In this document: in pieces, positions 1-64,000 of the stretch
Position numbering within the stretch: the stretch's first letter is position 1
Layout: every line of letters begins with the position of its first letter
Origin: Paenibacillus lycopersici
GTDB lineage: Bacteria; Bacillota; Bacilli; Paenibacillales; Paenibacillaceae
Assembly: GCF_010119935.1 (NCBI RefSeq)
Contig: NZ_CP048209.1
Location: forward strand, 1,359,501 to 1,423,500
Direction: 5' to 3'
Length of the DNA stretch: 64,000 bases
Made by a program: the position numbers and the translations under genes
Notes under the pieces: generated by a model
What the model saw: the letters and a program-made list of their open reading frames with translations, nothing else
What the model was told of the DNA's origin: nothing
The model's database searches: none

Positions 1-96
1 CTGCTCTTCCATGGCCAATCCCGCAAAGTCGCTGTCCGTGGACGCGCGAATCTGATCCAATCGGGATTGAAGGTCGTTCTTCCAGGGAGCGATCAT
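1..96 (-). CDS. N-terminus of an unrecognised protein (runs off the left edge)
   Basis: An open frame of 32 codons starts with ATG at 96 and continues off the window. The start is supported by a purine-rich ribosome binding site (AAGGGGTGA) a few bases upstream on the minus strand and by a promoter at 143-170. The visible peptide begins MIAPWKNDLQSRLDQIRAST; it is hydrophilic, probably helical, with no signal peptide, so a cytoplasmic protein is likely. I do not recognise the family and the visible part is too short to assign a function. Confidence 0.6.
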   Translation of the reverse strand, partial: MIAPWKNDLQSRLDQIRASTDSDFAGLAMEEQ

Positions 97-142
97 GCCT
101 CTCACCCCTTCCCTGCACGTTTGGCGAATCGCTTGCCCTTCC

Positions 143-170
143 ATTATAGCGATTCTCTCCGGCGTTGTAA
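143..170 (-). promoter_or_regulatory. Sigma-A-type promoter for the minus-strand gene at 1-96
   Basis: On the minus strand, TTACAA (165-170) and a perfect TATAAT (143-148) are separated by 16 bp. The predicted transcript starts about 40 bases before the ATG at 96. A perfect 18-bp palindrome sits immediately upstream of the -35 box. Confidence 0.6.
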
Positions 171-188
171 TTCAGGGAATTCCCTGAA
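171..188. promoter_or_regulatory. Perfect 18-bp palindrome, candidate operator
   Basis: TTCAGGGAATTCCCTGAA is fully self-complementary and abuts the -35 hexamer of the minus-strand promoter. It could bind a dimeric regulator acting on the left-edge gene or on the divergent DoxX gene. No protein is known to me for this exact site. Confidence 0.4.
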
Positions 189-348
189 CCGCCGTCACCG
201 GCGCAGCGCTTCGGCGGCTTCGATAAGCTTCCGTTCCCTTAGCCGATATTCAGGGCTTTGGCCGCGCAGACTCCGTGTTTATCCCGATAACAATCGGCCG
301 AGGCGGGAGGTATGATGAAGGCAAGAAGTCGCGAAGGAGATGTTGAGG

Positions 349-882
349 ATGATGAATTGGCTGAGAGGGAACAAGTATGCGGCGGTTCTGCTAACCTTAG
401 TACGGATTTACGTAGGCTGGGAATGGCTCACGGCGGGGTGGCATAAGCTTGCCGGCGCCAAGCCGTTCGATGCCGCGGGGTTCATGAAAGGGGCGATCGC
501 CAAGCCGGTTGCGGACAGCGCCACGCACGAGACGCTGTATCCCGCGTTCACGGCGTTCCTGAAGCACGTCGCCTTGCCGAATGTGAAGCTGTTCAACGTC
601 ATCGTGCCATGGGGCGAGTTATTAGTAGGCGCGGGTTTGCTGCTGGGAGCTTTAACGACGACCGCCGTCCTGTTCGGCTTGCTGATGAACTTCATGTACA
701 TGTTCGCGGGTACGGTATCGACTAACCCTTGGCTGATCCTTCTCGGATTCTTCATTGCAGCCGCAGGGACCAATGCCGGTAAGTTCGGGGTGGATCATTA
801 TATCCTTCCGTATCTTCATGAACGCTTCAAGAAGCATGACCGCGCGCCGAAGCTTCATCCGAGAGGCCGCTTGCATACGTAA
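349..882 (+). CDS. DoxX family membrane protein
   Basis: A membrane protein of about 177 residues in the DoxX/TQO-small family. It has an N-terminal LVRIYVGWEWLTAGWHKL segment, then hydrophobic helices around residues 80-110 and 115-140, including a P-W-G-E-L motif before the second helix as in other DoxX proteins. DoxX proteins are inner-membrane proteins often linked to redox or thiosulfate-quinone metabolism; the substrate here is unknown. I chose the ATG at 349 because AAGGAG (334-339) lies 9 bases upstream; the ATG at 340 would touch that site. The tail is short, basic and His/Lys/Arg-rich. It precedes a universal stress protein gene by about 100 bp. Confidence 0.75.
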   Translation: MMNWLRGNKYAAVLLTLVRIYVGWEWLTAGWHKLAGAKPFDAAGFMKGAIAKPVADSATHETLYPAFTAFLKHVALPNVKLFNVIVPWGELLVGAGLLLGALTTTAVLFGLLMNFMYMFAGTVSTNPWLILLGFFIAAAGTNAGKFGVDHYILPYLHERFKKHDRAPKLHPRGRLHT

Positions 883-978
883 GAAGCGCATCCGACTGAC
901 GCCTACTTGCGAGAAGCAAGGGAAATAACGCAGCAAAGGCATTCATCCCATTCATTGATCGATAAGGAGCGATATTCA

Positions 979-1410
979 ATGTCCTATACACGCATACTGG
1001 TTGCTTACGACGGTTCCGCCCCAGCCGATAAGGCGCTGGAGCAGGCCATAATGCTTGCCCGGGATAATGAGGCCGCGCAGCTGGAAGTGATTCATGTATA
1101 TTCGCAGCCGATCGTCGTCTTGGCGGACGGCGTGTATTACCCTCCCGCGGATCAAGAGCAAGCCATCCGTGAGCATGCGCAAAGCGTTGTCGACAAGGCA
1201 GCCGGGAAGGTACGGTCCATCCCCAATGGCAAGGTTATCCTGAGAATCGGGAATCCCGCCAAAATCATCGTGGAGCGCGCGGAAGAAACCCGGTGCGATC
1301 TCATTGTTATCGGCAACAGGGGACACGGGGCATTCATGGAGCATGTCCTTGGCAGCGTGTCGCACAATGTCGTGCAGCATGCGAAAGCGTCCGTGCTGAT
1401 CGTGAAATAA
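979..1410 (+). CDS. Universal stress protein (UspA family)
   Basis: A 143-residue cytoplasmic protein with the complete Usp fold. It has an N-terminal ILVAYDGSAPADKALEQA strand-helix and a C-terminal ATP-binding signature of the G-2x-G-9x-G(S/T) type, read here as GNRGHG...LGSVS near residues 113-130, followed by a VLIVK end. Usp proteins bind ATP or AMP and are induced under growth arrest and stress. The start is ATG 979, with AAGGAG a few bases upstream. No sigma-B-type promoter was found in the 96-bp gap to the DoxX gene, so the two may be co-transcribed. Confidence 0.9.
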   Translation: MSYTRILVAYDGSAPADKALEQAIMLARDNEAAQLEVIHVYSQPIVVLADGVYYPPADQEQAIREHAQSVVDKAAGKVRSIPNGKVILRIGNPAKIIVERAEETRCDLIVIGNRGHGAFMEHVLGSVSHNVVQHAKASVLIVK

Positions 1411-1431
1411 GGCGGAACGGGATAGCTCGGC

Positions 1432-1476
1432 GGCATCGAACAGGTTGGCTTGGAACTGGTTGGCATCGAACAGGTT
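1432..1476. repeat. Short direct repeat after the Usp gene
   Basis: The 15-mer GGCATCGAACAGGTT occurs at 1432-1446 and again at 1462-1476, separated by a sequence that also contains GGTTGG steps. No function is evident. Confidence 0.4.
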
Positions 1477-1612
1477 AAGGATGGTTAAGCGCCATGATTG
1501 ACCTGTTCGTGTTATTATGGGCGAAGGGACTCCTCCGCCTGCGGCCCGTGCCGCCATATGAGGGACAGAATGCCGCGCATACCGCTGCAACTTCCGGCCC
1601 CCGCATTGCGTC

Positions 1613-1665
1613 CCCTAGAGAGACACTTGGAAGAAGGTGTCCTTTCTAGGGTATTTTGTGTTTTA
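1613..1665 (+). terminator. Strong hairpin followed by a T-rich run
   Basis: Outer arms CCCTAGA (1613-1619) and TCTAGGG (1645-1651) enclose a second stem (GACACTT/AGGTGTC). The sequence TATTTTGTGTTTT follows. It lies 200 bp past the Usp gene and 120 bp before the AraC start. It could be a terminator separating the two transcripts or a leader attenuator of the AraC gene. Confidence 0.5.
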
Positions 1666-1785
1666 ATAAACTCATTCCGTTGGGCCAAGCCCCGAATGAA
1701 GCATCTGCAGCAGAGAAGGAACATCCGGACGGGACAAGGCTATCACGTCAGGGAGCGTCGTTCCCTTGCACAGGAGGTTTTATTT

Positions 1786-2688
1786 TTGGCGCATGACCGC
1801 AAACGATTCCACTTCGACAATCTGTACTTTCTGGAGCCCAAGCAATACGAGCTGATCACCCTCTATCAAATCGGCGATTTATGCTGCGATTCCGGGTATA
1901 TGCTGCAGGAGCATACGCAGGTCTGCTACGAGATCACCTACGTCATGTCGGGGAAGGGCTGGTTCTCGACCAACGGCGTCCGCAGCGAGGTGGAGGCGGG
2001 CGACTTGTACATCAACGTTCCCGGCGAGACGCATACGGGGGGCGCCGACGACAAGGAGCCGTTCCGTTACTTCTATGTCGGCTTCCTCTTCAACCTGCAG
2101 CCGGACGACGAATACCGCGAGAGCCGCGAGATTCCGTTCATCCACATCCAGAAAATGATGGACAAGCGCGATCATCCGCTGACGAAGGACCGCCTCGACA
2201 TGCAGCATGCGTTCCTGAACGCCCTGAAGGAATTCCGCAACATGTCGCACTATTCGCAGATGATGTCGCAGATGTATCTGAACCAGCTGATCGTGCTCAT
2301 GTACCGCAACTACTTCTCCGACTGGGACAGCGCCTATCACTACGACCAAAGCAGCGGCGGACCCAAGGAGATCGTATACAATGCGATCAGCTACATCGAC
2401 AACAACATGCTGACGATGCAGGATCTCGCGGAGGTGTCCCGGGCGCTCGGATACAGCTACTCCTATCTGTCGCATCTGTTCACCGAAGAGACGGGCGTCA
2501 GCCTGCGCAACTTCTATTCGCAGAAGCGGCTGCAGAAGATGCTCGAGCTGATGAAATCGAAGACGCTGAGCATCACGGAAATCGCCTCGACGATGCAGTA
2601 TCAGTCCATTCACTCGTTCAGCCGCGCTTTCAAGAAGGCCGTCGGCTTGTCGCCGACGGAGTACATCCGCTTGTACTGCAAAGAGTGA
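1786..2688 (+). CDS. AraC family transcriptional regulator
   Basis: A 300-residue regulator with an N-terminal cupin-like sensing domain (about residues 20-160, containing a CYEITYVMSGKGWF strand and a VPGETH turn). The C-terminal double helix-turn-helix domain (about 205-298) includes DLAEVSRALGYSYSYLSHLF and the second helix region ending in GLSPTEYIRLY. The frame is open further upstream, but the TTG at 1786 has AGGAGG (1773-1778) seven bases before it, so it is the best start. The gene lies directly upstream of, and in the same direction as, a carbohydrate ABC transporter operon, so it probably activates that operon in response to its sugar. The ligand is unknown. Confidence 0.88.
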   Translation: MAHDRKRFHFDNLYFLEPKQYELITLYQIGDLCCDSGYMLQEHTQVCYEITYVMSGKGWFSTNGVRSEVEAGDLYINVPGETHTGGADDKEPFRYFYVGFLFNLQPDDEYRESREIPFIHIQKMMDKRDHPLTKDRLDMQHAFLNALKEFRNMSHYSQMMSQMYLNQLIVLMYRNYFSDWDSAYHYDQSSGGPKEIVYNAISYIDNNMLTMQDLAEVSRALGYSYSYLSHLFTEETGVSLRNFYSQKRLQKMLELMKSKTLSITEIASTMQYQSIHSFSRAFKKAVGLSPTEYIRLYCKE

Positions 2689-2822
2689 GCCCCGCCCTCT
2701 TCCGCCAATGACCTAAAGAATGGTACAACATTACAGCATGAACGGTTAAATACAGCCTTTCCCATTTCAGGTAAGATGCCCTTAAGCAGCGCACTTTAGA
2801 AAGAGGAAGAGGGGACCTTGAC

Positions 2823-4211
2823 ATGGGAAAGGTTAAACAGTTGGCTTCCATCGCTTTAGTGGGGAGCATGTCATTGACAATGTTGGCGGCATGCGGCAGC
2901 AACGATAACTCGAACGGCGGCGCGGCGAACGCGAATAAGCCGTCCGGCAGCGCGGCCGGCACGAACGCGAAGAACGGGAGCGGCTCGAACGCGGCGGGCA
3001 CGACGAACGATGCGCCCAAGAAAGACGTCGCGTTGAATTTCTGGACCATCTCGCTCAGCCCGAATTTCGACGATTACATCAACGGCCGCATTAAGAAATA
3101 CGAAGACGAGCATCCCGGCATCACGGTGAAATGGACCGACCTTCCGTACGGCTCCATGGAAAACAAACTGCTGACGTCCATTGCCGGCGGCAACTCGCCC
3201 GACGTCGTCAACCTCAACACCGGCATGACGCTGACGCTCGCGGCGAAGAACGCCCTTGTCGACCTGAACAAGGAAGCGACCGAAGAGCAGCGCTCCATCT
3301 ACTTCCCCGACCTGTACAACTCGACCAAACTGGGCGACAGCGCCTATGCCTTCCCATGGTACTTCGGCTTATCCGTATTCATGTACAACAAGAAGATCTA
3401 CGAAGAGGCGGGCCTAGATCCGAACAAGCCGCCCGTCACGTTCGAGGAGCTGAAGCAGCAGGCGGTCCAGATCAAGGAGAAGACCGGCAAATACGGCTTC
3501 ACGCTCGTCTCGAACCCGCCTGCCGACCTGTATTTCGCCGGCGTGCCGATGATCAGCGACGACAAGAAGAAGATCATTCTCGATACGCCCGAAGCGCTGG
3601 AGTGGGCGAAATGGAACAAATCGCTGTACGACGAGGGCGTCATTCCGAAGGACAGCGTAGGCGCCGACGCCAACTACGCGACGGACAAATACCAGGGCGG
3701 CCAGATCGCCACGTTGACGACGGGCGCGAACTTCCTGAACCGCGTCAAGACGAACGCGCCGGACGTGTACGGCAACACGCTCGTCGCCAAAATGCCGGCC
3801 AAGAAGGAAGGCGGCAATTACCAGGCGAGCCTCATGGACGTCGTCGTGCCGACCATGAGCAAGAACCACAAGGAAGCGATCGACTTCGCCAACTACATCA
3901 CGAACGACGAATCGCAGCTTGAATTCTGCAAGGTGGTCAACATTCTGCCGTCGACGAAGAAAGCGGCGGCCGATCCGTTCTTCACGCAAGCCGGCGACGA
4001 TCCGGAGTCCAAGGCGAAGATTATCGCGGCTTCGATGGTCGGGCAGGCGAAGGATTTTACGCTCGGCATCAAGGACGAGTCGAAGGTGCTGGACCCGCTC
4101 TGGAAGGGCTGGACGAAGATGATGCTCGGCCAGCAGTCGCCGGAGGAGATGCTGAAGACGGCCGAAGCGGAGATGCAGAAGCAGCTCGACGCGGTCAATG
4201 CGGATAACTAG
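2823..4211 (+). CDS. Sugar ABC transporter substrate-binding lipoprotein
   Basis: A 462-residue family 1 extracellular solute-binding protein. A lipoprotein signal (basic start, hydrophobic stretch, LAAC with Cys24) is followed by a low-complexity Asn/Gly/Ser/Ala linker to about residue 65. The binding-protein body then begins with VALNFWTISLSPNFDDYING and contains the typical YAFPWYFGLSVFMYNKKIYEEAGLD segment. It should be anchored on the outer face of the membrane and deliver a carbohydrate to the two permeases encoded next. No ATPase gene is in the cluster, so a shared MsmX-type ATPase elsewhere in the genome is likely. A GAAGAGGGG ribosome binding site precedes ATG 2823. Confidence 0.92.
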   Translation: MGKVKQLASIALVGSMSLTMLAACGSNDNSNGGAANANKPSGSAAGTNAKNGSGSNAAGTTNDAPKKDVALNFWTISLSPNFDDYINGRIKKYEDEHPGITVKWTDLPYGSMENKLLTSIAGGNSPDVVNLNTGMTLTLAAKNALVDLNKEATEEQRSIYFPDLYNSTKLGDSAYAFPWYFGLSVFMYNKKIYEEAGLDPNKPPVTFEELKQQAVQIKEKTGKYGFTLVSNPPADLYFAGVPMISDDKKKIILDTPEALEWAKWNKSLYDEGVIPKDSVGADANYATDKYQGGQIATLTTGANFLNRVKTNAPDVYGNTLVAKMPAKKEGGNYQASLMDVVVPTMSKNHKEAIDFANYITNDESQLEFCKVVNILPSTKKAAADPFFTQAGDDPESKAKIIAASMVGQAKDFTLGIKDESKVLDPLWKGWTKMMLGQQSPEEMLKTAEAEMQKQLDAVNADN

Positions 4212-4270
4212 ATCGACACGGGGAGCGAGCGTACCCTCTCTCCCCGCATAGAGGGGAAGGGAGATTCGCC

Positions 4271-5173
4271 ATGGCCGCGAAATGGTCCAAATCGCAGGCG
4301 CGCCGGGCCGGATTCGCGTACTTGATGATCGCGCCCGGCGTCATACTGCTTCTCGTGTTCACCTTTTACCCGATTATCTACGGTCTTCCCCTTGCGTTCA
4401 CGAACTACTCGGCGCTCGATACGACGAAATGGATCGGGCTGGCGAACTTCAAGCGCGCGTTCAGCGATCCGGATTTCTACGTTTCCTTGAAGAACTCGCT
4501 CATCTACGTGGTCGTCGTGCCGATCATCCAGATTCTCGCGATTCTGATGGCGGTGCTGGTCAATACGAAGCTGAAGCTCGTCGGGTTCTTCCGCGTCGCC
4601 TTCTTCATTCCGGTCGTCACGTCGATGGTCGCCGCGGCGATCGCCTGGAAGTGGATGTACGAGGAGAAGGGGATCCTGAACTACATGCTGCGCACCCTTG
4701 GGCTGACGCATCACGACATCGCCTTCATGGTCGAACCGAAGTATGCGCTGGCCGGCGTCATGCTCGTGACGATTTGGAAAGGGCTCGGCTATTACATGAT
4801 GATCTACCTGGCCGGGCTGCAATCGATCCCGAGCGAGCTGCAGGAAGCGGCGAGGATCGACGGCGCCAATCGCGCGCAAGTCATCCGCATGATCACGATT
4901 CCGCTGCTGATGCCGTTCGTGCTGCTCTGCTCGCTGCTGTCCGTCATGGGCGCGATCCGGGTCTTCGACGAAATCTTCGTCATGCACGGGCCGAAGGGCG
5001 ACCCGATCAACTCCACGCTCGTGACGAGCGTATACACGTACAAAGTGGCGTTCCAGGACTTCGACTTCGGCTACGCGGCCGCGATCGGACTCGTCGTGGC
5101 GGTGATCATTCTGGCGTTCTCCGTCTTCATGTTCCGGTACACCCGCAAGGGAGGGCTGACTTACTATGAGTAA
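4271..5173 (+). CDS. Sugar ABC transporter permease (MalF/UgpA type)
   Basis: A 300-residue integral membrane permease. Six or so hydrophobic segments are visible, the first at residues 15-40 (FAYLMIAPGVILLLVFTFYP). The cytoplasmic EAA loop reads ELQEAARIDGANRAQVIRMI, with a pattern that contacts the ATPase. The gene follows the binding protein by 60 bp and overlaps the next permease gene by 8 bp, which indicates translational coupling. GGGGAAGGGAGA precedes the ATG. Confidence 0.93.
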   Translation: MAAKWSKSQARRAGFAYLMIAPGVILLLVFTFYPIIYGLPLAFTNYSALDTTKWIGLANFKRAFSDPDFYVSLKNSLIYVVVVPIIQILAILMAVLVNTKLKLVGFFRVAFFIPVVTSMVAAAIAWKWMYEEKGILNYMLRTLGLTHHDIAFMVEPKYALAGVMLVTIWKGLGYYMMIYLAGLQSIPSELQEAARIDGANRAQVIRMITIPLLMPFVLLCSLLSVMGAIRVFDEIFVMHGPKGDPINSTLVTSVYTYKVAFQDFDFGYAAAIGLVVAVIILAFSVFMFRYTRKGGLTYYE

Positions 5174-6059
5174 TGCTGTCTCGACCGGCGGCGCCGGCAG
5201 GGCGAAGGCTGCGCAGGCTCTCAAGAAGGGACCGCTCCGTCTGCGCAAAATCGTATCGGCGGTCATCGTGTACGTCCTGCTGATCTTCACGGCGCTGCTG
5301 TGCCTCGGGCCGTTCCTATGGCTGCTGTCCACGTCGCTGAAGGTGAACGCGAACGTGTACAAATTCCCGCCGCAGATTATCCCGTGGCCGATCAACTTCA
5401 AGAATTTCAGCGACGTGTTCCATATTATGCCGCTGTGGACGTACATCAAGAACACGGTCATTATGACCGCCATGGGCGTTCTGCTGAACGTGATCATCTG
5501 CACGATGACGGCGTATCCGCTCGCGCGCATCAAGTTTCCGGCGCGGAACTTTATTTTCTACGCCATCGTCAGCACGATGATTCTGCCGAACGCGGCGGGG
5601 ATGATCGTCAACTTTATCATCATCCAGAAGCTGCATCTGTACAATACGGTGCTCGGCATCGTGCTGCCTTCGGCGGTCAGCGTGTTCAACATATTCCTGC
5701 TGCGGCAGGCGTTCATCACGATTCCGAACGATATGGAATATTCCGGCCGGATCGACGGAGCGAGCGAGTTTCGGATCTTCTGGAACATCATGGTGCCGAT
5801 GGTTCGCCCCGCGATCGCGACGGTCGTCATATTCGACTTCATGGCGTTCTGGAACAGCATGATCTGGCCCATCATCATTCTCGACGACAAGGAGAAGTAT
5901 CCGCTAGCCGCGGCGCTGCAATATTTGCAGGGGAATTTGTCGTACAACTTCCCGTATATCGCGGCCGGCACGATCATCTCCGTCATTCCAATCATCGTCA
6001 TCTTCCTTGTCTTGCAGAAGCAGTTCATTAACGGGATGGTCGGCGCGGTGAAAGGATAG
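5166..6059 (+). CDS. Sugar ABC transporter permease (MalG/UgpE type)
   Basis: A 297-residue second permease of the same importer. A basic N-terminal tail (residues 1-35) is followed by a first transmembrane helix (VIVYVLLIFTALLCLGPFLWLL) and further helices to the C-terminal GMVGAVKG ending typical of MalG-like proteins. The EAA loop is divergent: MEYSGRIDGASEFRIF, with YSG in place of the usual EAA, while the conserved Gly and downstream Pro remain. It overlaps the upstream permease gene by 8 bp. Confidence 0.92.
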   Translation: MSNAVSTGGAGRAKAAQALKKGPLRLRKIVSAVIVYVLLIFTALLCLGPFLWLLSTSLKVNANVYKFPPQIIPWPINFKNFSDVFHIMPLWTYIKNTVIMTAMGVLLNVIICTMTAYPLARIKFPARNFIFYAIVSTMILPNAAGMIVNFIIIQKLHLYNTVLGIVLPSAVSVFNIFLLRQAFITIPNDMEYSGRIDGASEFRIFWNIMVPMVRPAIATVVIFDFMAFWNSMIWPIIILDDKEKYPLAAALQYLQGNLSYNFPYIAAGTIISVIPIIVIFLVLQKQFINGMVGAVKG

Positions 6060-6118
6060 TCCGTCATCCTGCGCCGGCCCGCCATCCCCAAATTGAATCG
6101 AAGAGGAGCGGATTAGTG

Positions 6119-7192
6119 ATGAAACGCAAATTGACGCTCGCCGTATCGCTTGGCCTGCTTGGCGCAAGCACCGCATTCGCAGCGGACCCGGCGCCGGTAA
6201 CGGTGCCGATCGACTCCCTGCAGCCGGCCGTCCATCTGGAGAAGCCCCAGCTGACGGGGACGGGCGGCAAGCTGCTGCTCAGCGACTCGCCCGAAACGTT
6301 CGCCGGCACGGGCGCATTCTACCGGGATACGGCCGAAGGCGAGTTCCGCGTGTTCTGGCATCATCAGAACGAGGCGCCGCAGACGTTGACGGTGGGCGTC
6401 GCGATCACGAACACGTCCGCGGACACGGTCTCGCTGTACCTCGAAGGCCACGGTCTCGGCACGAACGTCTACGTCGACGTCGCCGGACAATCCGCGCTGG
6501 CGGACTTCATCGCTTCCGAGAATCAGCGCACCCTGGCCGCTAAGCTCGCTCCGGGCGAGAGCTACTACTTGGCCGCGCCGACGGAGAACAACATCACGAA
6601 CAGCGGCATCGTGCAATTCGAGGCCGTGACGGGCAAGAAGAACGCCCCGGCGCAAGTGACGGCGACCGTGCTCAGCTACGACGCGCAGCCCGGGCATCCG
6701 GAGCAAGTCGACGTGCTGCCGGAGGATTCGCATACGCGCGGCACGTTCCCGCACTTCGACCGGACCGGCACGATCCAGTACAATACGTCGCTCGGCAACG
6801 CCTACCTGCGCGTCGATTCCGCCGCGTACGGCGAGTGGAGCGACGCCATGCCGGGCGAATACGAGGACGGCTGGGATGCGGTAGACGGCAACAAGCCCGT
6901 CATCAATAACGGCAACTACGGCGTCATGTACCGGTTCAAGACGGAAATCGTCAACAGCTTCCATCACCCGCGCCAGGTCGGCCTGTTCCTGAATCCGTCG
7001 GGCGGCTACGGGCATTACGTGGTCAAGTGGAACAAGAAGATTTTCGAGTCCGGCTACACGACCTACCAGACCGCCTGGAACATTACGAACTTCAAGCTGA
7101 ATCCGAACGGCGGCACGTTCAAGTCCGAAATGAGCCTGACCGGCGGGGCGGCGGGTCCGCAGGTCATCTATTTCACGAACCAGGAGAAATAA
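6119..7192 (+). CDS. Secreted protein of unknown function in the carbohydrate cluster
   Basis: A protein of about 357 residues with a clear Sec signal peptide (KRKLTLAVSLGLLGASTAFAA, cleavage after AFA near residue 21). The mature part is rich in beta-strand-like sequence. Phrases such as VGVAITNTSADTVSLYLEGHGLGTN and HHPRQVGLFLNPSGGYG suggest a beta-sandwich copy-like arrangement. No catalytic motif was recognised. It sits between permeases and an FAD oxidoreductase in the same operon, so it may act on or bind the same extracellular carbohydrate. A GTG three bases upstream (6116) is an alternative start with slightly better spacing from GAGGAG. Confidence 0.7.
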   Translation: MKRKLTLAVSLGLLGASTAFAADPAPVTVPIDSLQPAVHLEKPQLTGTGGKLLLSDSPETFAGTGAFYRDTAEGEFRVFWHHQNEAPQTLTVGVAITNTSADTVSLYLEGHGLGTNVYVDVAGQSALADFIASENQRTLAAKLAPGESYYLAAPTENNITNSGIVQFEAVTGKKNAPAQVTATVLSYDAQPGHPEQVDVLPEDSHTRGTFPHFDRTGTIQYNTSLGNAYLRVDSAAYGEWSDAMPGEYEDGWDAVDGNKPVINNGNYGVMYRFKTEIVNSFHHPRQVGLFLNPSGGYGHYVVKWNKKIFESGYTTYQTAWNITNFKLNPNGGTFKSEMSLTGGAAGPQVIYFTNQEK

Positions 7193-7215
7193 CGGAACTT
7201 AAGGAGGCTTGCCCG

Positions 7216-8790
7216 ATGAGCAAGGAGATGCATGCCGATCTTGTCATAATCGGCGGCGGGACCGGCGGCTGCGCGGCGGCGCTGGCGGCGGCGAGGATGG
7301 GGAGAAGCGTCATCATGACGGAAGAAACGTCCTGGATCGGCGGCCAGCTGACGAGCCAGGCCGTTCCGCCCGACGAACATCCCTGGATCGAGCAGTTCGG
7401 CTGCACGAGAAGCTACCGGCGGTTTCGCGACGGGGTGCGGCAGTATTACCGGGACTACTTCCCGCTCACGACCGAGGCAAGAGCCAACGTCATGCTGAAT
7501 CCGGGCAACGGCTGGGTAAGCCGCCTTTGTCACGAACCGCGGACCGCGCTGGCCGTGCTGCATCATATGATGGCGCCGTACGTGCACAGCGGCCGGTTGA
7601 CGATTCTGACCCGGCATCGCATCGAATCGGCCCGAACCGACGGGGACCGCGTCGTCTCGGTGACGGTGCGGGGACTCGATCTGGAGGAACGCGCGGAGCT
7701 TGCGGCGCCGTATTTCCTGGACGCCACCGAGTGCGGCGACGTGCTGCCGCTCGCGGGCGCGGAATACGTCACCGGCGCGGAGTCGCAGCGGCAGACGGGC
7801 GAGCCCCATGCGCTGGAGGGCGATCCGCAGCCGATGGACATGCAGGCGTTCACGTACTGCTTCGCCATCGATTATCTCGAAGGGGAGAATCATACGATCG
7901 ACAAGCCGGCGCAGTACGACTTCTGGCGCGCGTACAAGGCGGATTTCTGGCCGGATCGCCTGCTGAGCTGGACGGGGGTCCGGCCCGCGACGCTGGAGCC
8001 GGTCCGCTTCGATCTGTTCCCCGACAAGGATTGGATGTCGTTGATGGGCTACCGGCGCGTCGTCGACAAGCACAATTTCGCGCCGGGCACGTTCCGCAGC
8101 GATATCTCGATCGTGAACTGGCAGCAGAACGATTATTGGCTCGGCTCCGTCATCGACGTGAACGAGGAGGAGAAAGCGCGCCATCTCGAAGCGGCCAAGC
8201 AGCTGAGCTTGTCGCTGCTGTACTGGATGCAGACGGAGGCGCCGCGCCCGGACGGGAAGGAGGGCTTTCCCGGCCTGCGGCTGCGGAAGGACGTCGTCGG
8301 CACCGCGGACGGGCTGGCCATGGCGCCTTATATTCGCGAGTCGCGCCGGATCAAAGCGGAATTCACCGTGCTGGAGCAGCATATCAGCACGGAATGCCGC
8401 GGAACGGAGGAAGCCGAGCTCTTCGTCGATTCGGTCGGCATCGGCTGCTATCGGATCGATCTCCATCCGAGCACGGGGCTGCGTCATTACGTCGACATTT
8501 CCAGCCTGCCGTTCCAGATTCCGCTCGGCAGCCTGATTCCCGTCCGCGTCGACAATTTATTGCCGGCAGGCAAGAACATCGGCGTCACCCATATTACGAA
8601 CGGCTGCTACCGGCTTCATCCCGTGGAATGGAACGTCGGCGAGACGGCCGGCTACCTGGCCTGCTATTGCTTGGAGCACGGCTTGAAGCCCCGGGATATT
8701 CGCAGCCGTCAGGAGCAGCTCATCGCCTTCCAGAAGCTGCTCGTCCAGGAAGGCGTCGAACTCGCGTGGCCGGAGTCGCGCCCGGTGTAA
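7216..8790 (+). CDS. FAD-dependent oxidoreductase (FAD_oxidored family)
   Basis: A 524-residue flavoprotein. The N-terminal dinucleotide-binding motif is DLVIIGGGTGGCAAALAAAR (residues 8-27). It is followed by GGQLTSQAVPPDE, a signature of the bacterial FAD_oxidored family, and a late FAD-contact region around LLPAGKNIGVTHITNGCYRLHP. Members are often encoded in plant-polysaccharide or sugar-acid utilisation clusters, but their substrates are mostly unknown. It is probably cytoplasmic, since no signal peptide is visible. ATG 7216 follows AAGGAGG. Together with the two Gfo/Idh proteins downstream it suggests oxidative processing of the imported sugar. Confidence 0.85.
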   Translation: MSKEMHADLVIIGGGTGGCAAALAAARMGRSVIMTEETSWIGGQLTSQAVPPDEHPWIEQFGCTRSYRRFRDGVRQYYRDYFPLTTEARANVMLNPGNGWVSRLCHEPRTALAVLHHMMAPYVHSGRLTILTRHRIESARTDGDRVVSVTVRGLDLEERAELAAPYFLDATECGDVLPLAGAEYVTGAESQRQTGEPHALEGDPQPMDMQAFTYCFAIDYLEGENHTIDKPAQYDFWRAYKADFWPDRLLSWTGVRPATLEPVRFDLFPDKDWMSLMGYRRVVDKHNFAPGTFRSDISIVNWQQNDYWLGSVIDVNEEEKARHLEAAKQLSLSLLYWMQTEAPRPDGKEGFPGLRLRKDVVGTADGLAMAPYIRESRRIKAEFTVLEQHISTECRGTEEAELFVDSVGIGCYRIDLHPSTGLRHYVDISSLPFQIPLGSLIPVRVDNLLPAGKNIGVTHITNGCYRLHPVEWNVGETAGYLACYCLEHGLKPRDIRSRQEQLIAFQKLLVQEGVELAWPESRPV

Positions 8791-8845
8791 GCCGTTGACC
8801 GTTATGACAAGCTGCATGACTAACGAAAATCAGGGAGTGTCCACT

Positions 8846-9907
8846 ATGACGAACACGATTCGTATCGGCGTTATCGGCGCAGGCTCGATATCGGAAATGC
8901 ACCTGCAGTCGTACAAGAAGAATCCGCATGCGGAGCTGGTCGCCGTCTGCGACTTGAATGAGGAGCGGGCGCAGGCCAAGGCCGGCAAGCATGGCATCCC
9001 GCATGCGTATACGGACTATGAAGCGCTGCTCGCCGATCCCGAGATCGATGCGGTCAGCATCTGCACCTGGAACGACAGCCATGCGGCCATCAGCATCGCC
9101 GCGCTTCAAGCGGGCAAGCATGTGCTGTGCGAGAAGCCGCTGTGCCGGACGGTCGAAGAGGCGCTTCAAGTGGAGCGGGCGGTACGGCACAGCGGGAAGA
9201 CGCTGCAGGTCGGCTTCGTCCGGCGCTATAGCGCCAATACGCGGATCGTCAAGGAAATGGCCGATCACGGCGAGTTCGGCGACATCTATTACGCCAAGGC
9301 GTCCTGCATCCGGAAGCTCGGCAACCCCGGCGGCTGGTTCTCCGATATCGAGCGCTCCGGCGGCGGCCCGCTGATCGATGTCGGAGTGCACGTCATCGAC
9401 CTGTGCTGGTATCTGATGGGCAGGCCCAAAGTGAAATCGATCAGCGGCAACGCGTACAAGAAGCTCGGCAACCGCGCCAACGTGCGGAACTTGGCCTACT
9501 ACAAGTCGTCCGACTATAACGCGGAGCGGAATACGGTGGAGGACATGGCCAATGCGCTTATCCGCTTCGAGAACGGCGCCTCGCTCTTCGTCGACGTCAG
9601 CTTCACGCTGCATGCCAAGGCAGACGAGCTGACGGTGAAGCTGTACGGGGAGAAGGGCGGCGTCGAGCTGGAGCCGGAGCTGACTTTCGTAACGGAGAAA
9701 TACGACACGATCCTGAACATGATTCCGCAGATCAACAATCGCTCGTTCGATTTCACGGCCGGGTTCCAGGATGAAATCGACTTCTTCGTCGACGTATGCA
9801 ACGGCGTCAAGCCGACCCTCAGTCCGGTCGAGGACGGCGTCGAAATGATGAAAATGCTGTGCGGTATTTATGAATCCGCCGCGACGGGGGAGGAAATCCG
9901 TTTCTAG
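8846..9907 (+). CDS. Gfo/Idh/MocA family NAD(P)-dependent oxidoreductase
   Basis: A 353-residue sugar or inositol dehydrogenase-like protein. The Rossmann motif IGVIGAGSISEMH lies at residues 6-18. The EKPLC catalytic loop occurs near residue 98, and the C-terminal alpha/beta domain contains GGPLIDVGVHVIDLCWYLMG with the conserved histidine. Family members oxidise sugars or polyols with NAD(P)+. ATG 8846 is chosen because the product starts at the first strand and CAGGGAG is nearby; the frame is open about 50 bases further upstream. It lies 9 bp before the next gene. Confidence 0.9.
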   Translation: MTNTIRIGVIGAGSISEMHLQSYKKNPHAELVAVCDLNEERAQAKAGKHGIPHAYTDYEALLADPEIDAVSICTWNDSHAAISIAALQAGKHVLCEKPLCRTVEEALQVERAVRHSGKTLQVGFVRRYSANTRIVKEMADHGEFGDIYYAKASCIRKLGNPGGWFSDIERSGGGPLIDVGVHVIDLCWYLMGRPKVKSISGNAYKKLGNRANVRNLAYYKSSDYNAERNTVEDMANALIRFENGASLFVDVSFTLHAKADELTVKLYGEKGGVELEPELTFVTEKYDTILNMIPQINNRSFDFTAGFQDEIDFFVDVCNGVKPTLSPVEDGVEMMKMLCGIYESAATGEEIRF

Positions 9908-9915
9908 CGGAGCGG

Positions 9916-10764
9916 ATGAACGGGATGAAAACAATCGGATTCATTGATTATTTCTTGGACGAGTGGCATGCCGAGCATTACCCGGCATGGATCGAGCAGG
10001 CTTCGAACGGCAGGATGCAGGTTGCCTATGCCTACGGCAAGACGGACAAGGCGAACGGGCTGACGAATGCGGAATGGTGCGCGAAGAAAGGCATCCGGCT
10101 GCTCGGCTCCATCGAGGAGGTCGTGGACAAGAGCGATTATCTGATCGTTCTCTCGCCCGATCATCCGGAGGTTCACGAGGAGCTGTGCGCGCTGCCGCTG
10201 CGTTCCGGCAAGCCGACGTACGTCGACAAGACGTTCGCGCCCGACCGGCGCACGGCGATCGCGCTGTTCGACCTTGCGCGGGAGCACGGGACGCCGATGT
10301 TCTCCACCTCCGCGCTGCGTTACGCGCCGGAATACGCGGCAGCACAGCGGGAGGGCATTGCGGTCATCGGCAGCGTCGGACCCGGCTTGTACGACAATTA
10401 TGCGATCCATCAGGTCGAGCCGATCGTCGCGCTGATGGGCGGCGAAGCGAGCCGCGTCATGTACATCGGCACGCCCGCCGCTCCCGCGCTGCTGATCGGA
10501 TTCGCGGACGGCAGGCAGGCGGAGATCCGCCATTACGGCTGGGACTGTCCGTTCGGCCTGACGGTCAAGTACGAGTCGGGCGCCACCGGCCTCCTGAAGG
10601 CGGAAGCGGATTACTTCCAGGCGTTCGTACAGCGGCTGGCCGCGTTCTTCGATACCGGCGTCTCTCCGGTCGATCCTGCCGAGACGATCGCGATCATGAC
10701 GATTCTCGAATACGGACGGCTGGCGGCGGATAAGCCTTATACGTGGATCGAGCTGCCGGTATAG
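9916..10764 (+). CDS. Gfo/Idh-like oxidoreductase lacking a canonical Rossmann glycine motif
   Basis: A 282-residue protein with the overall plan of Gfo/Idh/MocA proteins. It has an N-terminal nucleotide-fold-like region, a YLIVLSPDHPEVHEELC helix-strand, a KPTYVDKTFAPD loop matching the family EKP loop (here DK), and a C-terminal domain with YAIHQVEPIVALMGG. The usual GxGxxG near the N-terminus is replaced by GFIDYFLDEWHAEHYP, so classic NAD(P) binding is doubtful. It may be an inactive paralogue, an accessory subunit, or bind cofactor differently. It is the last gene of the cluster and is followed by a bidirectional terminator. Confidence 0.72.
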   Translation: MNGMKTIGFIDYFLDEWHAEHYPAWIEQASNGRMQVAYAYGKTDKANGLTNAEWCAKKGIRLLGSIEEVVDKSDYLIVLSPDHPEVHEELCALPLRSGKPTYVDKTFAPDRRTAIALFDLAREHGTPMFSTSALRYAPEYAAAQREGIAVIGSVGPGLYDNYAIHQVEPIVALMGGEASRVMYIGTPAAPALLIGFADGRQAEIRHYGWDCPFGLTVKYESGATGLLKAEADYFQAFVQRLAAFFDTGVSPVDPAETIAIMTILEYGRLAADKPYTWIELPV

Positions 10765-10840
10765 CGGGCATGCTTGCAGGCTGCGTGCGGACTAACGCCG
10801 GCAAGCATGTCTTCTGCCACTTAAGCATTCCTTTACGGCA

Positions 10841-10880
10841 AAAAGCCTGCCCTGAGAAAGCAAAAGGGCAGGCTTTTATT
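10841..10880. terminator. Bidirectional intrinsic terminator
   Basis: AAAAGCCTGCCCT (10841-10853) and AGGGCAGGCTTTT (10865-10877) form a 13-bp stem with A- and T-runs on both sides. It separates the plus-strand carbohydrate cluster from the convergent RidA gene. Confidence 0.9.
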
Positions 10881-10904
10881 CATTCATGGCTCCTGGTAAC
10901 GACG

Positions 10905-11288
10905 CTACTCCACGATCGCTTCCGCTTCGATTTCCACCAGCAGCCGCGGATCGATCAGCGCCCGGACCTCCACCATCGTCGCCGCTGGCCGGATCTCCTT
11001 GAAGAATTCGCCGTGCGCCCGGCCGATCTCTTCCCACCGGGAGATGTCCGTGACGAACATGCGCGTTCGCACGACATGCGACATCTCGGCGCCCAGCTCC
11101 CGCAACGCCCGCTCAATCGTTTGCAGCGCGAACTTCGCCTGCTCGTACGGATCGCCGACGCCGACGACCTCGCCGTCCTTCATCGCCGTCGTGCCCGCCA
11201 CCTCGATGCGATTGCCCGCGCGGATCGCGCGGCAATAGCCGACGAGCGGCTCCCAGGGCGAGCCCGTGAACACCCGTTCCCGATCCAT
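10905..11288 (-). CDS. RidA/YjgF family enamine-imine deaminase
   Basis: A 127-residue protein with the RidA fold. It has a Y-C-R-A-I-R-A-G start, AGTTAMKDGEVV, EQAKFALQTIERAL, VRTRMFVTDIS, and the C-terminal MVEVRALIDPRLLVEIEAEAI, in which Arg and Glu correspond to the family active-site positions. RidA proteins hydrolyse reactive enamines and imines formed by PLP enzymes. The ATG at 11288 is set by a GGGAG site and a promoter just upstream (11323-11350). Confidence 0.88.
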   Translation of the reverse strand: MDRERVFTGSPWEPLVGYCRAIRAGNRIEVAGTTAMKDGEVVGVGDPYEQAKFALQTIERALRELGAEMSHVVRTRMFVTDISRWEEIGRAHGEFFKEIRPAATMVEVRALIDPRLLVEIEAEAIVE

Positions 11289-11322
11289 CCCGATCACTCC
11301 CGTCTTGTTCTTTCCTAGACCT

Positions 11323-11350
11323 AGTATACCGGAACGAAACGGCCGTGCAA
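11323..11350 (-). promoter_or_regulatory. Promoter of the RidA gene
   Basis: On the minus strand TTGCAC (11345-11350) and TATACT (11323-11328) are separated by 16 bp, about 35 bp before the RidA start. Confidence 0.6.
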
Positions 11351-11380
11351 CCCGATCGGCGTTTCGGCTTTCGGCTGCCT

Positions 11381-11827
11381 TCAGGGCTGTTCGCCCGCCG
11401 CCGCATTCGCTTCCCCGCCGGCGTCCGAGCGGCTTGCGCCTTGCTGCCGGCCGCTGTCGGAAGTGGAAGAGCTTTGCGTTGCGCCTTGAGAGGCTCCAGG
11501 TGAAGAGCTTTGCGTTGCGCCTTGAGAGGCTCCAGGTGAAGAGCTTTGCGTTGCGCCTTGAGAGGCTCCGGGTGAAGCGCTTTGCGAAGCGCCTTGAGAG
11601 GCTCCAGATGAAGAGCTTTGCGAAGCGCTTTGAGAAGATCCTTGTGAAGATCCTTGCGGAGATTCCTGAACGGCGCCCTGAGTGGCCTCGGCATGTCTCC
11701 AAGGCGGATCGCCGGCACGGTGCAGCCGTTGATTGACGGTATAGACGAGCATTGGAATCGCCCATGACAGGACAGCGCAGATGATCGTTTTCACGGAAGG
11801 GAGGAAACTGATCGCTTTTTCCCACAC
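11381..11827 (-). CDS. Small membrane protein with repeat-encoded Ser/Gln tail, fourth gene of the ger operon
   Basis: A 148-residue protein read from a GTG at 11827 that follows GAGGAG inside the end of gerC. Residues 1-40 are MWEKAISFLPSVKTII and onward, with one clear membrane span (about 13-33). From about residue 55 the sequence is low-complexity and rich in Ser, Gln, Gly and Ala, built from 12-residue units such as SSPGASQGATQS encoded by 36-bp DNA repeats. It starts 6 bp past the gerC stop codon, so it belongs to the germination operon. Some ger operons encode a small membrane D subunit; this could be an analogue, though I see no sequence match to one. The repeat number may vary between strains. 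Confidence 0.65.
   Translation of the reverse strand: MWEKAISFLPSVKTIICAVLSWAIPMLVYTVNQRLHRAGDPPWRHAEATQGAVQESPQGSSQGSSQSASQSSSSGASQGASQSASPGASQGATQSSSPGASQGATQSSSPGASQGATQSSSTSDSGRQQGASRSDAGGEANAAAGEQP
11466..11645. repeat. Five tandem 36-bp repeats within the ger operon's fourth gene
   Basis: Units begin at 11466, 11502, 11538, 11574 and 11610. The first three are nearly identical and the last two diverge. Because 36 is a multiple of three, copy changes keep the reading frame and add or remove 12 residues. Confidence 0.9.
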
Positions 11828-11832
11828 GCGGA

Positions 11833-13044
11833 TTACTCCTCCTCGGCTCTGTTGATGTCTCCGATACGCCGCAGCTTCACGTTCGCCTTCACTTCGATAT
11901 CCGCCTTGGCGAACAGGCTGCGGCCTGTCTCCCACTCCGCGGAGAACCGCTTCCACTTGCGGTAATGATTCTGGTACATGAAGCTGCCGAGCCCCATCGC
12001 GTCTTTCTTGTACTTCTGCTGAAGCGTGCGGATCGTCTTTTGCGCGATTTTCTCGATTTCGGACTCGAAGAGCTTCTCCAGCGTGCCGGTTTGGGCTTTG
12101 TCGAGCAGATCCGTGTTGAGCGTCGATTTAATGAGCGTGCCGTCGCACGAAATCTTGACGGTGAATTTCAAGCGTTCCCCGTCGTCGCCGGCCAGCTTGA
12201 TTTTACGCGAGGCGTCCTCGACCGCGATTGCGATCGACGTGTTTTTGAAAGCCGTCTCGAGAATGCCGCCCTTCACCTGTCCCATCAAGAAATTGAGCCC
12301 TTGCGTGTTCTCCCCGTTCAACGTGCCGATCATCTTGTGCTCGCTGCCGTCGAACAAGGCGGCTCCCGTCAGCGTGATGCTCCCGCCGCTTAATCGGACG
12401 CGCTGGATCGTGAAGCTTTCCGGCTTCAGAAGATGCTCGTGAACGTCGCCGAGCCGCGACGACGGGAGGATATAGCTCGTCTCGTCGGTGTTGGAGATGG
12501 TCGATTCGATGTACGAGACCGGGTAGTTCTCGTTCAGCGACGTGACGCGCATCAAATCGCTGGCCTTGCCGTCCGTGACCAGGACATGCATGTCCCGTCG
12601 CATTTCCTTGCCGCGCAGGAAGAAATCGAGCACGTCGGAGAACATGGAGTCATTGCTCGCGATCGCCTTGGAGATGATGATGAGCTTCAGATGTTCGTAA
12701 TAGGGCGAGCGGCTCGTCCGGCTCGACAGCATGGCCGTCAGAGCGGCCATATTGCTTTCCTCGACGGCCAGATTGAAGTAGCTCCGTCTAGCGCCCGCCG
12801 ATCCCGACCCCGCCGAACCGGAGGAGGATTTGAGCCCCGAAGGCACGATGAATTGGAACGTTCCGCGGATTTTCGTCCCGGGGACATCTTCTTTCTCGCT
12901 GCTCCCGGTTTGCTCGGCGGTATCGAGCGCGACGCCGACGACGAAGCCACGCTTGTCGATCTCGACGCGGTCCCAGCATCCGGTCAGCGCGAGCAGGAGG
13001 GCTGCGCAGGCGAAGAAACGAATTACGGTCTGGAATCCTTTCAT
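11833..13044 (-). CDS. gerC: Spore germination receptor lipoprotein, Ger(x)C family
   Basis: A 403-residue lipoprotein: hydrophobic signal then LTGC with Cys23, followed at once by WDRVEIDKRGFVVGVALD, the family hallmark. The C-terminal part contains the GerAC domain ending near FMYQNHYRKWKRFSAEW. GerC subunits sit on the outer leaflet of the inner spore membrane in complex with GerA and GerB and are needed for nutrient sensing. The ATG at 13044 overlaps the end of gerB by 4 bp, so translation is coupled. A Gly/Ser-rich insertion (about residues 70-85, SSSGSAGSGSAG) is unusual. Confidence 0.93.
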   Translation of the reverse strand: MKGFQTVIRFFACAALLLALTGCWDRVEIDKRGFVVGVALDTAEQTGSSEKEDVPGTKIRGTFQFIVPSGLKSSSGSAGSGSAGARRSYFNLAVEESNMAALTAMLSSRTSRSPYYEHLKLIIISKAIASNDSMFSDVLDFFLRGKEMRRDMHVLVTDGKASDLMRVTSLNENYPVSYIESTISNTDETSYILPSSRLGDVHEHLLKPESFTIQRVRLSGGSITLTGAALFDGSEHKMIGTLNGENTQGLNFLMGQVKGGILETAFKNTSIAIAVEDASRKIKLAGDDGERLKFTVKISCDGTLIKSTLNTDLLDKAQTGTLEKLFESEIEKIAQKTIRTLQQKYKKDAMGLGSFMYQNHYRKWKRFSAEWETGRSLFAKADIEVKANVKLRRIGDINRAEEE

Positions 13045-14153
13045 GCGTTCGCTTTCCTTCCTCGCAGCAGGGCGTAGACGTATAGAAGAAGAGGGACCCC
13101 GATACCGAACGTCAGACCCGAGTAGCTGATGATGTCGCCGAGTTTGCTGATTTGATCCGTATCTTCCGGCAGCATGCAGATCAAGAAAATGACCGGATTA
13201 AGCATGATCACCCAGCGGATGCGGCTGATCTTGGGCAGCATGGAAGCGAGCGCGTGCACGGATACGTCCATCGCCATGCAGGTGGTATTGAAGATGGTCA
13301 TGATCCAGATGACGAAGAACAACGACTCGAATCGTTCGAAGAATTCGCCGGGAATTTCCGCTTCCTTCGCCAGCTCCACGGCCGGATACATGATTTCCTT
13401 GAGCGCGGGCCGCGTGAACACGCCGACGCAGATGATGTAGAGCGCCAAATAGAACAGCACCGGGATCGCGATGCCGATCGCGACCGCCTTGGGCGCCGAT
13501 GACGGCTTCTTGATCATCGTGGCGTAGAACAGGACGGCCTCGAAGCCGAGCAAGGAGAAGACGCAGTCCTTCGTGCCGGCGGCAAGTCCCCGCCAATCGC
13601 TCACCATGAACGGCTTCAGGTCATGGTAATTGAAGATGCCGACGCTGAAGATCAGCACGGCCAGCGCGATCACGATTACGAACGGCAGGAAGAGCAGATT
13701 GAGCCGGATAATGCCTTCCCTCGACCCGGCGGCCGCATACGCGGTCACGAGCAGGAAGGCAAGCGCAATGTACTCGATGGGCGTCCGATCGAACAAGTAT
13801 TGCTTGGATATCGTGGCGATCGACCTGACCTCGTAGGCGGCATACAACAGGAAGTAGATGACGATGATGCTGGTCACCAGCGCGGCCACGGGCTTGGTCA
13901 CCAGCTTGGCATTGAAAGCGTAGAAGCCCTTGTCGTGCAGCAGCTTGCAATAGTTGGCCAGTATCCACCCCGTGACCATCGCAAGCATACCGGCGACGAC
14001 GAGCGATATCCATCCGTCCGACGATTGCGTATCGGTGGCAAGGAGCCGCGGCAGCGTCAGCACGCCGACCCCGACCACGATCGAGGTAACGCTTGCGGTC
14101 AGCTCGATCATGCCGATCCGGTCGTTGCCGTAGTCAAACCATTTCATTGGCAT
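13041..14153 (-). CDS. gerB: Spore germination receptor permease, GerAB family
   Basis: A protein of about 370 residues of the amino acid permease-like GerB family with ten or so hydrophobic segments, starting with IGMIELTASVTSIVVGVGVLTLPR. GerB subunits bind the nutrient germinant within the membrane. The gene overlaps gerA by about 20 bp and gerC by 4 bp. The ATG at 14153 is taken as the start; a GTG one codon upstream is possible. No good ribosome binding site is present, consistent with translational coupling from gerA. Confidence 0.92.
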   Translation of the reverse strand: MPMKWFDYGNDRIGMIELTASVTSIVVGVGVLTLPRLLATDTQSSDGWISLVVAGMLAMVTGWILANYCKLLHDKGFYAFNAKLVTKPVAALVTSIIVIYFLLYAAYEVRSIATISKQYLFDRTPIEYIALAFLLVTAYAAAGSREGIIRLNLLFLPFVIVIALAVLIFSVGIFNYHDLKPFMVSDWRGLAAGTKDCVFSLLGFEAVLFYATMIKKPSSAPKAVAIGIAIPVLFYLALYIICVGVFTRPALKEIMYPAVELAKEAEIPGEFFERFESLFFVIWIMTIFNTTCMAMDVSVHALASMLPKISRIRWVIMLNPVIFLICMLPEDTDQISKLGDIISYSGLTFGIGVPLLLYVYALLRGRKANA

Positions 14154-15705
14154 CACCGTCGTGTTTGACGTCCTCGCGGGTTATGTCCAGGGGATCGACG
14201 ATTACCGGACGTTCATTAAGCATCGTCGCCGGCGAGCGGACGATCAGGTCGATCCAATCCCCCTTGTAGAACGGAGCGAACGGAGCGGTATACGGAACGC
14301 CGAAGCTGTTCAAGTTGACCATATGGATGTTGATGACGATGTAGGCCAGAATGATGCCGTACAAGCCGAAGAACGCAGCCGAGAGCATGATCGCGAAACG
14401 CAGGAGCCGAAGCGCGATCGCGAAGGAGTAGGACGGGAACAAGAACGAGGCGATGGCCGTGACGGCGACGACGATGACCATGACCGGACTGACGAACCCC
14501 GCGGCTACCGCCGCTTCGCCGATGACGAGACCGCCGACGATGCCGATCGTCTGGCCGATCGGCTTGGGCAGCCGGATGCCCGCCTCGCGCAGCAGCTCCA
14601 GCGTACCCTCCATCATGAACGCTTCCACGACGGCCGGGAACGGGACCCCTTCGCGCGCGCCGGCGATCGAGAAAGCGAGCGACGACGGAATCATGCCGTG
14701 ATGGTATTCGAGCAAGGCGATGTAGAGGGCCGGCAGGAACGTCGCGATGAACGCGGACATCATGCGAAGCAATCGGGTGGCCGAGGCGATCAGCCAGTGC
14801 TGGTAGAAATCCTCCGGCGATTGAATATTGGACGAGAACGTGACCGGGAATATGAGCGCGAACGGGTCGCCGTCGACCAGGATCGACATACGCCCCTGCA
14901 GCAGGCCGCCGGTTACTTTGTCCGGCCGTTCGCTGTTGATGAAGAGCGGGAACGGGGACAGGAAGCTGTCCGAGATGAATTGCTCGACCGTTCCCGAGCC
15001 CGAGATGTCGTCGACGTCGATAGATTTAAGGCGCCGGATCGCTTCCGCCTTCAGCTTCGGATTGACGATGCCGTCCATGTACATGAGCACCACGTCCCGC
15101 TTGGAACGCCGCCCGATCTTAATCGAATCGAACCGCAAGCGGCTGTCCCGCAGAATGCGCCGGACGAGCGCGGTGTTGGTGCGGAGATTCTCGGTGAAGC
15201 CTTCCCTCGGGCCGCGAATAATCGATTCGGTCTGCGGCTCGTCGACCGAGCGGCTCTTCCAGCCTTTGCAGTCGAGCACGATGACGCCGGCAGTGCCGTC
15301 GACGAACAAGGCCGCGCTGCCCGACATAATGCCGAGCACGACATCGTCCATGGACACTGCCGCTTCGACGTCCGTCACGGAGAGCACCTCTTGCTCCAGC
15401 ATCGCCGCCAATTCGTCCGGTTCGGGCGTTTCGGCGTCTTCGAAGCGCAGCATCATCGGCTTCAAGATCTGATCGTTGACCATCGTCTTGTCGACAAGGC
15501 CATCCACGCAGATCAGGATGCACGGATGCTTGTTCGCGCCGACGGCGAACGAGCGGACCGACAGGTCGGACGGATTGCCGAGCAGCGTCCGGATGGCATC
15601 GGCGTTATCCGCCGCCCGGTTCGATAACGGAGGCATCGGTTCGCTGTTTATGAAAGCCGGCGGCGATTGCTGTTTGCGGGGAAGCATTGCCGAGCGGAAG
15701 CTCAC
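14134..15705 (-). CDS. gerA: Spore germination receptor subunit, GerA family
   Basis: A 523-residue GerAA-type protein. A hydrophilic N-terminal domain (to about residue 280) contains SFAVGANKHPCILICVDGLVD and VIRGPREGFTENLRTNTALVRRIL-like sequence. It is followed by a membrane domain with several helices and a short cytoplasmic tail with FYKGDWIDLIVRSP. GerA subunits oligomerise and are reported to form an ion channel opened by germinants. The GTG at 15705 has AAGGAGGGA (15712-15720) at the right distance and is preferred over start codons further upstream. It is the first gene of gerA-gerB-gerC-orf4, behind a sigma-G-type promoter. Confidence 0.93.
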   Translation of the reverse strand: MSFRSAMLPRKQQSPPAFINSEPMPPLSNRAADNADAIRTLLGNPSDLSVRSFAVGANKHPCILICVDGLVDKTMVNDQILKPMMLRFEDAETPEPDELAAMLEQEVLSVTDVEAAVSMDDVVLGIMSGSAALFVDGTAGVIVLDCKGWKSRSVDEPQTESIIRGPREGFTENLRTNTALVRRILRDSRLRFDSIKIGRRSKRDVVLMYMDGIVNPKLKAEAIRRLKSIDVDDISGSGTVEQFISDSFLSPFPLFINSERPDKVTGGLLQGRMSILVDGDPFALIFPVTFSSNIQSPEDFYQHWLIASATRLLRMMSAFIATFLPALYIALLEYHHGMIPSSLAFSIAGAREGVPFPAVVEAFMMEGTLELLREAGIRLPKPIGQTIGIVGGLVIGEAAVAAGFVSPVMVIVVAVTAIASFLFPSYSFAIALRLLRFAIMLSAAFFGLYGIILAYIVINIHMVNLNSFGVPYTAPFAPFYKGDWIDLIVRSPATMLNERPVIVDPLDITREDVKHDGDANEMV

Positions 15706-15732
15706 GTTGATTCCCTCCTTGGATTTTTTTTC

Positions 15733-15761
15733 TAGTATGACCAATCGATAGGCATTTATGC
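15733..15761 (-). promoter_or_regulatory. Sigma-G-type promoter of the ger operon
   Basis: On the minus strand GCATA (15757-15761) and CATACTA (15733-15739) are separated by 17 bp. This fits the forespore sigma-G consensus (gHATR, 16-18 bp, CATnHTA) exactly. The predicted start lies just before the gerA ribosome binding site. Known ger receptor operons are under sigma-G control. Confidence 0.75.
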
Positions 15762-15787
15762 TGGGCAGCGGCTGTACAGCGAGACCG

Positions 15788-15816
15788 TTGCTCTGCGTGC
15801 TAACGGATGATATATT
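15788..15816 (+). promoter_or_regulatory. Promoter for the HTH protein and deformylase genes
   Basis: TTGCTC (15788-15793), 17-bp spacer, TATATT (15811-15816), about 50 bp before the HTH gene and divergent to the ger promoter. Confidence 0.5.
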
Positions 15817-15868
15817 AGTTATTGCTTAATATTATAAGGCTGCACCTAATTTCGAAGGGGGACTGCGC

Positions 15869-16111
15869 ATGCTGGCCTGGATGCTGCGTCAAGTGATGGC
15901 GGATCGGGGGATTTGGACCGGCGCCGGGCTTGCCCGGCTGCTGAGGGAGAAGGCCGGCTACGAGCTGTCCGCGCCGTCGATCAGCGCCTTGCTGAACGCG
16001 CCGCCGAAACAGATCAAGGCCGAGACGATGGACGCGCTCTGCACGGCGCTTGCCTGCGCGCCGGGCGACTTGTGGGTGCATACGCCGAAGCATGCGAACG
16101 GCGGACAATAG
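15869..16111 (+). CDS. Small HTH (XRE/Cro-C1 type) regulator
   Basis: An 80-residue protein consisting almost entirely of one helix-turn-helix domain: GAGLARLLREKAGYELSAPSISALLNAPPKQIKAETMDALCTALACAPGDLW, typical of Cro/C1 minimal regulators with the conserved L-A-L-x-x-x-P-x-D-L end. It precedes the deformylase gene by 16 bp and is probably co-transcribed with it. The target is unknown. Confidence 0.8.
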   Translation: MLAWMLRQVMADRGIWTGAGLARLLREKAGYELSAPSISALLNAPPKQIKAETMDALCTALACAPGDLWVHTPKHANGGQ

Positions 16112-16127
16112 GGAGAGGAATGTGAAC

Positions 16128-16640
16128 ATGGCGGAGAAAATCATCCTTCCGTTCGGCGATCCGCTTCTGCGCAAGATCGCCAAGCCGGTCGAGGAGATCG
16201 GCCCGAGAACCGTCAAGCTGTTGAACGATATGGCCGATACGCTGTACGCGGCGGAAGGACGGGCGGGGCTGGCGGCTCCCCAGATCGGGATTCTGCGCCG
16301 GGTCGTCGTCATGGATTGCGGCGAGGGGCTGATCGAGCTGATCAATCCGGAGATCATCGAAGCGTCCGGCGAGCAGACCGTAGCGGAAGCTTGCTTGTCG
16401 TACCCCGGCTACCGGGGGACGGTGAAACGGGCCCAGGCCGTCAAGGTGCGCACGCTCACCCGCGGCGGAGAGACGGCGGTGCTGGAAGCGGAGGGGTTCA
16501 TGGCCGTCTGCATGCAGCATGAGATCGATCACTTGAACGGGGCTCTGTTCATCGACCACGTGCGGGATCCGTATCTGGTGCATGAGGAAACCGGCCATCG
16601 GGTGCGCGTCATCGACGCGCAGCGGCTGAGCCGAAGCTGA
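16128..16640 (+). CDS. def: Peptide deformylase
   Basis: A 170-residue metalloenzyme that removes the formyl group from nascent proteins. All three family motifs are present: GLAAPQIG (residues 47-54), EACLS (87-91, with Cys89 as metal ligand) and HEIDH (131-135, two His ligands and the catalytic Glu). Motif 2 has Ala where EGCLS is usual, a conservative variation. The ATG at 16128 is chosen because GGGAGAGGA ends 8 bases upstream; the GTG at 16122 is too close. The gene follows the small HTH gene. Confidence 0.93.
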   Translation: MAEKIILPFGDPLLRKIAKPVEEIGPRTVKLLNDMADTLYAAEGRAGLAAPQIGILRRVVVMDCGEGLIELINPEIIEASGEQTVAEACLSYPGYRGTVKRAQAVKVRTLTRGGETAVLEAEGFMAVCMQHEIDHLNGALFIDHVRDPYLVHEETGHRVRVIDAQRLSRS

Positions 16641-16652
16641 GCGGATACAAGC

Positions 16653-16682
16653 GAAGCCCCCTCCGGAATCGGAGGGGGCTTC
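16653..16682 (+). terminator. GC-rich hairpin after the deformylase gene
   Basis: GAAGCCCCCTCCG and CGGAGGGGGCTTC flank a 4-base loop. There is no long T run, but the position and stem strength fit a terminator. A near copy of this hairpin recurs at about 17111-17142. Confidence 0.65.
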
Positions 16683-16683
16683 A

Positions 16684-16950
16684 GGCTGTCTAGAAAGTTC
16701 GACACCGCCTATGTAGCATGCATGGAAAGGAAAGGGTCCTGGATCCCCCTCTAAGATTCGCGGATTCGCGGACAGAGGATCCGTTATTTGAGCGAAATCG
16801 GGCTTTTGGGGCAGCGAACGGACAGAGGATCCGTTAAAGTCCCCGAATGACATCGAAAACAGGCTAGTTAGCCGATTTAACGGATCTCCTGTCCGCCAGC
16901 ACATGAAAACACGTGATAAAGTAGCGTATAACGGATCTCCTGTCCGCATC
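16684..16950. repeat. Interspersed four-core repeat, locus A
   Basis: Two forward cores (GCGGACAGAGGATCCGTTAT type, near 16768-16789 and 16818-16837) are followed by two inverted cores (TAACGGATCTCCTGTCCGC type, near 16878-16897 and 16929-16947). The middle contains CATCGAAAACAG. The element starts with GGCTGTCTAGAAAGTTCGACA directly after a hairpin. Related loci are at 27500-27690 and 35891-36136. Confidence 0.8.
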
Positions 16951-17107
16951 CTTGCATCGGCGAACGCACCGTGAACCAGCCGGCCGGTTGGTTCGAAACG
17001 GTACCAGCAGTCCATGCCGGCCGGCGAAACGGCAACAGGATCCGTTCGTGTTCCAGGGCGCAGGCTGTCGCGAGTCTGCTCGAAGCCGCTTATATCGTTC
17101 TCAACAA

Positions 17108-17320
17108 TCGTGAAGCCCCCTCCGGAACTGGAGAGGGCTTCGCGGCGTCCGGCACATCGCGGCGTCCGGCGCTTCGCGGCGTCCGGCACATCGCGTTCAA
17201 GCAGCCATGACAGACGGCGTTCTTGACCGTCATGCCGTTCATGTCGTACAAGGCATTCTTGACTGTCATGCCATGCATGCTGTACAAGGCGGCCATGGCG
17301 GGCATACCGTTCATGCCATT
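17108..17320. repeat. Gene-free repeat patch between locus A and the RMD1-like gene
   Basis: It contains a second GAAGCCCCCTCCGG/GAGGGCTTC hairpin, three near-identical 17-bp steps of GCGGCGTCCGGCACATC type (about 17150-17195), and a 36-bp unit beginning TTCTTGACCGTCATGCC repeated about 2.5 times (17219-17320). The rest of 16951-17335 holds nothing I can assign. Confidence 0.65.
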
Positions 17321-17335
17321 CGCAGAGCCGCGCGG

Positions 17336-18169
17336 CTACGCGATTCCCGCGATCTCCAGAAGCGACAGCACGACCTCGATCACGATCAGGATGACGACGA
17401 TCCACTCGACGAATAAGCCCCGGTTGGAATGGCTGATTGTCGAGAACCCTTCCATGATGCGATAGAGCACTTCCGTTTTGTTTTTCATGATCGTATGCCG
17501 GTCGTTCAGCTCGAAGAATTCCAGCATTTTATCGTAGAACATGCCTGCGCTGCTGTTGGCCCACGTAATATCGGGCTTATCCAGAATCATGATCGATCCG
17601 AGGGAGTTGTATTCATGGCGCACGATGGCCGCGGTCGTCTTCGCCAGCTCTTTGTTGCCGATGCGGAGCCGGCCTTTCTCGAACCGCTCGATCATATATT
17701 CAAGCTTGTCGTGGATCTTGCCCAGCTGTTCCTCGATCTTCTCGAGCGCGACGGACTTCGCCAACACGGTGGCGATCAGTTCCGGGTAGAACGCCTCGTA
17801 CTCCGGGACGATGACGTATTCGTCGGTCCATTGGAGCGTGTCCGTCTCTTCGCGGTGCAGGCTGTAATCGTCCGTATACAGGCTCGCTTGCAGGAGCTCG
17901 ATGTCCGGCTCGAATTGTTTGAGGAAATACAGCATGCTGTCGATTTCGCCTTGCCGGGTATGATTGACGAATACGACGCTGCCGAAGGAGAAGACGAGCA
18001 CCTGCAGCGATTGGCCCGCGCTGCGGTGAAGGATGGCGGATAGAATGTCCTCCTTCAGAACAAGCGGTTCTTCCCATGTAAACTTCTTCGGTATCCCGCA
18101 ATGAATCGCGATTTTGTTCAGGTCGATCTCATTCGCGACGGCAAAGGCTTTGAACGTGATGGCTTCCAT
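17336..18169 (-). CDS. RMD1/DUF155 family protein
   Basis: A 277-residue protein resembling the RMD1 family, whose yeast members act in meiotic division or mitochondrial translation and whose bacterial role is unclear. Visible features are LQVLVFSFGSVVFVNH (about residues 59-74), VLAKSVALEKIEEQLGKIHDKLEYMIERFEKGRLRIGNKEL, a long helical region, and a C-terminal membrane anchor FVEWIVVILIVIEVVLSLLEI, all placed as in the family. ATG 18169 follows AGAGAG. Downstream is a repeat-rich gap. Confidence 0.78.
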   Translation of the reverse strand: MEAITFKAFAVANEIDLNKIAIHCGIPKKFTWEEPLVLKEDILSAILHRSAGQSLQVLVFSFGSVVFVNHTRQGEIDSMLYFLKQFEPDIELLQASLYTDDYSLHREETDTLQWTDEYVIVPEYEAFYPELIATVLAKSVALEKIEEQLGKIHDKLEYMIERFEKGRLRIGNKELAKTTAAIVRHEYNSLGSIMILDKPDITWANSSAGMFYDKMLEFFELNDRHTIMKNKTEVLYRIMEGFSTISHSNRGLFVEWIVVILIVIEVVLSLLEIAGIA

Positions 18170-18337
18170 GATCATCTCTCTTTTCGGCTGTAACGTAGTC
18201 GAATGGCTTCCATTGTAACCGATATGCGGCAGCCGGACATAGCATGCCTTCCAAAGTTTGGATAAAGCAGCAGGCGTGGATGAAGGACGCCTCCCGAACC
18301 CGGCATCTTCGCCGTCCCGGCCTGTACGAACGACGAC

Positions 18338-18362
18338 GAGCACCCCCGTCCGGGAGTGCTCG
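18338..18362 (-). terminator. Hairpin between the kimA and RMD1-like genes
   Basis: CGAGCAC and GTGCTCG arms enclose a GC-rich loop, 35 bp past the kimA stop on the minus strand. The T run is poor, so this is tentative. Confidence 0.4.
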
Positions 18363-18398
18363 CTGCCGCTTCTATGGCTTGCCGCCGCTTGGAGCGGC

Positions 18399-20216
18399 CT
18401 ATCGCATCAAGTGATACGGAACCGTTGCCACGACGACGTCCTTCTGGTTGATCAGGTACGCGCGGAGCAGCAGGCTGGATTGGTTGTGCAGGAAGTTGTG
18501 CCACCAATGCTTCGTAATGAACTGCGGAATCAGCACCGTGATGTGATCCGTCTCCTGCGTCTTCCATTCCACCGTCTCGATGAAACGGACGATCGGACGG
18601 ATGATGCTGCGGTAGCTGGAACGCAGGACGATCAGGCGCACGCCGGGATTCCATTCTTCCCATTTCTTCTCCAGCCGCTCGATCTCTTCCTCGTCGAAGC
18701 CGACGTAGACGGCGACGACGTTGTCCGTCAGCGACTTCGCGTAGCTGATGGAATGCATGACGACCTTCGTAATGCCGGCGACGGGAACGACGATCGTGCT
18801 GCCCTTGATCAGGGGCTTCTCCTTGTCGATGCTGATCCGGAGCTCGTCGGCGGTGTTCATGTAATGCTGATGGATCTTGTAGAAGATGAAGATGACGAGC
18901 GGCAGGAAGATGAAGACCATCCAGATTTGCGTAAACTTCGTGAAAATAAAGATCAGCGAAATGCAGAGCGTTGTCAGCATGCCGATCGTATTGACGATCA
19001 AGCCGAATATCCAGTTCTGCGGCTTAAGCCGGATCCAGCGCACCATCATGCCGAGCTGCGAAAGCGTGAACGGAATGAAGACGCCGACCGCATAGAGCGG
19101 GATCATATTCGTCGTGTCGCCGTGGAACAAGATGACGAGCAGGGCCGAGAGGACCCCGAGGAAAATAATCCCGTTCGAGAAACCGAGCCGGTCGCCGCGC
19201 ACCATGAACGCATGCGGCATGTATTTGTCCTTCGCCAGCATGAAGGCGAGCAGCGGGAATGCCGCGTAGGCGGTGTTCGCGGCCAGGAACAGGATCAAGG
19301 CCGTAATCCCTTGAATGGCGTAATAGATGATGCCCCGGCCGAAGGTGGCGTCGGTAATTTGCGAGACGACGGTCTCCTTGGGGTCCGGCGCGATGCCGTA
19401 CCAGTACGCCAGCAGGGAGATGCCGATGAACATGACGCCGAGGATAAGACCCATCATGACGAGCGTCATCGCCGCGTTGCGCACCTCCGGCTTCTTGAAG
19501 TTCGGAATGGCGTTGGAGACGGCTTCGACGCCGGTGAGCGCGGAGCATCCCGAGCTGAATGCTTTCAGCAGCAGGAACAGGCTGATATCGGACACGGCCG
19601 TCCCGAGCTCCGGGATATCGGAATGCGGTCCATGCAAGATGACTTTGACGACCCCGGCGACAATCAGCACGATCACGGCCGTTACGAATAAGTAGACGGG
19701 GAACGCGAGGATGGACGCGGATTCGCCGATCCCCCGCAAGTTCATCACGGTCAGGAAGACGATCATGACGATCGCGATGGGCACGGTATACTCGTGCAGC
19801 CCCGGGAACGCCGACGTGATGGCGTCCGTACCGGACGACGTGCTGACCGCGACCGTCAGAATATAATCGACGAGCAGCGATCCGCCGGCAAGCAGGCCCG
19901 TCGGGAGACCCAGGTTGTCTTTGGCGACGATATAGGCGCCGCCGCCTTTCGGGTACGCGAAGATCGTTTGCCGATACGATAGAATGAGGATAAGCAGCAG
20001 GCCCAGGACGGCGACCGAGATCGGAATGGAGTACCATACAGCCGCGAATCCGGCAGCCATCAGCACGATAAGAATTTGCTCCGTGCCGTACGCGACCGAC
20101 GACAAGGCATCCGAGGACAGCACGGCCAGCGCCTTCAGCTTGCTCAGCCTCTCGCCTTCCAGTTCGGCGCTCTTCATCGGCCGTCCTATTAACAATCGTT
20201 TAAATCGGCTAATCAT
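18399..20216 (-). CDS. kimA: KimA-type potassium:proton symporter
   Basis: A 605-residue transporter of the APC superfamily. It closely follows Bacillus subtilis KimA (formerly YdaO) as I remember it: KLKALAVLSSDALSSVAYGTEQIL, LSYRQTIFAYPKGGGAYIV, SGTDAITSAFPGLHEY, FSSGCSALTGVEAVSNAIP and a soluble C-terminal domain ending VVATVPYHLMR. About twelve hydrophobic segments occupy residues 25-450. KimA imports K+ at high affinity, and its C-terminal domain binds c-di-AMP in B. subtilis. ATG 20216 follows GGAGAGAGAGG. I saw no ydaO-type c-di-AMP riboswitch in the 212-bp divergent gap upstream. Confidence 0.92.
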   Translation of the reverse strand: MISRFKRLLIGRPMKSAELEGERLSKLKALAVLSSDALSSVAYGTEQILIVLMAAGFAAVWYSIPISVAVLGLLLILILSYRQTIFAYPKGGGAYIVAKDNLGLPTGLLAGGSLLVDYILTVAVSTSSGTDAITSAFPGLHEYTVPIAIVMIVFLTVMNLRGIGESASILAFPVYLFVTAVIVLIVAGVVKVILHGPHSDIPELGTAVSDISLFLLLKAFSSGCSALTGVEAVSNAIPNFKKPEVRNAAMTLVMMGLILGVMFIGISLLAYWYGIAPDPKETVVSQITDATFGRGIIYYAIQGITALILFLAANTAYAAFPLLAFMLAKDKYMPHAFMVRGDRLGFSNGIIFLGVLSALLVILFHGDTTNMIPLYAVGVFIPFTLSQLGMMVRWIRLKPQNWIFGLIVNTIGMLTTLCISLIFIFTKFTQIWMVFIFLPLVIFIFYKIHQHYMNTADELRISIDKEKPLIKGSTIVVPVAGITKVVMHSISYAKSLTDNVVAVYVGFDEEEIERLEKKWEEWNPGVRLIVLRSSYRSIIRPIVRFIETVEWKTQETDHITVLIPQFITKHWWHNFLHNQSSLLLRAYLINQKDVVVATVPYHLMR

Positions 20217-20343
20217 GAATGAACCTCTCTCTCCAATTTAAGGAAGTCAATTATATGCAAGTTTTTGGTAAAGCCGATCAGGCCAGAAATCATTATAGCA
20301 GATATCGATTAGCGGATGTTCGAGTAGATTGGCGAGCAAAACG

Positions 20344-20371
20344 TTGAATAGACTTGATTTGATGATATACT
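20344..20371 (+). promoter_or_regulatory. Promoter of the histidinol phosphatase gene
   Basis: TTGAAT (20344-20349), 16-bp spacer, TATACT (20366-20371), about 55 bp before the TTG start. Confidence 0.55.
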
Positions 20372-20428
20372 TGGACTAAATTCGACTTTTCTGCGTTTCG
20401 CGCGAAAGGATTATCGGGAGGGAACCCT

Positions 20429-21259
20429 TTGTCGCTACAACTGAAATGGGACGGACATACACATACGAAATTTTGCTATCACGGCAGCGACGCGGAGTCG
20501 GAAGCCTACATCGACCGCGCGATCGGGCTGGGGTTCCAGCGTTATTCCATCACGGAGCATCCGCCGCTTCCGGACGGCTGGGTGCCGGACGGGAAGCTGA
20601 TGGCGGAGCTGGCGATGCCGGAAGCGGAACTGCCGCTTTATATGGAGTATGTATCTAATCTTAAACGGAAATACGAGGGGCAAATCGAAATCGGCGCAGG
20701 GCTCGAGCTTGATTATTTGCAGGGCGCGCTGAGTTACACGGAAGCCATCGTGGACCGGTACCAGAAACAGCTGGAGGACGTCGTCTATTCCGTGCATTAC
20801 TTGCCTGGCCGCGGAGGGATGCGCTGCATCGATTTCACGCCGGAGGATTTCGCGGACAACCTGCTTGCCTATTACGGTACGATGGAGCGCGTCGTCGACG
20901 AATATTATAACCATGTGGAGGCCGCGATCGAGTGGGCGTCGGGTTTGCCGATGCGCAAGCGGATCGGGCACATCAATCTGATCGAGAAATTCGCGCTGAA
21001 GCTGCCCCCGATCGACGAGGCGCAGATGAAGCGCCGGCTGGAGGGCATCCTGCCGCTGCTTGCGAAGGGCGGCGTCGGCATCGACGTCAACACGGCAGGC
21101 TTGCGCGTGCCTACCTGCGGCAAGCCCTATGTGCCGGAATGGTTCTTCGCCGCCTGCAAGGAGCGGGGCATTCCACTCGTCTACGGTTCCGATTCGCACC
21201 GCCCCGATCACGTCGGCTTCGGCTACGACTGGTTCGAGGCGCAGGCGAAGCGGTCCTGA
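20429..21259 (+). CDS. hisJ: Histidinol-phosphatase, PHP family
   Basis: A 276-residue PHP-domain phosphatase. The metal-binding DGHTHTKFCYHG lies at residues 8-19 (His10, His12). ITEHPPLP, GLELDYL, the SVHYL segment, and the C-terminal YGSDSHRPDHVG supply the remaining ligands, as in the HisJ family that dephosphorylates L-histidinol phosphate in histidine synthesis. The start is a TTG at 20429 with GGGAGGG upstream. No other his gene is nearby, which is usual for hisJ in Bacillales. Confidence 0.88.
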   Translation: MSLQLKWDGHTHTKFCYHGSDAESEAYIDRAIGLGFQRYSITEHPPLPDGWVPDGKLMAELAMPEAELPLYMEYVSNLKRKYEGQIEIGAGLELDYLQGALSYTEAIVDRYQKQLEDVVYSVHYLPGRGGMRCIDFTPEDFADNLLAYYGTMERVVDEYYNHVEAAIEWASGLPMRKRIGHINLIEKFALKLPPIDEAQMKRRLEGILPLLAKGGVGIDVNTAGLRVPTCGKPYVPEWFFAACKERGIPLVYGSDSHRPDHVGFGYDWFEAQAKRS

Positions 21260-21316
21260 AGCCGAGACGGCCGCAGCGGCCGGGCAGCGTGCGAAGCCCG
21301 GGACCGCGGCTTTTTT
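21258..21316 (+). terminator. Complex GC-rich terminator after hisJ
   Basis: Outer arms AAGCCG and CGGCTT enclose GGCCGC/GCGGCC and CCGGGC/GCCCGG stems and are followed by TTTTTT at 21310-21316. Confidence 0.65.
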
Positions 21317-21423
21317 CATCGGCCTGTATGATGTCAGGCTGCTCCAGCGTATAGATAAGCAACGGGCGAATGCGGAGGCGGTCCGGCTTTCGCGCCCACT
21401 TCAAGAGAAGGAACGTGAGCGGC

Positions 21424-22164
21424 ATGGCAACGTCGGCAGCGCAAGTGTATGATCCGAGCATCTGGCATATCGGTTATTGGGAGTTGACGCTCCGCTTGGT
21501 TCTGGCGCTGGCGCTCGGCGGTCTGATCGGGCTCGAGCGCGAGCTCGGCGGGCATTCGGCGGGGTTCCGGACGCATATCCTCGTCTGCCTGGGCTCCGCC
21601 GCGATCGTGCTGCTGTCCATGTACGGGTTCGCGGAATTCTCGTCGGATCCGAACGTCCGGCTCGATCCGGCGCGGCTCGCGGCGCAAGTCATCAGCGGCA
21701 TCGGGTTCCTCGGCGCGGGGACGATCTTGCGCACGGGCATTACCGTGTCCGGCCTGACGACGGCGGCTTCCTTATGGGTGGTGGCGGCGATCGGCTTGAC
21801 GGTCGGCGCGGGCTTCTATTACGGCGCCGCGGTATTGACGCTGCTCGTCGTGGTGAGTCTCTTCGTGCTGAACAAGCTGGAGAAGAAGTTCTCGGTCACG
21901 AAGCGGAAGCGGGACGTGGTGCTGCGCGTCAGCAAGGACTCCGCGAGCTTGAGCAAGGTCGTGGCGGAGCTGCACCGGTTCGGCGTCGGCATGAACAAGA
22001 TCATCGTGGAGAACGAGCAATCGGAACTGGCGGATCGCGCCGACATGCTGATCGTCCGGCTGCAGCTGAAGCTCGGGCCGGGCAAGCGGTTCGAGGACAT
22101 CATCGTCTCGCTGGCGGCGATCGAAGGCGTATCCGGACTGGAAGCGGGCGTGGAATCGTTGTAA
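21424..22164 (+). CDS. MgtC/SapB family membrane protein
   Basis: A 246-residue protein with an MgtC domain: LVLALALGGLIGLERELGGHSAGFRTHILVCLGSA (residues 24-58), the VISGIGFLGAGTIL signature, and GLTTAASLWVVAAIG. A cytoplasmic C-terminal domain (about 150-246) with an ACT-like pattern follows. MgtC proteins affect magnesium homeostasis and ATP synthase activity in other bacteria. A GTG at 21415 is an alternative start; AGAAGGA lies between ideal distances for the two. Confidence 0.88.
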   Translation: MATSAAQVYDPSIWHIGYWELTLRLVLALALGGLIGLERELGGHSAGFRTHILVCLGSAAIVLLSMYGFAEFSSDPNVRLDPARLAAQVISGIGFLGAGTILRTGITVSGLTTAASLWVVAAIGLTVGAGFYYGAAVLTLLVVVSLFVLNKLEKKFSVTKRKRDVVLRVSKDSASLSKVVAELHRFGVGMNKIIVENEQSELADRADMLIVRLQLKLGPGKRFEDIIVSLAAIEGVSGLEAGVESL

Positions 22165-22260
22165 CCGCGCGAAAGCACGACATACCTGAAATCGATAGCA
22201 ATCCTAACATATTGATGAAGCAGCATATGCAGTCAAATTGCCGGAGGGGAAGCGGTTCTC

Positions 22261-23211
22261 ATGATGGACATGAACAAATCTTTGTATTACCGCAAGGACG
22301 GTACGTTTACGATCGTGCAATTCACGGATCTGCACTGGCAGAACGGCGAGCCGGACGATCTTCTGACCCGTAAGCTGATGGAGCAGGTGCTGGATGCGGA
22401 AGCGCCCGATCTCGTCCTGATCACGGGCGACGTGATCTACAGCGAGCATTGCCGCGACGCGAAGCAATCGTTCCGGGACGCCGTCAAGGCCGTCGACGAG
22501 CGGGGCATTCCGTGGGCGGCGGTGTTCGGCAACCACGACACGGAGCGGCATGTGACGCGCCGCGAGCTGATGGACGTGCAGCTGGAGCACCGCTTCTGCG
22601 TGAGCGAGGCGGGACCGCCGGAATTGAGCGGCGAAGGCAATGCCGTGCTGTACGTGCGCGATCCCGAGACGGGCAAGCCGGCGAACGCGCTCTATCTGCT
22701 GGACAGCGGAAGCTACTCCGAGCTGCCGCTGCTCACGGGCTACCAATGGATCCAACGCGACCAGATCGCGTGGTATATCGCGCAGTCCAAGGCGGCTGCG
22801 GCCGCGAACGGCGGGGAGCCGCTGCCTTCGCTGGCCTTCTTCCATATTCCGCTGCCGGAATACAAGCGGGTATGGAAGAAGGAGCTCTGCTTCGGCAGCA
22901 AGCATGAGGGCGTCGCCTGCGCGCCGGTCAATTCGGGCCTGTTCGCCGCCATGCTGGAGATGGGCGATGTCGTCGGCACGTTCTGCGGCCACGATCACGT
23001 GAACGACTACTGGGGCGCCCTGCACGATATCCGGCTGTGCTACGGCCGGGCGACCGGCTTCCAGACGTACGGCCGCGAAGGCTTCCCGCGCGGAGCGCGC
23101 GTCATTCAGCTGACGCAGGGCGAACGGGATTTCGCGACGTACGTGCGGCTGGACGGCGGTTCCGTCATTCGGGAGCCGAAGGAGCATTATCCGAAAGGAA
23201 TGGAAGCGTAA
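22261..23211 (+). CDS. Metallophosphoesterase (Dcr2-like)
   Basis: A 316-residue calcineurin-like phosphoesterase. Metal-ligand motifs in order are FTDLHWQ (near 22), LITGDVIY (near 60), FGNHDTE (near 91) and GHDHVNDYWG (near 243). The long central insert with DSGSYSELPLLTGYQWIQRDQIAWY and the overall layout match purple-acid-like Dcr2 proteins. No signal peptide is visible, so it is probably cytoplasmic. Its substrate is unknown. GGAGGGG precedes the ATG. Confidence 0.88.
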   Translation: MMDMNKSLYYRKDGTFTIVQFTDLHWQNGEPDDLLTRKLMEQVLDAEAPDLVLITGDVIYSEHCRDAKQSFRDAVKAVDERGIPWAAVFGNHDTERHVTRRELMDVQLEHRFCVSEAGPPELSGEGNAVLYVRDPETGKPANALYLLDSGSYSELPLLTGYQWIQRDQIAWYIAQSKAAAAANGGEPLPSLAFFHIPLPEYKRVWKKELCFGSKHEGVACAPVNSGLFAAMLEMGDVVGTFCGHDHVNDYWGALHDIRLCYGRATGFQTYGREGFPRGARVIQLTQGERDFATYVRLDGGSVIREPKEHYPKGMEA

Positions 23212-23247
23212 AGGACGGAAGCCGTCACGCGGCCGCCGTTCATGCAT

Positions 23248-23294
23248 GCCGGACACCCGCTCGGAGAGGGCGAGTTGTCCGGCGCTCTTTATTT
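23248..23294 (+). terminator. Intrinsic terminator after the metallophosphoesterase gene
   Basis: GCCGGACA (23248-23255) and TGTCCGGC (23276-23283) with an inner GC stem, followed by CTCTTTATTT. Confidence 0.75.
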
Positions 23295-23351
23295 ATGCTA
23301 CGCTTATTATGCAGAGTCGACAGCGACGCGCGAACAAGGAGCAATGAAGCC

Positions 23352-23909
23352 ATGAAGCAGGTTTTGGTTACCGGGTACAAAGCTTCCGAGCTCGGCATCT
23401 TCTCCGACAAGCATCCGGGCGTGGCCATCATCAAGAAGGCGCTCAAGCAGCGGCTGCAGGCGTTCGTCGAAGAAGGCCTGGAATGGGTGATCGTAAGCGG
23501 ACAATGGGGTGTTGAGCTGTGGGCTGCAGAAGTCGCGCTGGAGCTTAGAGCTGAATATGGTTCGTTGCGCTTGGCGGTCATTACGCCCTTCCTGGAACAG
23601 GAAGAGAACTGGAGCGAGCAGAAGAAGGCGGTATACGGCGCCATTCTTGCCGGCGCGGATTACGTGAACAGCGTCACCAAGCAGAAATACGCGGGTCCCT
23701 GGCAGTTCAAGGCGCGCGACCGGTTTCTGCTGGACAACACGGAAGGGCTGCTGCTCCTGTACGACGAGGAACAAGAGGGCTCGCCGCGGTTCATGCTTGA
23801 GCTTGCGCGCAGGCATGCCGAAGCGGTCCCGGATTATGCGATCATCGTGATCAACGGACAGGACCTGCAAAATATCGCCGAGGAAGAACAGTATCGCGAA
23901 TACGAGTAA
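23352..23909 (+). CDS. ypsA: YpsA-like DUF1273 family protein
   Basis: A 185-residue protein of the YpsA/DUF1273 group within the SLOG nucleotide-binding superfamily. It begins KQVLVTGYKASELGIF and contains WVIVSGQWGVELWAAEVAL and FLLDNTEGLLLLYDEEQEGSP, all hallmark segments. In B. subtilis YpsA affects cell division; its ligand is not established. The start at ATG 23352 follows AAGGAG. It is followed after 16 bp by the DUF1904 gene and is probably co-transcribed. Confidence 0.87.
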   Translation: MKQVLVTGYKASELGIFSDKHPGVAIIKKALKQRLQAFVEEGLEWVIVSGQWGVELWAAEVALELRAEYGSLRLAVITPFLEQEENWSEQKKAVYGAILAGADYVNSVTKQKYAGPWQFKARDRFLLDNTEGLLLLYDEEQEGSPRFMLELARRHAEAVPDYAIIVINGQDLQNIAEEEQYREYE

Positions 23910-23925
23910 AAAGGAGTGTACAGCT

Positions 23926-24282
23926 ATGCCCCAACTAACGATGCGAGGCGTCAACGTCACGGAAGTTATGAAAATCAGCACGGCGCTCATTGACGAATTG
24001 GCGCAAATTTGCCGGTGCAGCAGAGATAATTTCACGATCGACTGCCTCACGACGACTTCGATTTTGGACGGAGCGATCGTTCCGACGTTTCCTTTCGTCG
24101 AGGTAGCCTGGTTCGACCGCCCGCGCGACGTTCAGGACGGCGTAGCCAACGCCATTACGGATTACTTGCTGCAGACGGGCATCCAGGAAGTCGAAGTCGC
24201 CTTCAAGGTATACCGGGAAACGCATTACTACGCCAACGGACAGCCGTTCATGGTGAAGGCCGGTCCGCCGGTGTTCGACTGA
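23926..24282 (+). CDS. DUF1904 family protein
   Basis: A 118-residue cytoplasmic protein. It starts MPQLTMRGVNVTEVMKIST and contains FPFVEVAWFDRPRDVQDGVANAIT and a tautomerase-like topology, matching DUF1904. The function is unknown. AAAGGAG lies upstream. Its end overlaps the convergent AraC gene by 35 bp, which is unusual for the window. Confidence 0.8.
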   Translation: MPQLTMRGVNVTEVMKISTALIDELAQICRCSRDNFTIDCLTTTSILDGAIVPTFPFVEVAWFDRPRDVQDGVANAITDYLLQTGIQEVEVAFKVYRETHYYANGQPFMVKAGPPVFD

Positions 24283-25027
24283 CCGCACCCTGCCGGAACA
24301 GCCGGGGCGGCTCACCCGTCTCCCGTTTGAACAAGGTGCTGAACTGCGCGTCGTTCGAGAAGCCGCATTCCTCCGCGATGGCGGTCACGGACAGCGTGCT
24401 GTGCAGCAGCAGATGGCTTGCCCGCTGAATGCGTTTATTCAGCAGGTAAGCGATCGGCGAACGGCCGAATTTCGTTTTGAACAAATGCCTGAAATGATGA
24501 TAGCTGTACCCCACCATCTCCGCCAGTTCCTCCACCGTAATCTTCTGATTGAAATTCTCGTCGATGAATGCCCGCGCGTAGTGCAAATGATCGGCCGATT
24601 CTTTGAAAGCGTTAACATCGGCGTTCCGCCGATGCTCGATGACGATCATGCTGAGCAAATAATTCAATTTGTCGGCGTAATACGGCCGCTGCTCCTGCAT
24701 TTCGGCGAGCATTGTCCGAAGCAGCTGCTGGATCGGCTTGTCCGACGCATCCTCGAACAGCCCTTCCTGAAGCCGCGCGTCGATGCCCGTCAGGCGGAAG
24801 CCGACGCAGACGACGTCGGTGTCCTCCAGCCGCCGCTCGTCATGCAGCGTACCGGCGGCCATGATGGCGTACGTCCCCGGCCCGTACGCATGCGAACCGT
24901 CCTCGATGCAGGTCGAGCCTGCACCCAGATTGTAGTAGACGAGCTCGCAGCACGTATGCGCATGCATCGGCATGTAGGAATTGGCCGGACGCACCGTTTG
25001 AAACAGAAAATCCATCTGCGCGTGCAT
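24248..25027 (-). CDS. AraC family transcriptional regulator
   Basis: A 259-residue regulator. The N-terminal cupin has MPMHAHTCCELVYYNLGAG (metal or effector pocket His residues), and the C-terminal domain (about 150-250) reads KITVEELAEMVGYSYHHFRHLFKTKFGRSPIAYLLNKRIQRA with a second helix pair AIAEECGFSNDAQFSTLFKRETGEPP. The ATG at 25027 has AAGGGGGAAG seven bases upstream and is preferred over earlier in-frame starts. It is divergent to a nucleoside hydrolase gene 195 bp away and may regulate it. Confidence 0.87.
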   Translation of the reverse strand: MHAQMDFLFQTVRPANSYMPMHAHTCCELVYYNLGAGSTCIEDGSHAYGPGTYAIMAAGTLHDERRLEDTDVVCVGFRLTGIDARLQEGLFEDASDKPIQQLLRTMLAEMQEQRPYYADKLNYLLSMIVIEHRRNADVNAFKESADHLHYARAFIDENFNQKITVEELAEMVGYSYHHFRHLFKTKFGRSPIAYLLNKRIQRASHLLLHSTLSVTAIAEECGFSNDAQFSTLFKRETGEPPRLFRQGAVSRTPADRPSP

Positions 25028-25221
25028 GCGCTCTTCCCCCTTCATGGCGATCATAGCCATATCATATAAACATTCAGCCATTTGATAATACAACCCTGCG
25101 AAGCGGTCATTGTAAAATGAGCATGTGCCATAAACAGGCGCCGACAAGGCAATAACCAAATCATAAAAGATTAGTGGGCGTTATACAAGAACCGATTCGC
25201 ATGAGGAGGAAATGAACAATC

Positions 25222-26133
25222 ATGATCAACTTCCCGGTCATTCCAGAGCAGAAAATGGTGCAGCGTCTCGCGCACCCGAAGCGCAAGGTACGCATGGTGC
25301 TGGACACCGACACGTTCAACGAAATCGACGATCAATTCGCCGTCATCTACGCGCTCAAGTCGCCGGAGAACATGACGATCGAAGCGTTCTACGCGGCGCC
25401 GTTCTATAACGACCTGTCGACAGGGCCGAAGGACGGCATGGAGAAGAGCTACAACGAGCTGCTGAAGATCCGCTCCCTCCTGCCGGAGATGGCCGGCATC
25501 CCGGTCCACCGCGGCTCGGAGAGCTACCTTCCCGGCGCGGAAACGCCGGTCGAGAGCGCGGCGGCGCGCGATCTCGTGGAGCGGGCGATGGCCTCGTCCG
25601 AGGACGACCCGCTGTACGTCGTGGCCATCGGCGCGATCACGAACGTGGCGTCCGCGATTCTGATGGAGCCGCGCATCATCGAGCGCATCGTCGTCGTTTG
25701 GCTGGGCGGCCATGCCCTGCACTGGCGGGATGCGCGCGAGTTCAACCTCGCCCAGGATCTGCACGCGTCGCGCGTGATCCTGAACAGCGGCGTACCGCTT
25801 GTGCTCATTCCGGTCATGGGCGTCACGTCCCATCTGCTGACGACGCTGTCCGAGATCGAGACGCATGTCAAAGAGAAGGGCGCCATCGGCCAATATTTGT
25901 ACGAGACGTTCCGCGACTGCTGCGACGACCACTACGCGTATTCCCGCGTCATCTGGGACATCTCGACGATCGCCTATTTGAACAACGAGAGCTGGCTGTC
26001 GAGCTCGCTCGTGCACAGCCCCGTGCTGTCGGAGGATTTCCGCTGGAGCATCGACAATTCGCGCCATTTCATCCGCTACGTGGACCATATTCACCGGGAC
26101 AGCGTGTTCAGGGACTTGTTCCGCAAGCTGTAA
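25222..26133 (+). CDS. Nucleoside hydrolase family protein
   Basis: A 303-residue member of the inosine-uridine nucleoside hydrolase family. The calcium-binding N-terminal motif is VLDTDTFNEIDDQFA (about residues 27-41); VVAIGAITNVASAI and the C-terminal domain follow the family plan. It would split N-glycosidic bonds, but the exact nucleoside cannot be told; the GPKDG insert and the missing canonical HGxDG-type loop suggest a specialised subgroup. ATG 25222 has GAGGAAATG upstream. Confidence 0.82.
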   Translation: MINFPVIPEQKMVQRLAHPKRKVRMVLDTDTFNEIDDQFAVIYALKSPENMTIEAFYAAPFYNDLSTGPKDGMEKSYNELLKIRSLLPEMAGIPVHRGSESYLPGAETPVESAAARDLVERAMASSEDDPLYVVAIGAITNVASAILMEPRIIERIVVVWLGGHALHWRDAREFNLAQDLHASRVILNSGVPLVLIPVMGVTSHLLTTLSEIETHVKEKGAIGQYLYETFRDCCDDHYAYSRVIWDISTIAYLNNESWLSSSLVHSPVLSEDFRWSIDNSRHFIRYVDHIHRDSVFRDLFRKL

Positions 26134-26210
26134 GGCATCCGTCGGGCAGATCCGGTCCGTTCGGGCAGCGAACGCGCTATTACGGGGTGCCATGTACAGC
26201 CTGCGGAACG

Positions 26211-26251
26211 GCCGATCTTTCAGGAATTTACTGGGAGATCGGTCTTTTTTG
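26211..26251 (+). terminator. Intrinsic terminator after the nucleoside hydrolase gene
   Basis: GCCGATCT (26211-26218) and AGATCGGT (26236-26243) form a stem followed by CTTTTTT. Confidence 0.85.
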
Positions 26252-26327
26252 TGCAAATCGCCGCATCGATGCCGCTTCTCCCGCGTATAAACAGATGACA
26301 TTACCCTTGGAAGGATGGCGACGGCGC

Positions 26328-27275
26328 ATGACGGACACGACGGTCGACCGATTGGCGGAAGCAAAGGAACGCAAGCATCGCTTGGAGAAGGCGCTGCGGC
26401 GGCAGGAACAGCTGCGCGGGCGGATCAACGAGAACGAAAGGCTCATCGTCAAGCTGGAGGTAGAACTGGAGGCGGAGCAGGCGGACGTCGACAAGCTGAC
26501 CCGCATGTCGATCGCCAACTTGTTCCATACGCTGCTGCGCAGCAAGGACGAACAATTGGAGCTGGAACGCCAGCAGGCGCTGGCCGCCGCTTTGAAGCTG
26601 CAAGAAGCGAAGGACGCGGCGGCAAGGATGAAGGCGGAGAGCGTCAGCCTCGGCGATGAGCTTGCGGCCTGCGGCAACGCGGAATGGGAGTACGAGCGGC
26701 TGCTGCGGGAGCGGGAGGAAGAGCTGCGCCATTCCCGCGCCTATGCCGGCGAGCTGGCCGCGATGGATACGGAAATCGCCGACCGGACGATTCTGGTCAA
26801 GGAAATCCGGGAAGCCCTGACGGCCGGCCGTCGGGTCATGGCATCGCTGGAAGGCGCTTCGCGCAGCCTCGAGAAGGCGGAGAACTGGGGCAATTGGGAT
26901 ATGTGGGGCGGCGGCGGAATGATCAGCACGCATATCAAGCATGAGCATATCGACGATGCCAAGGCCGCGATCAGCGACGCCAATCACTTGATGCGCAGCT
27001 TTCGGGACGAGCTGGCCGATCTGGAACGAACCGTCGATATTCAGGTCGATATCAGCGGCCTGTTGAAGTTCGGGGATTACTGGTTCGACGGCCTGATCGT
27101 CGACTGGGTCGTGCAGAAGCGGATCAAGAACGCGCAGGATCAGACGCTGGAAGCGATCCATCAGGTCCGAACGATCGTGAACAGGCTGCAGTCGGAACAG
27201 ACGGCCGCGGAATCGGCGCTGGCCGGCCTGAAGACGAAGCGCGTGCTCTGGATCGAAACGAACCGGCCGGAGTAG
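26328..27275 (+). CDS. Coiled-coil protein of unknown function
   Basis: A 315-residue cytoplasmic protein, strongly helical and charged. Heptad-like stretches run over residues 5-60 and 75-170. A Gly/Trp-rich break (WGNWDMWGGGGM, about 203-214) is followed by IKHEHIDDAKAAISDANHLMRSFRDELADLERT and a conserved-looking FGDYWFDGLIVDWVVQKRIKNAQ. The pattern of two coiled coils around a short Gly/Trp segment suggests a structural or scaffold protein; I do not recognise a family. The start at 26328 has GGAAGGA 12 bases upstream, slightly far. Confidence 0.7.
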   Translation: MTDTTVDRLAEAKERKHRLEKALRRQEQLRGRINENERLIVKLEVELEAEQADVDKLTRMSIANLFHTLLRSKDEQLELERQQALAAALKLQEAKDAAARMKAESVSLGDELAACGNAEWEYERLLREREEELRHSRAYAGELAAMDTEIADRTILVKEIREALTAGRRVMASLEGASRSLEKAENWGNWDMWGGGGMISTHIKHEHIDDAKAAISDANHLMRSFRDELADLERTVDIQVDISGLLKFGDYWFDGLIVDWVVQKRIKNAQDQTLEAIHQVRTIVNRLQSEQTAAESALAGLKTKRVLWIETNRPE

Positions 27276-27292
27276 CCGTATCGCAAAACAGC

Positions 27293-27327
27293 AGGAGGCC
27301 GTCCCATGGCATCGGGACGGCCTCCTT
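27293..27327 (+). terminator. Intrinsic terminator after the coiled-coil gene
   Basis: AGGAGGCCGTCCC (27293-27305) and GGGACGGCCTCCT (27314-27326) form a 13-bp stem around an 8-base loop. Confidence 0.85.
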
Positions 27328-27499
27328 GCATTGTCTTGATGAAGCAAGCGGGCGCTGGATCGCTTGCACCGTTGCCCTCGTGCGCCCTCGTGCGACTGCG
27401 CGGTCGTTCCGCCGGCGATCGTCCGCCCGCCGATACCGTTCTGTCCCGAGCGTTTCATTGCTATTGCCGGCTATGCAGCGGTAGCACCGGATCTAGCAA

Positions 27500-27690
27500 G
27501 GAAACGGACAGGAGATCCGCTATTGGCAGGCCTGCATGGATTTCTCGTGCGCTGGCGGACAGGAGATCCGCTATTTCGCCCGAAAGACGGATAGACGATG
27601 CATATCGGAGGCAATAGCGAATCCTGTGTCCGATCGCTAACTCCAATATGCTGATTTCGGCAACATAACGGATCGTATGTCCGCTAACCC
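27500..27690. repeat. Interspersed four-core repeat, locus B
   Basis: Two forward cores of GCGGACAGGAGATCCGCTAT type (about 27504-27524 and 27555-27576) are followed by two inverted cores (about 27614-27632, ATAGCGAATCCTGTGTCCG, and 27665-27684, ATAACGGATCGTATGTCCGC). The same order and spacing logic are seen at loci A and C. It lies in a 680-bp gene-free gap. Confidence 0.78.
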
Positions 27691-27716
27691 AGGAGGCTGC
27701 CCTTCTCGGGCATTGG

Positions 27717-27940
27717 CCGCACGGGAACGGATGCGGCGGCGCGGGCACGGGTGCTGCGTCGCCCACGATGCGGCGTCGCGGGAACGGATGCGGCATCGCA
27801 GGCACGCATACGACATCGCGGGAACGGATTCGACGGTGCGGGCCCGAACGCCGTGCCGCGGGCCTGAATGCAGCTTCGCGATCCCGAATGCAGCGTCGCG
27901 GGTACGAGTACGACATCTCGCGGGCCCGAACGCCCATCGG
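27717..27940. repeat. Degenerate GC-rich tandem array, about 20-bp period
   Basis: Units resembling CGACATCGCGGGAACGGATG repeat with substitutions through the gap just past the carboxypeptidase gene end. No convincing reading frame with start signals is present. Confidence 0.7.
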
Positions 27941-27957
27941 GACGGTCGCGGGCAGGG

Positions 27958-28932
27958 TTAGAAGCGGGCCAAGTATGCTTCCAGCGTCAGGCCAAGCTGC
28001 GCGATCTCCTTGGCGACGGTAACGCCGACGTAGCGGAGATGCCACGGCTCGTACATGTAGCCGGTCTCGTCCTCATGCTCCTTCTCGTAGCGGATGATGA
28101 AACCGTATTCCGCGGCGTGCGCGGCCAGCCACTTGCCTTCCTTGGTGCCGCCGTAGCTTTGCTCCAGGCCGTAGTGGACGCTTGAGCTGGAGACGTCCAT
28201 CGCAAGGCCGGTTTGGTGCTCGCTTTGGCCGGGATGGGCGCTGAACGTGTTCGCCTCCTTCGCGCCGTGCGTCTTCGCGTAGGCGTTGAAGATCGATTGC
28301 TGCGACGCGTACGAGCGGTAGCCGGAGACGGCTTTCAATTCAATGCCGTCCTCCTTGGCGCCGGCGAACAGCTTACCGAGCGCCTCGGCCGCGACCTTGC
28401 GCATTTGCTGCTTCGGGCTGTCGCCGGAGAAGGAGAACTCGACCGGCGCTTTGACGAGATCGGGGGGCACGTAACCGGAATCGAGCTCGCGTTTCTTGTT
28501 GACGAGCACTAGGGTGCTGGTTGGATTCGTAACGTATGCGATGGTTTTCTTGACGGTGTCCAGCTGGTCTTTGTCGTTCGCGACGTAGGATGTGCCCTCG
28601 CGCTGAATGGTCGTGCGGGACGCGGCATTGTCGTACAGGAACTGCTGGAGCTCCGATCGGGCCGAGGCCGTCGCCGGCTTGGACGGCTTCTTGCCGCCGC
28701 CGCCTCCCGTCTGCGCGGGAGCGTCGTTACCTGCGCCTGCAATGCCGGCGCCCGAACCGTCTCCGCCGGCCGCACCGGACGCGTCGGAGTTCGAGCCGGT
28801 TCCGCCATTCGCGGCAGCGGAATGACCGAATTTGTCGAACGCATCCTGCAAGACGGTCGTTTGGGTCGCTATGAAGTAGGCACCGATCGAGATGCCGAGA
28901 ACAACGACGGGAATCAGGACTGATTTCTTCAC
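27958..28932 (-). CDS. D-alanyl-D-alanine carboxypeptidase, M15B (VanY) family
   Basis: A 324-residue protein with an N-terminal membrane anchor or uncleaved signal (KKSVLIPVVVLGISIGAYFIA), a low-complexity Gly/Ser/Ala linker to about residue 90, and a C-terminal zinc peptidase domain. Catalytic motifs are SEHQTGLAMD (SxHxxGxAxD) and EPWHLRYVG. It trims the terminal D-Ala of peptidoglycan stem peptides outside the membrane. The start is a GTG with TAGGAGG 11 bases upstream. A promoter lies at 28998-29027. Confidence 0.9.
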   Translation of the reverse strand: MKKSVLIPVVVLGISIGAYFIATQTTVLQDAFDKFGHSAAANGGTGSNSDASGAAGGDGSGAGIAGAGNDAPAQTGGGGGKKPSKPATASARSELQQFLYDNAASRTTIQREGTSYVANDKDQLDTVKKTIAYVTNPTSTLVLVNKKRELDSGYVPPDLVKAPVEFSFSGDSPKQQMRKVAAEALGKLFAGAKEDGIELKAVSGYRSYASQQSIFNAYAKTHGAKEANTFSAHPGQSEHQTGLAMDVSSSSVHYGLEQSYGGTKEGKWLAAHAAEYGFIIRYEKEHEDETGYMYEPWHLRYVGVTVAKEIAQLGLTLEAYLARF

Positions 28933-28997
28933 AAGCTTGCTTGCCTCCTAAATTACGGCTGATTATGAACAAGAACGACGATGAGGGTTCTATCAAT

Positions 28998-29027
28998 AGT
29001 ATAGATAGATTCGCCTTAGTTGTACAA
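28998..29027 (-). promoter_or_regulatory. Promoter of the D,D-carboxypeptidase gene
   Basis: On the minus strand TTGTAC (29022-29027), an 18-bp spacer, TATACT (28998-29003). Confidence 0.55.
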
Positions 29028-29184
29028 CTTTCGGGCGAACCAGAATTAGGCATGCGGCAGCCGCATGCCGCCGCGTTCCCGGCGCGGTCGAACGGTGTCA
29101 AAAAATGTCTTTCAACCCTGCGGTTAACTGGTGTAATATGGGTTTTGATAGCAAGAATACGATCCAGAGACAGGAGAATGAGAA

Positions 29185-30813
29185 GTGAAGACGTACCGCA
29201 GACCGAAGTCGTTCGGCAGGAAGCTTGCGCTGCTGCTGGCGGCGACGACCGTTGCGTTCACGACCGTGAAGGCGCAGGACGCGCACGCGATGGACAAATG
29301 GGGCATTTACAAGGAAGCGCAGAAGCTTGACGAGCAGGGCAAATATGCCGAAGCGATCGCCAAGTATAATATGATCGCGCCCGAATTCATCAAGACCAAG
29401 GAATACGGCAACGCCGCGGGCATGTACCTCCGGATCGGCAACGATTACGCGAAGCTGAAGAAATACGACGACGCCGTCGCGGCCTGGGATCTGGAAGCGA
29501 AATATTACGGCTTGGCGGGCAACACGCAAGTCAGCATCGCGGCGAAACGCAGCGCGGACATGCTGCGCAGCAAGGCGAGCCTGTTCGTCGAGACGACGGC
29601 CGGCGCGGTCGGCGGCAGCAACACGCACGGCGCGAAGTTCGAACCGAAGAACGGCGCGCTGCTCGGCGCCTACGCGGAGCTCGATCCGGCGGTTCATAAC
29701 GCCCAGACCGCCAATCCGTTCTATACGGAGAAATTCCCGGCGATGACGGGCAAGAAGCATGCCGCATACCTGGAGTATTTTACGTACGGCAAGCCGCTGT
29801 CCAGCATCCAGAGCCATATCGACCACGCGCGCGCGGCGGGCGTGGCGATCGAGCTCGGCGTGCAGCCGTTGAACGGCCTGGCCGAGGTCAAGGACGATGC
29901 GTACCTGCACCAGCTGGCCCGCGATATCGAAGCTTCCGGCGTCAAGGTGTTCCTTCGTTTCGCGAACGAGATGAACGGCGACTGGGTCAAATGGCATGAG
30001 GAGGATCCGAAGAAATACATCGAGAAGTTCCGGCTCGTCGCGAGCGTGTTCCACAAGGAAGCGCCGAACAACGTCGCCATGGTATGGGCGCCGGACCGGC
30101 TGCCGGAGTACAACATCCAGTCGTACTATCCCGGCGATGACGCGGTCGATTGGGTCGGCGTCAGCCTGTATTCGATCTTCGACCCGTCGCTCGATCCGCT
30201 GAAGCAGGGCGAGGACCGTTCAAGCCATCTGGATAAATTCGACAACATCTACAAACTGTACGCCGCGCGCAAGCCGGTGTTCATCTCCGAGGGCGGCATC
30301 TCGTATATGTACCCCGAGAAGAAGCTGGACAAAACGGATTGGGCCGTGTACAAAATGCAGGAGTTCTATTCGACGCTTCCGATGCTCTATCCGCGAGTGA
30401 AGGCCGTCTTCTACTTTGACAGCAACCATGACGCTTCGGCGCGGATCAAGTATTACATGCTGTCCGCGAACCGGAAGCTGCTCGACGGCTACAAGAAAGC
30501 GATCGACAATCCTTTCTATCTGAGCAATGTCGGCGACGAATCGCCGGTTGCGTACAGGCCGGCGAGCGCCGCCTCGCCGGTAACGGCAGCGGTCCAGAAC
30601 CTCTCCGCCTACGTGAAGACATGGTCGCCGACGCTGGCCAAGGTAACGTACGACATCGGCGGCAAAACCGTCGGGAAGACGATGTCGCCGCCGTGGACGG
30701 CGAAGATCGATTTCGCGCCATATAAGGGCAAGACAATCGAGGTCGTCGTCAAGGCGTACGATAGCAAGAATACGCTCGTCACGACGCAGAAGGTGCCCGT
30801 GACCGTCAAATAA
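29185..30813 (+). CDS. Secreted GH26-like glycoside hydrolase with N-terminal TPR-like region
   Basis: A 542-residue exported protein. The signal segment KLALLLAATTVAFTTVKAQDAHA ends near residue 35. Residues 40-130 form TPR-like helical pairs (EAQKLDEQGKYAEAIAKYNMI, YLRIGNDYAKLKKYDDAVAAWDLEAKYY). The barrel domain has FLRFANEMNGDW (acid/base Glu within NEM, near 263) and KPVFISEGGISY (nucleophile Glu, near 374), as in beta-mannanase family GH26. A C-terminal immunoglobulin-like domain (about 465-542) follows. The start GTG 29185 has CAGGAGAA upstream. The substrate is inferred only from family; a role on the cell surface is likely. Confidence 0.8.
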   Translation: MKTYRRPKSFGRKLALLLAATTVAFTTVKAQDAHAMDKWGIYKEAQKLDEQGKYAEAIAKYNMIAPEFIKTKEYGNAAGMYLRIGNDYAKLKKYDDAVAAWDLEAKYYGLAGNTQVSIAAKRSADMLRSKASLFVETTAGAVGGSNTHGAKFEPKNGALLGAYAELDPAVHNAQTANPFYTEKFPAMTGKKHAAYLEYFTYGKPLSSIQSHIDHARAAGVAIELGVQPLNGLAEVKDDAYLHQLARDIEASGVKVFLRFANEMNGDWVKWHEEDPKKYIEKFRLVASVFHKEAPNNVAMVWAPDRLPEYNIQSYYPGDDAVDWVGVSLYSIFDPSLDPLKQGEDRSSHLDKFDNIYKLYAARKPVFISEGGISYMYPEKKLDKTDWAVYKMQEFYSTLPMLYPRVKAVFYFDSNHDASARIKYYMLSANRKLLDGYKKAIDNPFYLSNVGDESPVAYRPASAASPVTAAVQNLSAYVKTWSPTLAKVTYDIGGKTVGKTMSPPWTAKIDFAPYKGKTIEVVVKAYDSKNTLVTTQKVPVTVK

Positions 30814-30823
30814 TCCGCCCGCA

Positions 30824-30876
30824 TCCGGCCCGCGCCGGAGCCGAATAGACGGCTCTGCGCGGGCCGGACGATTTTG
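30824..30876 (+). terminator. Long GC-rich terminator after the GH26-like gene
   Basis: TCCGGCCCGCGC (30824-30835) and GCGCGGGCCGGA (30857-30868) with an inner AGCCG/CGGCT stem, then CGATTTT. Confidence 0.85.
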
Positions 30877-30901
30877 GCGATCGAGCCGCAGATGGTATGA
30901 T
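30874..30901 (+). promoter_or_regulatory. Possible promoter of the small coiled-coil gene
   Basis: TTGGCG (30874-30879), 16-bp spacer, TATGAT (30896-30901), 42 bp before the ATG. Confidence 0.4.
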
Positions 30902-30943
30902 AGTGTCTAGACAAGCAGATCCGAAGGGAAAGGGGGAGCGGCG

Positions 30944-31129
30944 ATGAACGAAACGGACGAAGCCGACATGCCGATGGAGGCGCGTCTCGCGGCGGCGCTC
31001 GCGGAGATCAAGGCGCTGCGCGAAGACAAGCTGCGATTGCAGCGGGAGGTCGTGCGGCTGCGAGGCCTGCTGCGCGGCGAGCCGCGGGACATCAGATCCA
31101 CGAGATTGAACGAGGCGCTGCGGGAATAG
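30944..31129 (+). CDS. Small charged coiled-coil protein
   Basis: A 61-residue protein with a heptad-like helix, EARLAAALAEIKALREDKLRLQREVVRLRGLL (about 12-43), and no membrane segment. GGGGGAG lies 8 bases before the ATG and a plausible promoter is upstream. I do not recognise the family; the leucine-zipper pattern suggests self-association. Confidence 0.55.
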   Translation: MNETDEADMPMEARLAAALAEIKALREDKLRLQREVVRLRGLLRGEPRDIRSTRLNEALRE

Positions 31130-31235
31130 GCGGCCGAAACCGCGGGAATCGGCGCGAAACATGCGCAAAGCCACTGGAAAGCGCGGCCGAAAAGCGCTAC
31201 AATATGAGTAGTACAATCAAGGCGAGGTGATCTCA

Positions 31236-31454
31236 ATGTCAGAAAACCAAACGACGCCGGAACCGCAGGAGCAAGCGCAGGATCAGCCGAAGAAAGTATC
31301 CCTTGCCGAAGCCGTGAAGCAGAAGCTCGCGCAGAAGAAGCTGGAGCAGGCGAACGGCGGCAAGCAGAAATTCGGTCCGGGCGGCAATCAGCAAACGATG
31401 AAGAGCCAGAATACGAAGAAGGTTAACAACCAGCGCAAGAAAATGGGCGTATAA
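31236..31454 (+). CDS. Small basic Gln/Lys-rich protein
   Basis: A 72-residue hydrophilic protein. An acidic start (SENQTTPEPQEQAQDQPKK) leads into VSLAEAVKQKLAQKKLEQANGG and a basic end KSQNTKKVNNQRKKMGV. It looks intrinsically disordered. Similar short proteins occur in related Bacillales as far as I recall, but no function is known to me. The start ATG 31236 follows GAGGTGA by 5 bases; the upstream GTG is part of the ribosome binding site. A terminator follows. Confidence 0.7.
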   Translation: MSENQTTPEPQEQAQDQPKKVSLAEAVKQKLAQKKLEQANGGKQKFGPGGNQQTMKSQNTKKVNNQRKKMGV

Positions 31455-31465
31455 CGCAAAAAGGG

Positions 31466-31498
31466 AACTGAGGGTGAATTGCCGCCTTCAGTTTTTTT
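31466..31498 (+). terminator. Intrinsic terminator after the small basic protein gene
   Basis: AACTGA and TCAGTT arms with inner GG/CC pairs, followed by seven T residues. Confidence 0.8.
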
Positions 31499-31520
31499 AA
31501 TGGCCAGAGGGGGAGAAGGC

Positions 31521-31982
31521 ATGCAGCAGCGAACCGGCAGCGGCGCGGGAGAGCGCCATGCGTCGATTATTCTGGACAGCTACCGGAGGTTACTGGGGAA
31601 GCCGCTGATCGCGACGGACGCGGACAAGCCTGCCGCGGAGCAGCTGTTCGAAGCGCCGATCACGGTGCTGTCCCACGGCACGGAGCAGGATCCCGTGCTG
31701 AATTACGGCAACCGGAGCGCGCTCGGTCTATGGGAGATGGACTGGTCCGCGTTCACGTCGATGGCGTCGCGGCATACGGCCGAGCCGATGATTCAGGCGG
31801 AGCGGCGGCGATTCCTGGATGCGGTTGCGGAGAAAGGGTACATCGACGACTACAGCGGCGTGCGGATTGCGGCGAGCGGGAACAAATTCCGCATCGAGCA
31901 AGCGGTCGTATGGAACCTATACGACGAAGACGGTGCGTATTACGGGCAAGCGGCGGCTTTCGCGCGCTATACCCGGTTGTAA
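31521..31982 (+). CDS. MEKHLA domain protein
   Basis: A 153-residue soluble protein that matches the PAS-like MEKHLA domain: HASIILDSYRRLLGKPLI, PITVLSHGTEQDPVLNYGNRSALGLWEMDWSAFTSMASRHTAEP and YIDDYSGVRIAASGNKFRIEQAVVWNLYDEDG. The domain is thought to sense light, redox or small molecules; the ligand is unknown. ATG 31521 follows GGGGGAG. The next gene (MmcQ/YjbR) begins 34 bp later. Confidence 0.85.
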   Translation: MQQRTGSGAGERHASIILDSYRRLLGKPLIATDADKPAAEQLFEAPITVLSHGTEQDPVLNYGNRSALGLWEMDWSAFTSMASRHTAEPMIQAERRRFLDAVAEKGYIDDYSGVRIAASGNKFRIEQAVVWNLYDEDGAYYGQAAAFARYTRL

Positions 31983-32016
31983 CGGGGAATAGGAGCAGAG
32001 GGGAGAGGAGAAGAGG

Positions 32017-32367
32017 ATGAAACCGATAATCGATTACTGCTTGTCCTTGAAATGCGCGGAGAAGGACTACCCCTTCGGGCCGGAGCCGCTCGTCATGAAG
32101 GTCGGCGGCAAAATGTTCGCGTTAATCGCGGACAACGCGATTTCGCTGAAATGCGATCCCGTGATCGCCGAGAACCTGCGCGAGCAGCATGAAGCGGTGA
32201 AGCCGGGCTATCACCTGAACAAGAAGCATTGGAACACCGTCACGGTCGACGGCTCGATTCCGCTTGGCGAGATTAACGACATGATCGCGCATTCCTACGC
32301 GCTCGTCTTCAAGGGGCTGCCGAAGGCCGAGCGCAGCCGGATCGAAGCGCTGCTGCGGCTGCCTTAG
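32017..32367 (+). CDS. MmcQ/YjbR family protein
   Basis: A 116-residue protein with the CyaY-like DNA-binding fold of the MmcQ/YjbR family: KDYPFGPEPLVMKVGGKMFALIADNAISLKCDP, followed by KPGYHLNKKHWNTVTVDGSIP and the C-terminal helix with SYALVFKGLPKAER. The role is not well defined. GGGGAGAGGAG lies upstream of the ATG. Confidence 0.9.
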   Translation: MKPIIDYCLSLKCAEKDYPFGPEPLVMKVGGKMFALIADNAISLKCDPVIAENLREQHEAVKPGYHLNKKHWNTVTVDGSIPLGEINDMIAHSYALVFKGLPKAERSRIEALLRLP

Positions 32368-32446
32368 CGCTTCGGCGCGATGGGCCTGCAGCCGCGCGAG
32401 CCGGCGTCCCGGCAAGGACCGGCGCGCGGCAAGGTGCAGCTGTTCA

Positions 32447-32690
32447 CAGCAGGCAGGCGCGCATATCGGCGCCCTGCAAGGCGCAGCGGTCGCAGCAGGC
32501 AGGCGCGGACCGCGGACCGGCGGGGCTGCCGCAGCAGGCAGGCGCGCATATCGGCGCCCTGCAAGGCGCAGATGCCGCAGCGGACAGGCGCGCAGACCGG
32601 TGCACGGCAAGGCGCAGCGGTCGCAGCAGGCAGGCGCGGATCGCGGACCGGCGGGGCTGCCGCAGCGGACCAAGGGCGCCGGCGAAGCCG
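32447..32690. repeat. GC-rich mosaic direct repeats in a gene-free gap
   Basis: A unit containing GCGCATATCGGCGCCCTGCA occurs near 32455 and 32540, and a block starting GGCGCAGCGGTCGCAGCAGG occurs near 32480 and 32611 (131-bp offset), including the shared GCGGACCGGCGGGGCTGCCG. The 32368-32774 gap shows no supported gene; overlapping open frames on both strands result from the base composition. Confidence 0.7.
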
Positions 32691-32774
32691 CTGCACCGGC
32701 AGCCAGCGCCGCCAAGCAGAGCTGCCGCAGCAGGCTGCCGCACCGGACCGGCACCTGGCGCGAATCGGCTCGCG

Positions 32775-33560
32775 CTACCGGAGCGGGCACCAGCCCGGCG
32801 GGCTCGAGCAGACCGCGGCCGTAAAGCCCGGCGCGTCCTTGGCCAGATCGGCGAAATAGCTGCCGATCACATGATTGCCGCCGACGGATCCGTTGCGGAA
32901 GCTCCGTCGTACTTCTTCTTTGACATGCAGGTAATAATAGGTCTTATCCGTCTTCGGCAGGGTATACACGAGCGGCGGCAGATGCGGCACGACGTCGAAT
33001 TCGTTCTGCACCCGGTATGTGACCGGCACGGCGGCATTGTAGCTGCGCGCGAAGCCGGGATCGCCGACGCGCGGCGCGCCGAACGTGTACGTGATCAAGC
33101 TGGCCGGGGGACGGTTGACGGCGATGTCGGCCGACGCCAGCGTCGCCAGCGCGCCGCCGAGGCTGTGGCCGGTCACGAACAGCGGTTTCCCCTTGGCGGT
33201 CTGGTTCAGCAGCTTGAAGATCGCATCGCGCGCGGACATGTACACCTCGGTGAACCCGCGGTGCGTCATGCAGCCTTTGCCGAGCGGCTTGAAAGCCGTC
33301 TGCTGCGCCATCATGTCCGTAATCCAGTCCGTCGGCGAGATCGTGCCGCGGAATGCGAGGATGACGCCGCGTTCGGATTCCAGCACGAAACCGAACAGCT
33401 CCTCGTCCCCGGCATACGAGGCCGCGCTGAACGGTCCGACCAGCGAATAAGTATCCGGCGTCAGGAACAATCCGCCGTTATCGTACTGCACGTACGTTTG
33501 ACTGCACACGGCCGCCAGGAAGATCGCCGTCCGCAAGTCCATCGTGCTGTCGGTATTCAT
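32775..33560 (-). CDS. Lipase class 3 family protein
   Basis: A 261-residue alpha/beta hydrolase. The nucleophile elbow VTGHSLGGALATLAS places Ser133; LAFRGTISPTDWITDM is the oxyanion/strand region, and the acidic and His members would be in NEFDVVPHLPP and the C-terminal HVIGSYFADL segment. No signal peptide is visible. ATG 33560 follows AAGGAGGAG. The last residues (CSSPPGWCPLR) run into the repeat-rich gap and look untypical, so the C-terminus may have been altered. Confidence 0.85.
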   Translation of the reverse strand: MNTDSTMDLRTAIFLAAVCSQTYVQYDNGGLFLTPDTYSLVGPFSAASYAGDEELFGFVLESERGVILAFRGTISPTDWITDMMAQQTAFKPLGKGCMTHRGFTEVYMSARDAIFKLLNQTAKGKPLFVTGHSLGGALATLASADIAVNRPPASLITYTFGAPRVGDPGFARSYNAAVPVTYRVQNEFDVVPHLPPLVYTLPKTDKTYYYLHVKEEVRRSFRNGSVGGNHVIGSYFADLAKDAPGFTAAVCSSPPGWCPLR

Positions 33561-33697
33561 GGGCCGCTCCTCCTTCGTCATCTATCACATTGTATGAGGG
33601 TCTGGGCCGGTATGCTTTAGGCGGCTGTCCCGGCGATTCAACTGACGGCAATCGGGGTAACTAGGGAGATGAAATTTGAGGGAAGCAGGAGTTGCGG

Positions 33698-34924
33698 ATG
33701 AATAAATTAACGGCGCCGGACGGAACGGCCAAGAGATGGGATATGCGCATTGCCGTCGTAGACGACAACCCGATGAACATCACCGTCGTGAAGGAGATTT
33801 TGAAACGGGCGGGGTATTCGGACATGCTGACGGCTTCGAGCGGGGTGGAGCTGTTCGCGCTGCTCGGTCTTCGCGCGGACGGCAGCGAGCCCGAAGACGC
33901 GAAGGTAGCCGGAGGCGGCGACAGCCACGGCATCGATTTGATTTTGCTTGATATGATGATGCCCGGCGTGGACGGCATTACGGCGTGCCGGCACATCCAG
34001 CAGTCGCCTCGTCTGAGGAATATCCCGATCATCATGGTGACCGCGATCGGCGATTCCAAGAAGCTCGCGGAATCCTTGGACGCCGGCGCGATCGACTACG
34101 TGACGAAGCCGATCAATCGCATCGAGCTGCTCGCGCGCATACGCGTCGCGCTGCGTCTCAAGGAGCAGAAGGATTGGCACAAGGAACGCGACCGCCGCAT
34201 GAACGAGGAATTGCTGCTGGCGAGAGAAGTCCAGTACGCGGCGCTGCCGCAGCCGGTAGACGACGAGGGGATAGCGATCGATGCGATCTACCGCCCGTCG
34301 GAGGAGCTCTCCGGCGATTTGTACGCCTGGCACCGCATCGACGACAACCGGTACGGTATCGCCGTGATTGACGCGATGGGGCACGGCATCAGCTCGTCGC
34401 TCGCGAGCATGTTCATCGCTTCCGTGCTGAAGGAAGCGATGACGAAGCAGGTGGAGCCGAAACGGGTCGTCAAGGAGCTGAACCGCCGTTCGCAGCAGCT
34501 GCAGTTCGCGGACCAGCTGATCCAGTATTATTTTACGGGACTGTATATGGTCGTGGATTTGAACAAGGGCGTGCTGGAATATGTCAATGCGGGCCATCCG
34601 CCGGGACTGCTGATCCGCGGCGACGGCCAGGTGGAGAGCTTCGCCCTTGGCGGGGCGGCCATCGGCTTGTTCAGCGAGATCGCGACGGAGAAGCATGCGC
34701 TCGCTATCCGGCCGGGCGATCGGATTCTGCTGTTCACGGACGGGATGTACGATTTGGTCGGCAGCGATTACGAGGAAGACCGGGAAGCGAGCTTGACCGA
34801 GCTGCTGCGTCCCTTCGACGGCAGGACGCCGGTCAAGGCGATCGAAGAAGCGTTGTTCGGCGGGGAGCTGCGGGAAGGCGCGGAAGCCGACGACCGCTGC
34901 ATTGTCATCGTCGATATCAAGTAG
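33698..34924 (+). CDS. Response regulator fused to a PP2C-type (SpoIIE/RsbU) phosphatase
   Basis: A 408-residue two-domain signalling protein. The receiver domain (about 15-145) has the acidic pair Asp22-Asp23, phosphoacceptor Asp85 in LILLDMMMPGVDG and Lys137 in YVTKPI. After a helical linker, the phosphatase domain (about 185-408) has SGDLYAWHRID, VIDAMGHGISSSLAS and LFTDGMYD metal-ligand motifs. Such proteins dephosphorylate RsbV-like anti-anti-sigma factors, and an rsbV-rsbW-sigB operon lies 4 kb away, so this is a candidate RsbU/RsbP-like activator of sigma-B. No partner histidine kinase is adjacent. ATG 33698 follows GCAGGAG. Confidence 0.9.
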   Translation: MNKLTAPDGTAKRWDMRIAVVDDNPMNITVVKEILKRAGYSDMLTASSGVELFALLGLRADGSEPEDAKVAGGGDSHGIDLILLDMMMPGVDGITACRHIQQSPRLRNIPIIMVTAIGDSKKLAESLDAGAIDYVTKPINRIELLARIRVALRLKEQKDWHKERDRRMNEELLLAREVQYAALPQPVDDEGIAIDAIYRPSEELSGDLYAWHRIDDNRYGIAVIDAMGHGISSSLASMFIASVLKEAMTKQVEPKRVVKELNRRSQQLQFADQLIQYYFTGLYMVVDLNKGVLEYVNAGHPPGLLIRGDGQVESFALGGAAIGLFSEIATEKHALAIRPGDRILLFTDGMYDLVGSDYEEDREASLTELLRPFDGRTPVKAIEEALFGGELREGAEADDRCIVIVDIK

Positions 34925-35094
34925 GACCGGGTTGTACGGATTCTCCCCGTACGTCACCGCTCTTCCAAATCGTCCTTTAACAAAGTGGAGAAAGTACAAC
35001 GAAGTGCTGGAATGCGTTCATTGTCCGGCACGCGGCGGTGCTTGATAATGGAGATATAACAAGCCATGCCATTCATGTTGAGGGAGTGAAAGCG

Positions 35095-35820
35095 ATGTTG
35101 ACGGAAGAGCAGTTGAAGCAATACGCGGAGAAAGGGTACATCATTCTGGAAGATCTGTTCACGGCGGAAGAGATGGACCGGATTACGGGCATTATCGATG
35201 TCTTCGACCGCGAAGGGGAAGAAGCGTTGAACGTGGGCGAGAAAGGGTTCAACAACGTCCCGAATCAAATCAACTTCACCTGCAATTTGACGCATAACAG
35301 CCCGGAATTGGAGCGGTTCATCGGCGATCAGCGCTTCGTCGATCTGACGACGACCATCCTCGGCCCGGATATCCGGCTGTATTGGGATCAATCCGTGTAT
35401 AAGCGCCCCGAGGCGAAGCGCGATTTTCCGTGGCATCAGGATAACGGTTACGTGCCGACGGAGCCGGTTCATTATTTGACTTGCTGGCTCGCGCTCAACG
35501 ACGCGACGATCGAGAACGGATGCGTATGGATCAAGCCGGAAACGCATCTCGGCGGATTCGTCAAGCACGAGAAGACGGACATCGGCTGGCAGTGCTACTT
35601 CGGCGACGATCCGGGACAGCCGGTTCCGCTGCGCAAAGGCAGCCTCGTGGCGTTCCACTCGCTGCTCTTCCATCGCAGCACCCCGAACCAGAGCGACGGA
35701 ACGCGCAAAGCGTACGTGATTCAATACTCCGTTGATGGCGCGAAGAACCCGGACACCGGCGTCGTATTCAACAACGGCCCGCTGATTGCCAAAGACGGCA
35801 AAGCCGTTCTGGCCGAATAA
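35095..35820 (+). CDS. Phytanoyl-CoA dioxygenase (PhyH) family protein
   Basis: A 241-residue Fe(II)/2-oxoglutarate dioxygenase. The facial triad is HxD in FPWHQDNGY (His114, Asp116) and distal His193 in LLFHRSTPNQS; Arg of TRKAYVIQYS would bind 2-oxoglutarate. The GCVWIKPETHLGG segment is typical of the family. The substrate is unknown. The ATG at 35095 follows AGGGAGTGA. A strong terminator lies 30 bp past the stop. Confidence 0.88.
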   Translation: MLTEEQLKQYAEKGYIILEDLFTAEEMDRITGIIDVFDREGEEALNVGEKGFNNVPNQINFTCNLTHNSPELERFIGDQRFVDLTTTILGPDIRLYWDQSVYKRPEAKRDFPWHQDNGYVPTEPVHYLTCWLALNDATIENGCVWIKPETHLGGFVKHEKTDIGWQCYFGDDPGQPVPLRKGSLVAFHSLLFHRSTPNQSDGTRKAYVIQYSVDGAKNPDTGVVFNNGPLIAKDGKAVLAE

Positions 35821-35850
35821 AGCGGCCGGCTGCTGCTGCCGGATGGCAAC

Positions 35851-35890
35851 CGACAAAAACGTCCTCCCTGGGGGAGGACGTTTTTTGTCG
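35851..35890 (+). terminator. Very strong intrinsic terminator after the PhyH gene
   Basis: CGACAAAAACGTCCTCCC and GGGAGGACGTTTTTTGTCG arms form an almost perfect 18-bp stem with a tiny loop, bidirectional in appearance. Confidence 0.92.
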
Positions 35891-36136
35891 GGCTGCCCTA
35901 GAAAATCTCGACAGCCGTATGTGTTGAAAGAAGAATTACGCTCCTCCGGGTCTGGCGGACAGAGGTTCCGTTATTTGGACGAAATCAGACGATGGGGATC
36001 AGTGGCGGACACAGGATACGTTATAGTTCCCGTAAGGCATCGAAAACAGATAAATCGGCAGCTATAACGGATTTCCTGTCCACCAACACACGAAAAGACG
36101 CGATTATGAAGTGAATAACGAATCTCCTGTCCGCCT
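35891..36136. repeat. Interspersed four-core repeat, locus C
   Basis: It begins GGCTGCCCTAGAAAATCTCG directly after a terminator, as locus A does. Forward cores are at about 35955-35976 and 36005-36025 and inverted cores at about 36062-36082 and 36111-36134. The central segment again contains CATCGAAAACAG. Confidence 0.8.
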
Positions 36137-36156
36137 CCTTGGTTCGACGGGCGTAC

Positions 36157-36191
36157 CGCGACCCAGCCGTCATGAAGACGGCTGGGTCGCG
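36157..36191. repeat. Perfect 15-bp hairpin
   Basis: CGCGACCCAGCCGTC (36157-36171) and GACGGCTGGGTCGCG (36177-36191) around the 5-base loop ATGAA. It directly follows repeat locus C and is not associated with a gene end. Confidence 0.75.
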
Positions 36192-36194
36192 ACG

Positions 36195-36280
36195 GTTCGG
36201 GCAGACCGCCCACGTCGGGCAGACCCGCCCACGTCGGGCAGACCCGCCCACGCCGGCAGACCCGCCCGCGCCGGCGAAGC
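36195..36280. repeat. Short GC-rich tandem repeats
   Basis: Units of GCCCACGTCGGGCAGACCC type repeat about four times with decay to CGCCGGCAGACCCGCC. No gene is seen between 35891 and 36630. Confidence 0.65.
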
Positions 36281-36454
36281 GGCTGCTGGGTTTGTCTATA
36301 ACCCAAGGCTCGAGTTGTCAGGAGCCTGCTCGAATCCTTGACTAGCTCGCATCATGTATGGAATAGGCTCATCTGTATGTTGAGGCCGGTGCCGGTTGTG
36401 CAACCGGTACTGGTGATCCAGTTTATCTACATCCTAGAGTACTACAAACCGCAG

Positions 36455-36520
36455 TGTCTCGTCCTCCGCCTGGGAGAACGTCGTCAGGCTGCCCTGGAAA
36501 ATCTCGTCAGCCATCCATCT
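36455..36520. repeat. Partial copy of the terminator-plus-GGCTGCCC module
   Basis: CGTCCTCCGCCTGGGAGAACGT followed by GTCAGGCTGCCCTGGAAAAT and CTCGTCAGCC resembles the sequence at 35860-35916 (terminator stem then GGCTGCCCTAGAAAATCTCG). The four-core part is absent here. Confidence 0.6.
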
Positions 36521-36630
36521 ATCCAATTACCTTCAAGCGACGATGCATTAATGCGTTTATATCGAAGCTCGAAATTTGCTTTATATTCGATTCGGGCACC
36601 GCTTACGGAGGAGGAGTCCTTAGCCCTTCA

Positions 36631-37878
36631 TTATTCGGTCGGCATCTGCCTGCGGTTCGACCGCGACGGCAACGGTGCGGGTTCCGCAGCGTCCGACGCT
36701 CCGGTTCCTTCGGTCGATGTCGAAGATGAGGCTGCGCCGGCTTTCGTCGATAGCGTCATGCTGGTTCCCGTTCTCGCGCTGCGGCTGCGGCGGTTCGGCA
36801 ATGCGCGATCCTCGCTGTCCTGCGGGGCCTTGTCGGTGTCCCCGGTCAGAGAGCTGCCGACGATGTCGCCGCGCGACCGGCCGTGCAGCAGGTCGCCTGT
36901 CCAGCCTTTGCGCCACAGCCACCAGTAGATGAGCAGCGTGATCACGACGATGACGCCGCTGACGGTGAGGAAGCCCCAGCGCTCGCCGGCCCACGGAATG
37001 CGGTTGAAGTTCATTCCCCACACGGCGCCGATGACCGTAGCCGGCATGAACAGGGCGGTGAAGATCGTGAGCGTCTTCATGATGTCGTTGCCCCGGAAGT
37101 TGGAGATGGCGTCGTCCATCATGAGCAGCGTGTCGATCTCCATCGCATAATGGTCGAGCAGCCCTTGGACGCGTTCCATCCGCAGCTCCATCCGCTTGAA
37201 TTCTTCCCGTTCCGAGAGCTCGTCCATGAACGCTTCCTTCGCCGCGGCCTGGATTTCCTTGATCGGAATGAACAGATGGCTCCAGTGCAGCAGCTCGTAC
37301 CGCCGTTCGAAGATGGCGTTCATGAGACCGGTCTTGTTGTGCCGGCTCATCTGCCGCTCGAGCTCGCCGAGGCGGGTTTCGAAACGATCCAGTCCGGCAT
37401 GGAACGTCTCCAGCATGTTGCCGATGAGGACGAAGAGACCTTCGGGCGCCGTCGTGCAGCGATGCAGCTTCTCGTACCAAGGCTCGCTCTGCATCCGCAC
37501 GGAGAGGCGCATATCGCTCTGGTACGTGACGAGCTGGTCGCTGGTTACCCGGAAGTGGAGGTGCTGAATGTCGGATTCGTCGTCGGACGCTTGAAAAAGA
37601 AGCGTCCCCTGCAGGACGGACTTCCCTCCGGGGAGCTCGGTTACCGCTATTTGGTTGTGCGCGGAGCCTTCAATCTCCTGAAGCCAAGCGGCAAACGCCG
37701 GATGCGTCTGCTTGATCTCAAGCTGGGCCTCGATCGGTCCGGCGTCCGGCCCGTTCTGTTCCGCGGCGGCGCCCTGGGCGGCTTTCCTGCTGCGGGTCAG
37801 ACCGGATACGGCCGGACGCGGAGCGTGCAGCATATGCCATTCCCATTCCAATGGAAATTGCAGCAACCGATGCATCAT
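36631..37878 (-). CDS. corA: CorA family divalent cation transporter
   Basis: A 415-residue protein. A large N-terminal cytoplasmic domain ends in long helices (FETRLGELERQMSRHNKTGLMNAIFERRYELLHW). Two C-terminal transmembrane helices follow, the first ending in the signature GMN (AVWGMNFNRIPWAG) and the second VIVVITLLIYWWLW. A long disordered tail of about 75 residues, rich in Ser, Thr and Arg, is unusual for CorA and could be an accessory region. It mediates Mg2+ or related ion flux. The ATG at 37878 has AGGAGG 10 bases upstream. Confidence 0.88.
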   Translation of the reverse strand: MMHRLLQFPLEWEWHMLHAPRPAVSGLTRSRKAAQGAAAEQNGPDAGPIEAQLEIKQTHPAFAAWLQEIEGSAHNQIAVTELPGGKSVLQGTLLFQASDDESDIQHLHFRVTSDQLVTYQSDMRLSVRMQSEPWYEKLHRCTTAPEGLFVLIGNMLETFHAGLDRFETRLGELERQMSRHNKTGLMNAIFERRYELLHWSHLFIPIKEIQAAAKEAFMDELSEREEFKRMELRMERVQGLLDHYAMEIDTLLMMDDAISNFRGNDIMKTLTIFTALFMPATVIGAVWGMNFNRIPWAGERWGFLTVSGVIVVITLLIYWWLWRKGWTGDLLHGRSRGDIVGSSLTGDTDKAPQDSEDRALPNRRSRSARTGTSMTLSTKAGAASSSTSTEGTGASDAAEPAPLPSRSNRRQMPTE

Positions 37879-38018
37879 GGTATTGGAGCCTCCTGCTTGT
37901 CCGTACGTGCGATAGTCATTAGTACCATCATAACGCGAATTTGCCCGGGAGCACAACTTGATGGCGGAATTAATATCCAATTCGCCGGCAAATGCGCATA
38001 GCCGCCAGCGAAACAAAC

Positions 38019-38052
38019 ATGCCCGGCGCCGGTGGGACCGGTGCCGGGCATG
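38019..38052 (-). terminator. Terminator of the rsbV-rsbW-sigB operon
   Basis: CATGCCCGGCGCCGG and CCGGTGCCGGGCATG form a long stem just past the sigB stop; on the minus strand TTTGTTT follows. Confidence 0.85.
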
Positions 38053-38063
38053 CAGCCAGCGGT

Positions 38064-38837
38064 TCAGACTTCCTCGGACTGTTCGCCGAGCAGCGTCTTG
38101 AGCTTGTCGATGGCGCGGCGCTGAATGCGCGAGACGCTCATCTGCGAGATGCCGATCCGTTCGGCGATCTGGCGCTGCGGCAATCCTTCCGAATAAGCGA
38201 GCAGGAGCACTTCCTGCTCTTGAGGCTTAAGCTGCGACAGTGCCGCCTGCAGGTCGAGCCGCCTGTCGACGTCGTCGAAATCGTCGCCCGGCGAACCGAG
38301 CAAGTCCCCGAGGGAGGCGGCATTGTCCTCCTCCGAAACCGGCGTATCCAGCGACACGTAATGGTACAGGTCGCGGCCGGCCAGAATCTCGGTCGTCTCT
38401 TCGACGGAAAGCGACATCTCCGCGGAGATCTCCTCGATCAGCGGCGATCGTTCGAGCTTGACGGTCAGCGCGTCGATCACCTGCTGCACGGCGATGCCTT
38501 TCTCTTTGATGCGGCGCGGCACCTGGATGTACCAGGATTTGTCGCGAAGGAAGTTCTTCATATGTCCGATGATGCTCTTCATGGCGTACGGTTCAAACTG
38601 CATGCCAAGGGAGCTGTCGAATTGACTGAATAGACGAAGGAGGGCGATTTGGCCGACCTGCATGAGATCCTCGTACAGGTCGGGGCGGTTCCGCGAGATT
38701 TTCCCGGCTGCCATGCGAACCATAGGCTCATAATGCGTAATCAGCTGTTCGGCGATCGTATTGTCGGGATTGTCCTGATAAGCGATTATGAGCTCGGCGC
38801 CGGTGATGGGGTGCTGCTTGGCCGGCTGAGGGCTCAT
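38064..38837 (-). CDS. sigB: RNA polymerase sigma factor SigB
   Basis: A 257-residue sigma-70 family factor of the SigB/SigF/SigG group. Region 2 is around LYEDLMQVGQIALLRLFSQFDSSLGMQFEPYAMKSIIGHMKNFLRDKSWYIQVPRRIKE, region 3 spans about 115-180, and region 4 contains LKPQEQEVLLLAYSEGLPQRQIAERIGISQMSVSRIQRRAIDKL. It directs the general stress response. Its position after rsbV and rsbW and a sigma-B-type promoter at the operon head identify it as SigB, not a sporulation sigma factor. The ATG at 38837 overlaps the rsbW stop (TGATG), so translation is coupled. Confidence 0.93.
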   Translation of the reverse strand: MSPQPAKQHPITGAELIIAYQDNPDNTIAEQLITHYEPMVRMAAGKISRNRPDLYEDLMQVGQIALLRLFSQFDSSLGMQFEPYAMKSIIGHMKNFLRDKSWYIQVPRRIKEKGIAVQQVIDALTVKLERSPLIEEISAEMSLSVEETTEILAGRDLYHYVSLDTPVSEEDNAASLGDLLGSPGDDFDDVDRRLDLQAALSQLKPQEQEVLLLAYSEGLPQRQIAERIGISQMSVSRIQRRAIDKLKTLLGEQSEEV

Positions 38838-39313
38838 CACAATTCACCACTCTTCACCAACCGCTTCGTCAAGACCACTTCCGTTCCCATCTCGCTGTTG
38901 ACTTCCACGTCGTCCATCAGAGCTTGCATCAAGTACAACCCCAAACCGCCGGCTTGCAACTCATCGATCGTTTTGCCGTTCACCGGCTGCGCCCTGCGGG
39001 CTGCCGCCGCGGCGTCGAAGCTTCGGCCTTCGTCCTTCACGATAATGGAGAGCGCGTCATACCGCTTCACGAGGCGCACCTCGATCCGCGGCGTCTGCGC
39101 CGGCGCTTGCGCGGCCTGTCCGGCGTTCAAATCGCCGTACGCATACAGCACCGCATTGTTGCAGGCCTCCGAAACGGCGACCTTCATGTCTTCGATCTCT
39201 TCATAGGAGAAGCCCATTTTGACGGCCAGCCCGTACAGGGTCAGCCTTACCAAATCAATATATTCCGCAGAGGCTGGCACTTGCAGCGTGATGATTTCCT
39301 CCGGTACATTCAT
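38837..39313 (-). CDS. rsbW: Anti-sigma-B factor, serine kinase RsbW
   Basis: A 158-residue GHKL-type kinase. The N box is DMKVAVSEACNNAVLYAYG and the G boxes include IIVKDEGRSFD and GGLGLYLMQALMDDVEV. RsbW binds and silences sigma-B and phosphorylates RsbV. A basic Ala-rich insertion (AAAAARRAQP) precedes the second G box. It is followed by sigB with a one-base overlap. Confidence 0.92.
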   Translation of the reverse strand: MNVPEEIITLQVPASAEYIDLVRLTLYGLAVKMGFSYEEIEDMKVAVSEACNNAVLYAYGDLNAGQAAQAPAQTPRIEVRLVKRYDALSIIVKDEGRSFDAAAAARRAQPVNGKTIDELQAGGLGLYLMQALMDDVEVNSEMGTEVVLTKRLVKSGEL

Positions 39314-39357
39314 CGTTTATCTCGATCCTTTCTTCGGCTTCGCCGGCGGGCGGCGAA

Positions 39358-39681
39358 TTAGGCTTGTTTGATTAGAAAAGGCGTAATGCCGGTCATGTCG
39401 AACAGCTTGCGGATATGCGGCGGCACGGCTTCCACGGAGAACGGAGCTTCGTTGGCATGGCGCGCTTTCAGGACGGACACCAGAATGCCGATGCCCGTGC
39501 TGTCCACGTAATGCAGCTCGCGCAAATTCAGCACGAGCTCACGGTCGGTCAGCTCGATAAGCGGGGACATGACAGCCCGCATCTGGACGGCGGATTCCAA
39601 GTCCAGCTCGCCTCCGATATAGACCGTGCATTTGCCTGTCTGGTTTTCGGTTCGAACGAATAGTTTATCATTATGCTTCAT
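39358..39681 (-). CDS. rsbV: Anti-sigma factor antagonist RsbV
   Basis: A 107-residue STAS-domain protein. CTVYIGGELDLESAVQMRAVM and LVLNLRELHYVDSTGIGILVSVLKARHANEA contain the phosphorylatable Ser region (DSTGIG). Unphosphorylated RsbV binds RsbW and frees sigma-B. The ATG at 39681 has AGGAGC upstream; the frame extends further but without a better start. A sigma-B-type promoter lies 47 bp upstream. Confidence 0.92.
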   Translation of the reverse strand: MKHNDKLFVRTENQTGKCTVYIGGELDLESAVQMRAVMSPLIELTDRELVLNLRELHYVDSTGIGILVSVLKARHANEAPFSVEAVPPHIRKLFDMTGITPFLIKQA

Positions 39682-39727
39682 CGCAACGACGCTCCTGTAT
39701 ACGTATTGATATCTCATTATCTGTTGA

Positions 39728-39753
39728 TTACCCATGCTTCTACGGCGTGAAAC
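39728..39753 (-). promoter_or_regulatory. Sigma-B-type promoter of the rsbV-rsbW-sigB operon
   Basis: On the minus strand GTTTCA (39748-39753), a 14-bp spacer and GGGTAA (39728-39733) match the general-stress consensus GTTTAA-N12-15-GGGTAT. This implies autoregulation, as known for sigB operons. Confidence 0.8.
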
Positions 39754-40147
39754 ATTCCGGCACGGGTTCATAGGCATCATACGGCTCGACATGCTGCAGC
39801 GCGGCCTTGCATTGTCTTGGCGATTGGTCAAGGGTCAAGCCGGGCGGTGAAATCGAGCCGGCTCGGATTGCCGCAGCGGCCATGCATTCGGCCGAGCATA
39901 CGAGCTGGTTCTTTTATTATATTGCAGAAATATCGCTTGTCGAATACGTCCGTCCGCAAACGGATATGGCCGCATGCCGCAATGGAGCTGCAATGCGATC
40001 CGCTCAGGGGAGGGCGATCTGGCCGTGGTCGTGGATGCAATTGATATAAGTATAGAGAAAACTAGATGAAGCAAGTAAATGTTTGGTGGAGATGGGATTG
40101 GAGTAGATGGGATTCGAGTAGACTGGAAGAATTGAACAAATGCATGA

Positions 40148-40265
40148 TTGAAAAATATCGGCCCTTGTTGGTACAATGAAGCCATACCACAACGGTCGTG
40201 AAGCACACGCCGCTTGGATATGTTCGGCGCCTTTCAGGGCGGGAGCATCCAAGCGGCGTTTTTGC
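40148..40265 (+). ncRNA. Putative small RNA or attenuated leader
   Basis: A promoter (TTGAAA 40148-40153, 18-bp spacer, TACAAT 40172-40177) is followed about 30 bp later by a strong intrinsic terminator: ACGCCGCTTGGAT (40207-40219) pairs with ATCCAAGCGGCGT (40247-40259), then TTTTTGCTTTTT. This would yield an RNA of about 80 nt with no start codon and ribosome site of note. It could be a free small RNA or a riboregulator for the damaged gene that begins at about 40300. The stretch 39754-40147 holds nothing I can assign. Confidence 0.5.
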
Positions 40266-40301
40266 TTTTTCGGACTGGCGGCCTGACTGAGAGAGGACGT
40301 G

Positions 40302-40962
40302 ATGCATCATCAAGCATTTTGACGAAGCTTACGAGAACTGGCTGAACGCGGCAATCGTGAAAGAAAACAATCCCAGAAGACTTGAGAAACTGGAAAAGGG
40401 ACTCGGTCACGGCACGCGCGAATTTCTGCGGATCGTCTGGTTTCCCGCCGTGGGGAATTTCAACGATCTGCATCCCGAATGGGAGGTGCTGGATTTTAAC
40501 AATGGTTACAGGTATCTTGATCTGGCTTACAGGCCGGGAGGCAATAGTAAGGGCGGTATCGAAATTCATGGCTACGGGCCGCATGCAAGGGACCTCGACG
40601 TACGGTGATTCAAGGATCTGTGCTGGAGGCATAGCTTATTGGCGTTGGACGACTGGATTTTTTTGCCGATCGCTTATCTGTCCATTACTGACGAACCGAA
40701 GCGCTGCCAGCAGCTGGTTCTCTCGTTTATCGGGAAATTCGTTGCCATGGATGTGCCTGAACATTTGAGTTGGCTCGAAGCCGAGACGGTCCGGTTCGCA
40801 AGGCGGCTGCTGCGCCCGTTTGCGCCGTCGGAGCTTGCCGGTCATTTGCACATCACGGTACAGCATGCGAGGCGCGTGCTTCATCGAGCCGTGGAGCAGC
40901 AACTGCTGTTCGTGGCCAGCGGCAGGAGCCGCTACCGCACATATGCTCTTAGAATCCATTAA
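40302..40962 (+). pseudogene. Broken DUF559-like endonuclease/DNA-binding protein gene
   Basis: One frame reads continuously from IKHFDEAYENWLNAAIVKEN (40309 on) through LGHGTREFLRIVWFPAVGNFNDLHPEWEVLDFNNGYRYLDLAYR and IEIHGYGPHARDLDVR. It then meets a TGA at 40606-40608 and continues in the same frame as FKDLCWRHSLLALDDWIFL and so on to 40962. The N-terminal part resembles the PD-(D/E)xK-like DUF559 fold, and the end (SELAGHLHITVQHARRVLHRAVEQQLLFVASGRSRYRTY) looks like a winged helix. An ATG at 40302 after GAGAGGA is one base out of phase. So there is a frameshift near the start plus a nonsense codon. Confidence 0.75.
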
Positions 40963-41560
40963 GCCTTATTTGGTCTGGAAGCGGTCCAAGGGATACGTAA
41001 GGAATCCCAGAGGTGTTGATGCTGGCGAAAGGGTGCATATTCGAGGGTCGGCGCCCTAATAGCGCTGCTTGAGTTCCCGAAGTCGGGTGAGAGGCTAGAA
41101 TTGGCTATTATAGGCCTACTACGGTTCGTTAGCGGCTGAGAGCAGGTGAGATAGCGGGCACGTTCCGGTGCGAAAACGTGCAGGAGCGTTGGATATCGGC
41201 TGAGAGGCCAGGATCGGCGACTTTAGTCTACTGCTGTTCGTGGCCAGCGGCAGGAGCCGATACCGCGCGTATGCTTTAAGAATCCAGTAAGCCTTATTTG
41301 GTCTGGAAGCGGTCCAAGGGATACGTAAGGAATCCCAGAGGTGTTAATGCGGGCGAAAGGGTGCATATTCGAGGGTCGGCGCCCTATTAGCGCCGCTTGA
41401 GTTCCCGAAATCGGGTGAGAGGCCAGAATTGGCGACTATAAGCCCAATACGGTTCGTTAGCGGTTGAAGCAGGCGAGATAGCGGGCACGTTCCGGCGCGA
41501 AAACGTGCAGGAGCGTTGGAAATCGGAGCTGGAAGAGCCGGAAATGGGTTGAGGCCGGAA
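40903..41560. repeat. Tandem duplication with 328-bp period
   Basis: The sequence starting CTGCTGTTCGTGGCCAGCGG at 40903 recurs at 41231 and continues with few changes (GGTCTGGAAGCGGTCCAAGG, CATATTCGAGGGTCGGCGCC and others). The first copy starts inside the 3' end of the pseudogene, so the second carries a detached copy of that gene tail. Confidence 0.88.
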
Positions 41561-41770
41561 GTGGCGACTGTAAGTCAACCACGGTTCGTTAGCGGCTGAG
41601 AGCAAGCGAGATAGCCGACGCGTTCCGGTGCGAAAACGTGCAGGAGCATTGGAAACCCGAGCTGGAAATCGGTTGAGGCCGGAATCGGCGGCTATAAGCC
41701 CAATACGGTTCGTTAGCGGTTGAGAGCAGGCGTGACAGTCTGCACAGTCCGGCGTGAATACGTGCAAGGG
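41121..41770. repeat. Four dispersed copies of a GTTCGTTAGCGG unit
   Basis: Units beginning ACGGTTCGTTAGCGG are at 41121, 41449, 41581 and 41705. Each is followed by a GAGAGCAGG-type stretch and a CCGGTGCGAAAACGTGCAGG-type stretch. The first two are linked by the 328-bp duplication; the others are offset by 132 and 124 bp. No gene is present between 40963 and 41941. Confidence 0.85.
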
Positions 41771-41880
41771 GACTGGGAGCGGCAGTCTTTTGGTTATGCG
41801 GAGGCTGACGTGCCGGCAATCAGCTGTTTGAACGCAGGGCCGCAATCCGGGCGAGTTCCGCCGCCCACGCGATACGCGCC

Positions 41881-41906
41881 GATTGAATTCGCCAAAATTA
41901 GGGTAT
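41881..41906 (+). promoter_or_regulatory. Sigma-B-like promoter of the stress protein gene
   Basis: GATTGA (41881-41886), 14-bp spacer, perfect GGGTAT (41901-41906). The -10 region is half of a GGGTAT/ATACCC inverted repeat. The -35 matches GTTTAA at four of six positions. Confidence 0.55.
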
Positions 41907-41941
41907 ACCAACCATACCCGAACAAAATGGAGGCGAATGAG

Positions 41942-42475
41942 ATGAGCTATAAAGTCGCGATATTCGAAACGGAGAACGATGCGATCCAAGCGGTCCAGGC
42001 GTTGGAACAAGCCGGCTTCACCAAGACGGAGCTGACCGTGGTCGCCAAGGACAAGGAGCACTCGCGCCGGATCGAGTCGGAGACGAACGTCCATGCGGAC
42101 GAGCTGCAGGACTTGTCGGATGCGCGCGCGTCCGTCGATCAGCACGGGCTTGGCGATCCCCGCATCATCGCGCCGATGTACGCGTCGCAAGGCATGGGCA
42201 TGTCAGGAACGTTCACGGGCGGATTCGCCTATCCGGGCACGTCGTTCGTGATGGCCGGCGCTTTCCTGGACGACGATTCCGGCGTGAACAGCATGCTGTC
42301 CGATCTCGGCGTGCCGGGCGAGGATGTCGACGAATGCCGCCATGCGCTCGCGGACGGGGCGATCATCGTCGCGGCCGAGACCGGCAGCGACGGGACGAAC
42401 GGCGGACCGGACTTGACCCGGGGCGGGGCGGCGGAGGCGGCGTTCAGAAGCTGCGGCGCGGCGCGGATTTTGTAA
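41942..42475 (+). CDS. General stress protein, YflT/GSP17M-like
   Basis: A 177-residue protein. The N-terminal domain SYKVAIFETENDAIQAVQALEQAGFTKTELTVVAKDKE matches the heat-induced stress protein YflT domain. A central hydrophobic Gly-rich stretch (MGMSGTFTGGFAYPGTSFVMAGAF) and a second small domain (GVNSMLSDLGVPGEDVDECRHALADGAIIVAAET) follow. YflT and GsiB-like proteins belong to the sigma-B regulon in Bacillus, which fits the promoter at 41881-41906 and the nearby sigB operon. TGGAGG precedes ATG 41942 by 9 bases. Confidence 0.83.
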   Translation: MSYKVAIFETENDAIQAVQALEQAGFTKTELTVVAKDKEHSRRIESETNVHADELQDLSDARASVDQHGLGDPRIIAPMYASQGMGMSGTFTGGFAYPGTSFVMAGAFLDDDSGVNSMLSDLGVPGEDVDECRHALADGAIIVAAETGSDGTNGGPDLTRGGAAEAAFRSCGAARIL

Positions 42476-42509
42476 GCTTTTGCCGTAGTTTGACCATAAT
42501 GCGCAAGAC

Positions 42510-42553
42510 AGGTCGTGTCGAACGGAGCGGAACGCTCCCGGCACGGCCTTTTC
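42510..42553 (+). terminator. Terminator after the stress protein gene
   Basis: GGTCGTG and CACGGCC arms (one G-T pair) enclose GGAGCG/CGCTCC and are followed by TTTT. Confidence 0.65.
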
Positions 42554-42572
42554 GCGATTAACCAGAAGTGCA

Positions 42573-42602
42573 TTTACAACTGGGAAATCTCTCTGCTATG
42601 CT
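42573..42602 (+). promoter_or_regulatory. Promoter of the LacI-family gene, with downstream palindrome
   Basis: TTTACA (42573-42578), 18-bp spacer, TATGCT (42597-42602). Just downstream, AAACTG (42608-42613) and CAGTTT (42622-42627) form a palindrome around CCCGGG that could serve autoregulation. A 17-bp direct repeat (GAAGTCATACGAGCAAA type) follows at about 42630-42664. Confidence 0.5.
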
Positions 42603-42675
42603 TATGAAAACTGTCCCCGGGCAGTTTCGAAGTCATACGAGCAAAGAAGTCATACGAGCCAAAGGGTGAAACCAA

Positions 42676-43731
42676 ATGAAATCGGTTACAGTATACGACA
42701 TTGCCAAGGAAGCCAATGTTTCCGTCGCCACGGTTTCACGCGTCCTGAACAACACGGCTCCGGTCAAAGCCTCCACGCGCGAGCGGATCCAAAGCTTGAT
42801 CAACAAGTACCAGTTCCAGCCGAATGCGCTGGCGCGCAGCTTGATCAAGAAGGAGACGGGGATGATCGGCATTATTTTGCCGGATATCACGAATCCCTTC
42901 TTCCCCGAAGTGCTGGCAGGACTGGAGCAGGAAGCGCGCAAGCAGGGCTACACGTTCTTCCTATGCGATACCGGTTCGTCCAATATGGACATTAAGGAAC
43001 AGTACAAACGCGAATCGCAATACTTGAACATTCTCATGGAGAAACAGGTAGACGGCATCATCATGCTCGGCGGCCGGATCGACTTGTACAAGTGCACCAA
43101 GGAAATGGCCAAGGAAGTGGCGGCCATCAACAAACGCGTGCCGCTCGTGCTGATCAACGGCAACTTGCCGGGCGCCGAGTTTCATCGCGTCGTCATCGAC
43201 GAAGTCGCCGGCGGCCGGATGGTCACCGAGCATCTCATCGGTCTCGGGCACCGCGACATCGCGTTCATCGGCGGCTATCCCCAAATGTCCAATACGGTCG
43301 CGCGCCTGCAGGGCTTCCGCACGGCGATGGAGGAGGCGGGACTGCCCGTCCGCGAAGATTGGATCGATCACGGCGGCTTCTCCGTGCAGCGCGGCAAAAA
43401 CATGATGGGCCGGCTGCTGGACATGAAGGAGGCGCGTCCGACGGCGGTCGTCTGCGCGAATGATCTTGTCGGCATCGGCGCGATCAAAGCAGCGGTCAAA
43501 GCCGGGCTGCAAGTGCCGGGAGACATCTCCATTACGGGCGTCGACGGAGTTCCGCTGGCGGCGAGCGTCATTCCCGAATTGACCACCATGTCGCTGCGCT
43601 GCCTGGAGCTTGGGCGTTCCGCGGCTTCCGTCATGCATCAGCTCATTTCGAAATCCCCAGGCGCGAATGTGCTGACGACGCTGATGCCGGAGCTTGTCAT
43701 CCGGGAGAGCACGGCGCCGCCGAGGGCATGA
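42676..43731 (+). CDS. LacI family transcriptional regulator
   Basis: A 351-residue repressor. The N-terminal HTH and hinge is SVTVYDIAKEANVSVATVSRVLNNTAPVKASTRERIQ. The periplasmic-binding-like core has GMIGIILPDITNPFFPEVLAGLEQEA, GHRDIAFIGGYPQMSNTVARLQGFRTAMEEAG and the C-terminal ITGVDGVPLAASVIPELTTM. It is immediately upstream of, and probably controls, the GH35/ABC operon, where three operator-like palindromes occur. The inducer is likely a galactoside-type sugar. An AAAGGGTGA site precedes the ATG. Confidence 0.92.
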   Translation: MKSVTVYDIAKEANVSVATVSRVLNNTAPVKASTRERIQSLINKYQFQPNALARSLIKKETGMIGIILPDITNPFFPEVLAGLEQEARKQGYTFFLCDTGSSNMDIKEQYKRESQYLNILMEKQVDGIIMLGGRIDLYKCTKEMAKEVAAINKRVPLVLINGNLPGAEFHRVVIDEVAGGRMVTEHLIGLGHRDIAFIGGYPQMSNTVARLQGFRTAMEEAGLPVREDWIDHGGFSVQRGKNMMGRLLDMKEARPTAVVCANDLVGIGAIKAAVKAGLQVPGDISITGVDGVPLAASVIPELTTMSLRCLELGRSAASVMHQLISKSPGANVLTTLMPELVIRESTAPPRA

Positions 43732-43763
43732 CAGCGTCAGAAACTTTTTTCGAAATACCGTCT

Positions 43764-43793
43764 TGACAGCGCTGTCATTGTGCGAGTAAACTT
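43764..43793 (+). promoter_or_regulatory. Promoter of the GH35/ABC operon overlapped by a LacI-type operator
   Basis: TTGACA (43764-43769), 18-bp spacer, TAAACT (43788-43793). The 14-bp perfect palindrome TGACAGCGCTGTCA (43765-43778) overlaps the -35 box and has the central CG and TGnnAnCGnTnnCA pattern typical of LacI-family operators. Confidence 0.75.
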
Positions 43794-43803
43794 CAAATCA
43801 AGG

Positions 43804-43830
43804 AAACCCTGAAGGCAGGGTTTAATTTTT
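43804..43830 (+). terminator. Leader hairpin with T run directly after the operon promoter
   Basis: AAACCCTG (43804-43811), loop AAGG, CAGGGTTT (43816-43823), then AATTTTT. It lies within about 10 bases of the expected transcription start, so it could attenuate the operon or stabilise the 5' end. Confidence 0.5.
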
Positions 43831-43835
43831 GGGAC

Positions 43836-43857
43836 GGAATGAAATGGGTTTCATTCC
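43836..43857. promoter_or_regulatory. Second operator-like palindrome
   Basis: GGAATGAAA and TTTCATTCC arms around a 4-base centre, inside the operon leader. It contains the TGAAA/TTTCA half-sites common in LacI-family operators or cre-like sites. Confidence 0.6.
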
Positions 43858-44093
43858 GGTTCAATGCCAGGGCCAAGATTCACCTCAACCAAGCCCGTAC
43901 ACCTCCACATCAAATGCGCTGCACCGCCATCAGGTACCCGGCAGCCAATTCACCCCGAGAACTGCATCATTGCATAATCCAGCAAGCCCGTAAGCAGCTG
44001 CACCCATGAAATACACGCTCATCATCGGAATGGAGAAGCACGAGAAATTCGCCTAATCCCGCCATGCAGTCGTGTATTTTATTTTTCAGGTCT

Positions 44094-44111
44094 AATGAAA
44101 CCGATTTCATG
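44094..44111. promoter_or_regulatory. Third operator-like palindrome
   Basis: AATGAAACCGATTTCATG has TGAAA/TTTCA half-sites around a CG-containing centre, 40 bp before the GH35 start. The 43858-44093 stretch contains no gene I can support. Confidence 0.65.
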
Positions 44112-44149
44112 AATCCGCTTTCAAAACGATGTCTTGGAGGATGCCAGTC

Positions 44150-47035
44150 ATGAACATGGAAACAACAAGCGGCGTGCCGCTGCAATTAAGCGCTTCTTCC
44201 CTACGCATCGCCGGGCAGGCCGAAATCGTCCTCTGCGCCTCCCTCTTCTACTTCCGTATTCCCCGCGCTTATTGGCGCGAGCGAATGGAGCAGGTCAAGG
44301 CATTCGGCTACAATGCCGTCGACGTCTACTTTCCTTGGAATTACCATGAACGCGAAGAAGGCTGCTGGGATTTCGCCGGCGAACGCGACGCCGAAGCATT
44401 CCTGCGGCTGGCGGCGGAAATCGGCCTCTGGGTCGTGGCGAGACCCGGCCCGTACATCTGCTCCGAGTATGACGGCGGCGGCCTTCCCGCTTACTTGTAC
44501 GCGAAGCCGGACATGACGATCCGGAGCGCGGATCCCGCTTACATGGGCACCGTCAAGAAGTGGTATGAGCGGATTATTCCGCTGCTGGCGAAATACGAGC
44601 TGAATCGCGGGGGCACCGTGATCTGCGTGCAACTCGAGAACGAGCTGGACTTCTACGATTGTCCCGATCCGGCCGCTTACATCGCGGCGCTTCGCGATCT
44701 GGCCATCGCCGGCGGCGTCGAATCGCCGCTGATCGCCTGCGCCGGGCAAGGCGGGCTGTACGAGGCTTCGGGACTGGTGGACGGCGTCGTGCCGACCTGC
44801 AACTTCTACCCGAACGACCGCGACCCGGCTTTCGAGGACAAGGCGGCATCTTACGAACAGCGGCTTGCCGGGATGGATTTGCCGCTTATGGTGACCGAGA
44901 CGAACCGCTCGCACTTCCTGCTTCGCCGGCTGCTGTCCTGCGGCGCGAAGCTGGTCGGACCATACCTGCAAGCGTCGGGCACGAATTTCGGCTTCACGAA
45001 CGGTACGAATAACTGGGGCGATCCGCTCGCGTTCATGACATCGGATTACGATTTTCACGGCATGATTTCGCCGGAGGGTCATGTACGCCAGGAAGCCTAC
45101 GAAGGGCTGCTGATGCGCCGGGTCATCCGGACGTACGGCGGTGCGCTTGCGGAAGCGGCAACCGCGCCGGCGGACGGCATCGCGAACCTCGAAGGCGCGC
45201 GGCCGGCAGGGAGTACGCTGCTTAACCGGCAGCTGGAGCTGACCGGCGGCGGGCATCTGCTCTTCCTGGCGAACGTCGGCGAGACTGCGGAAACGGTCGG
45301 CCTTCGGCTGCGGGGGCAAGGCGGCGGCGCCGATGAAGCGGTCGTTCCGCAGGCTTCCCGGCTGCAGAGCGTGCCAAGCCGATGCGCGATTCTGCCGGTC
45401 GGCGTGCCGCTTGCGCCTTGGGGCGTAGAAGGAACGCTTCGCTATGCGACCGCGGAGCTGTCGGATGCGCGGGATACGGCGGACCGGACGGTATTGGTCT
45501 TCCACGCCGAGCAGGATCAAGAAGGCGAAATCGCGATTGCCTTCGGGCAAGCGGCTGCGCTGCAGGAAGCCGTGAATATGAACGTAAATGAGCAAGGGCA
45601 AGACGCTGCGAGCGGATTCGTGCTGACGTTCCGGGCCGAAGCGGGCCGGCGGGCGTCGTGCACGATCAAACTGGCGGACGGCCAGGTGCTCGTACTGGCC
45701 GGCTTGGCGCGCGAGGATGCGCTGCTGCTCCGCGGTATCGAGGATGACGGCAGCCTGTCGTTCGAGCCGGCTATCGCCTATGACCTGGCGCCGCGCGAGC
45801 TGAACGTCGGCTGGACCGCGAAGGAGCTGAACCCGACGGAGCCGATGGACGCCGGGAACGCGATATCGACCGCGGAGGCGGAATATTTGGAACCGAACGG
45901 CATCTACCGCGGCTTCGCCTGGTATAAGGCGGTCAGCGGCGCATCGGCGGATGCGGACGTGCAAGGCCTGCTCATCCGGGAGGGCAGCGATGCGATCTCG
46001 CTCTATGCCGACGGCGCCTTTATCGGCACATGTACGCCGGGCGGCGGCAGCCGGTTCCTGCCAAGCGCCGGCATCGGCGGCGGCAGCGAGCTTACGGCCC
46101 GCGTCGAAATTTGGGGCCATACCAATTTCGACGATCCGCGGCTGCCGGGTCTGCGGCTGAACAGCCTGAAAGGGCTTCGCGGCATCGCCGCCGTGACGAG
46201 CATCCAGCGCCTCACCTCCAACTGGCGCGTGCGCCGCGTCGCTTCGGCGGCCGCCGATCCCGCGCTGCTGGACACGGCATGCGATGACGGCGAATGGGCG
46301 TCCGTCGGCTTCGGCGGCTGGCTGTCGCCGGATCATCCGGCGCACGAGCATTACCGCAGACGATTCATGGCCAGCGCCACGGCGGATTCATTTACGCTGC
46401 AATTCCGCGGCATCCAATCGCTCGCGCATGTCTACGTGAACGGCGCGTATGCGGGCTTCGTCAATCCGTTCGATCCGTTCCTCGATATTTCCGCTCACGT
46501 GCAGCCGGGCGAGGAAACGCTCGTCGCGGTGTTCCTTCAGCGGGTGCTGGGCCTGCCGGCCGGTGAAGTAACGCTCTATGAAGGAAGCGCCGCGCGGGAA
46601 TGGCGGCTGTCGGCCGCCGGCGAGGAAGAGCTTCTGGCGCATGCGCAGCGGCATGAGGCTGCGGCTTCGGCAGCGGAACTGCCGATGAGCCTTGCAGCGG
46701 GCGGCACCGCTTGGCTCTACGGCGAGCTGCCGGATGAAGCCCGCGACGTTCCGGGCGGCTGGCGCGTGCAGGCGGAAGGCAGCGGCATGAAGCTGACCGT
46801 GCTGTTCAATGGCACGATCGTCGGCCGGCTCTGGACGCCGGGCGGCGCCGCAAGGCCGGTATTCAGCGGCGGCGATCAGCGCTCGTTCTACTTGCCCGGC
46901 GCATGGATGCGCGAGTCGGGGAACGGGCTGGCGATTCTCCTCGAAGCGGTTGAAGCCGGAGAGACGTCCAGGCTAGAGCGGCTGATCTTTACGCCCGTAG
47001 GCGAGCGCGTGAAACGCAACTCAGGGGAGGGGTAA
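44150..47035 (+). CDS. Beta-galactosidase, glycoside hydrolase family 35
   Basis: A 961-residue cytoplasmic enzyme with no signal peptide. The TIM barrel begins about residue 20 with FYFRIPRAYWRERMEQVKAFGYNAVDVYFPWNYHE; ARPGPYICSEYDGGGLPAYL follows. The acid/base Glu165 is in VQLENELD and the nucleophile Glu250 in LMVTETNRSH. The C-terminal half (about 350-961) holds beta-sandwich domains, including GHTNFDDPRLPGLRLNSLKGLRG and FVNPFDPFLDISAHVQPGEETLVAVFLQR. It removes terminal beta-galactosyl residues from oligosaccharides, presumably those imported by the ABC system encoded next. ATG 44150 follows TTGGAGG by 9 bases. It starts the operon. Confidence 0.88.
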   Translation: MNMETTSGVPLQLSASSLRIAGQAEIVLCASLFYFRIPRAYWRERMEQVKAFGYNAVDVYFPWNYHEREEGCWDFAGERDAEAFLRLAAEIGLWVVARPGPYICSEYDGGGLPAYLYAKPDMTIRSADPAYMGTVKKWYERIIPLLAKYELNRGGTVICVQLENELDFYDCPDPAAYIAALRDLAIAGGVESPLIACAGQGGLYEASGLVDGVVPTCNFYPNDRDPAFEDKAASYEQRLAGMDLPLMVTETNRSHFLLRRLLSCGAKLVGPYLQASGTNFGFTNGTNNWGDPLAFMTSDYDFHGMISPEGHVRQEAYEGLLMRRVIRTYGGALAEAATAPADGIANLEGARPAGSTLLNRQLELTGGGHLLFLANVGETAETVGLRLRGQGGGADEAVVPQASRLQSVPSRCAILPVGVPLAPWGVEGTLRYATAELSDARDTADRTVLVFHAEQDQEGEIAIAFGQAAALQEAVNMNVNEQGQDAASGFVLTFRAEAGRRASCTIKLADGQVLVLAGLAREDALLLRGIEDDGSLSFEPAIAYDLAPRELNVGWTAKELNPTEPMDAGNAISTAEAEYLEPNGIYRGFAWYKAVSGASADADVQGLLIREGSDAISLYADGAFIGTCTPGGGSRFLPSAGIGGGSELTARVEIWGHTNFDDPRLPGLRLNSLKGLRGIAAVTSIQRLTSNWRVRRVASAAADPALLDTACDDGEWASVGFGGWLSPDHPAHEHYRRRFMASATADSFTLQFRGIQSLAHVYVNGAYAGFVNPFDPFLDISAHVQPGEETLVAVFLQRVLGLPAGEVTLYEGSAAREWRLSAAGEEELLAHAQRHEAAASAAELPMSLAAGGTAWLYGELPDEARDVPGGWRVQAEGSGMKLTVLFNGTIVGRLWTPGGAARPVFSGGDQRSFYLPGAWMRESGNGLAILLEAVEAGETSRLERLIFTPVGERVKRNSGEG

Positions 47036-47038
47036 AGG

Positions 47039-48010
47039 ATGGAAACGATCACGCAGCCGAAGGCGGCGGCCGCGAAGGCCCGCCCGCGTACGAAGATCGC
47101 CGGCTGGAGGAAGTATTGGAAGAACCGGACGCTGCTTCTGATGTGTCTGCCGGCCGTGCTGTTCTTCCTGGTATTCTCGTATTTGCCGATGCCGGGCTTG
47201 TACTTGGCCTTCATTAAATACAACTACACGGACGGGATCTTCAAGAGCGCGTTCGTCGGCTGGGATAACTTCCGCTTCCTTGTCATGACGGGGGATCTGT
47301 GGAAGCTGACGTTCAATACGGTCGCCTACAACCTGGCCTTCATTATTTTAGGTAATTTCCTGCAAATCTTCGTCGCCATTCTGCTCAACGAGCTGCGCAA
47401 GAAGTGGTTCAAGAAGGTGTCGCAGACGCTCATGTTCCTGCCCTTCTTCATCTCGTTCGTCATCGTCGGCCTCATCGCTTACAACATTCTCAGTTATGAT
47501 TACGGCTTATTGAACGGTATTCTGAAATCGCTCGGCGCGGATCCGCTCAAAACGTACTCCAATCCGCATGTATGGCCGTTCATCATCGTCATTACGTATT
47601 TGTGGCAATCGACCGGCTACGGCTCCATCATATATTTCGCCGCCATTATGGGGCTGGATTCCGAAGTCGTGGAAGCTTCCGAAATCGACGGCGCCAACGC
47701 CCTGCAGCGCATCCGCTACATCGTGCTGCCTTGGCTGAAGCCGACCTTCATCATCCTGCTGCTGTTCTCGCTCGGCGGCGTGCTGCGCGGCAACTTCGGC
47801 CTCATCTACAACCTTGTCGGGGCGAACAATACGTCGCTGTACCCGACCACCGACATTATCGAAACGTACGTCTTCCGCTCGCTGATGAACAATTTCAACT
47901 TCTCCATGGGCAGCGCGGTCAGTCTATATCAATCCGTATTCGGATTCTTTGTCGTCGTTACGGCCAACTGGCTCGTGAAGAAGGCGTCGCCGGATAACTC
48001 ATTGTTCTAG
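47039..48010 (+). CDS. Carbohydrate ABC transporter permease, LplB type
   Basis: A 323-residue permease. A basic N-terminus (residues 1-30) is followed by LLLMCLPAVLFFLVFSYLPMPGLYLAFIKYNYTDGIFKSAFVGWDNF, typical of LplB-like subunits. The EAA loop is VVEASEIDGANALQRIRYI. About six membrane helices are visible. It lies 3 bp after the GH35 gene and 15 bp before the partner permease. Confidence 0.92.
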   Translation: METITQPKAAAAKARPRTKIAGWRKYWKNRTLLLMCLPAVLFFLVFSYLPMPGLYLAFIKYNYTDGIFKSAFVGWDNFRFLVMTGDLWKLTFNTVAYNLAFIILGNFLQIFVAILLNELRKKWFKKVSQTLMFLPFFISFVIVGLIAYNILSYDYGLLNGILKSLGADPLKTYSNPHVWPFIIVITYLWQSTGYGSIIYFAAIMGLDSEVVEASEIDGANALQRIRYIVLPWLKPTFIILLLFSLGGVLRGNFGLIYNLVGANNTSLYPTTDIIETYVFRSLMNNFNFSMGSAVSLYQSVFGFFVVVTANWLVKKASPDNSLF

Positions 48011-48025
48011 GAGGGAGGGAAACCC

Positions 48026-48937
48026 ATGCAAGGTGAAACGGTTCGCAAGAGCATCCGAAGCGATGCGACATCGGTATTCGTCAGAGGTTTTGGTTACGTT
48101 TTCATCGGATTATTCGCGCTCTGTTGCCTGATTCCTTTCCTGCTCGTCCTCGGCACGTCCTTTACGAAGGAAAGCGATATCATGCTGCACGGCTTTAATC
48201 TATGGCCTCGGGTCTTCTCGACGTTCGCGTACAAAATCGTATTCGAGAATCCGCAGCAGATCATCGGGGCGTACATCGTGACGATCTGCATTACGGTGAT
48301 CGGCACGTTCGTGGGATTGTTCTTGATCGCGATGACCGGCTACGCGCTGCAGCGTCCCGACTTCGAGCAGCGCAACGCAATCTCGTTCTACATTTATTTC
48401 ACGACGCTGTTCTCCGGCGGCTTGGTGCCGTTCTACCTGCTCATTCATCAGTATCTCGGCCTGGGCGACAACTATCTGGCCGTGCTGCTGCCGGGGCTGA
48501 TGAGCCCGTTCCTGATCATCATGATGAAGAGCTTCACGAAGTCGATTCCGCATGCGATCACGGAGTCGGCCAAGATCGACGGCGCCGGCGACTTTACGAT
48601 ATTCCTCCGGCTCATTCTTCCGATGGCGACGCCCGCGCTGGCTACGATCGGCCTGTTCATTGCCCTCGGCTATTGGAACGAATGGTACAACGCGATGCTG
48701 TTTCTGTCTGCGGACATGAAATACCGGCCCCTGCAGCTGTTCTTGTACAACGTCATCACAAGCGCGGATTACATCCGCAACTCGTCCGCCTCGTCCAACG
48801 TGCCGCTGCGCGACATGCCGCTGGAATCGATGAAGATGGCCACCGCCATCGTGGCGACCGGGCCGGTCATTCTGTTCTATCCGTTCATTCAGCGTTATTT
48901 CATTCAAGGGATTACGGTTGGAGCGGTAAAAGGGTAG
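48026..48937 (+). CDS. Carbohydrate ABC transporter permease, YtcP type
   Basis: A 303-residue permease with FIGLFALCCLIPFLLVLGTSFTKESDIM at the first helix. The EAA loop is AITESAKIDGAGDFTIFLRL, and the family ending YPFIQRYFIQGITVGAVKG is intact. It pairs with the LplB-type subunit and uses a shared ATPase, since none is encoded here. TAGGAGGGAGG precedes the ATG. Confidence 0.92.
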   Translation: MQGETVRKSIRSDATSVFVRGFGYVFIGLFALCCLIPFLLVLGTSFTKESDIMLHGFNLWPRVFSTFAYKIVFENPQQIIGAYIVTICITVIGTFVGLFLIAMTGYALQRPDFEQRNAISFYIYFTTLFSGGLVPFYLLIHQYLGLGDNYLAVLLPGLMSPFLIIMMKSFTKSIPHAITESAKIDGAGDFTIFLRLILPMATPALATIGLFIALGYWNEWYNAMLFLSADMKYRPLQLFLYNVITSADYIRNSSASSNVPLRDMPLESMKMATAIVATGPVILFYPFIQRYFIQGITVGAVKG

Positions 48938-49062
48938 GTTATCCATGAATGGCCGCAGGGGAGGCGCCGAGCCTCTTCTGATCCATAGCCGAACATGAAT
49001 GCCAGTCGTTCACGGGCGGCGCAGTACATGCGTTAATTCAATCATTGGGGAGGCTAGAAAGA

Positions 49063-50709
49063 ATGGGACAAGTGAAGAAACTTACGGGAATCGCGCTTTC
49101 GCTTGCACTTGCAGGCAGCTTGGCGGCATGCGGCTCGAACAACGACAACGGAGGTTCAACGGGCTCTGCTAGCAACAGCGGCACGAAAGCGGCCAACGAC
49201 ACATCGAAAGCGACCAACGACACGTCGACTTCGAGCAACGACACGTCGAATTCGAGCGACGCCGGCATCGACACGAGCAAGTTCGAGACCATCAACTATG
49301 TCGTGCTCGGCGACAAACCGAAGAACGGCCAACTCGAGAAAGTCATGGCGAAGGTCAATGCCATCCTCAAACAGAAGGTCAATGCGGAGCTGCAGTTCAA
49401 ATGGGTGGAATGGGCGGACTGGCAGACGAAATACAACCTGCTGCTCGCTTCCGGCGAACCGCTCGATCTGATCACGATCGGCACGGACTGGCTGGATACA
49501 TGGGGCAACGCGCAGCGCGGAGCGTTCCTGCCGCTTAACGATCTGCTGGAGAAATACGCGCCGCAGACGTACACGGAAATCCCGAAAGAAGACTGGGATC
49601 AGAGCAAGCTGGGCGACAAGATCATGATGATTCCGGAAGATCACTATACGCAATGGGTTAACCATGGCATCTACTACCGTGGCGATTGGGCGAAGCAGTT
49701 CGGCATTACGCAGCCGATTACGGACTTCGAAACGCTCGGCAAGTATTTCCAAGGCATCAAGGACAACATGAAAGGCATCGTGCCTTGGGATGTGAACGGC
49801 ACGAACGGCACGCTGTACACGGGCTTCGAAACGGCCTATACCGATAATATCGATCTGCCGATCGCGACCGGCTATGCGAACGTATTTACCGCGAAGTCCT
49901 ACGACGAGCGCTATACCGTCGACAGCCCGATCTTCAATGACGCATTCATCGATTTCGCCAAGCTGATGAAGGAATGGGCGGACAAAGGCTACTGGCGCGA
50001 AGACGTCCTCAACTACAAAGGCGATACGCGTACGGAGCTGAAGGCCGGCCAAACCGGCGCGGACGCGCACCATACGCAAACGTTCAAAGGCCTTCGCGTT
50101 GACATGGACAAAGCGCAGCCTGGATCCGAATTGCAAATGTTCGCTTACTCCGACACGCGCGGCAACCTGATCTCCATGCCGATTACGCATGGCGGCACGT
50201 CGATCGGCGCGCACAGCAAGGATCCAGGACGCGCGCTGATGGTATACGACCTGATTCGTCAAGATCCCGAGCTGTACCACCTGATCAACTACGGTATCGA
50301 AGGCGTGCAGTACGAGATCAAAGACGGCATCCGTACGCGTCCGGCAGGCTATGACGACGCGAAAGACGGATTCTATACCGATTTCTGGGGCGGCCGTATC
50401 GACAAGAACGAAATTCCGTCGGATACCGACTGGAGCGGCATCGGCGATATCTACGCGAAATACGACCAAATCAAGAAACCGTTCCCGTACGGCAAATTCG
50501 TCTTCGACAAATCGAGCGTCGATCCGGAGATGACGGCCATCTCGCAAGTCGTCGGCGAGCAAATGCCGGCGATCCTGTTCGGCAAAGCCGGCGATCCGGC
50601 GAAAGCGGTGCAGGCGCTGCGGGATAAATTGAAAGCGGCCGGGTACGAAAAAGTCAAAGCCGAAATCCAGAAGCAGCTGGATGCGTTCAAAGCAACGGAT
50701 CAAGGGTAA
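49063..50709 (+). CDS. Carbohydrate-binding lipoprotein, LplA/DUF3502 type
   Basis: A 548-residue extracellular binding protein. The lipobox is LAAC (Cys23), followed by an Asn/Ser/Thr-rich linker (to about 65) and a binding domain starting INYVVLGDKPKNGQLEKVMAKVNAIL. The last third matches the DUF3502 region of LipO-like proteins. GGGGAGG lies 9 bases before ATG 49063. It is the fourth gene of the GH35-permease-permease-binding protein operon, placed last rather than first. Confidence 0.9.
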   Translation: MGQVKKLTGIALSLALAGSLAACGSNNDNGGSTGSASNSGTKAANDTSKATNDTSTSSNDTSNSSDAGIDTSKFETINYVVLGDKPKNGQLEKVMAKVNAILKQKVNAELQFKWVEWADWQTKYNLLLASGEPLDLITIGTDWLDTWGNAQRGAFLPLNDLLEKYAPQTYTEIPKEDWDQSKLGDKIMMIPEDHYTQWVNHGIYYRGDWAKQFGITQPITDFETLGKYFQGIKDNMKGIVPWDVNGTNGTLYTGFETAYTDNIDLPIATGYANVFTAKSYDERYTVDSPIFNDAFIDFAKLMKEWADKGYWREDVLNYKGDTRTELKAGQTGADAHHTQTFKGLRVDMDKAQPGSELQMFAYSDTRGNLISMPITHGGTSIGAHSKDPGRALMVYDLIRQDPELYHLINYGIEGVQYEIKDGIRTRPAGYDDAKDGFYTDFWGGRIDKNEIPSDTDWSGIGDIYAKYDQIKKPFPYGKFVFDKSSVDPEMTAISQVVGEQMPAILFGKAGDPAKAVQALRDKLKAAGYEKVKAEIQKQLDAFKATDQG

Positions 50710-50733
50710 TCATTCGAATCGCTTTATCAGCCA

Positions 50734-50775
50734 TCGGCCCGGCAGGGAAACCTGCCGGGCCGATTATTGTTTGCG
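50734..50775 (+). terminator. Terminator of the GH35/ABC operon
   Basis: TCGGCCCGGCAGG and CCTGCCGGGCCGA around a GAAA loop, followed by TTATTGTTT. Confidence 0.9.
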
Positions 50776-50861
50776 CGGCGGCTGCGCGGCGGACGTCCGC
50801 CAGAAATTAGCAGCCCGACTGTGCTATATTTCAGATACATGCATCGTCTTCATACATGTAA

Positions 50862-51214
50862 GGGCTGGTCGTACCCGATATGAACGATTTGAATGTTTTC
50901 ATATCCAAAGGGTACTGCTCGCCCATGCATCCAGGGCTGGTCGTACCCGATATGAACGATTTGAATGTTTTCATATCCAAAGGGTACTGCTCGCCCATGC
51001 ATCCAGGGCTGGTCGTACCCGATATGAACGATTTGAATGTTTTCATATCCAAGGGGTACTGCTCGCCCATGCATCCAGGGCTGGTCGTACCCGATATGAA
51101 CGATTTGAATGTTTTCATATCCAAGGGGTACTGCTCGCCCATGCATCCAGGGCTGGTCGTACCCGATATGAACGATTTGAATGTTTTCATATCCAAGGGG
51201 TACTGCTCGCCCAT
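50862..51214. repeat. Five tandem 72-bp dyad repeats ahead of a sigma factor gene
   Basis: Units start at 50862, 50934, 51006, 51078 and 51150; the last ends at GCCC just before the ribosome binding site. Within each unit GGGC (1-4), GTACCC (10-15) and GATATGAA (16-23) can pair with GCCC (60-63), GGGTAC (49-54) and TTCATATC (37-44). So nearly every unit is one stem-loop separated by ATGCAT linkers. Units 1-2 have CCAAAGGG and units 3-5 CCAAGGGG. Since 72 is divisible by three, several frames on both strands are open without being convincing genes. Confidence 0.95.
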
Positions 51215-51231
51215 TAGGAGGTGATAATCGT

Positions 51232-51756
51232 ATGCTGCAAGAGGATAGGCCGGCCAAGTTTCAAGCGCTGTTCCGGGAGCATTACCCGATCGTGCTTCGC
51301 AAAATCGCTCAGCTGGTCGGGGATCGCGCCGCCGCCGAGGATTTGACGCAGGATGTGTTCCTGCGGCTGTACCGCAATCCGCCGGACGATCTGGACCGTG
51401 TAGGGCCTTGGCTGCATCGCGTATTGACCCGTATCGTATATGATCATTACCGCAAAACGGGGCGCCAGACGAATTTGGCCGAGAAGCAGATTCTGCAGGC
51501 GATGTCCGAGGAGCAGGCGCATCCGTCCAACGAGACGGCCGTCATTCAGAACTGGGAACGCGAAGTCGTGCGCAACGTGCTGAACAAGCTGTCCGAGCGC
51601 GACCGAAACGCGTTATTAATGAAGGAAAAAGGATATAGCCATGCCGAAATCGCCGAAGCGCTGCAGGTGAACCCGAAAATCGTCGGAACGCTGCTGATGC
51701 GGGCAACGAACCGATTGAAGAAAAATTTGCTGTTGGAGGAGGTCGTGGAATCATGA
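51232..51756 (+). CDS. ECF-type RNA polymerase sigma factor
   Basis: A 174-residue sigma factor with region 2 (QALFREHYPIVLRKIAQLVGDRAAAEDLTQDVFLRLYRNPP) and region 4 (VLNKLSERDRNALLMKEKGYSHAEIAEALQVNPKIVGTLLMRATNRLKK). The start ATG 51232 has the consensus TAGGAGGTGAT. The last of the 72-bp hairpin repeats ends 4 bases before that site. The gene overlaps its probable anti-sigma partner by ATGA (4 bp). It probably directs transcription of this operon and its exporters. Confidence 0.9.
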   Translation: MLQEDRPAKFQALFREHYPIVLRKIAQLVGDRAAAEDLTQDVFLRLYRNPPDDLDRVGPWLHRVLTRIVYDHYRKTGRQTNLAEKQILQAMSEEQAHPSNETAVIQNWEREVVRNVLNKLSERDRNALLMKEKGYSHAEIAEALQVNPKIVGTLLMRATNRLKKNLLLEEVVES

Positions 51757-53003
51757 GCATCAAGGATTCGCGCAGCCCGAATAACCGGGACAACGAATGG
51801 GAGATTACGGATGATCAGATCGAAGACGCGCTGGAGCGGTTGTTCGCGGCCGTGAAGGACGAGAAGGTGCCGGAAGCTTGGCTGGAGCTGCCGAATCAAG
51901 CGGGTGCGGAGCCGGAAGGGACCAAGAACGCCTCCCGTCTTCAAGTCGTTCCGCCATTGCAGGCGGCTGCATCGCCCAATGCCGGCCGCATTGAAGCGGG
52001 AGCGCCCGCAGGTGCAGGTACCGCGGAGATGGCGGACGCCGCGAACGCGTTGGGCTTGGACGCTTCGCATGCGGAGCCGCTGCAAGCGGCTGCGGCTCGA
52101 ACGGATACGGGGCCCGTCTCGCCGGCCGCCAAGCGGCAGCGCCGTCTGAAGCGCAGATGGCTGAGCGGAGCGGCTGCCGCTGCGATCGCGGGCGTCATGC
52201 TGTTCTCGTCCTGGGGGCAGGACGTCATGGCGAGCATGATCAATACGTTCCGCGTGCAGCATTTCGAATCGGTATCGATCACCGAATCGGATCTGGACGG
52301 CTTCCGGCAAGCGCTGGCGGAAGGCACGGGCGATACGCGCGAGCTTGATTTGCGGCTCTACGGCGAGATCGAGCAGAGCGGCGGCGGCACGCAGCGTACC
52401 GTCGGATCGGCGGAAGCCGAGAAGCTCGCGGGCCGGCCGCTGAAGATGCTGCCGGGTGCCGACGCCGAGTCGATTCGCTACATGCCGCACCAGGAGCTTA
52501 CCTTCAAGCTGCATCCGAAGGAAATCAACAAGCTGATCAAGCTGCTCGGCGGCAAGACGGCGTTCCCGAACGACATCGACAATGCGCCGATTCGGATCAC
52601 GACGCCGGACAGCTTCTCGATGAATGCCCGATCGGCGAAGGGCGCGTCGAGCTCCCGGCAGCTCGTGCAGCTGCAGGCGCCGACGATTAACGTCCCTGAC
52701 GAGGTCGACGTGGAACAAGTACGCCAAGCGGTGCTCGATCTGCCGATGCTGCCGAACGATCTGCGCACGAAGCTGTCCGCGATCGGCGATTGGCGCCATA
52801 CCCTGCCGGTGCCTTCCATGGGCGGGGAGGACGTCAAGACGCTGAACATCGGCGGCAGCGACGCGATCGTCACGAACAGCGGCTACAGCCGGACGGTTCT
52901 ATGGCTGCAGGACGATTGGATGTATATGCTCAGCGGATCGCAGACGGATTATCCGACCGAAGACGCTATTATTAAGGAAGCCGAAGGATTGATGAACGCA
53001 TGA
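51753..53003 (+). CDS. Membrane-anchored anti-sigma-like protein
   Basis: A 416-residue protein. A cytoplasmic N-terminal region (1-130) is low-complexity in the Ala/Pro-rich stretch. One transmembrane helix (about 135-158, WLSGAAAAAIAGVMLFSSW) leads to an extracytoplasmic domain of about 255 residues with DSFSMNARSAKGASSSRQLVQLQAPTINVPDEVDVEQVRQAVLDLPML. Gene order and the 4-bp overlap with the sigma gene suggest that it sequesters the sigma factor and senses an envelope signal. No zinc-binding anti-sigma motif is evident. It overlaps the next ABC ATPase gene by 4 bp. Confidence 0.78.
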   Translation: MSIKDSRSPNNRDNEWEITDDQIEDALERLFAAVKDEKVPEAWLELPNQAGAEPEGTKNASRLQVVPPLQAAASPNAGRIEAGAPAGAGTAEMADAANALGLDASHAEPLQAAAARTDTGPVSPAAKRQRRLKRRWLSGAAAAAIAGVMLFSSWGQDVMASMINTFRVQHFESVSITESDLDGFRQALAEGTGDTRELDLRLYGEIEQSGGGTQRTVGSAEAEKLAGRPLKMLPGADAESIRYMPHQELTFKLHPKEINKLIKLLGGKTAFPNDIDNAPIRITTPDSFSMNARSAKGASSSRQLVQLQAPTINVPDEVDVEQVRQAVLDLPMLPNDLRTKLSAIGDWRHTLPVPSMGGEDVKTLNIGGSDAIVTNSGYSRTVLWLQDDWMYMLSGSQTDYPTEDAIIKEAEGLMNA

Positions 53004-53971
53004 TGCTGCAAACAGCCGGCTTAACGAAGATATACGGCAGCGGTACCGGCTGCAAAAATATTTCCTTGGAAATAAAACAAGGCCAAATATTCGGACTGCT
53101 CGGCCCGAACGGGGCCGGCAAGAGCACCTTTGTCAAAATGGTCATCGGCTTGCTGAATCCCGATTCAGGCAGCGGCACCTTGCTCGGCAAACCGATCGGC
53201 CATCCGGAATCGCGGCGGGAACTCGGGTATTTACCCGAGCTTTTCCGTTTCCAGGATTGGCTGACGGGCGAAGAGGTGCTGCGCTATCACGCAGGATTGA
53301 GCGGCATGCCGTATTCGCAGGCGCGTTCTTCCCGCATGGCGTCCCGGATGCAGGAGGTGCTGCGGATGACGGGACTCGGCAATCGCGGCTCCGACCGCGT
53401 GCGCCATTATTCCAAAGGCATGCAGCAGCGCCTCGGCCTTGCCTGCGCGCTGCTGACGGACCCGTCGTTCATCATCCTGGATGAGCCCTCGTCCGCGCTC
53501 GATCCGATCGGACGCTATGAGGTGAGGCAGCTGCTGGAGCGGCTTCGTTCGGAAGGCAAGACCGTGTTTCTGAACACGCATTTGCTGGAGGATGTCGAGG
53601 CGGTGTGCGACGAGGTCGCGTTCCTTCATTTGGGTCAGCTGCGCGCCGTCGGTACGATGAGCGATCTGCTGCATGCGGGCGCCGGGTGGGAGATCGCCGT
53701 CGGCGGCTGGCAGCCGGAGATGGAGGCGGATTTGACCGCGGAATTGCTGCCCGGCATGTCGATCGCGGTCATCCGGCAAGAGGCGGACGGCAGCGCGCTG
53801 CTTCGCGTCGCGGCACAGAACCGGGAGCAGATCGGCTATTTGAACCGGCTGCTCATGGATGAAGGCGCTACGCTGTACGAGGTGAAGCCCGTGCAGGAAC
53901 GGTTGGAAGAATGGTTCCTGTCCATGTCCGGCCAGCGCGATGCGGCCGGCGAAGGAGGGATGCGCCGATGA
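53000..53971 (+). CDS. ABC transporter ATP-binding protein
   Basis: A 323-residue ATPase with Walker A GPNGAGKST (residues 35-43), signature YSKGMQQRLGLA, and Walker B FIILDEPSSALDP. A C-terminal extension (about 225-323) resembles that of drug- or peptide-exporter ATPases. It is encoded between the anti-sigma gene and its own permease gene with 4-bp overlaps, so it is part of the operon controlled by the sigma factor. Confidence 0.92.
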   Translation: MMLQTAGLTKIYGSGTGCKNISLEIKQGQIFGLLGPNGAGKSTFVKMVIGLLNPDSGSGTLLGKPIGHPESRRELGYLPELFRFQDWLTGEEVLRYHAGLSGMPYSQARSSRMASRMQEVLRMTGLGNRGSDRVRHYSKGMQQRLGLACALLTDPSFIILDEPSSALDPIGRYEVRQLLERLRSEGKTVFLNTHLLEDVEAVCDEVAFLHLGQLRAVGTMSDLLHAGAGWEIAVGGWQPEMEADLTAELLPGMSIAVIRQEADGSALLRVAAQNREQIGYLNRLLMDEGATLYEVKPVQERLEEWFLSMSGQRDAAGEGGMRR

Positions 53972-54816
53972 TGTGGATCGTATTCGCGGGGAAGGAATTG
54001 TTCCGCAAGAAGATCGTGCTCGTCACCTTCGTGCTGACGCTGCTGTACGTCGGGTTGTTCAACTTCGGGCTGTATAAGCTGATGCACCAGTCAAGATTGA
54101 TCGGGCTGCCATTCGAGAACGTCATGGAAGGCGTGACGCTGCTGTCGCTCGGTCTGCTGTTCGGCGGCATGATCGTGGCGTTCTTCGTCTTCTTCGCGAC
54201 GATGGGGACGATCTCGGGCGAGGTGGAGAGCGGGCTGATGCTTGCCGTGCTGGCAAGGCCGATTCCGCGTTGGAAGGTTTACCTCGGCAAATATTTCGGC
54301 ACGGCGTTCTGGATCCTCATCTATTGCACGGTGCTGTTTCTGGCCATGCTGCTGCCCGTCCGCGAAATGGCGGACGTTCCGCTCGGAGCCGGAAGCATGT
54401 TCAAAGCTTGGCTTGGTTTCGCGTGGGGGCCGTTGCTGCTGCTCGCGGTGTCCATGCTCGGCTCGGTCTTCTTCCCGATGCTGGGCAACGGCGTCGCCTG
54501 CGCCATTCTGTACGGCCTCGGCCTGTTCAGCGGATTCGCGGAAACGCTGTTCAGCGCCACGGGAGGAAGCAGCTCGATCGGCGGCTTATTGTTCTCGGTC
54601 TCGCTGCTGATGCCGGCGAACTCGATGTTCTCGCGGGTGACGTACGAGATTATCGGCGGGCTCGATTTGCCGCTGCTGCCGGATATGATGAGCCGGCTGG
54701 GACCGTTCTCGCCGACGAACGTGCCGAGTCCGGCCTTCCTCGGGTACTCGGTCATCTATTGGGCCGCGCTGCTCGCGCTCGGCTGCTGGGCGTTCAAGCG
54801 CAAAGATATCGCGTAA
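53968..54816 (+). CDS. ABC-2 type permease, first exporter of the operon
   Basis: A 282-residue membrane protein with about six hydrophobic segments. It begins MMWIVFAGKELFRKKIVLVTFVLTLLYVGLFNFGL and has GTISGEVESGLMLAVLARPIPRWKVYLGKYFG, the typical pattern of ABC-2 family exporters. ATG 53968 follows GAAGGAGGGA and overlaps the ATPase stop. Its partner ATPase is the preceding gene. Confidence 0.87.
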   Translation: MMWIVFAGKELFRKKIVLVTFVLTLLYVGLFNFGLYKLMHQSRLIGLPFENVMEGVTLLSLGLLFGGMIVAFFVFFATMGTISGEVESGLMLAVLARPIPRWKVYLGKYFGTAFWILIYCTVLFLAMLLPVREMADVPLGAGSMFKAWLGFAWGPLLLLAVSMLGSVFFPMLGNGVACAILYGLGLFSGFAETLFSATGGSSSIGGLLFSVSLLMPANSMFSRVTYEIIGGLDLPLLPDMMSRLGPFSPTNVPSPAFLGYSVIYWAALLALGCWAFKRKDIA

Positions 54817-54906
54817 TCCAGCAAGCAGGATGCTAGCGCCGGCCTGACCGGCGGAAGGGCATCGACAAGAAGACAGACAACATGGGAGAGGGAGAGACGA
54901 ACCATA

Positions 54907-55896
54907 ATGGGACAGGCCATATTGAACGTGACAGGCTTATGCAAACATTATAAAGGCGTGAAAGCGGTGGACGGCGTCGACATGCAGCTGAACCAGGGCG
55001 ATATATACGGCTTCCTGGGACAGAACGGCGCCGGCAAGACGACGACGATCCGGATGATGATGGGGCTGATCCAGCCGACATCGGGCTCCGTGAAGCTGTT
55101 CGGCGAAGAGGTCGGCAAGGGCGGCAGCGCCGTGCTGCGCAAAGTCGGCTCGGTCATCGAATACCCCGGCTTCTACCCGAATTTGACGGCGATCGAGAAT
55201 CTCGATCTGCATCGCCGGCTGATGGGCGTCAAGAACAAACGGTCGATGGAGGAGGCGCTGCATACGACGGGCCTGTGGGAAGCGCGGAACCGCAAGGCGG
55301 CCAACTTCTCGCTCGGCATGAAGCAGCGGCTCGGCATCGCGCGGGCGATTCTGCACGGTCCGGAGCTGCTCATTCTCGATGAGCCGACGAACGGCCTCGA
55401 CCCGATGGGCATCAAGGAAATCCGGCTGCTCATCCAAGAGCTGGCGCAGAAGCGGAACATTACGATTCTCGTCTCCAGCCATATCTTGAGCGAGGTGGAG
55501 CAGCTGGCGACGAAGGTCGGCATCATTCACCGCGGCGTCATGCTGGAGGAGTCGACGATGCAGGCGCTGAAGCATAAGAACCGGCAATACATCGGCTTGC
55601 AGGTCGACGATTTCGACAGATCGCAGCGATTGCTGAAGGGCGAGCTCGGCATCCGGGACTGCCGGATGGAGGACGACGGCTGGCTGCGCGTCTACGACGA
55701 GGGGCAGCAGCCCGGCGAGATGAACCGCCTGCTCGTCCGCGAAGGCATCGAAGTGAACAGCCTCGTGGCGATGAAGGATTCGCTGGAAGATTACTTTGTC
55801 CGTCTTGTTGAGGGCGGGTCGCAGCCGATGCGAGCCGAATCTCACGCGGAAGATATTGCGCGCGCGGGCAAGCTGGGAGGTGTCGCCCGTGGTTGA
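54907..55896 (+). CDS. ABC transporter ATP-binding protein, BcrA/NatA-like
   Basis: A 329-residue ATPase: Walker A GQNGAGKTT (about 38-46), signature FSLGMKQRLGIA, Walker B LLILDEPTNGLDP and a His-switch ILVSSHILSEVEQL. The sequence resembles bacitracin- or lantibiotic-immunity exporters. It overlaps its permease gene by 8 bp and lies 90 bp after the first exporter. GGGAGAGGGAGAG precedes the ATG. Confidence 0.92.
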   Translation: MGQAILNVTGLCKHYKGVKAVDGVDMQLNQGDIYGFLGQNGAGKTTTIRMMMGLIQPTSGSVKLFGEEVGKGGSAVLRKVGSVIEYPGFYPNLTAIENLDLHRRLMGVKNKRSMEEALHTTGLWEARNRKAANFSLGMKQRLGIARAILHGPELLILDEPTNGLDPMGIKEIRLLIQELAQKRNITILVSSHILSEVEQLATKVGIIHRGVMLEESTMQALKHKNRQYIGLQVDDFDRSQRLLKGELGIRDCRMEDDGWLRVYDEGQQPGEMNRLLVREGIEVNSLVAMKDSLEDYFVRLVEGGSQPMRAESHAEDIARAGKLGGVARG

Positions 55897-56629
55897 TTTG
55901 ATCGCATGCGAATGGCTGAAATGGCGGCGGTCGCGGATGCTGTGGCTCGTGCTGCTGGGGGCGCTGCTGCCGGCGCTGCTCGTGTTCTTCATTATGCTGA
56001 ACGGCGCGAGCAACGACGAGCCGTTCAAGTGGAAGGACTATTTCGAACTGGATTTGCAAATCCTGGCGATGCTGATGTGCCCGGCCTTATTCTCCTTGTT
56101 GATCGGCTACATGTTCGCGCGGGAGTTCCAGGAACGCACCGTCAACAACATGCTGTCGGGACCGCACCCGCGGCTGCGCGTGCTGACCGCCAAGTTCATT
56201 ATCGCGCTGCCGGTGCTGCTGGGCGTCATGCTGCTGTCGTTCCTGCTGATGCTCGGAACGGGATTCGTCTTTCACGGGGCCGCCGATTCGTTCGCGATGA
56301 ATATACTCCTGAAGGAAGCGGGCAAGTTCGGCCAGCTGCTCCTGCTGGAGTATGCGCTTGTGCCGATATCGGCCGCCGTGGCGCTGCTCTGGCGCAGCTA
56401 CATTCCGGCCATGGGCCTCGGCATCTTCGCCGTTATTTCGGAGATGACGATCATGCAGTCCAAGTACATCATGTACTACCCGTGGAGCGCGGTTCTCAAT
56501 ATCTCGACGAACCTGTCGCCGGAACGCAATTCCGCCTCGATCGGCTATACGACGCTGGCGATTGCGTGCATCGTGCCTTTGCTGTTCATCGCCGCCTACT
56601 TCCGCAAGGCGGATGTGCATAGCGGGTAA
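55889..56629 (+). CDS. ABC permease, second exporter of the operon
   Basis: A 246-residue membrane protein starting VVDLIACEWLKWRRSRMLWLVLLGALLPALLVFFIMLNG, the pattern of lantibiotic-immunity or BcrB-like permeases (DUF3491/ABC-2_4 type). REFQERTVNNMLSGPHPRLRVLTAKF is the conserved cytoplasmic loop. The GTG at 55889 has GGGAGG upstream and lies within the end of the ATPase gene. With four transporter genes and a sigma/anti-sigma pair, the operon looks like an envelope-stress or antimicrobial-peptide response unit; that is inference. Confidence 0.85.
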   Translation: MVDLIACEWLKWRRSRMLWLVLLGALLPALLVFFIMLNGASNDEPFKWKDYFELDLQILAMLMCPALFSLLIGYMFAREFQERTVNNMLSGPHPRLRVLTAKFIIALPVLLGVMLLSFLLMLGTGFVFHGAADSFAMNILLKEAGKFGQLLLLEYALVPISAAVALLWRSYIPAMGLGIFAVISEMTIMQSKYIMYYPWSAVLNISTNLSPERNSASIGYTTLAIACIVPLLFIAAYFRKADVHSG

Positions 56630-56657
56630 GCGAATCATGCGCCTATAGCGAAACCAT

Positions 56658-56693
56658 AGGAAGAGCGTCCGGGGCGTCCCGGGCGCTCTTCCT
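56658..56693 (+). terminator. Hairpin at the end of the sigma/ABC operon
   Basis: AGGAAGAGCG and CGCTCTTCCT with inner CCGGG/CCCGG pairing; no clear T run. Confidence 0.5.
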
Positions 56694-56830
56694 GGCGTTG
56701 AACCGCCGTATGCTGGACAAAATTGAACGTTGACCTGTCTGGCGGCCGGGGGTTATGCTAACCGATAGAGCCAGCTTCCGGAATTCCGGCGGGCGGCATT
56801 ATTCTGAACGGTTAGAGGTGACTGGACGTT

Positions 56831-58018
56831 TTGAATTCTTCTTGGCGAAAACAATGGACGTCGGATGTCCGTTTGAACGTACTCGCGGGCATTACGGCAA
56901 CGCTTGCGTTAATTCCCGATTCCCTGGCGTTCTCGTTCATGGCGGGCGTGCCGCCGACGGTCGGCATTTACGCTTCGATCTGCATCCTGCTCGTCATTAC
57001 GTTTCTCGGCGGACGGCCGGGGATGATCTCCGCGGCGGCGGGCTCCATGTCCGTGCTGATGCTGACGCTGGTGAAGGAGCACGGCATCGCGTATTTATTC
57101 GCGGCAACGGTACTTACCGGCATCATTCAATACTTCATGGGCGTCTTCAAGCTCGGGAAGCTGATGAACTACGTGCCGCAGCCGGTGCTGACGGGCTTCG
57201 TCAACGCGCTCGCGATTCTGATCTTCCTGTCGCAGCTTCGTTATTTCAACCATGCTTCGTGGACGATGTATGCGTTCGCCGCTGCGGCGCTGCTGATCAT
57301 TTACGTGCTGCCGCGGTATTTCAAAGCCATTCCGTCGCCGCTCGCGGCGGTCATCCTGTTGACGCTCGTCGTATGGGCGTTCGGCATTCATGACGTCAGC
57401 CGGATCGGCGACATCGCCGCCATCGACGTCTCCTTGCCGTCGTTCCTGCTGCCGGACGTGCCGTTCTCGTGGGAGACGCTGCTGATCATTCTGCCGTACT
57501 CGCTGTCGCTTGCGGTGGTCGGGTTCACGGAAACGATGCTGACGCAGAATTTACTCGACGAAACGACGGGCGAGCGAACGGACAAGAACCGCGAGATGCG
57601 CGGGCAAGGCATCGCCAACTTCATCGCCGGCTTCTTCGGCGGCATGGCCGGCTGCGCGCTCGTGGCGGAATCGGTGCTTAACGTCCGCATGGGCGGCCGG
57701 AACCGGCTGTCGACGCTCGTCGCCGCCCTGTTCCTGCTGCTGCTCGTCGTCGTGCTCGGCGACCTGCTGTCGCTGGTGCCGATGGCGGCGCTCGTCGGCA
57801 TTATGCTGATGGTGTGCGCGGCGATCTTCGATTGGAAATCCGTGTTCAAAGTCCGCGAAGTGCCTGTCAGCGAAACGATCGTCATGGTCATAACGGTCGC
57901 GGCGGTCGTCGTCACGCATGACTTGGCCGTCGGGGTCATCGCCGGCGTAATCGTCAGCGGCATGTTCGCGCTGCTGCTGCGCAGGGCAAGGAACCGCGAC
58001 CGCGCGTTGGAAGGGTAA
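56831..58018 (+). CDS. SulP family anion transporter lacking a STAS domain
   Basis: A 395-residue multi-pass membrane protein. It has DVRLNVLAGITATLALIPDSLAFSFMAGVPPTVGIYASI (the SulP signature region), PVLTGFVNALAILIFLSQL and VGFTETMLTQNLLDETTGERTDKNREMRGQGIANFIAGFFGGMAG. The usual C-terminal STAS domain is missing, and the protein ends soon after the last helix. Substrates of SulP proteins include sulfate and bicarbonate; which is used here is unknown. The start is a TTG at 56831, with GAGGTGA 10 bases upstream. Confidence 0.88.
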   Translation: MNSSWRKQWTSDVRLNVLAGITATLALIPDSLAFSFMAGVPPTVGIYASICILLVITFLGGRPGMISAAAGSMSVLMLTLVKEHGIAYLFAATVLTGIIQYFMGVFKLGKLMNYVPQPVLTGFVNALAILIFLSQLRYFNHASWTMYAFAAAALLIIYVLPRYFKAIPSPLAAVILLTLVVWAFGIHDVSRIGDIAAIDVSLPSFLLPDVPFSWETLLIILPYSLSLAVVGFTETMLTQNLLDETTGERTDKNREMRGQGIANFIAGFFGGMAGCALVAESVLNVRMGGRNRLSTLVAALFLLLLVVVLGDLLSLVPMAALVGIMLMVCAAIFDWKSVFKVREVPVSETIVMVITVAAVVVTHDLAVGVIAGVIVSGMFALLLRRARNRDRALEG

Positions 58019-58038
58019 GGAAAGGCAGGGAAGGCGGC

Positions 58039-58965
58039 ATGCACGAGGGCAGCTTCTATGACGCCAAGTGGCGGTCGGCCGGCGATTACCGGCCGAGTAT
58101 CGTCGCTTACTACTATAAGCAGTGGGATGATTTTCATATGGGCTTCCATGCGCATGAAGCGACGGAGTTCATGTATGTGATCTCGGGCGTGTGCTCGGTC
58201 GAGACGAAGCGGGAGACGATCGCGATGCGCAAGGGCGATCTCGTCATGCTGGATGCCGGCGTGCCGCATAAGCTGCGCGTCGAGCGAGGCAGCCCGTGCC
58301 GGATGCTGAACGTGGAATTCACGTTCAAGCCCTGCGGCGCCGTCTTTCCCTCGTTCAAGCAGCTGGCCGACGGCGATCCCGCCCTGGCGAGAATGCTGGA
58401 ACGGCAGCTCGATACGATCGTGCTTCGGGATTCGGCGGATGTGCAGCCCATTCTGAAGAGCCTGGTGCTGGAGCTCGATATGGGCGGCGCAGGAGCGGGG
58501 CGAGAAGCGATGACGAATCTGCTCATCTCCCAGCTGCTCATCCGCGTTGCCCGGCTGACGGGGGAGGACGCGAAGGACGGCGCCGAGCGCCAAATTCATC
58601 GCTACGTGCGCACGGCGGTCGAATATATCCATCAGTACTACGATTGCGATATTCAGGCGAAGGACATCGCGGCGGCCGTTAATCTGCATCCGGTCTATCT
58701 GCAGCGGATCTTCAAGGCGAATATGAGCGTCTCGATCACGGAATATCTGACGGAGCTGCGGATGGAGCGGGCGAAAATGCTGCTGGCCGGCACGGATGTA
58801 CCGATCATCGAAATCGCCGATTATATCGGGCTGAACAGCCGGCAATATTTCAGCATGCTGTTCAAGAAGATTACCGGACTGTCGCCGGCCGCTTACCGCA
58901 AATCGCAAGCGTCCATCCAATACTACTCGGATGAGAATGTTCAAATAGTTGACATACCGCAATGA
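58039..58965 (+). CDS. AraC family transcriptional regulator
   Basis: A 308-residue regulator with a cupin domain (GFHAHEATEFMYVISGVCSVETKRETIAMRKGDLVMLDAGVPHKL, about 35-80) and a C-terminal AraC domain (about 195-290) with DIAAAVNLHPVYLQRIFKANM and IIEIADYIGLNSRQYFSMLFKKITGLSPAAYRKS. It lies 95 bp upstream of the GH4 alpha-galactosidase gene in the same direction, so it probably controls it. GGGAAGG precedes the ATG. Confidence 0.88.
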   Translation: MHEGSFYDAKWRSAGDYRPSIVAYYYKQWDDFHMGFHAHEATEFMYVISGVCSVETKRETIAMRKGDLVMLDAGVPHKLRVERGSPCRMLNVEFTFKPCGAVFPSFKQLADGDPALARMLERQLDTIVLRDSADVQPILKSLVLELDMGGAGAGREAMTNLLISQLLIRVARLTGEDAKDGAERQIHRYVRTAVEYIHQYYDCDIQAKDIAAAVNLHPVYLQRIFKANMSVSITEYLTELRMERAKMLLAGTDVPIIEIADYIGLNSRQYFSMLFKKITGLSPAAYRKSQASIQYYSDENVQIVDIPQ

Positions 58966-59060
58966 ATTCTGTTGCAAATGTGGAAACGCCTTCTTTTACC
59001 GCCTGCTACAATGGGGATAAGGTTATTAACCAATTCCTAAGGCGATAAGGAGGCTTTTTT

Positions 59061-60569
59061 ATGTCATTCAAAGTAGCTTTCGTAGGTGCCGGCAGCATCG
59101 GGTTTACGCGCGGCCTGATGCGCGATTTGCTGTCGGTCCCTGAATTCAAGGATATTCAAGTTGCATTTACGGACATCAATGCCCATAACCTCGACATGGT
59201 GACGCAGCTCGTTCAGCGCGACATTACCGAGAACGGCCTGTCCATCGCGATTCAAGCGACGACGGATCGCCGCGAAGCGCTTAAGGACGCGCGGTATGTT
59301 TTCTGCGTAGTGCGGATCGGCGGGCTGGAAGCGTTCCAGCATGATGTCGACATTCCGCTGAAGTACGGCGTCGACCAATGCGTCGGGGACACGCTGTGCG
59401 CCGGCGGCATCATGTACGGCCAGCGCGGCATTGCGGCGATGCTCGACATCTGCAAGGACATTCGGGAAGTGGCCGAGCCGAATGCGCTGCTGCTCAACTA
59501 CGCGAATCCGATGGCGATGCTGACGTGGGCATGCAACAAATACGGCGGCGTCCGCACGATCGGACTATGCCACGGCGTACAGGGCGGCCATCATCAAATC
59601 GCGTCGGCGCTCGGCTTGCAGAAGAAGGACGTGGACATCATCTGCGCGGGGATCAACCACCAGACGTGGTACATTTCCGTCAAGACGAACGGCGTCGACC
59701 GTACCGGCGAGTTGCTGGAAGCGTTCGAGAGCCATCCGGAATTCAAGCAGACGGAGAAAGTCCGCATCGATATGCTGCGCCGCTTCGGCTACTATTCCAC
59801 GGAATCGAACGGTCATCTGAGCGAATACGTGCCTTGGTACCGCAAACGCGCCGACGAGATCAAGGATTGGATCGATCTCGGCTCGTGGATCAACGGCGAA
59901 ACGGGCGGCTATCTGCGCGTATGCACGGAGGGACGCAACTGGTTCGAGACCGAGTTCCCGAACTGGCTGAAGGGCGAACCGTTCGTCTATGCCGCGGAGA
60001 AGCGCGGCGAGGAGCACGGCTCTTATATTATCGAAGGCTTGGAGACGGGCCGCGTCTACCGCGGACACTTCAACGTCGTCAATAACGGCATCATTACGAA
60101 CCTGCCGGACGACGCGATTATCGAAGCGCCGGGCTATGTCGACCGCAACGGCATCAATATGCCGGTCGTCGGCGATTTGCCGCTGGGCTGCGCGGCGGTA
60201 TGCAATGTCAGCATTTCCGTGCAGCGCCTTGCGGTCGAAGCCGCCGTTCACGGCGACGACAAGCTGCTGCGCCAGGCCATGATGATGGATCCGCTTGTCG
60301 GCGCGGTGTGCAATCCGAAGGAAATTTGGCAGATGGTCGACGAGATGCTCGTCGCGCAAGCCAAATGGCTGCCGCAATACGCCGGCGCGATCGAAGCGGC
60401 GGAACAGCGTCTGGCCTCGGGCGAATTGCTGCCGACGCGGGAGAACTACCGGGGCGCGGCCCGCTTGAAGACGAAGACGATCGAAGAGCAGATGGAGGAC
60501 CGCGAAGCGGCGACCCGCAACGCGATCGAGTCGGACAAAGCGAAGGAGCGCCCGGCAGCGGCGCATTAA
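59061..60569 (+). CDS. melA: Alpha-galactosidase, glycoside hydrolase family 4
   Basis: A 502-residue NAD+- and Mn2+-dependent glycosidase. The Rossmann start is KVAFVGAGSIGFTRGLMRDLL, then VRIGGLEAFQHDVDIPLKYGVDQCVGDTLCAGGI, NYANPMAMLTWA and the family CHGVQ motif (GLCHGVQGG, Cys and His metal ligands), plus AGINHQTWYISVK. It hydrolyses alpha-galactosides by a redox mechanism. The start ATG 59061 follows AAGGAGG. The tail beyond about residue 470 is charged. A strong hairpin terminator follows. Confidence 0.9.
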   Translation: MSFKVAFVGAGSIGFTRGLMRDLLSVPEFKDIQVAFTDINAHNLDMVTQLVQRDITENGLSIAIQATTDRREALKDARYVFCVVRIGGLEAFQHDVDIPLKYGVDQCVGDTLCAGGIMYGQRGIAAMLDICKDIREVAEPNALLLNYANPMAMLTWACNKYGGVRTIGLCHGVQGGHHQIASALGLQKKDVDIICAGINHQTWYISVKTNGVDRTGELLEAFESHPEFKQTEKVRIDMLRRFGYYSTESNGHLSEYVPWYRKRADEIKDWIDLGSWINGETGGYLRVCTEGRNWFETEFPNWLKGEPFVYAAEKRGEEHGSYIIEGLETGRVYRGHFNVVNNGIITNLPDDAIIEAPGYVDRNGINMPVVGDLPLGCAAVCNVSISVQRLAVEAAVHGDDKLLRQAMMMDPLVGAVCNPKEIWQMVDEMLVAQAKWLPQYAGAIEAAEQRLASGELLPTRENYRGAARLKTKTIEEQMEDREAATRNAIESDKAKERPAAAH

Positions 60570-60610
60570 GGGACTTCGAATTTAGGGGCTTTTAATCGAA
60601 ACCATTCAAA

Positions 60611-60660
60611 AAGGCTTCGTACGTTCGGCTGCAGCTTGAGCCGAACGCACGGAGCCTATT
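60611..60660 (+). terminator. Terminator after the GH4 gene
   Basis: AGGCTTCGT-CGTTCGGCT and AGCCGAACG-ACGGAGCCT form a long stem, then ATTAT; it may serve both convergent genes. Confidence 0.8.
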
Positions 60661-60734
60661 ATGCTATAACTCTTTCTATGATGATCGTTATTATTCGCTA
60701 TATTAATGAAGAAATGCGCGGGAAATGGAATCCA

Positions 60735-61511
60735 TTACCGCTTCGGATACAGCGGGTAGTCTACCGAAGTCGGCACATCGATCAAGATGAGCCGCAGCGG
60801 CGCATCGCCTTCGGCGGCGATAACCGCTTCGTCGGAGCGCTCCGCCCGTACCAGCACGAAATCCTTGTGCTTGAACGCCGTGCGGTTATCGGGCTGCCCC
60901 GCATAGGACCAAGAGCCGTCGCCGCGAATCGCGAGCGCGGTCAGCGTACGGCCTTCCGCAACGGGATGGCGGTATACGGCGCCGGGTTCGATCTCGACGT
61001 CCCACATGCGCGCATCCGCCACGATATGGATGGGCGCCCCTTCTCCGATGACGGTTTTCCGCGTGAAGCCTTCGCCTTGCACGAGCGGGAATGCTTCGTG
61101 CTCGTATTGGTTGTAGGTCGGCGTGGTCTTAAGCGCCTGCTCGATGGATGGCTCGAACCAGATTTGGAAGCCTTCCATATCCGGTCCGACGAAACGTTCT
61201 TCATGGCTGACGCCGGAGCCGGTCTGCATCAGCTGTACGCCTCCTGCGCCGATGGTGCTCTTCGTGCCGAGCGTATCGCCGTGCTCCGCTTTCCCCGAGA
61301 CGACATAAGTCATGATTTCGAACGCTTGATGGGGATGAAGCGGGATATAGCCTTCGCGTTGCGAGTGCGCCCATGCCCAATAGAACAATGTGCTGACCCG
61401 TTTCACGACAGAGCCTTCGCCGGAGAAGCCGATCGGCTTCTGCTCCGTGATTTTGCCGCCGTCAAAAGCGCCTGTCGCTTGCAGCGACGGTCCGTATACG
61501 AGTGTTTGCAT
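60735..61511 (-). CDS. Pirin family protein
   Basis: A 258-residue bicupin protein. The N-terminal cupin has LHPHQAFEIMTYVVSGKAEHGDTLGTKSTIGAGGVQLMQTGSGVSHEE, containing the conserved metal-binding His residues and Glu. Bacterial pirins can have quercetinase activity and are linked to oxidative or electrophile stress. ATG 61511 has AAGGAGG upstream. It is the last gene of a MarR-DoxX-pirin set on the minus strand. Confidence 0.9.
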   Translation of the reverse strand: MQTLVYGPSLQATGAFDGGKITEQKPIGFSGEGSVVKRVSTLFYWAWAHSQREGYIPLHPHQAFEIMTYVVSGKAEHGDTLGTKSTIGAGGVQLMQTGSGVSHEERFVGPDMEGFQIWFEPSIEQALKTTPTYNQYEHEAFPLVQGEGFTRKTVIGEGAPIHIVADARMWDVEIEPGAVYRHPVAEGRTLTALAIRGDGSWSYAGQPDNRTAFKHKDFVLVRAERSDEAVIAAEGDAPLRLILIDVPTSVDYPLYPKR

Positions 61512-61607
61512 TAGAATTCCTCCTTATGATTATGAAATAGCTCTTGAAAATGAAATGGCCAAGTCTTGAATGTTCTTGCTTGTTCGGGTAAAAGGGTACG
61601 TATCGGC

Positions 61608-62003
61608 TTAGGGAGCCTTCACCGCATAATCGCCCGCGCCTGCCAGCGCCAGCCCGATCGCGACCGCGATGAGGATGACGTTGTACTCCATGCCGTTCTG
61701 TCTTACCCAGTAGCCGAACCGGAAGTGCACGGCGGCAATCGCGCCGAGCATCGGCAGGACAATGAGCGCTGCGGCCACCGGCATCCCGATGCCTAGCGCG
61801 AACAGCAGGCCGCCGGCCAATTCGAACGTTCCGGTCAGTAAGGCGGCGATCAGTCCCGGACGGATGCCGATCGATTCCATCCACCCGCCGGTTGCCTTCA
61901 GTCCGTACCCGCCGAACCAGCCGAACAGCTTCTGCGTGCCGTGTCCGGCAAGCGTCAGTCCGACCGCCAGACGAATAATCAATAAGCCAAGCGAAACGCT
62001 AAT
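61608..62003 (-). CDS. DoxX family protein, probably started at ATT
   Basis: A four-helix DoxX protein (about 131 residues): GLLIIRLAVGLTLAGHGTQKLFGWFGGYGLKATGGWMESIG, then PGLIAALLTGTFELAGGLLFALGIGMP and two more hydrophobic segments. Homologues normally start with a short M-x-x-x-GLLIIRL. Here no ATG, GTG or TTG precedes that region at proper spacing; the ATT at 62003 lies 7 bases after GGAGGA (62011-62016), while the TTG at 61982 is 28 bases away. I therefore call an ATT start. Similar DoxX genes (MhqP type) are induced by quinones. Confidence 0.78.
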   Translation of the reverse strand: MSVSLGLLIIRLAVGLTLAGHGTQKLFGWFGGYGLKATGGWMESIGIRPGLIAALLTGTFELAGGLLFALGIGMPVAAALIVLPMLGAIAAVHFRFGYWVRQNGMEYNVILIAVAIGLALAGAGDYAVKAP

Positions 62004-62075
62004 AGAAATCTCCTCCGTTTATGCGAAGCCGAATCGCTCCGGCCGGTACGAGTCCCTCGTCCTCGGCCGCTTCGT

Positions 62076-62522
62076 CTACTTGAATCGGCTCTGGGCGGCA
62101 AGCCCGAGCTTCTTGAGCAGCTGAACGGCTTGCGCCTGCTCATCCGGCGTTAAGCCGCCGACCGCCTTCGAGATCGCTTCCGCGTGCGGCGGGAAAGCTT
62201 CGTCGAGAAATTGCCTGCCTTGATCCGTAATTTCCGCGTATGTGACCCGGCGGTCCGTGGGGCAGGCTTTCCGCTTCGCCAAGCCCTTATCCGCCAGCTT
62301 ATCGATGACGTACGTGATGTTGCCGCTCGTCATCAATATTTTCTCGCCGATCTGCTGCAGCGGCTGTTCGCCCTTGTGATACAACAGCTCCAGGACGGCG
62401 AACTCCGTCGGATTAAGGCCGCGCTTCCGAATATCCTGATGCACGAGCGCGGTAACCCACTGATGCGCGCGGGAAAGGGTAATGAACAGCTGCAGTTCCG
62501 TATGCTGGTTAGGCGTCGACAA
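62076..62522 (-). CDS. MarR family regulator, MhqR-like
   Basis: A 148-residue winged-helix regulator: LQLFITLSRAHQWVTALVHQDIRKRGLNPTEFAVLELLYHKGEQPLQQIGEKILMTSGNITYVIDKLADKGLAKRKACPTDRRVTYAEITDQG. The TTG at 62522 follows GAGGTGA by 5 bases; a GTG nine bases earlier is an alternative. No clear redox Cys pair is seen (one Cys in KACPTD). It is probably autoregulated through the palindrome at 62596-62615 and represses the DoxX and pirin genes downstream. The set resembles the B. subtilis MhqR regulon, which responds to quinones. Confidence 0.87.
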   Translation of the reverse strand: MSTPNQHTELQLFITLSRAHQWVTALVHQDIRKRGLNPTEFAVLELLYHKGEQPLQQIGEKILMTSGNITYVIDKLADKGLAKRKACPTDRRVTYAEITDQGRQFLDEAFPPHAEAISKAVGGLTPDEQAQAVQLLKKLGLAAQSRFK

Positions 62523-62595
62523 GGTCCTCACCTCGTATTGTAATGTAGTCCAAACTGATTCCGGGACGTTTGAAACGAATATTGTTCAAGACTTA

Positions 62596-62637
62596 ATATC
62601 TTAATTTAAAGATATATGATTTGCGCTAGAATGTCAA
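62596..62637 (-). promoter_or_regulatory. Promoter and overlapping MarR-type operator
   Basis: On the minus strand TTGACA (62632-62637), a 17-bp spacer and TATCTT (62609-62614). The palindrome ATATCTT-AATTTA-AAGATAT (62596-62615) covers the -10 region and resembles the MhqR box (TATCT...AGATA) as I recall it. Confidence 0.7.
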
Positions 62638-62753
62638 GTCCGCATACGGAAAATGGTTGGCATGAGCACGGCTGAACCTCTCTTAAGTTGGATATGTAAG
62701 GAGAATGAATTTTTCTCTTCATTTATAAGCAAAAAACATAAAGCGATATAAAT

Positions 62754-62793
62754 GTCATCCGGCGGGAAACCATATAGATTCCGGCCGGATGAC
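62754..62793 (-). terminator. Terminator after the spore lipoprotein gene
   Basis: GTCATCCGGC (plus-strand order, left) and GCCGGATGAC (right) form a stem 30 bp past the stop; on the minus strand TTTATAT follows. The stretch 62638-62753 holds no gene. Confidence 0.6.
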
Positions 62794-62824
62794 GCGTAAT
62801 CGGTGCTGATCGTAACAAACAACC

Positions 62825-63553
62825 TTATTTGCGGAAGACGGCGCGTCCTTGCTGTACTTCGAGCGGCTGCGGCACTTCGTTGCCGCCAGCGAATTGATGC
62901 TGCACCAGCTTGTTGAAGGAAGATACCCAGGGCTTAAGCGAATGGCCCGCCCATGCTTCCTGCGCATACTGAATCATATGGTTGTTGAAATCCATGTTGG
63001 CGGATATATGCACTTCCTGAACGGCAGGCGCCAGCTTGCGGACATGGACCGCGATCGTCTGCTTCAATTCGCCCGAGATCTGATTATGATCGTTGACCGT
63101 GAAATTGGAGTTATAAGGCGCTGCCACCCGCTGATTATTCCAATAAGGGCTGCCGGTATCGTTATTGTACACGCCTTGCGTCGATCCAGAGTTGTCCTGC
63201 TGGCGCGTGCCGCGTCCGCCGGATTTAAGCGTGCCCACGGCCGTCCAGTCCGTCGTGATCGCGACATAAGCGTTCTTGTCCGTCAGCATCACGATGGCGC
63301 CGGCAACGCCGTTGATGTTCGAGACATTGTTGGAGATCATCGGACTGTATTCGAACCAGGCATTGTCATGCTGTCCGGGCAATCCGCTGACGCTGCCGTA
63401 CATGCGGCTGCCCAGCATTTTCGGATCGCCTTTGTTGTTGCTTCCGTAATCGTATGTGCTGTTTTGAACGTAGCGTTGATAATTGCAGCCGTTTATGACC
63501 GTCGCGCTTAGCGTTAATGCGGTAAGCAGAATCAGATAACGCGCTTGCTTCAT
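62825..63553 (-). CDS. YhcN/YlaJ family sporulation lipoprotein
   Basis: A 242-residue lipoprotein (lipobox INGC, Cys23). A Tyr/Asn/Gln-rich region (about 25-55) precedes the YhcN/YlaJ domain with VAGAIVMLTDKNAYVAITTDWT, HNQISGELKQTIAVHVRKLAPAVQEVHISANMDFNNHMIQYAQEAWAG. Such proteins sit in the inner spore membrane and affect germination or outgrowth. A sigma-G-type promoter 34 bp upstream supports forespore expression. AAGGAG lies 12 bases before the ATG, slightly far. Confidence 0.88.
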   Translation of the reverse strand: MKQARYLILLTALTLSATVINGCNYQRYVQNSTYDYGSNNKGDPKMLGSRMYGSVSGLPGQHDNAWFEYSPMISNNVSNINGVAGAIVMLTDKNAYVAITTDWTAVGTLKSGGRGTRQQDNSGSTQGVYNNDTGSPYWNNQRVAAPYNSNFTVNDHNQISGELKQTIAVHVRKLAPAVQEVHISANMDFNNHMIQYAQEAWAGHSLKPWVSSFNKLVQHQFAGGNEVPQPLEVQQGRAVFRK

Positions 63554-63586
63554 CGGTTAAGGTCGCTCCTTTCGTCAGCTTAACCT

Positions 63587-63615
63587 TAGAATGGGCTCGC
63601 GGGAGTCAAATATGC
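63587..63615 (-). promoter_or_regulatory. Sigma-G-type promoter of the YhcN-like gene
   Basis: On the minus strand GCATA (63611-63615), 17-bp spacer, CATTCTA (63587-63593). It has the same two motifs and the same spacing as the promoter of the ger operon at 15733-15761. Confidence 0.75.
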
Positions 63616-63764
63616 ATGCGGAACCGATACATAAAGAACCATGGTTTATGCACACAATGAAGGATAGACATGGAGCTTCACAACGCGGTAAAGGCAAGCA
63701 CAAAAACCTGAAAATCGTTGATTTTACTGGGTATGAGAACATTTTGTGAACATCCTTGGGAACA

Positions 63765-63793
63765 TTGACAAATAGCACCTGCAACTTTATATT
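63765..63793 (+). promoter_or_regulatory. Promoter for the gene at the right edge
   Basis: Perfect TTGACA (63765-63770), 17-bp spacer, TATATT (63788-63793). Just upstream, TTTGTGAAC and the ACAAA end of AACATTGACAAA give a loose Rex-like half-site; I rate that weak. The transcript would have a leader of about 110 nt. Confidence 0.7.
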
Positions 63794-63906
63794 TATTAAA
63801 GTGATTAGATTGCGGAAGTTGTCTAAACATCAGGATTTGCAAGCAGCAGAGCCGCTTTTCGCACTGTCTACGGCTGCTGTCAAAACGTAAAAAGTGGGGT
63901 TGATTG

Positions 63907-64000
63907 ATGATGAAACGGTGGCACGTTCTAAAACGGCTAATGCCGCTTCTCGCCGGAATGGTGTTGCTGCTGTCAGCTTGCGGACGAGCTGACTTGTCGA
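63907..64000 (+). CDS. Probable quinol/cytochrome oxidase subunit II, N-terminus only
   Basis: The first 31 codons encode a lipoprotein signal: basic start (MKRWHVLKRL), hydrophobic stretch and SACG with the lipobox Cys near residue 25, followed by RADLS. In Bacillales the start of quinol oxidase subunit II (QoxA/CyoA) reads similarly (an S-A-C-G-x-x-D-L-S stretch), so this is my best guess. The body of the protein lies outside the window, so the call rests on the signal region and is uncertain. Two adjacent ATG codons (63907 and 63910) are possible starts. Confidence 0.5.
   Translation, partial: MMKRWHVLKRLMPLLAGMVLLLSACGRADLS

Follow-up and report, generated by a model that had tools for sequence, protein, structure and literature searches.

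Architecture of the Array at the Sigma Factor Locus

The window, namely the whole 64,000-nt stretch of Paenibacillus lycopersici DNA that was analysed, contains an ECF-type sigma factor gene preceded by a tandem array of hairpin units (Table 1). The sigma gene is followed by a gene for a protein without a Pfam match, in the anti-sigma position, and then by two ABC ATPase/permease pairs. The preliminary description had placed the array between the terminator of a carbohydrate operon and a sigma/anti-sigma/ABC operon; the terminator-like hairpin, the sigma gene and the ABC pairs were all recovered, and only the anti-sigma assignment lacked a Pfam match.

Table 1. Features of the array and its flanks (positions in the window).
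Feature	Position	Strand	Basis or remark
Terminator-like hairpin, 3' of the solute-binding-protein (DUF3502) gene	50733..50764	+	Chance expectation from shuffles: 0.7 sites of this kind
TGTGCTATATTT, promoter-like block (extended -10-like), 5' of the array	50820..50831	+	Prediction
CGTCTT, second conserved block 5' of the array, possible ECF-type -10	50845..50850	+	Prediction; 14/15 relatives
Left AGG, presumed target duplication, overlapping the first bases of unit 1	50861..50863	+	Sequence compared with empty sites
Hairpin unit 1, 72 bp	50862..50933	+	
Hairpin unit 2, 72 bp	50934..51005	+	Same as unit 1
Hairpin unit 3, 72 bp	51006..51077	+	One A->G change
Hairpin unit 4, 72 bp	51078..51149	+	A->G change as in unit 3
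Hairpin unit 5, 65 bp	51150..51214	+	Without the last 7 bases
TAGGAGGTGAT	51215..51225	+	Intact SD AGGAGG (51216-51221), also serving as the right-hand repeat of the presumed target duplication
ECF-type sigma factor gene, 174 aa	51232..51756	+	Pfam Sigma70_r2 7e-15, Sigma70_r4_2 5e-11

Tandem Repeats Finder reported a period of 72, 4.9 copies and 99% matches at 50861-51214, in agreement with the five near-identical 72-bp units described earlier. The base change common to units 3-5 was also confirmed, and lies at unit position 48. This shared change and the near-identity of the five units bear out the earlier proposal of tandem expansion, and would fit a recent local amplification. Each unit is predicted to form a strong hairpin, as had been claimed: for unit 5 the folding energy is -28.9 kcal/mol, whereas its shuffles average -15.3 (z -4.61; equally low shuffles 0/200), and unit 1 has a z of -4.27 (1/200). 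The predicted fold consists of a GGGC/GCCC stem, a U.C mismatch, G.U, G-C and U.G pairs, a C.U mismatch, a GUACCC/GGGUAC stem and an apical stem. The gap between the last hairpin and TAGGAGGTGAT, given earlier as 4 bases, proved to be 2 bases (the GCCC ends at 51212). Two further tandem repeats were found in the window, at 11466-11658 (36 bp x 5.4, 90%) and at 41419-41766 (124 bp x 2.7, 78%).

The Sigma Locus in Related Genomes

The sigma gene was matched in 17 relatives, of which 15 were read (G020 and G014 were left out). None of the 15 carried the array at the sigma gene, and the core pattern of the hairpin (see below) was not found within about 500 bases upstream of the gene in any of them. 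In 11 of the 15, GAAGGAGG ran uninterrupted at this site; the other four were without the exact GAAGGAGG. At the G009 locus (L330), AAGGCTGAGGAGG stood in its place, possibly an excision scar of a hairpin at the site of the window array, and other SD forms were present in G013, G021 and G019. The closest named sigma orthologs were those of Paenibacillus glycinis (83%) and P. sp. OV219 (73%), whose 120-base leaders match the G016 and G018 leaders exactly.

Upstream of the array, GCTATATTT was exact in 9/15 relatives, and GCTAT was present in 14/15. Because these conserved promoter-like blocks lie upstream of it, the array is probably transcribed. Its position within the 5' UTR, implied by the earlier description, is thus upheld as a prediction; a sigma-70 consensus scan found no promoter.

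A Dispersed Family of Hairpin Units

When the window DNA was searched against 59 related genomes, matching arms were found in four, namely the own genome (at other places) and three of the same genus; outside the genus, the arms of the window array were not found in this sample. A covariance model, with which up to 150 of about 1800-3400 first-look candidates were scored per genome, matched 6/22 genus genomes, giving at least 48 units in G000 (the own genome), at least 20 in G009, at least 8 in G004, at least 6 in G016 and at least 2 each in G006 and G002. The core pattern (TGGTCG, 8-38 bases, CTGCTCGNNNATGCA) was present in 7/22 genus genomes and in 37/394 genomes of the family, several of the latter being chance matches in coding sequence (GAATTTGGCGGCC and GAGAATCTCGCC forms). 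A second pattern matched 16/392 genomes of the order and 2/398 of the phylum, the own genome being counted in each. With a third pattern, 14 viral contigs were matched, and eight of these looked genuine by eye (L354, L355, L359, L361, L362, L365, L366 and L367, with L355 and L366 read as one locus). By blastn, 63 phage records gave short weak matches, and none among the 20 matches listed covered 80% of the unit.

At other loci, the same arms surround different apical sequences. Units are mostly alike within an array and different between arrays, and one G009 array alternates two unit forms. No published description of the family was found in the open-licence literature, including a search by its sequence strings, and Rfam gave no match at gathering in the window; the matches obtained at 50700-51300 were all sub-threshold.

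Conserved Core and Covarying Stems

Two main forms of the hairpin were distinguished: the GGC type, with GGC/GCC outer stems and a length of 42-72 nt, and type C, with CCC/GGG outer stems and mostly 38-41 nt. The part that lasts throughout is the TGGTCG...CTGCTCG core (UGGUCG/CUGCUCG in RNA) together with the tail AUGCAWCC (AUGCANCC).

Covariation was scored on 45 of the 52 listed distinct short units, drawn from Paenibacillaceae, related families and viral contigs. In the named helix, 94.1% of cells were paired against 72.7% in shuffled sets, and there were 106 double-change cells against 37.6. The covariation score was 0.524 against 0.129 for shuffles (reached in 0/500), and the best slid control scored 0.165. 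As the 45 units were picked by a pattern that fixes the core, its invariance among them reflects selection; the stem covariation was not so selected. The core was also near-constant among 104 distinct units (one of 105 was dropped) collected under a looser rule that tolerated mismatches, a near-constancy owed in part to the limits set for the catalogue, namely 2 mismatches at most in the left core and 3 in the right part. For the stems, the catalogue required at least 7 of 9 pairs. Stem wobbles comprised 29 G.U and 18 A.C in the GGC type (p=0.14), and 12 G.U and 21 A.C in type C (p=0.16), so that no RNA-strand bias was seen in either form. The folded hairpin is conserved, and there is no sign of mRNA specifically as the conserved form.

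Position of the Arrays Relative to Genes

The array catalogue comprised at least 74 rows, in which one G009 array occupied two rows and the window array was entered with 4 units, unit 5 being without the tail; one tally of the catalogue left out 4 arrays. Among the 54 GGC-type arrays, from six genus genomes, 35 were followed directly 3', on their own strand, by an SD with its start codon, and 19 failed this test; on the other side, 2/54 passed. In a random control, 285 of 20000 positions in 49 loci passed. Type C arrays showed no clear SD preference (6/20, and 4/20 on the other side). An upstream ORF of at least 80 codons on the same strand ended within 40 nt of the array in 27/51 GGC-type cases, many of them single units rather than tandem ones, and between -4 and +5 nt in 17. 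Three chance-like rows (L139 at 2240422, L145 at 5464537 and L320) are within the 54 and out of the 51. The names gerM, yqeG, ytrH, ribF, ccdA, pepF, spoVIF and 5S rRNA, used here for neighbouring genes, were read from translations and flanks; the Peptidase_M3 and histidine kinase assignments were tested.

Copy number differed between genomes at the same site. Three yqeG units were present in G000 and one each in G004, G006, G009 and G016; for ytrH the numbers were 7 in G000, 4 in G004 and 3 in G016, for ribF 3 in G000 and 1 in G004, and for ccdA 2 in G000 and 1 in G009. The own genome thus had the most units in all four comparisons.

Copies were also found in frame inside protein genes. The Peptidase_M3 gene of G000 carries them at two sites, the first of which is also filled in G009; the second adds about 15 residues that are missing from the G009 ortholog. 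Another in-frame copy lies in a WalK-like histidine kinase gene of G009. Nesting was seen at L350 (G499), where a type C unit splits the apical region of a GGC-type hairpin whose uninterrupted form is present in the same genome. On the viral contigs, the hairpin at L361:4919-4961 stands 5' of the SD of a large serine recombinase gene (Resolvase, Recombinase and Zn_ribbon_recom domains), and that of L365 stands 5' of an SD-like stretch of a prophage tail gene.

Two further settings were noted. At L243, L245 and L248, type C hairpins adjoin, by eye, opposite-strand 5S rRNA genes at their apparent 3' end. A repeat of ~235 bp with inverted ends AGTTCAAAAAGTYCG / CGGACTTTTTGAACT encloses the hairpin in genera g12 and g34 (L239, with the hairpin at 1497-1540, L209, L240-L242, L247, L208, L212, L250 and L251). 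Eight such hairpins are present in G082, six of them with the full-length repeat and two (L244 and L246) with 81-88 bp of it. This repeat has the look of a MITE in its own right, with the hairpin as its cargo.

Filled and Empty Insertion Sites

Orthologous sites with and without the hairpin, as are known for MITEs, were found at gerM, yqeG and the sigma gene. The gerM site is filled in 5/21 readable genus genomes, reading GGTAGG[CTGG...]TAGGAGGATAA (that is, TAGG[CTGG...]TAGGAGG), and is empty in G006, which reads GGTAGGAGGATAA (TAGGAGG). The yqeG site is filled in 5/22 genus genomes and reads straight through in the 17 empty ones (e.g., GATAGCAGGGGAGTCG). At both, the difference between filled and empty sites is the hairpin with flanking AGG-type repeats. 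In G749, a member of another family, the hairpin lies within a group II intron remnant (Rfam RF02001, 37.1 bits) with the junctions GAAGGCAAGGG[CTGG...CAACC]TAGGTGTC; an intron on a Paenibacillus sonchi plasmid reads GAAGGCAAGGGTGTC without the hairpin, the two being related introns and not one site in two strains. Since this insertion also has the AGG-type pattern, AGG looks like the target even where there is no working SD.

The flanking repeats at gerM, yqeG and the intron are 3-4 bp long and partly overlap the conserved ends of the element, and target-site duplication is therefore not cleanly separable from site preference. Two exceptions to the AGG pattern were found: a copy on the spoVIF side inserted in TATAG|CCTACACC, a site that is empty in G006, and the second pepF copy, which has no clean AGG empty site. 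Where insertion occurred at AGGAGG, the SD was left whole and the preceding stop codon was often kept. With copies also lying in frame inside genes and inside one another, adjacency to the ribosome binding site is mostly explained by insertion preference rather than by a dedicated leader.

Search for a Mobilising Enzyme and Comparison with Known Repeats

The arms of the hairpin form imperfect inverted repeats. An autonomous partner was sought via PF01797 and RF02001. Y1_Tnp (PF01797) matched none of the 7 genus carriers; the single match among the 22 genus genomes was in G017, a non-carrier. For the group II intron domain (RF02001), no match was obtained in G000 under stricter filters, and 53/98 relatives matched.

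REP sequences are hairpins with mismatched stems and a short fixed flank, occur both in tandem and dispersed, and are associated with RAYT (Y1) transposases. The present family shares the mismatched stems, the short fixed flank and both arrangements. It differs in its flanking AGG-type repeats and its SD target, and the lack of a Y1 transposase match in the carriers led us to reject a REP/RAYT assignment. MIRUs are not known to have dyad symmetry, and they overlap start and stop codons with small ORFs. As in MIRUs, compared here by description, tandem units fill the space from one gene's stop codon to the next gene's start codon; unlike them, the units are hairpins that end directly before an intact SD, and the nearest named relatives of the host are Paenibacillus, not mycobacteria.

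The BOX, RUP and SPRITE elements of pneumococcus are, in the part of PMC3049150 drawn on here, short, non-coding, base-paired and dispersed, vary in presence at orthologous sites and can be nested; for BOX and RUP, the same source gives terminal inverted repeats as well as target duplications. Like these elements and like MITEs, the hairpin family is short, non-coding, dispersed, highly paired, variable in presence and nested. Unlike BOX and RUP, it has as its unit a single 38-72 bp hairpin, whose core is an internal loop and whose tail is on one side only, sits mostly at AGG or an SD, and forms tandem arrays of whole units. Rickettsia palindromic elements (RPEs) are given, in the portion of PMC10969869 consulted, as in-frame palindromic repeats of ~150 bp inside unrelated protein genes. 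In-frame copies inside protein genes are a feature shared by the hairpins; compared by description, the latter are shorter (38-72 bp), and most GGC-type copies lie at SDs, with few in genes.

Origin of the Array and Alternative Explanations

Taken as a whole, the evidence makes it highly probable that the window array belongs to a dispersed family of inserted hairpin elements of 38-72 bp, situated mostly at AGG and very often at an SD, and that at this locus the element was likely inserted and then likely amplified. One hairpin copy would have been inserted upstream of the AGGAGG of the sigma gene, and the single copy then likely amplified in tandem to five. Movement may have proceeded by transposition of the hairpin, recognised in its folded form or by its ends, through an enzyme acting in trans. 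The likeness of units inside one array, set against their divergence from those of other arrays, suggests that the tandem units arose by local amplification, either by slippage or by unequal crossing-over. Transcription would then yield a 5' UTR that carries the hairpins as a passive stack, with the SD usable and at most a side effect on the stability or translation of the mRNA. Speaking against the mobile reading are the missing match to a Y1 transposase or to RF02001, the short repeats that overlap the element ends, the copies away from SDs, the two sites outside the AGG pattern and the four relatives without the exact GAAGGAGG; nor was any movement seen between strains of a single species.

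A compatible addition to this mobile origin is that the inserted hairpin has since been exapted, and now acts on the sigma mRNA as a putative 5' stabiliser or as a substrate for RNase. The family and the empty-site data support the mobile origin that this requires, Correia and ERIC elements, among other small repeats, alter transcripts in a like manner according to the part of PMC10969869 used, and in predicted folds the presence of at least one unit leaves two SD bases more open than they are in a leader without units (0.03 unpaired each when the array was removed in silico, other bases changing little or in the opposite direction), although the unit-free leader is an artificial one. The array is, however, not conserved at the sigma gene, and we regard such a role as possible rather than likely.

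A dedicated RNA leader, in which the five hairpins set the stability or translation of the sigma-operon mRNA and their copy number tunes it, is considerably less probable. In its favour, the array stands between the conserved promoter-like blocks and the SD, where it is probably transcribed, the stems covary, the 35/54 GGC-type arrays mentioned above precede a same-strand SD, and several copies on viral contigs precede SD-like stretches of phage-type genes. Against it, 15/15 readable relatives are without the array at the sigma gene, and the same hairpin stands 5' of many functionally unrelated genes, inside genes, beside apparent 5S rRNA and in a group II intron; on these grounds the array no longer reads as a regulatory device of the sigma regulon, as first suggested. 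The tuning by copy number that had been proposed with it is not supported by the predicted SD exposure, which is flat from 1 to 5 units (e.g., unpaired probability 0.36-0.37 and 0.68-0.70 at the two SD bases). With this flat exposure, no wobble strand bias (p=0.14; type C p=0.16) and no Rfam match at gathering, an RNA leader or riboswitch was rejected.

The hairpin is also very unlikely to be a piece of a group II intron or larger transposon decaying in place: copies do lie in a group II intron remnant and, in other genera, in the ~235 bp inverted-end repeat, but most genus copies stand alone between host sequences, and its assignment as an intron domain was rejected since the two same-class introns compared are both without it at that point and G000 gave no match to the RF02001 family under the stricter filters. 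Least probable of all is the stack of DNA operators raised in the preliminary description, with a protein reading the palindrome, for which long tandem palindromes with a near-constant core would speak, and against which the stems are free to change by compensatory pairs while only the internal-loop core and the tail stay, many copies lie between same-strand genes or inside genes, and the array at the sigma gene is downstream of the predicted promoter blocks.

Implications for the Family

In kind, the element is still a small interspersed repeat of the palindromic sort, with MITEs, RPEs and MIRUs as its nearest counterparts. What we would call new is a bare structured hairpin combined with an AGG/SD target and with no enzyme found among PF01797 and RF02001. 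More tentatively, and with less than even confidence, the family may represent a new class of mobile element: a bare hairpin of 40-70 nt whose signal is the folded internal loop UGGUCG/CUGCUC with AUGCAWCC, and which would be moved by an enzyme into the AGG of an SD, rebuilding the downstream ribosome binding site and often the upstream stop. Such an element would be a nearly cost-free parasite across Paenibacillaceae, related families and viral or integrative-element contigs, and would seed variable arrays of 5'-UTR hairpins.

What appeared to be a one-off regulatory leader thus becomes one instance of a family of tiny, probably mobile hairpins that share a defined core and have the ribosome binding site as preferred target. 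The case is also a warning that the position of a hairpin beside an SD is insufficient for reading regulation. The choice of the ribosome binding site as target explains how these elements enter operons without breaking them, and makes of them a ready source of leader hairpins and of in-frame peptide insertions.
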